This document shows positions 1 through 32,865 of a stretch of DNA of 32,865 bases, piece by piece (the first letter of the stretch is position 1; each line of letters begins with the position of its first letter). The stretch lies in the IMG/VR virus record IMGVR_UViG_3300033233_000118, positions 1 through 32,865 of that record; one strand, written 5' to 3'. A model generated the notes under the pieces. The model did not search any database. It saw only the letters and a program-made list of their open reading frames with translations, and was not told the origin of the DNA. This DNA comes from a virus. The translations under genes were made by a program, and so were the position numbers.

Positions 1-2
1 TT

Positions 3-599
3 TCCGGCAAGATGACCGGACTCCCCGACTTCGGGGCGAAGGAGTTTGGTGAGTATGCGGCCAAGTATCGTGCCCAAGGCTTTGAAGTTCTTTCTCCTGT
101 TGAGTTGGATCGTGGCGACCATAGTGCTAGTTATTCTAGCTACATCCGCCGTGACGTTGCTCTTTTACTTAGCCCCGCCGTGGATCGGCTCTACCTTCTT
201 CCATCCTGGCGGGATTCCAAAGGTGCTAGGCTAGAAAAGCATCTTGCTGAGACTGTCGGGATGCCGGTGTACGATGCTAGTACCGGCGAGCTATACATCG
301 AGAACGTCGCAGACGAGGCCAAGCGGCTCGTCTTTGGTGATCGCCGGGAGAGCTACAACAATCCTTTGTCTGACTTTGGCCGCACCAAGGGTATTGTCAA
401 TGCGGTATTCAATCATAAACTCAAGGTAGATTTCACCGAAGAGGATGTCGCTTTATTTATGATTGCGGTCAAGCTTTCTCGTCTTACGAACAAGCCAGAC
501 CACCGGGACTCTCTTGTAGACATAATCGGTTATTCTCTTTGTTATGAATGGCTTACAGAGTTGCGCAGGGAGGCACGTAATGTCGCAGACCAGGGATAG
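3..599 (+). CDS. DUF4406 + DUF6378-type two-domain protein, 5' end outside window
   Basis: The reading frame is open to the window edge, and the codons before the first ATG (position 12) read Ser-Gly-Lys, so the sequence is SGK-MTGLPDFG. That matches the SGPMTGLP signature near the N-terminus of DUF4406 proteins (a nucleoside 2-deoxyribosyltransferase-like Rossmann fold), so the true start lies upstream. The first ~95 residues keep the family pattern (PVELD, then YIRRDVALL and LPSWRDSKGARLE). The second half, from about residue 100 (RRESYNNPLSDFGR, then FMIAVKLSRL and HRDSLVDIIGY), resembles DUF6378, a small helical domain common in phages. Both domains are usually linked to nucleotide metabolism or left unassigned, so the biochemical role is unproven. 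The next gene overlaps its end by 20 bases. Confidence 0.75.
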   Translation, partial: SGKMTGLPDFGAKEFGEYAAKYRAQGFEVLSPVELDRGDHSASYSSYIRRDVALLLSPAVDRLYLLPSWRDSKGARLEKHLAETVGMPVYDASTGELYIENVADEAKRLVFGDRRESYNNPLSDFGRTKGIVNAVFNHKLKVDFTEEDVALFMIAVKLSRLTNKPDHRDSLVDIIGYSLCYEWLTELRREARNVADQG

Positions 600-996
600 G
601 AGAGTCTTATACAAAGAACGGCACCGTGCGATTGGCTTGTGCGAGAAATGCCGAACATCCTCCATGCCAGGCCACCCGCTCTGCTTCCGGCATTGGGCCA
701 TCTATAAAATAGGTAAAGTCCATATGAAATCAAGCCAAATACCAGAACGGAAGCGGGTGGTGCGAGAGCACCTAATCGCAGCCCTATGGGCTCGGTATTG
801 GGCTGTTAAGAATAACGTGCTTTGCCCCGCTTCGGAGCTTGATCGAATGAAAGAAGCCACTGACATCCGGCTTCGCATTGGTATGGGATGGGGCGGCGTC
901 ATGGGCGTTCGTAAGTTGGCAACACTGATTAAAAGCATAGATCGAAAGGCCATGAAGCACAGGAACGGAGGGGTAAATGGATCAGACGAATCGTGA
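580..996 (+). CDS. Small Cys/His-containing phage protein, unknown function
   Basis: This 138-residue protein is placed at the ATG at 580 rather than the in-frame ATG at 544, because 580 is preceded by an AGGGAGG ribosome site at good distance and gives only a short overlap with the upstream gene. Near the N-terminus it has C-x2-C followed about ten residues later by C-x3-H (in LCEKCRTSS...LCFRHW), which looks like a small zinc-binding knuckle. The rest is basic and predicted helical. I do not recognise a named family. It sits directly before the lysozyme gene, overlapping it by 20 bases, and is probably co-transcribed with it. Confidence 0.6.
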   Translation: MSQTRDRRVLYKERHRAIGLCEKCRTSSMPGHPLCFRHWAIYKIGKVHMKSSQIPERKRVVREHLIAALWARYWAVKNNVLCPASELDRMKEATDIRLRIGMGWGGVMGVRKLATLIKSIDRKAMKHRNGGVNGSDES

Positions 997-1414
997 GCTT
1001 CTTAAGAAAGAACTAGTCCGTGACGAGGGCATGCGTCTTGAATCCTACAAAGACAGTGTGGGGCTATGGACTATCGGAGTGGGCCATCTTCTCGGCCCCA
1101 CTCAGCGCATGACCATCATCACTCGGGATGAGGCATGGGCTTTGCTGGAGCACGACATTGACACCGCTCTCGATATTGCCTACTTTCTGGTAAAAAGATG
1201 GACGGACAGAGAGATATCATCTGCCCGGGGGCGCGCGTTGGCCAACATGTCATTCAACCTGGGCTCGGGCCGACTTGCGGGATTCAAGAAGTTCATCGCT
1301 GCTCTAAATGTCTATGACTGGCCGACAGCCGCGAAGGAAATGATGGACAGTCGTTGGGCGACCCAGGTGGGGGGACGTGCTGTGCGGCTGCGCGATATGA
1401 TCTTGAATGGTTAG
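977..1414 (+). CDS. Endolysin, T4-type lysozyme (glycoside hydrolase family 24)
   Basis: It cleaves the N-acetylmuramic acid to N-acetylglucosamine bond of peptidoglycan for host lysis. The N-terminus matches T4 lysozyme closely: Glu17, Asp26 and Thr32 (in RDEGMRLESYKD...GLWTIGVGH) have the same spacing as the T4 catalytic residues Glu11, Asp20 and Thr26. The C-terminal half keeps the ALANMSFNLG and SRWATQVGGRA segments of the family. At 145 residues it is close to the usual length of about 160. There is no signal peptide, so it should need a holin to reach the wall. The holin candidate lies on the opposite strand about 3 kb away. The ATG at 977 overlaps the preceding gene, and the stop overlaps the next start. 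Confidence 0.93.
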   Translation: MDQTNRELLKKELVRDEGMRLESYKDSVGLWTIGVGHLLGPTQRMTIITRDEAWALLEHDIDTALDIAYFLVKRWTDREISSARGRALANMSFNLGSGRLAGFKKFIAALNVYDWPTAAKEMMDSRWATQVGGRAVRLRDMILNG

Positions 1415-2387
1415 ACTCTCAGTTATTATCCCGTCAGCGGGCCGTCACACCCTAGAGAACACGGTCGAGTCCGCCCTCAGACAGTTGAACGATAGTGACG
1501 AACTCATTGTGGTGGGGAGCCGACGACCTCAGCAGTTCAAGTCAGATTATTCCAAGAACCAGGAACGGGTTTGCCGATTCGTTCACAGGGGCAATGGGGG
1601 CACACTCTCGAATCAGTTGAGTGTGCGGACAGGGAAAGAAGTTGGTCATCCTTCGGGTGCCGAGGAACGCGACCTCGGTGATGCAGTCGCAACCGGCACC
1701 CATCTGCTGCATTGTGATGACGATGACATATATACGAAGAACGCCTTTGGTGACATCCGGCGTGTGGTTGCCCTGAATCCTGAGTGTGTACATATTTTCC
1801 AAATGAAGTATGGGATGCAGCCCCAATGGGTAAGCCCGTACTCCGTGGACATTGACGGAGAGCCAACACTTGGAGTACATGAGGCGATCACGCTAGGCAA
1901 CTTCGGGGGGATGCAGATGGTATTCCCCCGAGTTACTCCTAACCCCCTGTGGAATGATGGTAGAAACATGGCAGAGGATTACTTTGTGACTAAGCGATAC
2001 CTCGAAGCCCTAGACACAGGCCTAATCTGGCCCCATATAACAATAGGGATCATCCGCCCTACGGCTGAACAGATCGCCGAACACACGGGACGAGAAGTTC
2101 AGCCGATCTATGCTCCACAGCCCTTTTGGGATGGCCGGGTAGATGCAAGGCGCAAACCAGAACGCCCCTATAGTCCTACTATGATGGCTGCACTTCGGCG
2201 GGTAATGAAGCAACCATCCCAGGGCAGGCCCCTATACGTCAATGTCTGTACGGAATGTGATTATGATTGGATGGCCCCCGAAAATATGCCCTCTAGATGC
2301 CCCAAATGCGGCCGCATCAGCCGTATAGAGATACTCTGTATTAACTCTGGCTTGCCGGGAGAAAAGGACCGTCGATATGAAGTATGA
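1407..2387 (+). CDS. GT-A fold (family 2-like) glycosyltransferase with C-terminal zinc ribbon
   Basis: The N-terminus RLSVIIPSAGR followed by ENTVESALRQ is the nucleotide-sugar binding start of a GT2-type enzyme. Four aspartates at residues 104-107 (HCDDDDIY) form the DxD metal and sugar-nucleotide site. A stretch near residues 185-195 (RNMAEDYFVTKRYLEA) may provide the catalytic acidic residue. The last ~45 residues hold Cys281, Cys284, Cys298 and Cys301 in two CxxC pairs typical of a zinc ribbon, which is unusual on this fold. Donor and acceptor cannot be read from the sequence. It overlaps the lysozyme gene by 8 bases and the FAD enzyme by 11 bases, so it belongs to one translationally coupled cassette with the next two genes. 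Confidence 0.82.
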   Translation: MVRLSVIIPSAGRHTLENTVESALRQLNDSDELIVVGSRRPQQFKSDYSKNQERVCRFVHRGNGGTLSNQLSVRTGKEVGHPSGAEERDLGDAVATGTHLLHCDDDDIYTKNAFGDIRRVVALNPECVHIFQMKYGMQPQWVSPYSVDIDGEPTLGVHEAITLGNFGGMQMVFPRVTPNPLWNDGRNMAEDYFVTKRYLEALDTGLIWPHITIGIIRPTAEQIAEHTGREVQPIYAPQPFWDGRVDARRKPERPYSPTMMAALRRVMKQPSQGRPLYVNVCTECDYDWMAPENMPSRCPKCGRISRIEILCINSGLPGEKDRRYEV

Positions 2388-3345
2388 TGCGGCAGTAATC
2401 GGTGGGGGAATTTATGGCTGCAAGGTAGCCTTGGCATTACGGAAAGCCGGAGTCAAGAAGGTGGTTCTTATTGAGCGCAATGCTAGGCTGATGCAGGAAG
2501 CATCCCGAGTGAATCAGTCCAGAATTCATCGCGGTTTTCACTACCCTCGTAGCCTTGAGACAGCCCGAGCAATGAACGCAAGCTTTGACCGCTTCTGTAT
2601 CGACCATTGGTACGCAATAACGCCAATGGAACAGATTTATGCCATCGCCGCTGAGGGCAGCAAAGTAACCCCCGGACAATTCGAGGAGTTCTGTGGTGAG
2701 GCCGGGCTACCAGTCAATCCGGTAAAGACTGGCCTGTTCAAGCCCGGCATGGTGGACTACGAGTATCTAGCACATGAGGCTGTAATTGACAGCAATCTGC
2801 TGGAGATGGCCTTTGTGGAGCAGCTTGCCATGGCAGGAGTGGAGGTAATCTACGGCAGAAAAGCCATTATTGAAGAGCTTGATGCAGATTGGATATTCGA
2901 TGTAACGTACTCCAACCTGAAATGCCGGACGCCTATTAAGCTAGGGCATTGTGAGATCGTGCTTATGCCTGAGCCTCCGATGCTTGAGGGCCGGGCCGTG
3001 TTGGTGCTGGATGGGCCATTTTGGAGTGCAGCCCCTTATCCTACCTCTGCCTGTTGGCAAATGACCCATGTGACAAAGATGCTACATGCCGATCAAGAGG
3101 CCAGCGATGGATCACATGCTGAGGCTATGCTGGCAGCGGCGGAGGAGTTCATTGAGGGGATAGGTAAGCCAGCCTGGCACCGAAGTATTTACATGACTAG
3201 GGCGGTGATTGACGATCCGGCCACGGATGCCCGGCCTAGCCTGTGGGAAGCTGATGAAGGCAATCCAAAGGTGATTCACATACTTGGTGGGAAGCTGAGT
3301 GGAATCTATTACATAGAGGAGAGAATATGGCAGATGTTCAAGTAG
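2377..3345 (+). CDS. FAD-dependent oxidoreductase (DAO-like)
   Basis: The protein starts with a clear dinucleotide-binding fold: YDAAVIGGGIYGCKVAL (GxGxxG at about residues 9-14) with the acidic end of strand 2 in VVLIERN. The following SRVNQSRIHRGFHYPRS resembles the flavin-contact region of D-amino-acid/glycerol-3-phosphate oxidase-like enzymes. Near the C-terminus, VIHILGGKLSGIYY is the usual second FAD-contacting Gly-rich stretch. The length (322 residues) is slightly short for the family. Related enzymes are found in surface polysaccharide clusters, which fits the glycosyltransferase before it and the epimerase-like gene after it. The substrate is unknown. It overlaps its neighbours by 11 and 19 bases. 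Confidence 0.8.
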   Translation: MKYDAAVIGGGIYGCKVALALRKAGVKKVVLIERNARLMQEASRVNQSRIHRGFHYPRSLETARAMNASFDRFCIDHWYAITPMEQIYAIAAEGSKVTPGQFEEFCGEAGLPVNPVKTGLFKPGMVDYEYLAHEAVIDSNLLEMAFVEQLAMAGVEVIYGRKAIIEELDADWIFDVTYSNLKCRTPIKLGHCEIVLMPEPPMLEGRAVLVLDGPFWSAAPYPTSACWQMTHVTKMLHADQEASDGSHAEAMLAAAEEFIEGIGKPAWHRSIYMTRAVIDDPATDARPSLWEADEGNPKVIHILGGKLSGIYYIEERIWQMFK

Positions 3346-4019
3346 GAAGACGAGCCCTTATAGGTTTTTCTGGATTCGTGGGGTCTTCGATTGATAGAAA
3401 AGAAAGGTTCACGGACCGTTTCAACTCCAAGAACATTGATACAATCCAAGGAGACTTTGATCTACTTGTCATAGCAGGAGCGCCCGGAACCAAGTGGAAG
3501 GCCAACGCCCGACCCGAGCATGACCAATTGGCCATACAACGACTGACCTCAAATCTCATACATTCGACCGCCAAACGCACTGTATTAATTTCGACGATTG
3601 ATGCCACCAGGGACCACGCCTACGGCCGCAATCGTAAGTTTCTGGAGGATTTTGTTCTGGAGGAATTCCCCAAGGCCGCTGTGATCCGGTTGCCCGCCCT
3701 ATTCGGTCCGGGACTCCGTAAAAATTCTCTTTATGATCTCATCTCGGGACGACCTACCAACGGCGGTATGTTCCACTGGTACGACATCAGGGAACTGTGG
3801 GGGGATATCGTCTTCGCAAAGCCGGGGATCAGTAGCCCAATGTCCGAAGCAGTCAGCATGCAGGAGATCGCAGATCGATTCTTCAATGGCGTGGCTTTGG
3901 GACCAGGGACACCGGACTACAACTACTCGGAATCCGGCCCCTTTACTATGACCCGTGAAGAAGCACTTAGACGCATTGGGATTTTCGTGGAGGAATATCG
4001 TGCCCTATATTCCAAATAA
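3327..4019 (+). CDS. NAD(P)-binding SDR / epimerase-like protein
   Basis: The N-terminus ALIGFSGFVGSSI carries GxxGxxG (Gly13, Gly16, Gly19), typical of extended short-chain dehydrogenases such as sugar-nucleotide epimerases. LLVIAGAPGTKW and TVLISTIDA correspond to strands 4 and 5 of the fold. HAYGRNRKFLEDFV is the YxxxK region, but the expected lysine position is Arg103, with Lys104 next to it, so activity may be altered. VIRLPALFGPGLRKN matches the substrate-side loop of epimerases. At 230 residues it is shorter than a full epimerase (about 300). Context suggests processing of a sugar or sugar nucleotide for the adjacent glycosyltransferase. The exact reaction cannot be assigned. Confidence 0.75.
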   Translation: MADVQVGRRALIGFSGFVGSSIDRKERFTDRFNSKNIDTIQGDFDLLVIAGAPGTKWKANARPEHDQLAIQRLTSNLIHSTAKRTVLISTIDATRDHAYGRNRKFLEDFVLEEFPKAAVIRLPALFGPGLRKNSLYDLISGRPTNGGMFHWYDIRELWGDIVFAKPGISSPMSEAVSMQEIADRFFNGVALGPGTPDYNYSESGPFTMTREEALRRIGIFVEEYRALYSK

Positions 4020-4350
4020 GCGGCGTGAAGTTCTCGATCAATATGTGAACGGACTAGCCGACTACATTAAGGAAACCAATCTCGAAAGCTCCTGGCTAGG
4101 TGACACTAATTATGTCATAACTCGGCTGCTCATGCGGCTGGTTCAGACCTTCGGCCCGATGCGGTACTGGATGGCGGTGTCACTTCTCGGGACGCTAGAG
4201 GCCGTGAAGATCGAAATCTTCCGCCGGGCCATCGGTCCATATGAGAACAAGCAGCAGGAGATCAATGGGGATGTCCCCGAGTTTATCCCACCGGAGGAAA
4301 TAGAAATGCCCTCAGAGCCACGAAGGCCAAGAGGGCAATTGGAGGACTAG
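4000..4350 (+). CDS. DUF6899-like phage protein
   Basis: I place the start at the GTG at 4000, preceded by GGAGG six bases upstream. The resulting N-terminus (M/V)PYIPNKRREVLD fits the MPYI start I recall for DUF6899 proteins. An upstream GTG in the same frame (3955) would overlap the previous gene by 65 bases. The body has the family pattern: DTNYVITRLL, LGTLEAVKIEIFRRAIGPYENKQQ, then NGDV. The C-terminal tail is acidic and proline rich. Function is unknown. It is the last plus-strand gene before the convergent minus-strand block, whose first stop codon lies one base away. Confidence 0.7.
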   Translation: MPYIPNKRREVLDQYVNGLADYIKETNLESSWLGDTNYVITRLLMRLVQTFGPMRYWMAVSLLGTLEAVKIEIFRRAIGPYENKQQEINGDVPEFIPPEEIEMPSEPRRPRGQLED

Positions 4351-4351
4351 A

Positions 4352-4759
4352 TTACTTGGAAGCTACGCCTTGAAGTTTTTCCACAGTGCGCATCCCGCCG
4401 AGGCCAAGCATGCCTACCAAAAGGGTCGTTAGAAGTTCCGTCTGCATAACAGGGAGGGCTACTGGCCTGTGAACTATGGTGCTGGCCCACATCACCAACG
4501 GACCGAGAACCAATTGAAAAGCTAGAGCACTACCACATACCCACCCGATAAACGGCCTCCATCCTGACACGAATAATGTTGGGCTGGCGGCTTCTATTTC
4601 ATTGATCTTATTCTGACCAGCAATGACAGCTAAATCTCCCGACTGCTGAAGCTCTTGTAGTTTCAAAAGGGCTTCAGCTTTCTGTTTTGGATCGGGAATC
4701 AATCGTTCGATTAATTTCTCTCCGATATCTAATATCGAACCTATGATAGGTAATGGCAT
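4352..4759 (-). CDS. Holin, GTA/3TM type
   Basis: A 135-residue membrane protein with an amphipathic, charged N-terminal half (EKLIERLIPDPKQKAEALLKLQ) followed by hydrophobic segments at about residues 68-92 and 105-122. The sequence SGWRPFIGWVCGSALAFQ and the ending LLVGMLGLGGMRTVEK are characteristic of the 3TM holin family known from gene transfer agents and many phages. Holins form inner-membrane lesions that let the endolysin reach peptidoglycan. The ATG at 4759 has GGGGGAG upstream. It follows a small membrane protein gene with which it shares one base. The lysozyme lies in the facing plus-strand operon, so the lysis functions are on opposite strands. Confidence 0.85.
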   Translation of the reverse strand: MPLPIIGSILDIGEKLIERLIPDPKQKAEALLKLQELQQSGDLAVIAGQNKINEIEAASPTLFVSGWRPFIGWVCGSALAFQLVLGPLVMWASTIVHRPVALPVMQTELLTTLLVGMLGLGGMRTVEKLQGVASK

Positions 4760-4944
4760 TACTCCCCCTCCAATTTCTTTTCAATGCGCCCAAGTGATTC
4801 TTTTATATCATCGAACTTAGTCTCTAAGATTGCAATTTTTACCCCGTGCTGGCCTTGAGTTTTTGATGTTAGACCAATCCAGGCTAGGGTTATCGTTCCA
4901 ACCCCGCCTAGAATCCAACCCATCGGATCAAATTCTTCTTTCAT
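4759..4944 (-). CDS. Small membrane protein with C-terminal coiled coil, lysis-associated candidate
   Basis: A 61-residue protein with one hydrophobic segment (about residues 8-26, GWILGGVGTITLAWIGLTS) followed by a charged helix with heptad spacing (ILETKFDDIKESLGRIEKKLE). This layout, one membrane span plus a short coiled coil, is shared by XhlA-type lysis proteins and by some second holins or antiholins. Its position immediately upstream of the holin candidate supports a lysis role, which is inference. Its ATG overlaps the stop of the large gene before it (ATGA), indicating translational coupling. Confidence 0.62.
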   Translation of the reverse strand: MKEEFDPMGWILGGVGTITLAWIGLTSKTQGQHGVKIAILETKFDDIKESLGRIEKKLEGE

Positions 4945-7900
4945 TGCGCCGCCTTTTGCTTAGGGGGAAATGCCGTATTTACGAGTGCTGGTGTCACCAT
5001 CGGGCCGACAAATGGAATGACCCTAGGTAGCGTCACTTGCATAATCTTCTTTCCTAATGGTGTAAAATCTCCATGTGCAGATGCAATCACTCCAGACCCT
5101 AGATCAACACCATCAGAGATAGTCGGCCCGGCGACAGTAGAGTACAACTTCTGTTCGTCTGTGGCCGTGACCATAGTATCTCCAAGCCAGCCCAAAGAGA
5201 TGCCCGCAAGTATGTTGTCCAAGTAACGAGTGGCCTCTTTGCGAGGTTTGCCTCGGAAGAAAGACTTCACATCATTGATAACCTCACCGCCCACCATTGC
5301 CACTGGCAACATCTTAGCCAGCGGTGCCCAATCCCCATCCTTCAATGCAGGGTCGATGATGTACTTCCTGTTGAACTCACCCTGCTGATATACGAAGCTT
5401 TTGAACTGCACGAGTATCTTCAACCACGGGTTTTCAAAAGCTGGTGACAATGACAGTGCATCACTCCAAAAGTTGACATCAGTGGACATCTTGAGGCCCG
5501 CCTTCTGGAAATCCTCCTCTGTAAGCACCCCGCCTCGTGCTGTAATAGCCTTCGGATCAAGGCCCCGTTCAACCATAACCTTCTCGATTTTAAAGAGTTC
5601 TTTCTGCAGAGAGCTTTTCTCAAATCCTGGGCTGATTGCGGTCATCCGATTATTGAGTTCTGTCATCCGTTCGGCAGCCCAGGAAGCCATCGTCCAACCA
5701 CGGATCACTGAATACTTTCTGGCGAAGGTGTCGGCGAAAGTGAAGCCTGAATATTTCAAGGATTTTTCAGCCTCATTTCCTGCTATCCCCATGCTGGCTT
5801 CGGAGTTTCTAATCAGCGCGGGAAGTATGGCCCCGCTGCGGACGATCCGATCTTCCATCGCAGGATCGGATCGCATCAGAGTAAGAAAATCTCTCCATGA
5901 ATGCTTGAATCCCGTGATAGCAATGGGTGATAGCATCTGTGATAACTGTGAAATCTGAGACAGGCCGAGCTTATTGACAGCCTGAAAAGCTAAAACCCCT
6001 TTCAAACCAGCCTTTATGTTAGAGTCGAGAAGTACTCCATGCTCATAGCCAAGTGAACGTGCAATCACACCTTCTGCCATATCCCGCTGCCAATTGCTAT
6101 TGATCCCTTCAAGCTTATCGAAAGCCCGGGGGAATAGGGTCTTGACATTCAGAATCTTGGGTAGGTCTTTAGGTTTGGCAAAGGGCTGTCCTACTTTAGT
6201 TTGATGCCAACTATCGAGTACGGTCTTTGCTTCATCTGCAGTAAGATTGATAGCATCTTTATTGGCTGGAATTTTGATGATATTAGTTAGCGTACCACCA
6301 CGCCCGAGCCGGGCAATGGACTGCTGCTTGGCTACGTTGCCAAGAGCCATCGCACTCCGTCTGTTCGGCATAAGTGTACCGACCTCGATGTGGATGGCAT
6401 CACCATCTTTCCACGTCCCGAGGGTGATCTTCATGCCAGGGTATTTGGTGCGGAACTCTTGAGCGAGTGCCGCAATCTCATCAACGTGCGCGGCGCTGAA
6501 CTCCCCTATCGGAACGGACTTTCCTGCCAGAGCTACCGCGAAGCCATGTGTTGCTACTGGTGAGAGGGCAGGATCGAGGTTAAATGTAGCACCGTTATGC
6601 TGGATTGTGTGTGCCACAACCCTATCCGATGCTCCGATCTCATATGTAAATGGCATGGGCCGGGCGGGATCGCCGAAGCGTGTGATGTTATCGAGCATTC
6701 TAGCAGAGGTTGCTAGGTACTTGGGAAGAACCGCGCTCGGGTTGATCTCGAATCCCGGGAGATTATAGCGGCGACCGAGCGTGGTTACTGAACCGTGTAT
6801 CTGGCCCTTGCCAGAAGTCATTACATCCGTGACCTCCCCCGCATTCCGGGCGTGCAGTCCTTCCAAGAATGATTTTGCCTTTTCCTCAGTCCAGCCCTGC
6901 CCCTTCTTCAACACGGCAATCGCTTCGTCCCGAAGTGGATCACCCTCCGTAACGAACCGAATCGTGTTGACATACACATGGGGCATGCCACCCCAATCTG
7001 CGCGTTTAACAAAGCGGTGTATGGAGTCATCCCTTGGGTCAAACACGGGCACTCCTGCTTGTTCTAGGAGATCGCCCACATGTGACCCAAGTGTCCGAAC
7101 CTGTTCCATCTTGTCCGCAAGCAATGCGGGATCAGTCTTGGTCAGCTTAGAGAGTTGTTCTTGCGATATTTGCCCACTCAGCATTTGCCCAACTAATGTC
7201 TGATCGTCTTTGGACAAATCGCCTAATGCCCTAGTCACAGCAGCGATCCACTCACCCGTTTGTGTATGCTGTGCAACTCTTCCCGCCATCAACTGATCCG
7301 CCGTAGCGTGCAGTCCATTCTTTCTAAGGATTTGTTCGCCATTAAGTACCACGTAGTCGGTCATATTGGCGAGTAGGCCCCTGACCGCTACATAGGTCTT
7401 AACACCGAGCATGGCTTTAGCAGTCATTCCGGCTGCGGTTCCAGCAACGGCACCCGCACCCCCAATCACCTTTCCAGCACCCTGCAGTCCGAGGCCAACA
7501 GTCTTTCCGATGACAGCACCGGCTGGCGGAAAGACCGCACCTATGGCCGCATTCTGGAGCAGGTCTTTCTGTACAGGCTCATTGTTTGCTATGTTCTGAC
7601 CAGCACCCCACGTCACCATTGAGGCGATCCCGTGGGCTTCTACTGCCGCGATCTTCACAAGCAGACTAGGGAGGGGTCCAGTAGCAACTTTGATTACTTT
7701 TCCTATAGGAGCGACTGTGGCCGCAATAGTGGCGAGGCCGCGATCCGTAGATTGCCGTTCCTCTACTGTGGGTTGGTCAGCCAGAAGTTCATTGAGACGC
7801 TTGATGATTTTAGGGTCTACGTTATTGGACTTCTGGTAGATTGCTACATCAGTTGCTAGGGCTTTCTGCTCCTCGGGAGTGACAGGTACACCAATAGCTT

Positions 7901-8252
7901 TGCGGAACTCCTGGCTAAGAACGCGAAGTCCGTTGGCTGGTCCCTCGGCCTTGGGAAGAAGGGAAAATGTTTGAACATCATGCGCGATATACTTGGCAGT
8001 ATTGATCCCCCCGCCGATTGTCTCCTGAACGAACTTCCCCGTGTTCTCGGGGAAACCCTTAACAAAATCCAGGGCGGGGTTACTCCCTGTTGGTTTTTCA
8101 TTTACTAGTGGTCCCGCTGCGACTTCTGGTACCCCTCCGTAATTAGGGTCCATCCTAGAAAGACCCGATGTCTTTACCGCAGGAGCAGCGGAAGAAGGGT
8201 CCATCCTTGATACGGTAACATAATTAGGGTCCAGTCTAGAAAGTTCTGACAT
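4941..8252 (-). CDS. Large internal virion / DNA-ejection protein candidate
   Basis: An 1103-residue protein at the downstream end of the structural block, following two smaller Ala/Gln-rich proteins, as the large internal ejection protein does in podovirus maps. The first ~45 residues hold three related SR(L/M)DP motifs, two of them followed by NY. Residues ~190-290 are hydrophobic Gly/Ala-rich segments (VAPIGKVIKV, GAVFPPAGAVIGKTVGLGL) that could insert in a membrane. The rest is long and mostly helical. The C-terminal region (NPWLKILVQFKSFVYQQGEFN...) resembles C-termini of large phage polyvalent/internal proteins in my judgement. I see no lysozyme or transglycosylase signature. It could also be a different minor virion protein. 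Its start overlaps the preceding stop (TAATG). Confidence 0.6.
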   Translation of the reverse strand: MSELSRLDPNYVTVSRMDPSSAAPAVKTSGLSRMDPNYGGVPEVAAGPLVNEKPTGSNPALDFVKGFPENTGKFVQETIGGGINTAKYIAHDVQTFSLLPKAEGPANGLRVLSQEFRKAIGVPVTPEEQKALATDVAIYQKSNNVDPKIIKRLNELLADQPTVEERQSTDRGLATIAATVAPIGKVIKVATGPLPSLLVKIAAVEAHGIASMVTWGAGQNIANNEPVQKDLLQNAAIGAVFPPAGAVIGKTVGLGLQGAGKVIGGAGAVAGTAAGMTAKAMLGVKTYVAVRGLLANMTDYVVLNGEQILRKNGLHATADQLMAGRVAQHTQTGEWIAAVTRALGDLSKDDQTLVGQMLSGQISQEQLSKLTKTDPALLADKMEQVRTLGSHVGDLLEQAGVPVFDPRDDSIHRFVKRADWGGMPHVYVNTIRFVTEGDPLRDEAIAVLKKGQGWTEEKAKSFLEGLHARNAGEVTDVMTSGKGQIHGSVTTLGRRYNLPGFEINPSAVLPKYLATSARMLDNITRFGDPARPMPFTYEIGASDRVVAHTIQHNGATFNLDPALSPVATHGFAVALAGKSVPIGEFSAAHVDEIAALAQEFRTKYPGMKITLGTWKDGDAIHIEVGTLMPNRRSAMALGNVAKQQSIARLGRGGTLTNIIKIPANKDAINLTADEAKTVLDSWHQTKVGQPFAKPKDLPKILNVKTLFPRAFDKLEGINSNWQRDMAEGVIARSLGYEHGVLLDSNIKAGLKGVLAFQAVNKLGLSQISQLSQMLSPIAITGFKHSWRDFLTLMRSDPAMEDRIVRSGAILPALIRNSEASMGIAGNEAEKSLKYSGFTFADTFARKYSVIRGWTMASWAAERMTELNNRMTAISPGFEKSSLQKELFKIEKVMVERGLDPKAITARGGVLTEEDFQKAGLKMSTDVNFWSDALSLSPAFENPWLKILVQFKSFVYQQGEFNRKYIIDPALKDGDWAPLAKMLPVAMVGGEVINDVKSFFRGKPRKEATRYLDNILAGISLGWLGDTMVTATDEQKLYSTVAGPTISDGVDLGSGVIASAHGDFTPLGKKIMQVTLPRVIPFVGPMVTPALVNTAFPPKQKAAQ

Positions 8253-9205
8253 TAAAGCCCCATTTCATCAGCAAAATCATTCTGTTCTTGTACCGTAGGG
8301 AATACCTTTTTGACAAGATTAAAAAATCTGGAATACTCAGGGCTTTTTTGATTGACATTTCCCTTTTCATCCCGGAGAGTATCTAAATAAGTAGACAAGG
8401 CAACTTTCCTTAAAGCAGGGTCATTCGCAGATGCAACAGCAGCCGAAGACCGTCCTCGAATCTGTGCAATACCAGCAGCGTTTAGCCTGGCATCATGCTT
8501 ATCATTAAACCAATGGAATAGAGATACATCAGCACCACCAGCAGGACTAACGTTCCCCGGTTTCTTATTGATGTTGCTTATATCTTCTTGGAATTTGATA
8601 AGAGTTTTATCGCTGGCAGCTTGGGCTGCCGCAGTTTTATCCGCACCCGTGGCCGTCTTAGCTGCCATGATCTCTTCCATGCGATATTTATGGGCCTGCT
8701 CTGCCTGACGAGCGTCCGTGTTCTCCTGCAGCGTCTTTGCCCGCTCTGCCATCATCATATTATCCCTAATCTGTTTCTCATGGGCCGCATAGTCAGTGCC
8801 CCTAGCCAATGCTTCAGCCTTGGCCTCACCAATTTTCAGTAGGATTCCCATGCGCTGAAGTTGCTTCGAGGTATTGAATGCCTCAGATCGGGCGTAGTTC
8901 TCATGGGCCGCAGCATCACTGGCAGCATTGGCCTGATCTATGTTCTGTTGTGCGGCAGCCATCGATCCGTGAGCACCCATTTGATCGGCAAGGGTAGCTG
9001 CAAAGATTGAGGCCATGCCAGATAACGGACCTACTCTCCCCGGTACTGGCATGGGAGTCGGTCCTTGCATGCCTGCATTGGCCTGTAGAGCCTCATTGAA
9101 AGCGCCAGTAAAGTCCTGTTGGCCGCCGGTTATCCCACTAAACAGATCGTGGATACGGGCCATGAATGCTGATTGATCTTCTACTGGCTGCACCGGGGCG
9201 GGCAT
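8252..9205 (-). CDS. Ala/Gln-rich helical virion protein candidate
   Basis: A 317-residue protein with a Pro/Gly-rich region around residues 45-65, then a long Ala/Gln/Glu-rich helical stretch (about residues 85-205; AAAQQNIDQANAASDAAAHE, QENTDARQAEQAHKY). The C-terminus is a compact folded-looking segment ending FADEMGL. I recognise no catalytic motif. Its place between a small protein with a hydrophobic N-terminus and the 1103-residue protein, with TAATG overlaps on both sides, suggests the three are made together. They resemble the trio of internal ejection proteins in podoviruses. The assignment rests on context and composition only. Confidence 0.5.
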   Translation of the reverse strand: MPAPVQPVEDQSAFMARIHDLFSGITGGQQDFTGAFNEALQANAGMQGPTPMPVPGRVGPLSGMASIFAATLADQMGAHGSMAAAQQNIDQANAASDAAAHENYARSEAFNTSKQLQRMGILLKIGEAKAEALARGTDYAAHEKQIRDNMMMAERAKTLQENTDARQAEQAHKYRMEEIMAAKTATGADKTAAAQAASDKTLIKFQEDISNINKKPGNVSPAGGADVSLFHWFNDKHDARLNAAGIAQIRGRSSAAVASANDPALRKVALSTYLDTLRDEKGNVNQKSPEYSRFFNLVKKVFPTVQEQNDFADEMGL

Positions 9206-9771
9206 TATGTACCACCCGCCTTAGCTGCATCATTCAATCTTTTGTAATACTCATCCATAGGATTCGATTTTTGCAGTATACCGCCAAATCCTGAAGCCCC
9301 GGCAGTAAGTAGGGATGCCCCGATCATTCGGTTCCAGGGCTGCTCACTTTGTTGCTGAAGTTTTGAGCCTGTAAATGCCTGCATGCGCTGGCCGATGTTC
9401 TGTTGGGCTGCCCTAAGTGCCTGCTCCCATAGCCCACCTTGGGCATTCCGGTTGAGAGTTGCGCCATATCCCCGACCTGCTTGGGATAGGAAGGCCGCAA
9501 TGGGACTTCCGCCAGCACCGGACATGGCCGTGCGTTGGGCAGCGGCATTTGCCATATTCGCACCTTGCATGGCGTTGCCGCTCATCATGGCTGCGAATGC
9601 CGGGGAGTTCTTAAGCAACTGGAATAGTTGTTGTGTTTCTTGTGCTGTGGCATTCGGTCCAAAGAGACGTTTAAGCATCTCCGGGTCGATTGGCTGTTGG
9701 CCTTTCTTACCTAGAAGGCCCCCCGCTCCAGTAAGGAGTGAAGAGATCAGTGCCATGGTAATCGGGTCCAT
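9205..9771 (-). CDS. Small internal virion protein candidate
   Basis: A 188-residue protein. Its N-terminus MDPITMALISSLLTGAGGLLGKK is a hydrophobic, glycine-containing helix, followed by a Met/Ala/Gln-rich helical core (SPAFAAMMSGNAMQG, ANMANAAAQRTAMSG, WEQALRAAQQNIGQRMQ). A second hydrophobic segment lies near residues 150-165 (MIGASLLTAGASGFGGIL). Two membrane-compatible helices in a small structural-region protein fit a DNA-ejection component, but no family is recognised. The ATG at 9771 has a strong CGGAGG site. The 52-base gap to the upstream fibre gene is the first real gap in this transcription unit. Confidence 0.5.
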   Translation of the reverse strand: MDPITMALISSLLTGAGGLLGKKGQQPIDPEMLKRLFGPNATAQETQQLFQLLKNSPAFAAMMSGNAMQGANMANAAAQRTAMSGAGGSPIAAFLSQAGRGYGATLNRNAQGGLWEQALRAAQQNIGQRMQAFTGSKLQQQSEQPWNRMIGASLLTAGASGFGGILQKSNPMDEYYKRLNDAAKAGGT

Positions 9772-9823
9772 CTTGTTACCTCCGTGCTACTGTGAGAGAA
9801 AATAGGAAAGTAATTGACATTTT

Positions 9824-12391
9824 CTAGGGAATTTCCTCCGTGAATCGCATAACTACAGTCATACGAACATTAGGAGCACCTACTGTGCGTAACATAACAG
9901 CCCATCCATCAAGAGTACCGACCGGTAAGGTTGGAGGAATAAGTTCGGGGTCTTCACCGGCTGCATTATAAAGTATTATTTCCCGAGGAGTAATTGGAGG
10001 ATTGTTCACCCCTACTGCACCCATTACCCCAAGATCAAGTTGCACAGAAGAAATAGGAGAATTTGGAAGTACATCTGTTCCGGCAGTAGTGGGAAGATAT
10101 AAAGCTACTGCTTCTGCCGCTGTGCCTCCTCGCCTATGTGCTGTAGGAGTAATTGCTGGATTTCCTGTGGCTGGTGCTGTTGAAATCTGTCTGAGTTCTA
10201 AAATAGCTTGTGTTGCTGCATCCCAAGCTGTGATAAACACAGAACATTTCAGTAATCTAACTTCTTTTGTTGAGCCTCCAGTATGATGAAGGGTTGCCCA
10301 TTGTTTATTTGTGTCAGCAACTTGAAGAAAAGTTTGGTCGAGGCGGCCAGCGGCTTGAGCCAGACGAAAAATAGCAGTATATCCTAAACGTATTTTTCGG
10401 GGTCGAGTAACGATGGCACCAGAACGATCAAACCATGCTCGGACACGATCACTATTTGCTGATACAACAGTAGGGGGAACATCTGCCGGACTAGCATTTC
10501 CAGCTATTTGAATATTTTTTAGAGTATTGACTGCATCGTGATCCACATCTCCATTAACAGGTATAAACGTTTGATCTGAGGCTACTACTATTGGAATGCT
10601 ATTAGCCATTGTTTTCTGGCCAATTGTTGGGGCTGTCGATCCAAACCAAGTTGAATTGTCGGTTCTAAGGCGCCCTGAAAGATCAGAACTTAATGGGACA
10701 ACATTCCCCTCTGTCCATCCCGGTGCCGATGCATTTGCTCTAACCGGAAGAGTGGATAATTTGGCAGTGGGATTGGCAGCATTATCTGCGGTTGGACCTA
10801 CCACTTCAGCTTTAAGACTGGTTGCTGTTGCTTGCGCGACTGTTACGGCGGCTTGGTCACTGGCAATGACTACAGGAATAGAATTGGCGGATGTTTTGGA
10901 CCCCACAGTCGGTGCCGTACTACTGAGCCATGCTCCAACATTCGTATCAAGTCGTGCTCCGACTAGTGCTGTAGGAAGTTGTCCTGTCTTTGCGGCATCA
11001 TAGAATGCAGCCCCATCTGAAAGACGCGCAGCCACTGGAGTTCCGACTGGAGCATCAATTGTTAATGAACCAGCATTGTCCGTGATAGGGACGGCCACAC
11101 CCGAGGCATCCACTGATAGTCGGCCCGCTGCACTTATAGCAGCCCGCTGCCCCCGGGTTGTGGCATCTTCTAAGGTTGTGATCTGTGCCCGCTTACTATC
11201 CATCCGGGCAGCTCCGACATCATCCTCAGTTAAAGCTGTACCCGCTACTTCATCAAGAATGAATCCTGCTGGCCTAACGTAATCGGTACCGTCAAGAAAA
11301 GGAGCATTATCTTGGGTTAGTTGTGGATTAGTGACTGAAACTGATAATGCACCAGCACCAGAATCAACAGTGATAGAATTACCACCATCTTGAATATTGA
11401 CGGACGCAGCACCTACTGCATTCACAACTCTAGTATTCAGAGATAAATCTGAAGCATTGACAGATAGGGCATGAGCGGTTGATACCGCATCAAGAGCAAG
11501 TACTAGAAATCCAGGTGCATTAGGACTAACCGTAGTTCCTATAGCTGTATCAGCCACTGTTGTTGCTGCTACGATTCCATCTACGGAAATTGATCCGCCA
11601 CCATCATCTATAGATATAGTGTTACCACCATCATCTATAGATACATTGTTGCCTCCATCATCAATGGTAATTGAACCATTACCATCATCAATAGAAATAT
11701 TTGTGCCACCATCATCTATACTTAACAAACCACCACCATCAGTAACAGCAAAACCACCAGCATTGTCTACAGTTAGTGAACCAAAGTTATCGTTAATAGG
11801 TATTGATGCTTGATTGGAAGCAATAACGACTGGGATACTCTGGAGCATTACTTTTTGGCCCACAGTAGGGAGCGCCGAACCTAACCATGCACCGACATTC
11901 CCATCTAAACGGCCACCTACAAGAACGGCAGGAAGCTGTCCAGTTTTGGTAGCATCATAGAAAGATGCACCATCTGAGAGACGGGCAGCTAAAGGAGTCC
12001 CAACAGGAGCATCTACAGTAAGGGAATCGGCATTATCACTTACTGGAAACGGGCCGGTTCCGGCATTGGCGGTTACGGTACCATCAACTGTTATGGAATT
12101 TCCACCGTCTTGTACGTTAACAGCGGCGGCTCCAGAAGCATTATTGATTGTGACATCGCCGATATCCACTCCAGGTTGTGTCTGTAGGGCAGAAGTTGCG
12201 GCACCAGATGGTAGAGGCAAAACCGCTGCTGATACAGCAACAGTCCCACTTATCGCAACAGTTCCATCAACAGTTAGTGAGCCGCCATTGTCGTCTACAG
12301 AAAGTACACCAGTGGAATCGGTGGCCACCGTAACCCGTAAGGCACTATCCTCAGTTCCACCGCCTGTAACTTCTGGTTGATTTATGCTCAT
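9824..12391 (-). CDS. Long repetitive beta-rich virion protein, fibre or spike candidate
   Basis: This 855-residue protein is built almost entirely from short Gly/Asp/Ser/Thr/Val repeats that predict beta structure. Around residues 218-271 lie six 9-residue units of the form DGGxxxSID. Larger repeats flank them: a segment of about 82 residues (VGTP-AARLSDG ... IPVVIAS-Q) occurs at residues ~118-199 and again at ~437-518, with a shorter third copy ending IPIVVASDQTFIPV near 610. The C-terminal ~190 residues are non-repetitive and may be a head domain. Such IPVVIASDQ repeats occur in many environmental phage virion proteins. It may be a tail fibre, spike or capsid fibre; receptor binding is inferred. 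ATGA overlap with the gene before it. Confidence 0.6.
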   Translation of the reverse strand: MSINQPEVTGGGTEDSALRVTVATDSTGVLSVDDNGGSLTVDGTVAISGTVAVSAAVLPLPSGAATSALQTQPGVDIGDVTINNASGAAAVNVQDGGNSITVDGTVTANAGTGPFPVSDNADSLTVDAPVGTPLAARLSDGASFYDATKTGQLPAVLVGGRLDGNVGAWLGSALPTVGQKVMLQSIPVVIASNQASIPINDNFGSLTVDNAGGFAVTDGGGLLSIDDGGTNISIDDGNGSITIDDGGNNVSIDDGGNTISIDDGGGSISVDGIVAATTVADTAIGTTVSPNAPGFLVLALDAVSTAHALSVNASDLSLNTRVVNAVGAASVNIQDGGNSITVDSGAGALSVSVTNPQLTQDNAPFLDGTDYVRPAGFILDEVAGTALTEDDVGAARMDSKRAQITTLEDATTRGQRAAISAAGRLSVDASGVAVPITDNAGSLTIDAPVGTPVAARLSDGAAFYDAAKTGQLPTALVGARLDTNVGAWLSSTAPTVGSKTSANSIPVVIASDQAAVTVAQATATSLKAEVVGPTADNAANPTAKLSTLPVRANASAPGWTEGNVVPLSSDLSGRLRTDNSTWFGSTAPTIGQKTMANSIPIVVASDQTFIPVNGDVDHDAVNTLKNIQIAGNASPADVPPTVVSANSDRVRAWFDRSGAIVTRPRKIRLGYTAIFRLAQAAGRLDQTFLQVADTNKQWATLHHTGGSTKEVRLLKCSVFITAWDAATQAILELRQISTAPATGNPAITPTAHRRGGTAAEAVALYLPTTAGTDVLPNSPISSVQLDLGVMGAVGVNNPPITPREIILYNAAGEDPELIPPTLPVGTLDGWAVMLRTVGAPNVRMTVVMRFTEEIP
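10838..11083 (-). repeat. Second copy of the ~246-bp fibre module
   Basis: Encodes residues ~437-518 of the 855-residue protein and is a diverged copy of 11795-12040. Both copies read DNA-SLT-DAPVGTP, then ARLSDGA-FYDA-KTGQLP, then NVGAWL and finally IPVVIAS-QA. The copies are still recognisable at DNA level but differ at many third positions, so the duplication is not recent. Confidence 0.75.
11579..11740 (-). repeat. Six 27-bp tandem repeats encoding DGGxxxSID units
   Basis: Six consecutive in-frame 27-base units inside the 855-residue virion protein. On the plus strand most contain a CCATCATC core followed by (T/A)ATAG or similar. In protein they read DGGGLLSID, DGGTNISID, DGNGSITID, DGGNNVSID, DGGNTISID and DGGGSISVD. 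Differences between units are mostly at the third to sixth residue, leaving Asp-Gly and Ser-Ile-Asp fixed. This looks like a short parallel beta-helix or calcium-binding-like turn array that can change length by slippage. Confidence 0.85.
11795..12040 (-). repeat. First copy of the ~246-bp fibre module
   Basis: Encodes residues ~118-199 of the 855-residue protein and pairs with 10838-11083. It lies directly N-terminal to the 27-bp tandem repeats, with a short linker (INDNFGSLTVDNAGG) between. Confidence 0.75.
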
Positions 12392-12717
12392 GTGACCTCT
12401 ACCCCAAAGATATTAAAGCTAACTGTTGCTAGTGTGGTGTACACACGGATAACATCAGTGGCAGCCAGTGTAATTCCTAATGTGAACGAGATAGGTAAGT
12501 TCGCCCCGATGGGGACATCATATGCAATATATTGTTTGAGTGCGTCGGCTGCTCCGGCCGCCGCCACAGATAGTCTAAAGGACGTGGGTACGGCACTCCG
12601 ATTTGTGACTACGATACTGCTTACAGTCGCGCTAGCTGCCCCCGGGACTGTATAGGCATCTGTAAGTGTGGTTGCAGTTGGGTTAGATTGCCCGAGGACT
12701 TTAAGAGTATCAGACAT
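12388..12717 (-). CDS. Small beta-sandwich virion protein
   Basis: A 109-residue protein whose sequence (VSSIVVTNRSAVPTSFRLSV, YIAYDVPIGANLPISFTLG, then TDVIRVYTTLATVSFNIFGVEV) alternates hydrophobic and polar residues as in a compact beta sandwich. I recall very similar small proteins beside fibre genes in many marine and freshwater phage genomes, where they are annotated only as structural or hypothetical. It may be a fibre-associated or decoration protein. It is coupled to both neighbours by overlaps (TAATG upstream, ATGA downstream), so it is made with the two fibre-like proteins. Confidence 0.6.
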   Translation of the reverse strand: MSDTLKVLGQSNPTATTLTDAYTVPGAASATVSSIVVTNRSAVPTSFRLSVAAAGAADALKQYIAYDVPIGANLPISFTLGITLAATDVIRVYTTLATVSFNIFGVEVT

Positions 12718-14207
12718 TAGGCTCCCATCATAGCGAATATACGAGAAAAACTAGGAGTGAAGCTTGAGGCTCCCCCTGTCCCACCCCGGGCCACGGACAA
12801 CACCCCGGTCCATCCCAAGGTGAGGGTTGTGGCAGCCAATAGAGCCACCGTTGGAGAACCAGTAAGTGCTAATGTTACATTGGTATCATCGACCTTGCTC
12901 AGAGCCGCGCCAGGTACGGCAGATGCCACCGTGAGCCAGGCAGGCTGACTGGTGCCTTGGGAAACCATGAGATAGCCCGAAGTCCCGAGTGCCGTAGGTA
13001 CCACTGGAATTCCAGTCCAGTTCGGGATGGTCCAATACCGATTTGTATTGGCGGTCAGAGATGAGCCATCAAAGAATAGGCGGCCATCGGCTGCGGCATC
13101 CCGAATGCAGAATCCATCAAGATCGGCCACATCACGAGCAGCTTTTACTTCTACGAGATGTTCACTAACGTCTGTACTGGCACCCACTGATCCGGCTTGA
13201 AGTGCCAAATAAATATTGGCGAAGATTCCATACGTCTCAGCCGTCGCCGGATCATTAGTATCTCCCGTTGCAGTAAAAATATGGTACTGGCCATAGGATA
13301 TAGACCGATTTCCAGGTATACCAGAACCAGCACCAATTTGCCTGAAAGATACATCCGAACCTCCTGGGGTGAATGCCTCAGTCCCAGTGTTCCATGTCCC
13401 ACTAGCCGATAGTCTAACGAATAGATACGGGTTACTGGTAAGTCCTGATATGGTAAGAGCAGTTGGACCTAAAGGAGAAACCCCTTCTTCCTCTGAAAAG
13501 GCATTCCCGGCAACTGTAATAGTAAGGTTGCCACCAACTGAAAATCTATGAGATACCAGTGAGGCAGTATCTATGGTTACACTAAATGTAGCTGTGAGTG
13601 TATCAACTGTAGCTGTCAAGGCTGTCGTAACATAGCATGTCCAGATGCTACCCCCAACTCCGTATCCACCAGAAGCAGGATTAAAGCGCGTTTTCTCGCC
13701 TCTTTTTATCCATGTATTCCCTTGAGAGTCGGTAAGGGTTGAGTGGTGATCCCCGAAAGATTGCACACCAGGGTTGGATGTTAGGCAGAGAACCAATATA
13801 TCCCCAACACTAGCACTGGTTTGAATTGGGATAGCACTCCATGTGGTGCTTGCTAAAGAGTTCGCCCCATAAGTTGAAAAATCTCCAAGGGAAGTCCATG
13901 CGGCAACTGTGGATGCACCAGCTTGAAGTTTTACATATGGTTTGAAAAATATATTTCCGAATACGGTCTGGCCATTATACACTCCGGGGGTGGAATCTGG
14001 CCCGCCTCGTCCCGGGAGATATAGGTAATCATCCAAGACCGGATTATCACTGATAATGCTTGCCCCACTACCATCAGGAGCCGTGCCCCGAGTAAGGTTC
14101 CCAAAGGCAGCATCAACCTGAGATAGATAGGCATTCAGATTCCGAAGGATGTTATACAGCCTGGGATCAAAGTCCCTAGCGGGTTGAACTGGCGCAAAGG
14201 CTCTCAA
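12717..14207 (-). CDS. Tail fibre-like protein
   Basis: A 496-residue protein. Its N-terminus (DPRLYNILRNLNAYLSQVDAAFG) looks like a virion-attachment helix, followed by a long beta-rich Ser/Thr/Gly region. Near the C-terminus it carries SVARGGTGG, the ARGGTG motif that recurs in phage tail fibres. The start is a TTG overlapping the preceding stop (TTGA), with only a weak ribosome site, so translational coupling is likely. The nearest in-frame ATG would remove the attachment segment. Its position after the large tail protein and before the two repeat-rich proteins fits an adsorption role, which is inferred. Confidence 0.62.
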   Translation of the reverse strand: MRAFAPVQPARDFDPRLYNILRNLNAYLSQVDAAFGNLTRGTAPDGSGASIISDNPVLDDYLYLPGRGGPDSTPGVYNGQTVFGNIFFKPYVKLQAGASTVAAWTSLGDFSTYGANSLASTTWSAIPIQTSASVGDILVLCLTSNPGVQSFGDHHSTLTDSQGNTWIKRGEKTRFNPASGGYGVGGSIWTCYVTTALTATVDTLTATFSVTIDTASLVSHRFSVGGNLTITVAGNAFSEEEGVSPLGPTALTISGLTSNPYLFVRLSASGTWNTGTEAFTPGGSDVSFRQIGAGSGIPGNRSISYGQYHIFTATGDTNDPATAETYGIFANIYLALQAGSVGASTDVSEHLVEVKAARDVADLDGFCIRDAAADGRLFFDGSSLTANTNRYWTIPNWTGIPVVPTALGTSGYLMVSQGTSQPAWLTVASAVPGAALSKVDDTNVTLALTGSPTVALLAATTLTLGWTGVLSVARGGTGGASSFTPSFSRIFAMMGA

Positions 14208-17200
14208 CCGTTACCATCCGTTGTTAGAGCCGTTGCCTCGAAGCCAATATAATGGAGTCGAAGTGAAGTCGATTGCGCCACACTCTTGCTGATAGTGAAG
14301 TTGAATACCTCGCCCACATTCTCCGGGAATAGTTCAATGACCCCACCAATGGCCGTATTAGCCGCCGTGAGTACGTCTATACTAGTCATTGCTTCCCCTT
14401 GATTCTGGCGGTAGAGGGTGCCCGTGAAGCCACCAGTAGTGGAGTTGCCCGAGGCATCGGCCACTAAGAAAAACCGTTGGATGATGCCCTCGAAACCTAA
14501 TTCTGCCAGATAATAGGAGCGAGTGCGAATGGTAGGGGTACTGACTTCTCCAGGGATGAACGTAGTACCACTATCCTCTTGGTAGACCGTACCATTCGTT
14601 CCGTGACCCGTGAACAAACAGGGAGTACCCTGTATGAGAATGCTCGTAGCACTTCCACTTATACATGACACCGGGCCGACTGCAGGGAGTTTGAAATTGG
14701 GCTTGATATGAATGGGGTGATATGAGAAGTACATCACCTTGGTTAGTCTGGTTCCGGCCAGAGGAACATAATATAGTGCCAGCAGATATAGCTTGGGGTA
14801 GACTCTTAATACCGATCTGTGTATTAAGGTGGGCTCTATAAGGGTACCCCAATCTAAATCCTCATTGAGAATGCTCGTAGTTATCGCATCGGTCCAGTGT
14901 AGGCCGTTGTACGACAAGTAAGCCAGCACTGAACCTCGTCCCGGTAGGTCAAGCAAGGTGGCTGCCATCGGGCCGACTGCTCCGTGGTCAGTGGCGATGT
15001 CTTCAAAGCAACGACCTCGTGTAAAGTCGGCATCTTTCTCAGTGGGAAAGTAATTCAATCTCTTCATTGTGTTCTGGCAGCCAATGATTCCACCTGTACC
15101 ATAACGCCGGATGAGAGTTACCTTATCATTGTCCCTGGATTCCAGAGGTAAACGGTATCCCGCAGGAAAAGCATCCATATCTCCTGGGAGAGAGGCAACG
15201 ATGGAGTTCTCAGAGTTGACATCATTGAGAACAACCATCCCATCTATGATATCACCTGTTGTAGCTATGGGTGGCTCTCCTCTAGCACCAGCATCAGTCG
15301 AGGTACCGATCTGATCTGTGATAACTATAGTCCGAAAGGGATCACCCGTAAGAGTAATCGAATCTGAACCTGCATAAATTGTTACCCGCACCCCATCTAT
15401 GTAATGGGTGATATCTACGGCTGCTCCAGACTTAACTAGAACTACTCCAAAAGTATCTGTAGTTGGATCAGTAGCCACTCCAGGCAATGCGTCATCTGTA
15501 AAATCAGCGGGGGACCATGATACGCCCCAGGCTTCACTAGGACCCCCTACGGATATGATCGAACTACCGCCTGTAAGTGACGTGGTTACAAAAGCAGCAT
15601 GTTTAGGGGCACTAAATGTCCCATTGGAACCACCCTTATTCAAATAAACATCAAACCCACGGTCACCCCCTGATAGACTAGAGGAAAAACCCTTTATCTC
15701 AACCTTAACCCCCGTGATCGTAGATGAAGAAAAGGCTCCTTGATTCTGTATTCCAAAATTGCGAAAAGAATTTGCACGGAAATCTGAGGCATTGGGTGGT
15801 ACCGAAGCATGTAGGTTATTGAAGGCTGAACTGTTTCCAAAATATAGGGTTTCTGTAACTGTTGCTACTGCTTTTTGAGAAAGACGTATAGCAGCGCTGC
15901 TACTTTTTGAGACAACATAGGTTCCGTAAGGGAGATTGTTAGTTGGTGAGGTAACGAACATTCCGGGGAGAACGGTATTGAATCCCGTACTTCCATGCGC
16001 TACATCATATGAACTTGCTGTGGTGATTGAGGAGGTTACATTCTGTGCCACAACTGATCCAAGAGCGGGCGCTATATCCCCAGGTGAGAGGATCGGTAAA
16101 CTCGCATAGGTAGAAACTGTGTTGGCATATCCAGATTGAAAAGGGTTTGCACTTGAGAGAGTAACAACATTAACTGATGTAGGAACCGTCTGGACAGCTG
16201 TGAATAGAGATAGAGCAGGAGGCGGGTCAGGATCGGTTATATTGCCGGGTGCCATATAAATACGCCAAGCAGTCGCCAAATTTCTACCATTCAAACCATC
16301 ATTGACTGGAGTAACTGCAGCCCCTAAGTCTCCTGGTGTGTATTGAATCTGTATCCCCTGTGTGTTGTGATCCGAGATACGTATTCCCTTTGGTGTTCCA
16401 CTAAACGTGCCCTCAACCTCATCGAACTGGCCTTCATGGTAGACTTCGGTAATTAAGAAGTAGTAGTACCGCTCACCCTGATCGGAAGAGCCAGACCACG
16501 ATGTTCCAGATACCAATGCAAGACCAACAAACTCCTTTACTTCTTTCATTCCTAAAGTTCTAGTTGTAGGAATGTTGGCTGAAATTCCTGTGGTTCCAGC
16601 CGTAAGGTATAGGGCTTTAGGTCGGTCAAACCCGGTCAATAGAATGTGGGCTTGAAGTCCATTCTCTGCGCTTGCCCGGATCGTTTCAAAAGTGGCCTCA
16701 GCATTCTGAGATAGTCCGTGGAGTCTTTCAGTGAATGTTCCTGTAATTGAACCAGAAGTAGGTATTGGAGCCGTGTAGAGTTTATCCGCCGCACGCCCCA
16801 GCATTAGAGCATTCTCACCAGCATTGAACTCGACGGCCCGAAGGCCACTAACTTTCTCGCTAAATGTGAGGGTACTAGTTAGGCTGTCGGTGGCTACTGC
16901 CGACATGGTGAGAGCACTTGCACTAGTGATAGAGGCAATAAACGTTCCGGTGGTGATACCTGTTCCACTGATAAAGGTACCAGGGTGGAAATCAGTATGG
17001 GTAATGGTGGGTGTGCCGGAAGCTGTTGCTAGGACCGAAAGCTGTACAGTTGAGGTATCAATGAGGCGGATAACCACTGCTCCAGCGGGGATACCGGTTC
17101 CCACTACTGTCTGTCCTACCACTAAAGCTGAGAGGGCTCCCCCGCTTTTAGAAATCTGGTCTGAGCCAGTTGTAGTGGTGACAGAGGCAATGTCAGTTCC

Positions 17201-17425
17201 GAAACCAGCCGTAGACGTGAGAGCAGTCGTAGCATTCTTTACGCAACTGACCGTAGGCCATGTCTTCAGGACGCCGAATGAAGATCGCCCCGGAGCCGAA
17301 TATATTGCAGGATCACCGGGCCGAAGAATGCAATCATCGGCCTGCTGTAGTTCTCCCTCACGCAAAAGGGTAGCATGGCGGGTTTGTACAACTCCGCCAT
17401 TGCAGACCTCTTTCTTAATAGCCAT
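14204..17425 (-). CDS. Large tail protein, nozzle / tail tubular B-like candidate
   Basis: A 1073-residue protein directly following an adaptor-like protein, the position of the tail nozzle gene in podoviruses. The N-terminus (VVQTRHATLLREGELQQADDCILRPGDPAIYSAPGRSSFG) and the segment GLRAVEFNAGENALMLGRAADKLYTAPI look like the pore-forming beta domains of such proteins. Residues ~80-190 hold two small immunoglobulin-like modules (VVGTGIPAGAVV, SGTGITTGTFIASI), and a third lies near residues 465-535. The middle contains a further beta domain (KVEIKGFSSSLSGGDRGFDVYLNK). The C-terminal third has repeated YxxxYHPIH/LYYV-like strands. No enzyme motif is seen. Assignment as nozzle is by position and fold impression. 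Confidence 0.55.
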   Translation of the reverse strand: MAIKKEVCNGGVVQTRHATLLREGELQQADDCILRPGDPAIYSAPGRSSFGVLKTWPTVSCVKNATTALTSTAGFGTDIASVTTTTGSDQISKSGGALSALVVGQTVVGTGIPAGAVVIRLIDTSTVQLSVLATASGTPTITHTDFHPGTFISGTGITTGTFIASITSASALTMSAVATDSLTSTLTFSEKVSGLRAVEFNAGENALMLGRAADKLYTAPIPTSGSITGTFTERLHGLSQNAEATFETIRASAENGLQAHILLTGFDRPKALYLTAGTTGISANIPTTRTLGMKEVKEFVGLALVSGTSWSGSSDQGERYYYFLITEVYHEGQFDEVEGTFSGTPKGIRISDHNTQGIQIQYTPGDLGAAVTPVNDGLNGRNLATAWRIYMAPGNITDPDPPPALSLFTAVQTVPTSVNVVTLSSANPFQSGYANTVSTYASLPILSPGDIAPALGSVVAQNVTSSITTASSYDVAHGSTGFNTVLPGMFVTSPTNNLPYGTYVVSKSSSAAIRLSQKAVATVTETLYFGNSSAFNNLHASVPPNASDFRANSFRNFGIQNQGAFSSSTITGVKVEIKGFSSSLSGGDRGFDVYLNKGGSNGTFSAPKHAAFVTTSLTGGSSIISVGGPSEAWGVSWSPADFTDDALPGVATDPTTDTFGVVLVKSGAAVDITHYIDGVRVTIYAGSDSITLTGDPFRTIVITDQIGTSTDAGARGEPPIATTGDIIDGMVVLNDVNSENSIVASLPGDMDAFPAGYRLPLESRDNDKVTLIRRYGTGGIIGCQNTMKRLNYFPTEKDADFTRGRCFEDIATDHGAVGPMAATLLDLPGRGSVLAYLSYNGLHWTDAITTSILNEDLDWGTLIEPTLIHRSVLRVYPKLYLLALYYVPLAGTRLTKVMYFSYHPIHIKPNFKLPAVGPVSCISGSATSILIQGTPCLFTGHGTNGTVYQEDSGTTFIPGEVSTPTIRTRSYYLAELGFEGIIQRFFLVADASGNSTTGGFTGTLYRQNQGEAMTSIDVLTAANTAIGGVIELFPENVGEVFNFTISKSVAQSTSLRLHYIGFEATALTTDGNG

Positions 17426-18378
17426 TAGTAATCACCGCGTGGCCAGAACGATCCATCAAAGCCAAGGCCAGTACGTTCCATTTCCCGTGGGCTCTTCATC
17501 TCCTCAAACTGGTCTTCACCGCCTTCCTCAAGATCAGTGGCAATAGCAGCCTGGAAGCGCCCTGACTTATCACGATTACCAAACATATCCATGACCATCA
17601 TCGGAAGTTTGTTGTTCGATGAATCCTTGGTGCGGAGCAGGAAGATGCGGGCCGTGTCGAGCAGGGTGTAGATGTAGCCATCTGGAATATCGAGTGTGGT
17701 CCGAGAGATATCGAAGTTGCGGTAGTACCTGAGCAGGGCCACATCAGCCTCATTCGGGACGCTAAAGAACTTGACCTTTCCTTGCTGCGTTCCAGTAGCA
17801 TCAAAGTCCGTGGGGTTGTACAGCGTGTAGGCCGTCACCCGGCTCCGCACCGTCTGATCGTAGGTGACAGCATCCACGTAGTTCTGCTGTACGTACTTGA
17901 GCGGGAACTTGATGCTGGAGGTCAGGCGGCAGGAATACGGCTTCCAGAACTTCGTGGGTAAGGTGTAGGTGTCCGTGCCCGCGATGATCGGGATGGTGCC
18001 CCCGAAGGTGATCGAGGCAGAAGAAATTGCCCCGGTAGCCGCCGCCGACATGGTGAGGCTGGTATTAGATGCGATAGCAGAGACGGTCGTTCCAGTGGGG
18101 ATGCTGGTCCCCGTGACAGTCATACCTACCAGAACGTTCTTGAAGCCGTTCGAGACTGCCGTGGTCAGCGTGGCGGATGTGGCGCTGGACGAGACGACCG
18201 CAAACGTCTGCGAGGTGTCTTGGAGCAGGAAATGCCAGTTGTGCTTATGCGCCCAAAACTCCATCGCGGCTGCAATAGAATCAAGGGCCTGATCCATTAT
18301 CCCGCCGGTACGCGCATCGTTAGCGCCACCATAGGCCCGAGCCACGTAAGTTTGTGCAGCGGCAAGCGTAATAGACAT
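17425..18378 (-). CDS. Head-tail adaptor-like structural protein
   Basis: A 317-residue protein. Its N-terminal helix and HNWHFLLQD, followed after an insertion by GTDTYTLPTKFWKPYSC, is the pattern (W-x-F ... Y-x-LP) that I associate with phage adaptor or tail tubular A-type proteins. Residues ~62-128 form an inserted immunoglobulin-like module (LVGMTVTGTSIPTGTTVSAI...LTMSAAATG), like those in the next gene. The C-terminus is acidic and disordered (EEGGEDQFEEMKSPREME). A strong GAGGTAACTA site precedes the ATG. The stop overlaps the next start (TAATG). Confidence 0.6.
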   Translation of the reverse strand: MSITLAAAQTYVARAYGGANDARTGGIMDQALDSIAAAMEFWAHKHNWHFLLQDTSQTFAVVSSSATSATLTTAVSNGFKNVLVGMTVTGTSIPTGTTVSAIASNTSLTMSAAATGAISSASITFGGTIPIIAGTDTYTLPTKFWKPYSCRLTSSIKFPLKYVQQNYVDAVTYDQTVRSRVTAYTLYNPTDFDATGTQQGKVKFFSVPNEADVALLRYYRNFDISRTTLDIPDGYIYTLLDTARIFLLRTKDSSNNKLPMMVMDMFGNRDKSGRFQAAIATDLEEGGEDQFEEMKSPREMERTGLGFDGSFWPRGDY

Positions 18379-18381
18379 TAG

Positions 18382-19638
18382 TTACCTCGTGGCAAGGGCT
18401 TCACGCCGTTGCTCCCGTTTAAGAGATTCGTAGAACTCGAACAGATCAATCACAGTTTTCTCGGCAGACCGATTAGTTCGGACCCAATCCCTCGCACGGC
18501 CTGCCAGTGTTAGGCGAAGCTCTTTCGATTTAATCAAAGCCCGAAGTTTCGTTGCGAAATCCTCGGGAGTGTCATAGAGGAGGCCAGTCTGCCCGTCCTC
18601 AATTTCCTTATAGGGTCCGATGTTAGCCGCCAGTGTTACCTCGGGCCGTGGTCCGATGCTCGCTTCATAAAACCTAATGGCGCTCTTGCACTGATTGAAT
18701 GGCGAATCTACCAGCGGGGCGAGATTGATGTCCCCATCGAGACAGGCCCGTGTGATCTGATAGGCTGAATAGTCCAGCCAGTTGTGGTGCTCCAATTGTT
18801 CTGGTTTGATGTGTTTCACCATCCATGTAAATTGCGCCCCGAATGTCACTAATTTAATATGAGGATTTTCTTTTAGGACTTCAATAAGTGCTTTGGCAAC
18901 AGGTAGCCAGGATTCTAAATGGCTTGTGCTTCCTTCCCATACCAAACGGATGCCCTCATGGGGTGCTAAGTTTGGGAAGAAATGATCGGATTCAAGGACA
19001 CTATTGGGGAATACATAGACATTTTTGCAGCCCTGTTCCCGATATATCTTGGCAAGATTCTCGGTTGTTACCGAAACGCCCCTCGCGGCTCTTGCCATAT
19101 CGAAATGCCGCCCAATCATGGCGAAGTTTCGTTCGATATCAAATACTTCATCATTTTGACCACAGGTCTGCTTGTCTACCCATAGGGGCCGCATCGTTCC
19201 GTCGGGGGCAGGCCAGGTCAAGGAGTCACCCGGCGTTAAAAACTCTCCGGCGAAGTTACGTATTCCGAAGTGGGAAAAGCTCTCATTTAGAGGATGGACA
19301 TATTCTATAGCATCGTCCATATCGAAGACGAAGGCGGGTGGGATGCGTAGGATACCATCGACCACACGGCTTTTCATGTCACCGATCTCATTTATGATGC
19401 CTGTTCCAACCTGGCCTTGAAGATGCCAAGCTAGCATGATGTCTGAACCATACATCATTTGGGTGGCCTCTTCGCGGTCGTCTTTTCCACCATCTATGTA
19501 GATTTGGGAAAGACCCAACTTATGAAGGGCTTTTAATGGTACTTGAATACGATAATAAGCCTGTGCTGAGGACTTAGCAAAGTTATGAAAACCGTATGTG
19601 CCGAATGAATCGCCGATTGCTTTGTCCACTACCGCCAA
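18382..19638 (-). CDS. GT4-type (GT-B fold) glycosyltransferase
   Basis: The C-terminal half has the GT-B donor-site pattern: IRLVWEGSTSHLESW, then IKLVTFGAQF, then CKSAIRFYEASIGPRPEVTLAANIGPYKEIEDGQTGLLYDTPEDFATKL, which matches the conserved KxxxxYEA...PVIAs..PY.e.I.dg.tGll signature of family 4. The N-terminal half contains YYRIQVPLKALHKLG and FDMDDAIEYV, typical of acceptor-side domains. It lies inside the virion-protein operon, which suggests a target on the phage particle or host surface. Substrate unknown. The annotated TTG start has poor spacing to its ribosome site; a GTG three codons later (19629), nine bases after AAAGG, may be the real start. Confidence 0.78.
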   Translation of the reverse strand: MAVVDKAIGDSFGTYGFHNFAKSSAQAYYRIQVPLKALHKLGLSQIYIDGGKDDREEATQMMYGSDIMLAWHLQGQVGTGIINEIGDMKSRVVDGILRIPPAFVFDMDDAIEYVHPLNESFSHFGIRNFAGEFLTPGDSLTWPAPDGTMRPLWVDKQTCGQNDEVFDIERNFAMIGRHFDMARAARGVSVTTENLAKIYREQGCKNVYVFPNSVLESDHFFPNLAPHEGIRLVWEGSTSHLESWLPVAKALIEVLKENPHIKLVTFGAQFTWMVKHIKPEQLEHHNWLDYSAYQITRACLDGDINLAPLVDSPFNQCKSAIRFYEASIGPRPEVTLAANIGPYKEIEDGQTGLLYDTPEDFATKLRALIKSKELRLTLAGRARDWVRTNRSAEKTVIDLFEFYESLKREQRREALATR

Positions 19639-19645
19639 CCTTTCT

Positions 19646-20017
19646 TTAGAGTACTACTTTAGTACGGGTGTCGAAGTTGCTTCCAGGGCCACGAAGCCAG
19701 GCAAGATACCATTCTTTGTGTCCATCAGGCCCCCAGATCGGTTTTCCACACATACAACCGGCCTCATGCAGGTGGTCAAGCATTACTACAATGTTCGTGT
19801 CAATCTTGGCAATGCGCTGAAAGCTACGGTCGCCGGTGAAGCCGTTGGCTTTACGGAACTCACCAATCGTTCCGATCTCATCATGAAGTGCCCTGACATG
19901 GGCCGCACCGTCAAGTACGTCACCCATGCCGGGTACTTTGGCACGGAGGATTTCGGGCTCGAAGATTTCATTCATCATTTCGAGTTCTATTCGCCCAAAC
20001 ATCGGCCCATGCTTCAT
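19646..20017 (-). CDS. Hypothetical phage protein
   Basis: A 123-residue protein with a strong GAGGGTAGTT ribosome site before its ATG. It is acidic and helical in the first half and contains one CMC pair (HEAGCMCGKPIWGPDGHKEWY) that could bind a metal with nearby histidines, though the pattern is incomplete. No family is recognised. It lies between small genes of unknown function and the GT4 enzyme in the virion block. Confidence 0.6.
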   Translation of the reverse strand: MKHGPMFGRIELEMMNEIFEPEILRAKVPGMGDVLDGAAHVRALHDEIGTIGEFRKANGFTGDRSFQRIAKIDTNIVVMLDHLHEAGCMCGKPIWGPDGHKEWYLAWLRGPGSNFDTRTKVVL

Positions 20018-20019
20018 AA

Positions 20020-20262
20020 CTACCCTCGATTCTTAGGGTTCTTATGGGATTTCATTTGTGCCTTGATGCGGATATTTTGTGCTGTTTGAGTAAGAGGCAC
20101 CGGCTGTCCTTCGGTTGTAGAAAGTCGATCATAGGCATTCCGATCTGCTTCGGCATCAAATTTGAAGTTTTCGACAGGAGTCCCATTCTGATGATAATCT
20201 GTTGAAAAAGCCCGTGCAGCTTCTACAGGTGTGCCCGGATAGGTGTCGCGTTTCTTAGCCAT
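20020..20262 (-). CDS. Hypothetical small phage protein
   Basis: An 80-residue basic protein starting MAKKRDTYPGTPVEAARAF. I chose the ATG at 20262 over the longer frame to 20331 because GGGAAAG lies just upstream and the longer version would cover most of the preceding gene's tail. The middle (NFKFDAEADRNAYDRLS) and the C-terminus (IRIKAQMKSHKNPKNRG) are polar and probably partly disordered. No function can be assigned. Confidence 0.55.
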   Translation of the reverse strand: MAKKRDTYPGTPVEAARAFSTDYHQNGTPVENFKFDAEADRNAYDRLSTTEGQPVPLTQTAQNIRIKAQMKSHKNPKNRG

Positions 20263-20263
20263 G

Positions 20264-20488
20264 TTACTTTCCCATTTCGGGCCAGAGTGCCCCGCCCTTA
20301 GTCGTTCCGGTGTTGTTGGTTGTAGGGGCATTTGTAGCTACGGTCTTGAGAACTGGTTCGGGGGTACGATTGTCCGCACCATTCCCAGGGGGGCCGATTG
20401 CTGGCATTGCCACTTCTGGCGTTGTCATTGCCGGGTTGATCTCACGGCCTACGCCGTCCGGGAACCCATCATTCCATTCTACTGCCAT
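20264..20488 (-). CDS. Hypothetical Pro/Thr-rich small protein
   Basis: A 74-residue protein of low complexity (TTPEVAMPAIGPPGNG, TVATNAPTTNNTGTT), probably disordered. Its ATG has a good GGAGAAAG site, which lies inside the 3' end of the upstream endonuclease gene; the two overlap by 20 bases. This tight packing suggests the endonuclease gene was inserted next to, or has grown into, the leader of this gene. Confidence 0.5.
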   Translation of the reverse strand: MAVEWNDGFPDGVGREINPAMTTPEVAMPAIGPPGNGADNRTPEPVLKTVATNAPTTNNTGTTKGGALWPEMGK

Positions 20489-20831
20489 GATTCACTTTCT
20501 CCATTGCCGCTAAAAACTGACGGCGTTTGACCGGCCCGAGATAGGGCCATAGATACTGCATGATAAGACAAACGTCACTTCGATCACCAGTATACCATCT
20601 TTGACATTTTTGATGATTAGGACGATTATCTGTTACAAAACAGATATGTCCTAAGTTACCAACTGCTGATTGGAATCTAATAAGTAACTCACGAGCAAAT
20701 TCACCGGCCTGAGTTACACTTATTTTTAATTGTCCTTTTCCTCTAGGAAGTTGGCATCGAAGTTGAAAAGTTGTGCTTCCTTCGCCGTCGAAGAATCCTG
20801 CTGCCCACGCTTTTTCTGTTTCTGTTGCCAT
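20469..20831 (-). CDS. Free-standing LAGLIDADG homing endonuclease
   Basis: A 120-residue protein with one LAGLIDADG motif at residues ~9-18 (WAAGFFDGEG) followed by the typical beta strands (LKISVTQ) and a C-terminal helix (LGPVKRRQFLAAMEK). One motif per chain implies a homodimer that makes a double-strand cut in a long asymmetric site. I placed the start at the ATG at 20831, which has GAGGG upstream; an in-frame ATG 15 bases earlier has none. It lies just downstream of the major capsid gene and shows no intron core around it, so it appears free-standing. It is related in architecture to the endonuclease inside the capsid-gene intron. Confidence 0.85.
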   Translation of the reverse strand: MATETEKAWAAGFFDGEGSTTFQLRCQLPRGKGQLKISVTQAGEFARELLIRFQSAVGNLGHICFVTDNRPNHQKCQRWYTGDRSDVCLIMQYLWPYLGPVKRRQFLAAMEKVNHGSRME

Positions 20832-20857
20832 GATCTTATCCCTCATGTTGTGTGGTA

Positions 20858-20882
20858 GGGGCCGAGGGATAAGCCCGGCCCC
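20858..20882 (-). terminator. GC-rich stem-loop after the major capsid gene
   Basis: GGGGCCG at 20858-20864 pairs perfectly with CGGCCCC at 20876-20882 around an 11-base loop. It lies 43 bases after the capsid stop codon and just before the endonuclease gene. There is no T-run on the minus strand after it, so it may be a weak terminator, an mRNA 3' stabiliser or a processing site rather than a classical intrinsic terminator. Confidence 0.4.
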
Positions 20883-20924
20883 ATCCCACGATTATTCCTA
20901 AGCCGTCGCTTAAGAATTTGTTAA

Positions 20925-21757
20925 CTACGTGACCGAGCTCTTGTTGTTCACACCACTGAACATCCCAAGGGCTTTTTCGTTAGCTACTTCAAGGGTTAGC
21001 TCAGCACGAACTTGTCCGGCAGTCGAATCACCCTTAGTTCCCATAAGTCGGTGAGCCAATGGGCGGAACCAGGCAATCCTGACCTTAGCCCGCTCAAGGA
21101 ACCAGATGCGTCCCGAGATGTCAGTCGCGTTCGCAGACGCGGAAGCCGTGTTGGCCGAAGTCGGCGAGTGACGGTTCAACTGGATCGGCATGAGGCCGAA
21201 ATCCGAGTCGTACACATCAACACCAACAATGACCTTCTTGTCAGCCGCCAGAACGTTCCGGGTGTTAGAGGTAGTCAGCGCGCTGAACTGGCGCTTGTAG
21301 GCACCGTCCATAACGATGAGGTCTGTCTTTCCACCCAAATCCCACACGTCGTTCAAGATGCTATTAACATCATTCGCATTGAAGACGCCTGCGTGGGTAG
21401 CATCACCCACGAGGCCGGTGTAGCTAGCGCCCGTGTACTTGGTCGTGGTAATGAAATCCTCAAGGGTCTTCATCACACGAGCCGTGCCGGAAGCGCCGGT
21501 TGTGGCCGTTCCAGATGCCATGAGAGCGACTTCGATGTCGATCATCACGGACTTTGTTTCTTTCTCCAGTTGGTACGTATAGGCATCACCGAAACCAACT
21601 GGATTTTCTGCCCTTTCAGACTCCGTGACCGCAATGTCACCACCGAAGATTTCGGTCTGATTCAGCAAGCGGGAAGGAGCGACCAGTGTTTGCACACTGA
21701 AATCCAAACCTTCTACGATGCCGCGTGAATTGCGTGCACGAAGTACATCCTTCTGCC
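20925..21757 (-). CDS. Major capsid protein, exon 2 (SU10-type, DUF5309-like)
   Basis: This is the main part of the capsid gene. It has no start codon of its own with a ribosome site: the frame is open back to 21757, with a stop only inside the intron. Joined to exon 1 at 22293, the junction reads HQ-W-QKDVLRARNSRGIVEG and gives a 333-residue protein, normal for the family. Sequences such as LNQTEIFGGDIAVTESERA, YQLEKETKSVMIDIEVALM and VNSILNDVWDLGGKTDLIVM match the DUF5309 / SU10 major capsid pattern (NYTQI-f...V..T; i.keimrdiE.all; vg...k..i). It forms the icosahedral shell. It follows the scaffold candidate, as in most capsid modules. Confidence 0.9.
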
Positions 21758-22292
21758 CTTATTTGGACTCTATCTTGCTTGATTTAATGCTTGAAGTTGC
21801 TGTATGGCCCGAGCAATCCGAGTTTTATCCGCTTTTCTTTCAATCATGGATCGGATTGACATAGCCTTATATAACTGTTTACGTTTGATCCTGAGAAATG
21901 GGATCATTAACTTAAGAAAAGGAGTGATGCTTTTTGAAGGCACCATCCACTTTTCAACCCTACGACCTCTAGGATTACAGTTCCAGTTGACGTAACCACC
22001 ACCGTAGGTTTCTTTAAGCCAAGCAATCATCTCTTTATTCGATCCAGAAATGAACACTTGAACATAATGTCCTGAACCAGTGATGCATCCTTCGCCATCT
22101 AGTAATCCTGCTGTATAAGCCAAGATTCGTACCGCAAACTTCTTATCAAGCTGCAACGTATTAGTCTCTGAGGATTCCATGTTTGGCCTTTCCTGCTGAT
22201 TGGGCGCTGTCACTCATTTTAACCTAGAAGGTAGAGGGACTCAAGCCGTTCCAGCATTTGGTTGCATTTTACATCAGCAGTAGAAGGTGTCT
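21758..22292 (-). ncRNA. Group I self-splicing intron in the major capsid gene
   Basis: All positions are on the minus strand. P1: exon end CATCAGT (22299-22293) pairs with the guide GCTGATG (22278-22272), with the expected U-G wobble at the 5' splice site. P3: TGCAAC (22266-22261) with GTTGCA (22157-22152). P4: TGCTG (22256-22252) with CAGCA (22198-22194), in element P- and Q-like contexts. P7: element R-like CAGAGACTA (22170-22162) with element S-like AAGATAGAGTCC (21776-21765). P8: GCTTGAT (22151-22145) with ATCAAGC (21783-21777). The intron ends in G (21758). The element order and adjacency match a group I core. It removes itself by two guanosine-initiated transesterifications. Subgroup not determined. 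Confidence 0.92.
21770..22180 (-). CDS. Intron-encoded LAGLIDADG homing endonuclease
   Basis: A 136-residue protein with one LAGLIDADG motif at residues ~21-31 (AYTAGLLDGEG), a following beta region (GHYVQVFISGSNKEMIAWLKETYGG) and a basic C-terminal helix region (LRIKRKQLYKAMSIRSM). It should dimerise and cut intron-less capsid alleles near the insertion site so that repair copies the intron; some relatives also help splicing. I prefer the ATG at 22180 (AGGAAAGG upstream) over the GTG at 22213. Codons near the start contain the R element and the P3 and P8 strands, and the stop TAG (21772-21770) lies inside element S, so the gene fills the P8 loop and shares bases with the ribozyme at both ends. 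Confidence 0.88.
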   Translation of the reverse strand: MESSETNTLQLDKKFAVRILAYTAGLLDGEGCITGSGHYVQVFISGSNKEMIAWLKETYGGGYVNWNCNPRGRRVEKWMVPSKSITPFLKLMIPFLRIKRKQLYKAMSIRSMIERKADKTRIARAIQQLQALNQAR

Positions 22293-22461
22293 ACTGATGG
22301 ATCGTTGACCTGGCAGTTGTCTTGCCAAGCAACACCGTCAATGGTGTCTCCGTCGGGTCGATGTTGGCGATAAAATCCACCAAATCTTCCTTGTTGGAGC
22401 TAGTATGCGTGTACGAATCGTAAAGATAGGTACCCGCGTTTCCTGCGGCTAAAGACGGCAT
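22293..22461 (-). CDS. Major capsid protein, exon 1 (N-terminal 56 codons)
   Basis: ATG at 22461 opens a frame reading MPSLAAGNAGTYLYDSYT, then DLVDFIANIDPTETPLTVLLGK, then TTARSTIHQ, followed by an in-frame TAG at 22293-22291. The segment DFIANIDPTETPL is the conserved N-terminal (I-A-N-I-x-P-T-x-T-P) signature of the SU10-type capsid family, which is absent from the downstream frame. The stop is created by the intron: the last exon base is T22293 and splicing to G21757 turns it into TGG (Trp57). It lies directly downstream of the scaffold candidate. Exon length is 169 bases. The ribosome site upstream (AAGGGAAAT) is moderate. Confidence 0.9.
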
Positions 22462-22475
22462 TTAATTTCCCTTGC

Positions 22476-23489
22476 TTACTGCTGCTCCCATGTTCTCATG
22501 TGAGCAGGAAGCGATTGCCCAAGAAACACTCGTCTCAGTTCCACCTTGGCCCTCTCATCACCTTGATCTGCACGATCTTTCAACCATGCGATCTGCTCGG
22601 CAGATGGCCTAGTGCTCCCCGGAACGACTGAATGAATGGGCGTGTTTGGTGTCGCGGATACTCCCGCATCGGCCCGAGCAGCCACTTTGGCTTCCTCGGC
22701 GACCGCAGCATTCGCGTTCATTTTGTTCGTTAGTCCGATCCCTGTCTCAACTCCGTACATCTTCCAAGCATACTCCAAAGCCTGTGCTGGTGCCCCACCC
22801 TGGATCATGGCATTCATCGCCTGAGCCACGGTCGGCGTGGCCTTGATGAAGTTCGTGAGTTCCTGGGTGTGGTTCAGTGACTCGGGATACTTGGCTCTCA
22901 TATACGATTCAGCCTCACTGTGCGCCTGCAATGGCGCCAGACGCGCTGCTAAGGCTTGATCTGCCCCCTGGACCGCTTGGGTATGAATTCCCTCAGCGAG
23001 TTCAGCGAACACTTCGGCAGGGATGCCAGTTGCTTCCGAGGCTTTCACAACAGATGCATCCCGAGCCCAATCAATCCGTGCAGCGGGGTTGACCCGTGGA
23101 CGCTCGACGGTTGGTTGCACTGTCTGTGTTTGTAGGCCCCTTAACCTTTCGTTCTCAGCTTCAAGTCGGGTTTTCTCATCCAACGTGGTGCTGAGGGTGT
23201 TGACCGCATTCCAATATCCCTTGCTAGCGGCATCTAGGTCTGCGTACTTGTCGAAAATTTTCTTCGCCGGTTCGACAGGCGGCGTTGCCGGGGCAGCGGT
23301 TGGCGCTGGCACGACAGGTTCAGGAACCGCTGCAACTGCGGTTGGCGCAGGGGCTGGCGGTGTTAAATCTGTGGGCATAGGAATCTTTTCGGCCCCGCTG
23401 ATGGTTCCCCGGTCGATAGCTTCATTAAATTGCCGATTAATCTCTGTTGCCATTGCTTTACGCGATTCTTCTGGTGTTCTGTCTGGCAT
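22476..23489 (-). CDS. Head scaffolding protein candidate
   Basis: A 337-residue, mostly helical protein immediately upstream of the major capsid gene and downstream of the portal, the standard place for a scaffold. It has a Pro/Ala-rich linker at residues ~41-75 (LTPPAPAPTAVAAVPEPVV), then a short coiled coil (LDEKTRLEAENERLRGLQ, ~103-120), further helices, and a basic C-terminus (ERAKVELRRVFLGQ...MRTWEQQ) of the kind that binds coat protein. Scaffolds guide shell assembly and then leave. No protease domain is visible. The assignment is based on composition and gene order. The ribosome site is GGAAG at suitable distance. Confidence 0.72.
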   Translation of the reverse strand: MPDRTPEESRKAMATEINRQFNEAIDRGTISGAEKIPMPTDLTPPAPAPTAVAAVPEPVVPAPTAAPATPPVEPAKKIFDKYADLDAASKGYWNAVNTLSTTLDEKTRLEAENERLRGLQTQTVQPTVERPRVNPAARIDWARDASVVKASEATGIPAEVFAELAEGIHTQAVQGADQALAARLAPLQAHSEAESYMRAKYPESLNHTQELTNFIKATPTVAQAMNAMIQGGAPAQALEYAWKMYGVETGIGLTNKMNANAAVAEEAKVAARADAGVSATPNTPIHSVVPGSTRPSAEQIAWLKDRADQGDERAKVELRRVFLGQSLPAHMRTWEQQ

Positions 23490-23524
23490 CTTTTACTTCC
23501 TCTCTGGAGTCGTTCCAGTGGGGG

Positions 23525-23851
23525 TTATCTACCGAACGGGCCGATTTGGCCTGATCGGGCTCTCTCTTCGTACTCTTCTGCAACTGCCTTTGCTTCGGCA
23601 GCAATGTCTTTCTGTGCATCTGTATCTGCGATCAATCCCGGCCCTAATGACAATAAAGCATTAATGATGTCTACTCGACCCCTTAAGTAGTCGTCTGGTT
23701 CTCCAGCTTTACGCTTTTCTGATGGATCGAGCAAGGTTCGGATACACGCTTCTTTGGCCTCCAATAGGGTTGGCTCGAAATAGTCTCGCCAAGCATGACT
23801 ATTGATGAGCATTCGGACCGCTTCTACTGTTTCAGAACTTACTTGCTCCAT
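23525..23851 (-). CDS. Small hypothetical protein between portal and scaffold
   Basis: A 108-residue acidic helical protein (WRDYFEPTLLEAKEACIRTLLDPSEKRKAGEPDDYLRGRVDIINALL, given here in overlapping view of residues ~21-68, then an Ala/Glu-rich helix AAEAKAVAEEYEERA). I recognise no named family, but small proteins with a similar D-x-x-R-G-x-x-x-xI segment are common next to portal genes. It may be a head-assembly factor; that is inference from position. A GGAAAGG site precedes the ATG. Confidence 0.6.
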   Translation of the reverse strand: MEQVSSETVEAVRMLINSHAWRDYFEPTLLEAKEACIRTLLDPSEKRKAGEPDDYLRGRVDIINALLSLGPGLIADTDAQKDIAAEAKAVAEEYEERARSGQIGPFGR

Positions 23852-23869
23852 TGCTGCCTTTCCGAGTGC

Positions 23870-25759
23870 TTACTGAGGCACTCCGCTGCTTGGACCAGAA
23901 GGGGCTGCCCCGCCCATAAGAGCGGCGAGGCCAGCGGTATCAGAAGGCATTTGCCCTGCTGTCATTCCTTGCTGACCTAAACCATCGGCCACTGTTTGCT
24001 GTTTTTGGATCAGTTCGTTCGTGTTCTTATATCCGAGTTGGATTAACATTTGACGAAGGAAGTTTACCATGTTAAATGAACCTGCCATTTGAGGATTTGC
24101 ACTAGCGAGCACTTGGAACATCTGAAGGTTGTTCGCTTTAGCAGTTTCATTTGAGACAGACATTGTAGAACCCATTGCTCGGGCTGCGAAATGATTATCT
24201 AAATCTCCAGGTTGTATATCTTGACGTGAATTCCCAATAGGTTCGCCGGTAACGGGATCGGTTTCGGCGGATTCACCAAGAATACGAACGGTCCGGGGGA
24301 GAGTAAGAAACTGACCATTCATAGAGGTGTATTTATCGCACAAAGGTTCAAGATAGGTTGCTTCATAAAGGACTGATTCGAGCATAAGACGTGTGCCAGA
24401 GGCTTCTCTGCGGCCCATGAACTCTCGGGCTGTTTGTCGATCCGCACCACCACCCGACCCCATCACGGTATCTTCAGCGATTCCAATACCTAATTGTAGA
24501 TACCGCCATAGTGAGGCAGTCATTTCGCCGCCGACTGCTAGGCCCTGAGTATTCATCGGAACAGGAACTAGGGCATCACTTGGATCGCCGTCAACTCCAA
24601 AGACGCGACCTGGACCGGCAAACAACTGCCGAATATTAATACCCTTATTCCTGTTGTACATAAACATTGGGTGCACAGTAAGATCAGCGCCGTCTAATTG
24701 ATGATTAATGAATCGATTGGCCGCCACTTGCATGTGCGCGGCGATCTCAGCTTTGCCCGGAGAATAGAAAACATGTGGATCGGGCGTCGGTGAGAACTTG
24801 TCAAACGGCTTGGCACGGTGACTAAACGGACTGTCCTTGGCCCTAAACAGATACTTGCTATTGGCCAATGTGACAACGACATTTGTAGACCCACCAAATG
24901 ATCCAGCAAATTCTGAGGGAATCATGCCCCACATTTCGATCAGTTCTACAGGCCTATCGTAAGCATCTTTCATTTCCTGTAGGGAAGTGAAACTACCCCG
25001 GGATACCTTCTGTGAGTCGGCATCATAAGCCATCGAAGCACTATCTCGGGCCAGTCTTTCGACCTCTGCTGAATCGAATACTTTACCGCCAGCTTCGGAT
25101 GCCATAAAACGGCAATGATCGAGGTCTAAATAATATCGGACAATGCACCAATCCATGCCCATACTTCCGTTGATTTTTCTGAACTTAGGTTGTGGAAAGA
25201 AGTCAAGTAGGTCCACGTTCCGATGGTTCGGGCCGTCAAATGTAACTACTCGATCACGCATGATCTGACGGACGCGCTCACCGCTAAGCGGGAGAGCTTG
25301 GAACTCGGTCCGGGTGCGTATCTCTTCCTTATGCTCCCATAGGGACTGTGAGATTGCAGTTCCGTAGAGATCGGCACCCAAGAAGGTGATGATTTCCTTC
25401 TCGATTACCTCGGCGTCCCGAAGTTGGGCATTAACTAGGGCCTCTTGCTTGCGAGCAAATGGCGCATCATTGGGACCGTAACCTTGCATAGTGACAACGG
25501 GCCATTGACTAAAAGATGTGGCCACCTTCCTTGCCACATCACTCCAGATTGTCGAATAGATCAGCGGAAGATGGATGTCATTCTTGGTGGGAGAGAATTT
25601 GCCCGTGTGTATCCCACGCCAGAGATCATACCATTGTGGCAATTTTCGCCGGAAGGACATAGACCAATCTTCGGAACGTTTCTTCCGATCCATAACCAGG
25701 CGGACCAGTTGGTCCTTCCACTGAGTTCCGGTCGCTTTCTCTACTGTATAACCGTCCAT
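23870..25759 (-). CDS. Portal protein
   Basis: A 629-residue protein, of a size usual for podovirus portals. It lies downstream of the large terminase and upstream of the scaffold and capsid genes. The segments WSMSFRRKLPQWYDLWRG, KNDIHLPLIYSTIWSDVARK and NVDLLDFFPQPKFRKI match conserved portal N-terminal, wing and clip-side patterns (N-D-i-x-x-P...; l..dfyp.P...). A second half with GVDGDPSDALVPVPMN and SGGGADRQTAREFMGRREASGTRL corresponds to the stem/crown region. The C-terminal ~80 residues are Gln/Gly/Met-rich. It forms the dodecameric ring through which DNA is packaged and ejected, and which docks the terminase and the adaptor. Confidence 0.85.
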   Translation of the reverse strand: MDGYTVEKATGTQWKDQLVRLVMDRKKRSEDWSMSFRRKLPQWYDLWRGIHTGKFSPTKNDIHLPLIYSTIWSDVARKVATSFSQWPVVTMQGYGPNDAPFARKQEALVNAQLRDAEVIEKEIITFLGADLYGTAISQSLWEHKEEIRTRTEFQALPLSGERVRQIMRDRVVTFDGPNHRNVDLLDFFPQPKFRKINGSMGMDWCIVRYYLDLDHCRFMASEAGGKVFDSAEVERLARDSASMAYDADSQKVSRGSFTSLQEMKDAYDRPVELIEMWGMIPSEFAGSFGGSTNVVVTLANSKYLFRAKDSPFSHRAKPFDKFSPTPDPHVFYSPGKAEIAAHMQVAANRFINHQLDGADLTVHPMFMYNRNKGINIRQLFAGPGRVFGVDGDPSDALVPVPMNTQGLAVGGEMTASLWRYLQLGIGIAEDTVMGSGGGADRQTAREFMGRREASGTRLMLESVLYEATYLEPLCDKYTSMNGQFLTLPRTVRILGESAETDPVTGEPIGNSRQDIQPGDLDNHFAARAMGSTMSVSNETAKANNLQMFQVLASANPQMAGSFNMVNFLRQMLIQLGYKNTNELIQKQQTVADGLGQQGMTAGQMPSDTAGLAALMGGAAPSGPSSGVPQ

Positions 25760-26874
25760 TATCGCCTTCTTGCCGGAGTGCTTGGGGCCGACACACTACT
25801 AGGTACTTTTCCACGGTGCGCCGGACTTCCCGTAGTGGGAATAGAACTAATAGTTAAGGCGTTTATCTTGAAAAGGACATCTTCAAAAGTAGTAAGTGCT
25901 TCTGCATCGGTTATCCTAAAACGAATAGTGAAACTCCCACTTTTAGTTGGGGTCCAGATAAATTCTCCCGAATTTGAATTTATAGAAGCCCCTACAACAT
26001 CTATTACATCATTTATAGAGAAAATGTCCCCTGCATCTACATCGATGTCTGTTACTGTAAATGAAATTTGTGTTCCCACAATTCCATATTTCATTCCGAT
26101 AGGAGTAATTGAAGGAGGTAAGTTATTATTTGGTTTCAGAGCAAGCATTAAATCAGCATGTTCAATTATATAATTACTGTATCCTGGATCGCTGGAGGCC
26201 CCGGCGTTTGTGACGATCTTGAACTCGGCATAACAACCAAGACTCGTTCCGTCTGAGCCAGTGGCGTATGTAACCGGGATCATGTTTGTGGCAACTGCCC
26301 CAAATTTGGTGAAACCACTTGAGGCCGAGATGGTTTGGAGTTGGGATTCTATACCATCAACTCGAAGATAGAGGACCTCAAAGTTCCCAGGATTGCTTAT
26401 GCTGAGGGCTGCTGGATTATTAAATGAATGGTAGGCTCTGAGAGAACTATCAATTAATGAAAGACCTGCTGCTCCTGTGAAAATTTCTCCTAACATGGAA
26501 CAGGCCACACCAATATGACTGGCTCCATCAATATTTATTGCCACTGGGAGAGGAAATAATACTTGAGTAGTGATCTTAGACAGGTAAACAGCTACATTGG
26601 CTCCTGCCGCTGAAAATCCAGGCCACTCATTGGCGGTAAATTCAATGATTTTTACCCAAGTATTATTTTCTATGTCTTCTCCAGTAGTGAAAATACTATT
26701 ACTGGTATTATCAGTATCGCCAACCACAGCATCTATAGCTATGCAAATGATAGCTATATCACCGACATTCAGATCAGCCGTTGTGTTTAATTCAAATTGG
26801 GCTGATAGGCCATCTCCTGTATCAAGTGAGAGTCCCTGACCTGCGACAAAAGAACCATTACTAGCTAAAGCCAT
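25759..26874 (-). CDS. Ig-fold (putative He_PIG) virion protein
   Basis: A 371-residue protein. Residues ~250-342 (NNLPPSITPIGMKYGIVGTQISF, then FSINDV, then NSNSGEFIWTPTKSGSFTIRFRITD) show the pattern of a putative Ig / cadherin-like He_PIG domain: P-x-I-x-P-I...G..isf...a.D.D....i, then G.f.WtPt..g.ytirf.v.D. The N-terminal 240 residues are beta-rich (LNTTADLNVGDIAIICIAID, WVKIIEFTAN) and may be a separate binding domain. The C-terminal tail is Ser/Pro/Arg rich. It sits between the exonuclease and the portal, an unusual place for such a domain. It may be a head fibre or decoration, but that is a guess. Start overlaps nothing; its stop shares one base with the portal start. Confidence 0.6.
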   Translation of the reverse strand: MALASNGSFVAGQGLSLDTGDGLSAQFELNTTADLNVGDIAIICIAIDAVVGDTDNTSNSIFTTGEDIENNTWVKIIEFTANEWPGFSAAGANVAVYLSKITTQVLFPLPVAINIDGASHIGVACSMLGEIFTGAAGLSLIDSSLRAYHSFNNPAALSISNPGNFEVLYLRVDGIESQLQTISASSGFTKFGAVATNMIPVTYATGSDGTSLGCYAEFKIVTNAGASSDPGYSNYIIEHADLMLALKPNNNLPPSITPIGMKYGIVGTQISFTVTDIDVDAGDIFSINDVIDVVGASINSNSGEFIWTPTKSGSFTIRFRITDAEALTTFEDVLFKINALTISSIPTTGSPAHRGKVPSSVSAPSTPARRR

Positions 26875-27453
26875 TTATAGGATTACCTTTGAGAACCAAA
26901 GAGGTAAATTGATCTCAACCACATTGCCATTACCATTAATCAGATTTCCGTTTTCTTGGGCGTAGATGAAGAGTCGTTTCGTGAGGTCAACATCGAGCAA
27001 GCAATAGTCAAAGAGTTCCGCCCAATGCCCTTCGTCAGCGAGGGTTGGGGCAAGGGTACCGTCATGTGGCTTACCGAAACCCAAGGTTGCCCGTGCCAAA
27101 TCGTCGAGCTTATTACCGCTCCTTTTTCCTGAACTGGCTGCCCAGACCAATTGGAGTAGGTCAAGGTGGGTTTGGAGTTCAAGTCGGCGACCGAGGATGC
27201 CCTCAACGACCGGGGCATCAAACTCTTGAGAATTGAAACCCAAAACAACATCAGCGCTCTCCAGATGTTGCGCGGCAAGTTCCAAAGTGTGTTCATCATA
27301 AAGATGGCTTCTCCCACTGATATTGTCGTAGATAACTAAGGCACTTATTCCGCCTTTGCCCGCTCTCAAGTCAGTCCATCCCCCCGGAAGGTCTTTTGCC
27401 AACTTCCGAGTCTCCAAATCCCAAACTACTGCATGAATCCGCTGTTCTGGCAT
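26875..27453 (-). CDS. DEDDy 3'-5' exonuclease-like protein (RNase H fold)
   Basis: The three exonuclease motifs are visible: Exo I WDLET (Asp12, Glu14), Exo II LGFNSQEFDAPVV (Asp79, preceded by Asn74), and Exo III YCLLDVDLTKRL (Tyr150, Asp154), the DEDDy form with YxxxD. This is the proofreading-type exonuclease fold also found in YprB-like and RNase H-like predicted nucleases. At 192 residues it is a single domain with no polymerase part. It lies between the large terminase and the Ig-fold protein, so it may process packaged or replicating DNA. I use the ATG at 27453, coupled to the terminase stop, rather than the GTG two codons earlier. Confidence 0.8.
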   Translation of the reverse strand: MPEQRIHAVVWDLETRKLAKDLPGGWTDLRAGKGGISALVIYDNISGRSHLYDEHTLELAAQHLESADVVLGFNSQEFDAPVVEGILGRRLELQTHLDLLQLVWAASSGKRSGNKLDDLARATLGFGKPHDGTLAPTLADEGHWAELFDYCLLDVDLTKRLFIYAQENGNLINGNGNVVEINLPLWFSKVIL

Positions 27454-27455
27454 AA

Positions 27456-29243
27456 TCACACATTTTCTCTTTCTGCCTCGGTCATTGGCTGTTCATTTTC
27501 GCCTAAATCAAGTTTTCCGTATATCTCAGGGAATAGGTCTTGGTTGAGTCGATCCAGGTCGCGTTTCCATGCACTATTCTTTAGAGTCTCATCTCCGGGT
27601 TGCACTGGAACTCCCGGTTGGATGTCCTGCATGCCCGAATGTCTGCCACGCCATATCTCTGGACGCCAAACATCAGCGGCGGCATCTGCACAGTCATCAT
27701 ACTTGGAGCGACCTATACGAAGCATTTCTTCGATTAGAACATCTTTGTTTTCGGCATCTTCGGGAATACGAACAAAACCATCAATCCAATAACTGGCGGC
27801 TTCCCTGATCCTAATTACTTTGCGAGTACCGGCCCGGTTGAGTTGAAGGATTTCGCATAAACGAAGTCCTGCGCCAGATATGACCTGCTCAAGATGCTGT
27901 CTGTAAACCCCTCGTTTTCCACCCATTTCGATCTCATCTGTAATGGCACGAACTCGGATGCCACGACGACGAAGATCAAACATTACTCGGATTAGTTCCG
28001 TGTCGAACTCTTCCGCCCTCCATGATTTGGAATGAGACACACGATCAAGATACACAATACCGTCAAGACCAGCAGAATGCAACCAGACCAAAATAACGTT
28101 ATAATCACCGTGCTCACGCCTCTCATCGTCCTTAAAAGCTGAGTCCAGATGGATCGTTGCATATTCTATCGCCGGGACGTTTTCTCGCTTAATGATAAGT
28201 TTCTGTATCTGGTCACGTGTGATTTCCATATGTTCGCCGGTTGTTGGGTCATTCATCATCTGGGCGTTATATTTCTGAGGCTTGCGATCTTCATATCGAG
28301 TTAGAGCCTCATCGTTCCAACCTGTCTCCGGGGCCAGCGGACGGCCCTTTGGAAATTCGACCCGATCTGTGAGGTCACGGGCCTGACGGAAGTAGACGTG
28401 CCAGATGCCCTCTTTGTACTTCTCCGTAGGCTCGTGGCCCGTCCAATCCTTGACCCCTTCAACAGCCAATGAGGTACCGATTGGGTCATCATCCTGATAG
28501 CGGGTTCCAATCAATATAAACATCGAATCGGGACGGAGGGCCGGGTAGATGGCGTCGAGGCTGTCCAGTGCCTTCGAGTTCCAGTTGCCGCCGTCTACCA
28601 TCTTCTCATCTGAAACCGGATCGTCGTAGATCACCAGGAGTGGATGCTTGCTTGTGATGCCCGTCTCGACGCCGAAAGTAGCGACGGAGGCTTCACTGGT
28701 GCCCATTGAGGTCCGGTAAGCTGTGACGATCTCTTCCAAGTTCCACGTTCTCTCAGGGGTGTACCAACTGCCGTACAGCCAGGAGAACAGGGAATATGGG
28801 TCAGTTCCGTTGATGACTTGCTTCATCGGGGCGAGGAATGCCTTCGCCTTCGGGTGCGTCTCGCTGCCAATGGAGCAGGCCATGTTTGGCTCGTCGAGCA
28901 TCGCCCACAACGGAAGCGGTTTGGTGATGATATTCGACTTTCCAAAGCCACGCGGTACACAGATGACAAGCTGGTGGCGCTTGGCGATCCCGGCCCTACG
29001 TTCTTCCTTCCAGGCTATGACTCGTTCTTGGACCCAATCAAGCCAGGGTCGGTGGACTCGTCGGGTGATCCAGTCGAGTTGTCCGGCCTCTGAGCACCGC
29101 GCCTGCCATCCCATAGCATATAGGACGAAATTCCACAGGCTGTGAGGATGACGGCCAGGAACACAAGCGTCAGCAAGAAGCCCACGTTCTGCCTCTAATG
29201 ACCACTTTCCCACACTAGAATCGAATCCTGAAGAGGGAAGCAA
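27456..29243 (-). CDS. terL: Terminase large subunit
   Basis: The ATP-driven packaging motor and headful or site-specific nuclease. Visible motifs: Walker A VPRGFGKS (residues 96-103), Walker B LLVIYDDPV (202-210) and the coupling motif LIGTRYQ (244-250). The C-terminal nuclease has acidic residues Asp367 (IHLDSAFKDD), Asp436/Glu437 (AITDEIEMGG) and Asp516/Asp517 (KYDDCADAAADVW). At 595 residues the length is normal. The N-terminal region ADACVPGRHPHSLWNFVLYAMGW is also typical. The start is uncertain: the TTG at 29243 has a weak GGAAACC site and lies inside the preceding small membrane protein gene, while a GTG at 29213 follows the stop of that gene. Confidence 0.93.
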   Translation of the reverse strand: MLPSSGFDSSVGKWSLEAERGLLADACVPGRHPHSLWNFVLYAMGWQARCSEAGQLDWITRRVHRPWLDWVQERVIAWKEERRAGIAKRHQLVICVPRGFGKSNIITKPLPLWAMLDEPNMACSIGSETHPKAKAFLAPMKQVINGTDPYSLFSWLYGSWYTPERTWNLEEIVTAYRTSMGTSEASVATFGVETGITSKHPLLVIYDDPVSDEKMVDGGNWNSKALDSLDAIYPALRPDSMFILIGTRYQDDDPIGTSLAVEGVKDWTGHEPTEKYKEGIWHVYFRQARDLTDRVEFPKGRPLAPETGWNDEALTRYEDRKPQKYNAQMMNDPTTGEHMEITRDQIQKLIIKRENVPAIEYATIHLDSAFKDDERREHGDYNVILVWLHSAGLDGIVYLDRVSHSKSWRAEEFDTELIRVMFDLRRRGIRVRAITDEIEMGGKRGVYRQHLEQVISGAGLRLCEILQLNRAGTRKVIRIREAASYWIDGFVRIPEDAENKDVLIEEMLRIGRSKYDDCADAAADVWRPEIWRGRHSGMQDIQPGVPVQPGDETLKNSAWKRDLDRLNQDLFPEIYGKLDLGENEQPMTEAERENV

Positions 29244-29349
29244 TGGTTTCCATAAGGACCGTGGCGACGAGACGGAATAGGAACCCGGCTAGGGTGAATC
29301 CGAGTCCAAAGGCAAAACCGGTAAGCAGCATTTCAAGTCTTTTCTTCAT
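29215..29349 (-). CDS. 44-residue single-span membrane protein
   Basis: Short gene with a GAGAGGAATCG ribosome site directly before the ATG at 29349. The protein starts with a positive cluster (MKKRLE) and then is almost wholly hydrophobic (MLLTGFAFGLGFTLAGFLFR, then LVATVLMETIASLF), predicting one or two membrane spans with Gly zipper-like spacing. It overlaps the preceding gene by ATGA and the large terminase start by 29 bases. A small membrane protein just upstream of the terminase recalls T7-like maps where lysis genes sit there. A role as second holin or antiholin is possible, and is inference. Confidence 0.62.
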   Translation of the reverse strand: MKKRLEMLLTGFAFGLGFTLAGFLFRLVATVLMETIASLFRIRF

Positions 29350-29858
29350 CGATTCCTCTCGGCCCAATTATGGGGTTCGTCGGTCTTGCCGTTAAGTTCT
29401 TTAATATGCTGTTTCTTACGGAGTTTCTTATTGTGATGCTTGGCCCAATACTCTGCTTTGGCCTTTTGGTACTTAAACTCTTCCCAGGTCCAGTCTCTCG
29501 GATTGATTAACCCCTTCTGGAGCGAGTCGGCCCGGGCAGCAGTTCCTAGAGTATCTGCTAGGCTTTGGACTGCCTGTGTCGAATCCCATTCAGCTTGGGC
29601 ACGATTCCAATCATTTGCTGTCGATGTCCATGCGGAATCGGCCACCGCATTCAGAGAATCTGCTTCTGCCTCCCAAATTGAGTCCGATGGGGCGGACGTA
29701 GGTTTGTACCCCGATCCCATTGTAATGTACGGTGAAGGCATTACCCGGAACTTGCCCTGTTGCTCGATTGGGGCTTTTGGTTTCAGATCGTGGGGCAGTA
29801 GGGCGAGTCCGCCAGTTACGAGGAAGACGGCCGCCCATAAAGAACTCAAGAAAGTCAA
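29346..29858 (-). CDS. Spanin-like (Rz-type) membrane-anchored protein candidate
   Basis: A 170-residue protein. Its N-terminus FLSSLWAAVFLVTGGLALL is a single uncleaved signal anchor, and the rest looks periplasmic: a Pro-rich stretch, then a long Ala/Asp/Ser/Gln helical region (WEAEADSLNAVADSAWTSTA, AEWDSTQAVQSLADTLGTA), and a basic C-terminus (KHHNKKLRKKQHIKEL). The layout fits an inner-membrane spanin, and in T7 the Rz gene is just upstream of the large terminase. I did not find an embedded lipoprotein Rz1 frame. It could also be a different envelope protein. Start is TTG at 29858, with AGGAG five bases upstream. Confidence 0.5.
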   Translation of the reverse strand: MTFLSSLWAAVFLVTGGLALLPHDLKPKAPIEQQGKFRVMPSPYITMGSGYKPTSAPSDSIWEAEADSLNAVADSAWTSTANDWNRAQAEWDSTQAVQSLADTLGTAARADSLQKGLINPRDWTWEEFKYQKAKAEYWAKHHNKKLRKKQHIKELNGKTDEPHNWAERNR

Positions 29859-29866
29859 AGAATCTC

Positions 29867-30055
29867 CTATGGAGTGGGCTCATTAGTTTGAGCAAATGAT
29901 TTATAGGCAGCATCCTGAAGAATCTGACCAAGTCGTATAGAATCATCTTGAGTAAGAGGATAGGATAATCCTCCAATAGTTAAAGTTAGCAGATTTTTCT
30001 TGCTATCTATGATAATCTGTCCCGAAATAGTCTGAAATTTATAATTTATCTGCAT
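29867..30055 (-). CDS. Small hypothetical protein
   Basis: A 62-residue protein with a beta-rich first half (MQINYKFQTISGQIIIDSKK, then LLTLTIGGLSYPL) and a helical second half (SIRLGQILQDAAYKSF). No family is recognised. Its ATG overlaps nothing but lies immediately after the stop of the preceding gene (TAA-ATG), whose 3' end supplies the GGAAAA ribosome site, so it is translated in series with it. Confidence 0.6.
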   Translation of the reverse strand: MQINYKFQTISGQIIIDSKKNLLTLTIGGLSYPLTQDDSIRLGQILQDAAYKSFAQTNEPTP

Positions 30056-30217
30056 TTATTTTCCTTTAACTCGATTCAATCTTGGATTTGCTTTGTGGGC
30101 GGCTTTTCCAGCTTTCCGGGTGGAATTAGCGAGAATTGCTCCTGCTGCTTCCTTAGAATATCCCTCACCTTGGATTTTCTTCTGAACTGAGGCAAAACCA
30201 GGATGCTTCTTAATCAT
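30056..30217 (-). CDS. Conserved small basic phage protein (HPGF...NPRL type)
   Basis: A 53-residue protein starting MIKKHPGFASVQKKI, then SKEAAGAILANSTRKAGKAA and ending KANPRLNRVKGK. I recall this as a very common small phage protein of unknown role, whose relatives show the same HPGF, AAGAILA-STRKA and KANPRL pattern. It is highly basic and may bind DNA or RNA, which is inference from composition. It has a good GGAAAG site and begins one base after the upstream stop codon. Confidence 0.78.
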   Translation of the reverse strand: MIKKHPGFASVQKKIQGEGYSKEAAGAILANSTRKAGKAAHKANPRLNRVKGK

Positions 30218-30218
30218 G

Positions 30219-30365
30219 TTACTTTCCTTTCGATGGGCGTTTCTTTCCGCCGCGTTGGACTGAATATGCTATTGCAACGGCTTGCTTTTGTGGTTTTCCC
30301 TCTGCCATTTCTGTTTCGACATTCTGAGAGAATGCCTTCTTGGTTTTATTCTTATTTAGTGGCAT
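30219..30365 (-). CDS. Conserved small basic phage protein (PQKQAVAIA type)
   Basis: A 48-residue protein: MPLNKNKTKKAFSQNVETEM, then AEGKPQKQAVAIAYSVQRGG, then a Lys-rich tail. The PLKKGKS-like start and the GKPQKQAVAIAYS core are hallmarks of a small phage family present in many genomes (I think DUF6496, from memory). The role is unknown. It is positively charged and probably helical. It sits with the other small basic protein in the block between the terminase subunits. Confidence 0.78.
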   Translation of the reverse strand: MPLNKNKTKKAFSQNVETEMAEGKPQKQAVAIAYSVQRGGKKRPSKGK

Positions 30366-30524
30366 TTAGTCGGCTAGAGGAGTTTCGTCCTCATCCTCCT
30401 CGATATCATCAAGTAGTTCTAGGGCTTCACGGAGTTGATTCCTAATCGTTCCGAGTATGTTCAATAGTACATCCCGTTCATTCACCAGTTCATCAATTTC
30501 CTTTTTCAAATCTCTTTTTCGCAT
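30366..30524 (-). CDS. Small coiled-coil protein
   Basis: A 52-residue protein (MRKRDLKKEIDELVNERDVL...LREALELLDDIEEDEDE) with clear heptad pattern and a strongly acidic C-terminus. I use the ATG at 30524, one base after the upstream stop, instead of a longer frame starting at 30584, which would lie inside the neighbouring gene. The function is unknown; such proteins often mediate small protein-protein contacts. Confidence 0.55.
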   Translation of the reverse strand: MRKRDLKKEIDELVNERDVLLNILGTIRNQLREALELLDDIEEDEDETPLAD

Positions 30525-30525
30525 G

Positions 30526-30825
30526 TTACCAGTTCCATTTTGGTTTGGGGGTGTGATCCTCTGATGCGGAAGGTGGTTCCTCATCAGTAGGAGGCTTGTA
30601 TTTAACTTGTGTTATAGTCACACAGGATATTTTGTCTTGCCTATGGACAATGATATAAAAGGGAACCTTAGGTTTTGTTGGATGAAACTCCGCAAGACAT
30701 ATTGCCTCGCACCAGCAATCTGCTCCATCTGAAACATCATGGACCACTGGTTGGCCATCTTCATTCACATCATTCTTTGGAAGGATATGGAAGAAAACTG
30801 TGCCTTTTACAAACACCTCATTCAT
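30526..30825 (-). CDS. Hypothetical protein
   Basis: A 99-residue protein with a beta-rich core (FVKGTVFFHILPK, then VPFYIIVHRQDKISCVTITQVKY) and two nearby cysteines (CWCEAICLAEF). The C-terminus is acidic then basic and Pro-rich. It has a GAGGAG site and overlaps the preceding gene by four bases. No family recognised. Confidence 0.6.
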   Translation of the reverse strand: MNEVFVKGTVFFHILPKNDVNEDGQPVVHDVSDGADCWCEAICLAEFHPTKPKVPFYIIVHRQDKISCVTITQVKYKPPTDEEPPSASEDHTPKPKWNW

Positions 30826-31163
30826 TCCTTAGTCTCCTCTACTGGAGGCCAAATCTGTTTCATTTCTTTAACTACCGACCAGGATTTGATCCAATCAACG
30901 TGGACCGTTAATTCATGGCGTGAATGCAGTTCTCCGGTACTTGATTTACTGAATTCCCTGGCTAAGACAATAAAACGACCAAATACAGGGTCATTGCCGA
31001 GACGAACAAAGTAACCGCAACTAGGAAGAAGGACAAGGCCGCCAGCTTCCCGAGCAGGGCCGTCATGTTCCGTATCGTAAACTGCGTCCACCCAAGTAAT
31101 CTGAACGAGTTCCGGGTTTTCAAGCGGCTTCGGGGGCCGGAATCTCAGTCTTTTCGGCTTCAT
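30822..31163 (-). CDS. Hypothetical protein, SH3-like beta fold suspected
   Basis: A 113-residue protein with alternating strands (LVQITWVDAVYDT, GGLVLLPSCGYFVRLGNDPV, RFIVLAREFS, LTVHVDWIKSWSVV). The pattern W-x-D-A-x-x-D followed by a small beta barrel is familiar from small phage proteins of unknown role. GAAAGGAAG precedes the ATG at 31163. It overlaps the upstream gene by 44 bases. Confidence 0.58.
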   Translation of the reverse strand: MKPKRLRFRPPKPLENPELVQITWVDAVYDTEHDGPAREAGGLVLLPSCGYFVRLGNDPVFGRFIVLAREFSKSSTGELHSRHELTVHVDWIKSWSVVKEMKQIWPPVEETKE

Positions 31164-31368
31164 CCGCTTCCTTTCTGGCTTCTAGGGCCTCAGCGGAGAG
31201 TTTTTCCTTGGCTTCGGCTTCAGCAACCGCCATTTGCTTGAACTTTTCCATCTGCTCGTTCCAAACAGAACCCACAAAGCGCAAAATGCCGTTTTGGGAA
31301 GTCAATCCGAGTTTGTGGAGCAGATCACGCTGCTGTTGGCGACGGATTTTCCTTAGACCGCGACTCAT
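31120..31368 (-). CDS. Hypothetical helical protein
   Basis: An 82-residue protein with a basic N-terminus (MSRGLRKIRRQQQRDLLHKLG) and a long charged Ala/Glu helix (MAVAEAEAKEKLSAEALEAR). AGGAAC precedes the ATG. It overlaps the small terminase candidate by 44 bases and the next gene by 44 bases. It may be an assembly or DNA-binding accessory, but no function can be assigned. Confidence 0.55.
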   Translation of the reverse strand: MSRGLRKIRRQQQRDLLHKLGLTSQNGILRFVGSVWNEQMEKFKQMAVAEAEAKEKLSAEALEARKEADEAEKTEIPAPEAA

Positions 31369-31966
31369 TTGTTCCTTTCTTAGCCATGAAGCGCCCTATT
31401 TCATCGATTAGAGTATCTAACTCGGGACGTTCTAAGGACTTAACTACTGATTCTGCCGTTATAGAGGCTCCGCACACCTCGATTAACACGCCGAGCCGAT
31501 TAACCTTGTCGGCCCGTGATAGAGGAGGGCCGGGACCAAGTGAATCTTTGGTGCCGGATTGTTCGTCGAGCTTGGCAATGGCCTGAATTGCGGCGATTTC
31601 AAGCTGGCCGGAGCCGTCTACACGGGCCTTACGAGCAAGTTCGGAAAGACGGCGACGCCTTTCCGGGACATCCATGTCTGCTGATGCTAAGATTACTTCT
31701 GCTTCTGTGCCTAAACTAGCGGCAGACTCAGTTTTGATAACTGAAATGTCGGCTAGAGGAGTCGTCCCGAGGGTCGAGCCCCGCCTCGAATAGAACGACT
31801 TTTCTAGCTGGCCAGTCTGGATCAGGAAGCGCCGGGCATTAGAAACTGTTTTCTCACTTATACTTAGGGCATCGACGACTTGCTGATTGTTTGCAGAGGG
31901 ATAGACCAGCAAATACTCTTTTGCCATCTGAATAGGTGGAACCCTTGAAGATTTCTTACGAACCAT
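31325..31966 (-). CDS. Small terminase subunit candidate
   Basis: A 213-residue protein that opens the leftward late operon, two kilobases upstream of the large terminase. Residues ~26-57 (NNQQVVDALSISEKTVSNARRFLIQTGQLEKS) are a helix-turn-helix, probably winged. The middle is a helical oligomerisation-like region (PERRRRLSELARKARVDGSGQLEIAAIQAIAKLDE), and a helical C-terminal region follows. A DNA-binding N-terminus followed by a helical oligomerisation region is the design of small terminases that recognise the packaging site. It could instead be a transcription regulator of the operon. The ATG at 31966 has an ACGGAG site. Confidence 0.6.
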   Translation of the reverse strand: MVRKKSSRVPPIQMAKEYLLVYPSANNQQVVDALSISEKTVSNARRFLIQTGQLEKSFYSRRGSTLGTTPLADISVIKTESAASLGTEAEVILASADMDVPERRRRLSELARKARVDGSGQLEIAAIQAIAKLDEQSGTKDSLGPGPPLSRADKVNRLGVLIEVCGASITAESVVKSLERPELDTLIDEIGRFMAKKGTNESRSKENPSPTAA

Positions 31967-32425
31967 AGAAACTCCGTTCTAAGTCTTTGCTACCAATTTT
32001 GTTAGCTGCGCCGATGAGCGAACTGGAACCCCATGAATCTATTCCCTTCCATGGGGGGATTACCCCTACCCTAAGACAAAGACTAAGACAATAAGTAATG
32101 GAATGTATAGAGTGGCGGCGCGTTAACCTCCTGCCCTGCAACATGTTAGAGCCAAGCTCCTGCATGCTTGCGTGCGCGTTGGCTTTACAGGGCTGCTCCT
32201 CCATACACGCATCATAGCACATCGGGCGGGCGCACGCCTGCCGCGTCGGGCTCAGAGCCAGCATTGCGAGTGAGAAAAAATGCGAGAAAAAAGGAGGCAA
32301 ATTACCCGAACATACATCGTCCCGTGAGTATCATTGCATGCTAAGTCAATGCTCCACAATCCATTAACAAATACATTGCAATGGCACGGCACATGCTATA
32401 TCATCATGGCATGGAGGGCGCGCAA
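31967..32425. promoter_or_regulatory. Divergent intergenic region with short inverted repeats
   Basis: This 459-base gap separates the leftward packaging/virion genes from the rightward small-gene operon, so promoters for both directions should lie here. I see no good sigma-70 pair. Several CATTG/CAATG boxes occur: 32262-32266, 32332-32336, 32347-32351 and a perfect palindrome CATTGCAATG at 32374-32383. The two at 32332 and 32347 face each other across ten bases. A repeated TGCGAG...AAAAAA pair lies near 32265-32292. A CTAAGACAA repeat lies near 32081-32092. A reading frame of 114 codons (31956-32300, minus) shows no ribosome site or protein-like composition, so I do not call it. The region could also hold a packaging site or replication origin. 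Confidence 0.5.
32374..32383. promoter_or_regulatory. CATTGCAATG palindrome, operator candidate
   Basis: Perfect 10-base palindrome 43 bases before the first rightward ATG. Its half-site also occurs singly at 32262, 32332 and 32347. This suggests a dimeric regulator site near a rightward promoter; the possible -10-like TATATC is at 32397-32402. Confidence 0.3.
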
Positions 32426-32488
32426 ATGAAACACTACATCGCAATCCTATCGTTTATCATTTTGGCACGCTATCGAGGCGGAAAATAG
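32426..32488 (+). CDS. 20-residue membrane micropeptide candidate
   Basis: A short frame with a GGAGG site nine bases before its ATG. It encodes a hydrophobic peptide with a basic tail (MKHYIAILSFIILARYRGGK). It is the first rightward frame after the divergent region. It may be a real small membrane peptide or a leader. Because the frame is so short, the evidence is mainly the ribosome site. Confidence 0.4.
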   Translation: MKHYIAILSFIILARYRGGK

Positions 32489-32547
32489 TCCTAAAGTATC
32501 GGAAACCAGTGCCGATACATAGTATATCAACAACAAAAGAGGAGCAA

Positions 32548-32679
32548 ATGTACCTAGTAACCTGGATCACAGCAACCGGCAAAGTCAAAGAAGAGTATTT
32601 CGACTCGATTAAGGCAGCGCAGAAGCGACTCAAGTTCTTACTCGCGCATCACAACAGCGCAACCCTGGAGGTCAGATAA
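32548..32679 (+). CDS. 43-residue hypothetical protein
   Basis: Starts at an ATG with a strong AAGAGGAG site. The product (MYLVTWITATGKVKEEYFDS, then IKAAQKRLKFLLAHHNSATL, then EVR) has a strand followed by a basic helix. It resembles small early phage proteins in size and layout, but no family is recognised. The stop TAA overlaps the next ATG (TAATG), which supports a translated operon. Confidence 0.62.
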   Translation: MYLVTWITATGKVKEEYFDSIKAAQKRLKFLLAHHNSATLEVR

Positions 32680-32852
32680 TGCAAACGTATAGAGTAGAAT
32701 ATGAGATACGACAAATGGGCGCTATTGGTTCTTGGTCCTCAACTTGGTTCCAAATCATAGCTGAAACTCCAGAGGAAGCCTTGATAGCCGTTATAAGAGA
32801 AGCGCATCTTTCTGGTTTTGAAGCCCGCTTCCCCATAAAAATAGAGAGGTAA
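32679..32852 (+). CDS. 57-residue hypothetical protein
   Basis: A small protein (MQTYRVEYEIRQMGAIGSWS, then STWFQIIAETPEEALIAVIR) with a beta strand pattern then a helix (TPEEALIAVIREAH), similar in layout to its upstream neighbour. The two may share a fold. It starts within the previous stop codon, and a further ATG follows its own stop after one base. Confidence 0.6.
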   Translation: MQTYRVEYEIRQMGAIGSWSSTWFQIIAETPEEALIAVIREAHLSGFEARFPIKIER

Positions 32853-32853
32853 C

Positions 32854-32865
32854 ATGCCCTGGACC
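32854..32865 (+). CDS. Start of next rightward gene, cut by window end
   Basis: An ATG (MPWT...) one base after the preceding TAA, with GAGAGG upstream. The four visible codons allow no assignment. Confidence 0.4.

Follow-up and report, generated by a model that had tools for sequence, protein, structure and literature searches.

In this SU10-like phage a mobile group I intron, which would be spliced from the capsid mRNA, very probably interrupts the major capsid gene. The window is the whole of IMG/VR record IMGVR_UViG_3300033233_000118 (32,865 nt), which comes from an uncultured virus of bacteria. The parts of the gene are:

22293..22461, minus strand: exon 1 of the major capsid gene (codons 1-56 and the first base of codon 57), matching PF17236 positions 4-45
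21758..22292, minus strand: group I intron, 535 nt, within the W57 codon
20925..21757, minus strand: exon 2 of the major capsid gene (rest of codon 57 to the stop), matching PF17236 positions 45-291

The frame that begins at ATG 22461 is open for 56 codons and meets TAG as codon 57, which is made of the last T of exon 1 and the intron bases AG. Joining 22293 to 21757 removes 535 nt and restores a single frame of 333 aa that runs through STIHQ-W-QKDVL. The Pfam profile SU10_MCP (PF17236, cut-off 24.1 bits) matches both exons, with 27.9 bits for exon 1 and 157 bits for exon 2. Because the two pieces abut at profile position 45, the profile is continuous over the break, and the break is placed by the protein family itself. 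The predicted 333-aa product is a SU10-type major capsid protein, and a gene for a SU10-type portal protein lies upstream of it. The exon and intron limits and the 333-residue join given in the first-pass annotation are right to the base, in agreement with the empty sites described below and with the Pfam split, and the comparison with SU10-type capsid proteins that it proposed is borne out over both exons. It had also described the downstream frame as lacking a start; an in-frame TTG is present at 21707, which would give a product of 260 aa with approximately 73 conserved residues absent. A Pfam profile search of the 32,865-nt record found no further PF17236 gene. A second capsid gene outside the 32.9-kb record is conceivable, since this record may be a fragment.

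Uninterrupted relatives of the capsid gene are present in six IMG/VR contigs (73-81% identity in the best segments). All six have CA(T/C)CAGTGGCAG at the exact position of the exon join, and the longer reading where the exons meet, CA(T/C)CAGTGGCAGA, is also found in 6/6. The sequence of the empty, intronless site is CATCAGTGGCAG. Trp57, the residue whose codon is split, is invariant in 12 of 12 aligned capsid proteins down to about 30% identity (including those of Pelagibacter phage HTVC106P, Pseudomonas phage tf, Cronobacter phage Ss1, and Bradyrhizobium phage ppBeUSDA76-2). Both exons differ from their relatives mainly at third codon positions, which is the pattern of a working gene. GC content is 42% in the intron and 50% and 54% in the exons. 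No relatives of the capsid protein were found in bacterial genomes. Three related phages have capsid entries that seemed split or doubled, but none of these reflects an intron: they are ordinary genes or come from a frameshift.

The splice sites are marked by two pairings with one continuous guide at the 5' end of the intron:

22272..22278, minus strand: internal guide GCUGAUG, the 3' strand of P1; its partner is CAUCAGU (22299-22293), with a U-G wobble at the 5' splice site
22279..22287, minus strand: P10 guide CCUUCUACU; its partner is GGCAGAAGG, the first bases of exon 2 (21757-21749), with 8/9 pairs

The first-pass annotation had proposed that the guide pairs with the seven last exon bases, U-G wobble included, and 7/7 were indeed found paired. 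The P10 pairing with exon 2 was absent from that annotation. Over its full length, CCUUCUACU-GCUGAUG, the guide forms pairs with 15 of the 16 bases of the exon junction CAUCAGU-GGCAGAAGG, and among the 986 16-mers of the spliced coding sequence the junction alone reaches 15 pairs with the intron 5' end. A combined P1 and P10 descriptor was found in none of 600 shuffles and in none of 658 other segments of the window. The intron ends in ...AAAUAAG and is followed by GGCAG, and the position of the terminal G is fixed by the six empty-site alleles.

Core helices of a group I ribozyme can be read between these sites:

22261..22266, minus strand: P3 5' strand UGCAAC (unconstrained fold)
22152..22157, minus strand: P3 3' strand GUUGCA (unconstrained fold)
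22251..22256, minus strand: P4 5' strand UGCUGG (Rfam alignment and fold)
22194..22199, minus strand: P4 3' strand UCAGCA (Rfam alignment and fold)
22163..22168, minus strand: P7 5' strand G(A)GACU, within the motif CAGAGACUA (Rfam alignment and sequence reading)
22145..22151, minus strand: P8 5' strand GCUUGAU (fold)
21777..21783, minus strand: P8 3' strand AUCAAGC (fold)
21765..21776, minus strand: J8/7 AAGAUAG, then the P7 3' strand AGUCC (sequence reading)

Folding the whole intron without constraints recovered P1, P3, P4, P5, P6, and P8 together, and the P4-P6 and P3-P8 domains stand in canonical order. The P7 pseudoknot (G(A)GACU with AGUCC, with a bulged A) and J8/7, which directly follows P8, were read from the sequence with the classical J8/7-P7 motif as the standard of comparison; so short a P7 pairing is by itself a weak criterion. 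A descriptor of the P3/P4/P7/P8 core alone was found in 5 of 600 shuffles (about 1% by chance), so the core helices are supporting rather than decisive. The folding energy of the intron is ordinary (z -0.97). The Rfam search suggested in the first-pass annotation gave a divided answer. Intron_gpI (RF00028) matches the correct strand starting at P1 in a permissive search of 651 nt, with a score of 22.8 bits (E 0.0015) that is below the gathering score of 50, and the intron is not returned by a search at the gathering score. The RF00028 alignment places the 3' half of the intron wrongly, inside the endonuclease ORF, an error to be expected where a loop is occupied by an ORF.

No P9 or P9.0 helix is visible between P7 and the 3' splice site, where the 7 nt that are left (AAAUAAG) allow no P9. 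P9 is common in group I introns and is treated here as peripheral rather than defining, and the long P10 may make up for its absence. A bolder proposal, which we consider rather unlikely, is a group I ribozyme that has no P9/P9.0 and relies on its exceptionally long P10 to define the 3' splice site; the greater part of its 3' core would also code for the endonuclease, which might help in splicing too. Neither protein similarity, DNA similarity, nor two DNA patterns found a second copy of the intron in IMG/VR and phage records, and the core helices are accordingly those of one intron sequence.

The intron carries an ORF that the first-pass annotation did not mention:

21770..22180, minus strand: LAGLIDADG homing endonuclease ORF, 136 aa, from ATG 22180, overlapping P6, P7, P3, and P8 and ending with its stop in J8/7

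This ORF fills P8 and would encode 147 aa if started at GTG 22213. One LAGLIDADG motif (AGLLDGEG) is present in its product, with a PFLRIKRKQ block behind it. The product matches PHROG 5046 (E 3.7e-14), I-MsoI in the PDB (E 2.3e-7), and also I-CreI, and Pfam LAGLIDADG_3 matches it with 16.4 bits, below the cut-off. An AlphaFold model built from three sequences is of low confidence (pLDDT 58), and the best 31 fold matches of this low-confidence model are all I-CreI, I-MsoI, I-CvuI, or an I-DmoI/I-CreI chimaera. By motif and homology, the predicted endonuclease is of the single-motif LAGLIDADG type, like I-CreI and I-MsoI, and it is probably homodimeric. The PFLRIKRKQ block resembles PFLKLKQKQ of I-CreI, with the same fold in the low-confidence model, and the sequence is only distantly related to I-CreI, I-MsoI, and I-CvuI. 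PHROG 5046 is labelled “HNH endonuclease”, a label copied in several phage records; the motif and fold are those of LAGLIDADG proteins. Because the ORF extends over core strands and stops within J8/7, a single RNA should be unable to fold as a ribozyme while it is being translated into endonuclease.

A second LAGLIDADG-like ORF, also absent from the first-pass annotation, lies immediately downstream of the capsid gene, before the next gene:

20469..20846, minus strand: free-standing LAGLIDADG-like ORF, 125 aa, PHROG 5046

The two ORFs share PHROG 5046 and a GC content of 42% each, and pairwise BLASTP of their proteins gave no alignment. No group I signal was found around the 20469-20846 ORF. 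Its start context (GATCATGGCA) resembles that of the next gene (AATCATGGCAGTAGAA, about 20488), and it looks from the sequence as if it had been inserted at the start of that gene. Two relatives of the endonuclease were considered as intron ORFs and rejected: that in record L005 sits between two open frames with no group I signal, and that of Stenotrophomonas phage StenR_269 (record L015) precedes a capsid gene of another family, also with no group I signal. The StenR_269 ORF (L015:2460-2999) is a LAGLIDADG ORF annotated as “intron homing endonuclease” and lies directly before the capsid gene, and a stretch resembling the capsid gene's own start is repeated ahead of it. Given the lack of a group I signal there, it is probably a free-standing insertion. 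Elsewhere in the window, 12-599 (plus strand) encodes a single 195-aa protein combining DUF4406 and DUF6378 domains; an overlapping cluster at the left end (1407-4019, plus strand) consists of a glycosyltransferase-like gene, an FAD-dependent oxidoreductase gene, and one further gene; and a glycosyltransferase-like gene within the head-tail region (18382-19638, minus strand) is also present in record L001.

Other explanations of the interrupted gene were weighed. The intron could be decayed, with a ribozyme that lacks P9 and no longer splices, and with the gene dead or another capsid gene in use. The Rfam score below gathering and the absent P9 point that way, but the exons keep their frame, their conserved residues, and a third-position bias relative to their relatives, the splice-site pairings are all intact, the endonuclease frame is still open, and the record holds no other PF17236 gene, so we judge decay to be improbable. 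Still less probable is an assembly chimaera, with the capsid gene of a metagenome contig wrongly fused to an unrelated fragment that bears an endonuclease ORF. The source is a virus record of the IMG/VR type, and searches of the collections turned up nothing close to the insert; such a chimaera, however, would carry neither a guide pairing with both exons at 15/16 bases nor a perfect in-frame join.

Inteins and ribosomal bypassing both occur in phages, and either could in principle bridge the insert, but nothing specific to this gene speaks for them. An intein requires an open frame through the insert, which here has TAG at the junction and further stops, and bypassing does not predict the P1/P10 pairing, the terminal G, or the P3-P8 core; this explanation is the least probable of all.

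We thus favor the view that a group I intron is removed from the capsid pre-mRNA. It would fold into a ribozyme whose guide holds exon 1 (P1) and exon 2 (P10). Exogenous guanosine would cut after CAUCAGU, and the freed U would attack after the terminal G of the intron, so that exon ligation would make the Trp57 codon whole again and yield the 333-aa protein. A ribosome translating exon 1 is probably halted by the UAG that straddles the 5' splice site, before it can disturb the core. The endonuclease is probably translated from AUG 22180, behind the Shine-Dalgarno-like AGGAAAGG at P6, and its targets would be capsid genes without the intron, cut at the conserved HQWQ codons; repair would then copy the intron in.

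Introns in phage capsid genes have precedents. In mycobacteriophage LittleE (cluster J), splicing of a major capsid gene intron was demonstrated by RT-PCR and N-terminal protein sequencing (PMC3706429, PMC11855218). The present intron shares with that of LittleE its group I type, its place in a major capsid gene, the U that ends the upstream exon, the G that ends the intron, and an ORF for an I-CreI-related LAGLIDADG protein. The LittleE intron is larger (approximately 820 bp, compared to 535 nt), it interrupts an HK97-type capsid gene of a siphovirus with a high-GC Gram-positive host rather than a SU10-type gene, and the endonuclease ORF in it runs antisense to the capsid gene, whereas the present ORF is on the sense strand and overlaps the core. 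Lactococcal phage Tuc2009 also has a group I intron in a structural gene, the capsid gene, as cited in PMC3706429, and is set beside the present case by that citation only. The remark in the first-pass annotation that capsid-gene introns are less common is therefore correct and not new, as far as these precedents are described in PMC3706429; a capsid-gene intron is already a known kind. No report of an intron in a SU10-type capsid gene was found in the literature searched, which does not prove absence. Such introns are known to have ORFs that extend into the core, as well as in-frame stops that arrest ribosomes (review PMC3984707). The present intron is similar in having an ORF that runs through core strands and an in-frame stop at or near its start, but it differs in that nearly the entire 3' half of the core is coding and P9 is not seen.

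With base-exact junctions and six empty sites, this makes a clear example of predicted dependence on RNA splicing in a phage head gene. It fits the common pattern in which a mobile intron enters at an invariant codon, where the target stays conserved. The absent P9 makes this small ribozyme of interest. Gene callers would report a truncated capsid protein of 260 aa and lose exon 1, and Rfam at its default threshold overlooks the intron; counts of such genes in viromes are therefore probably too low. Because its capsid gene is interrupted by the intron, the virus would have to splice RNA to build its shell, and we infer that virion assembly depends on the ribozyme.
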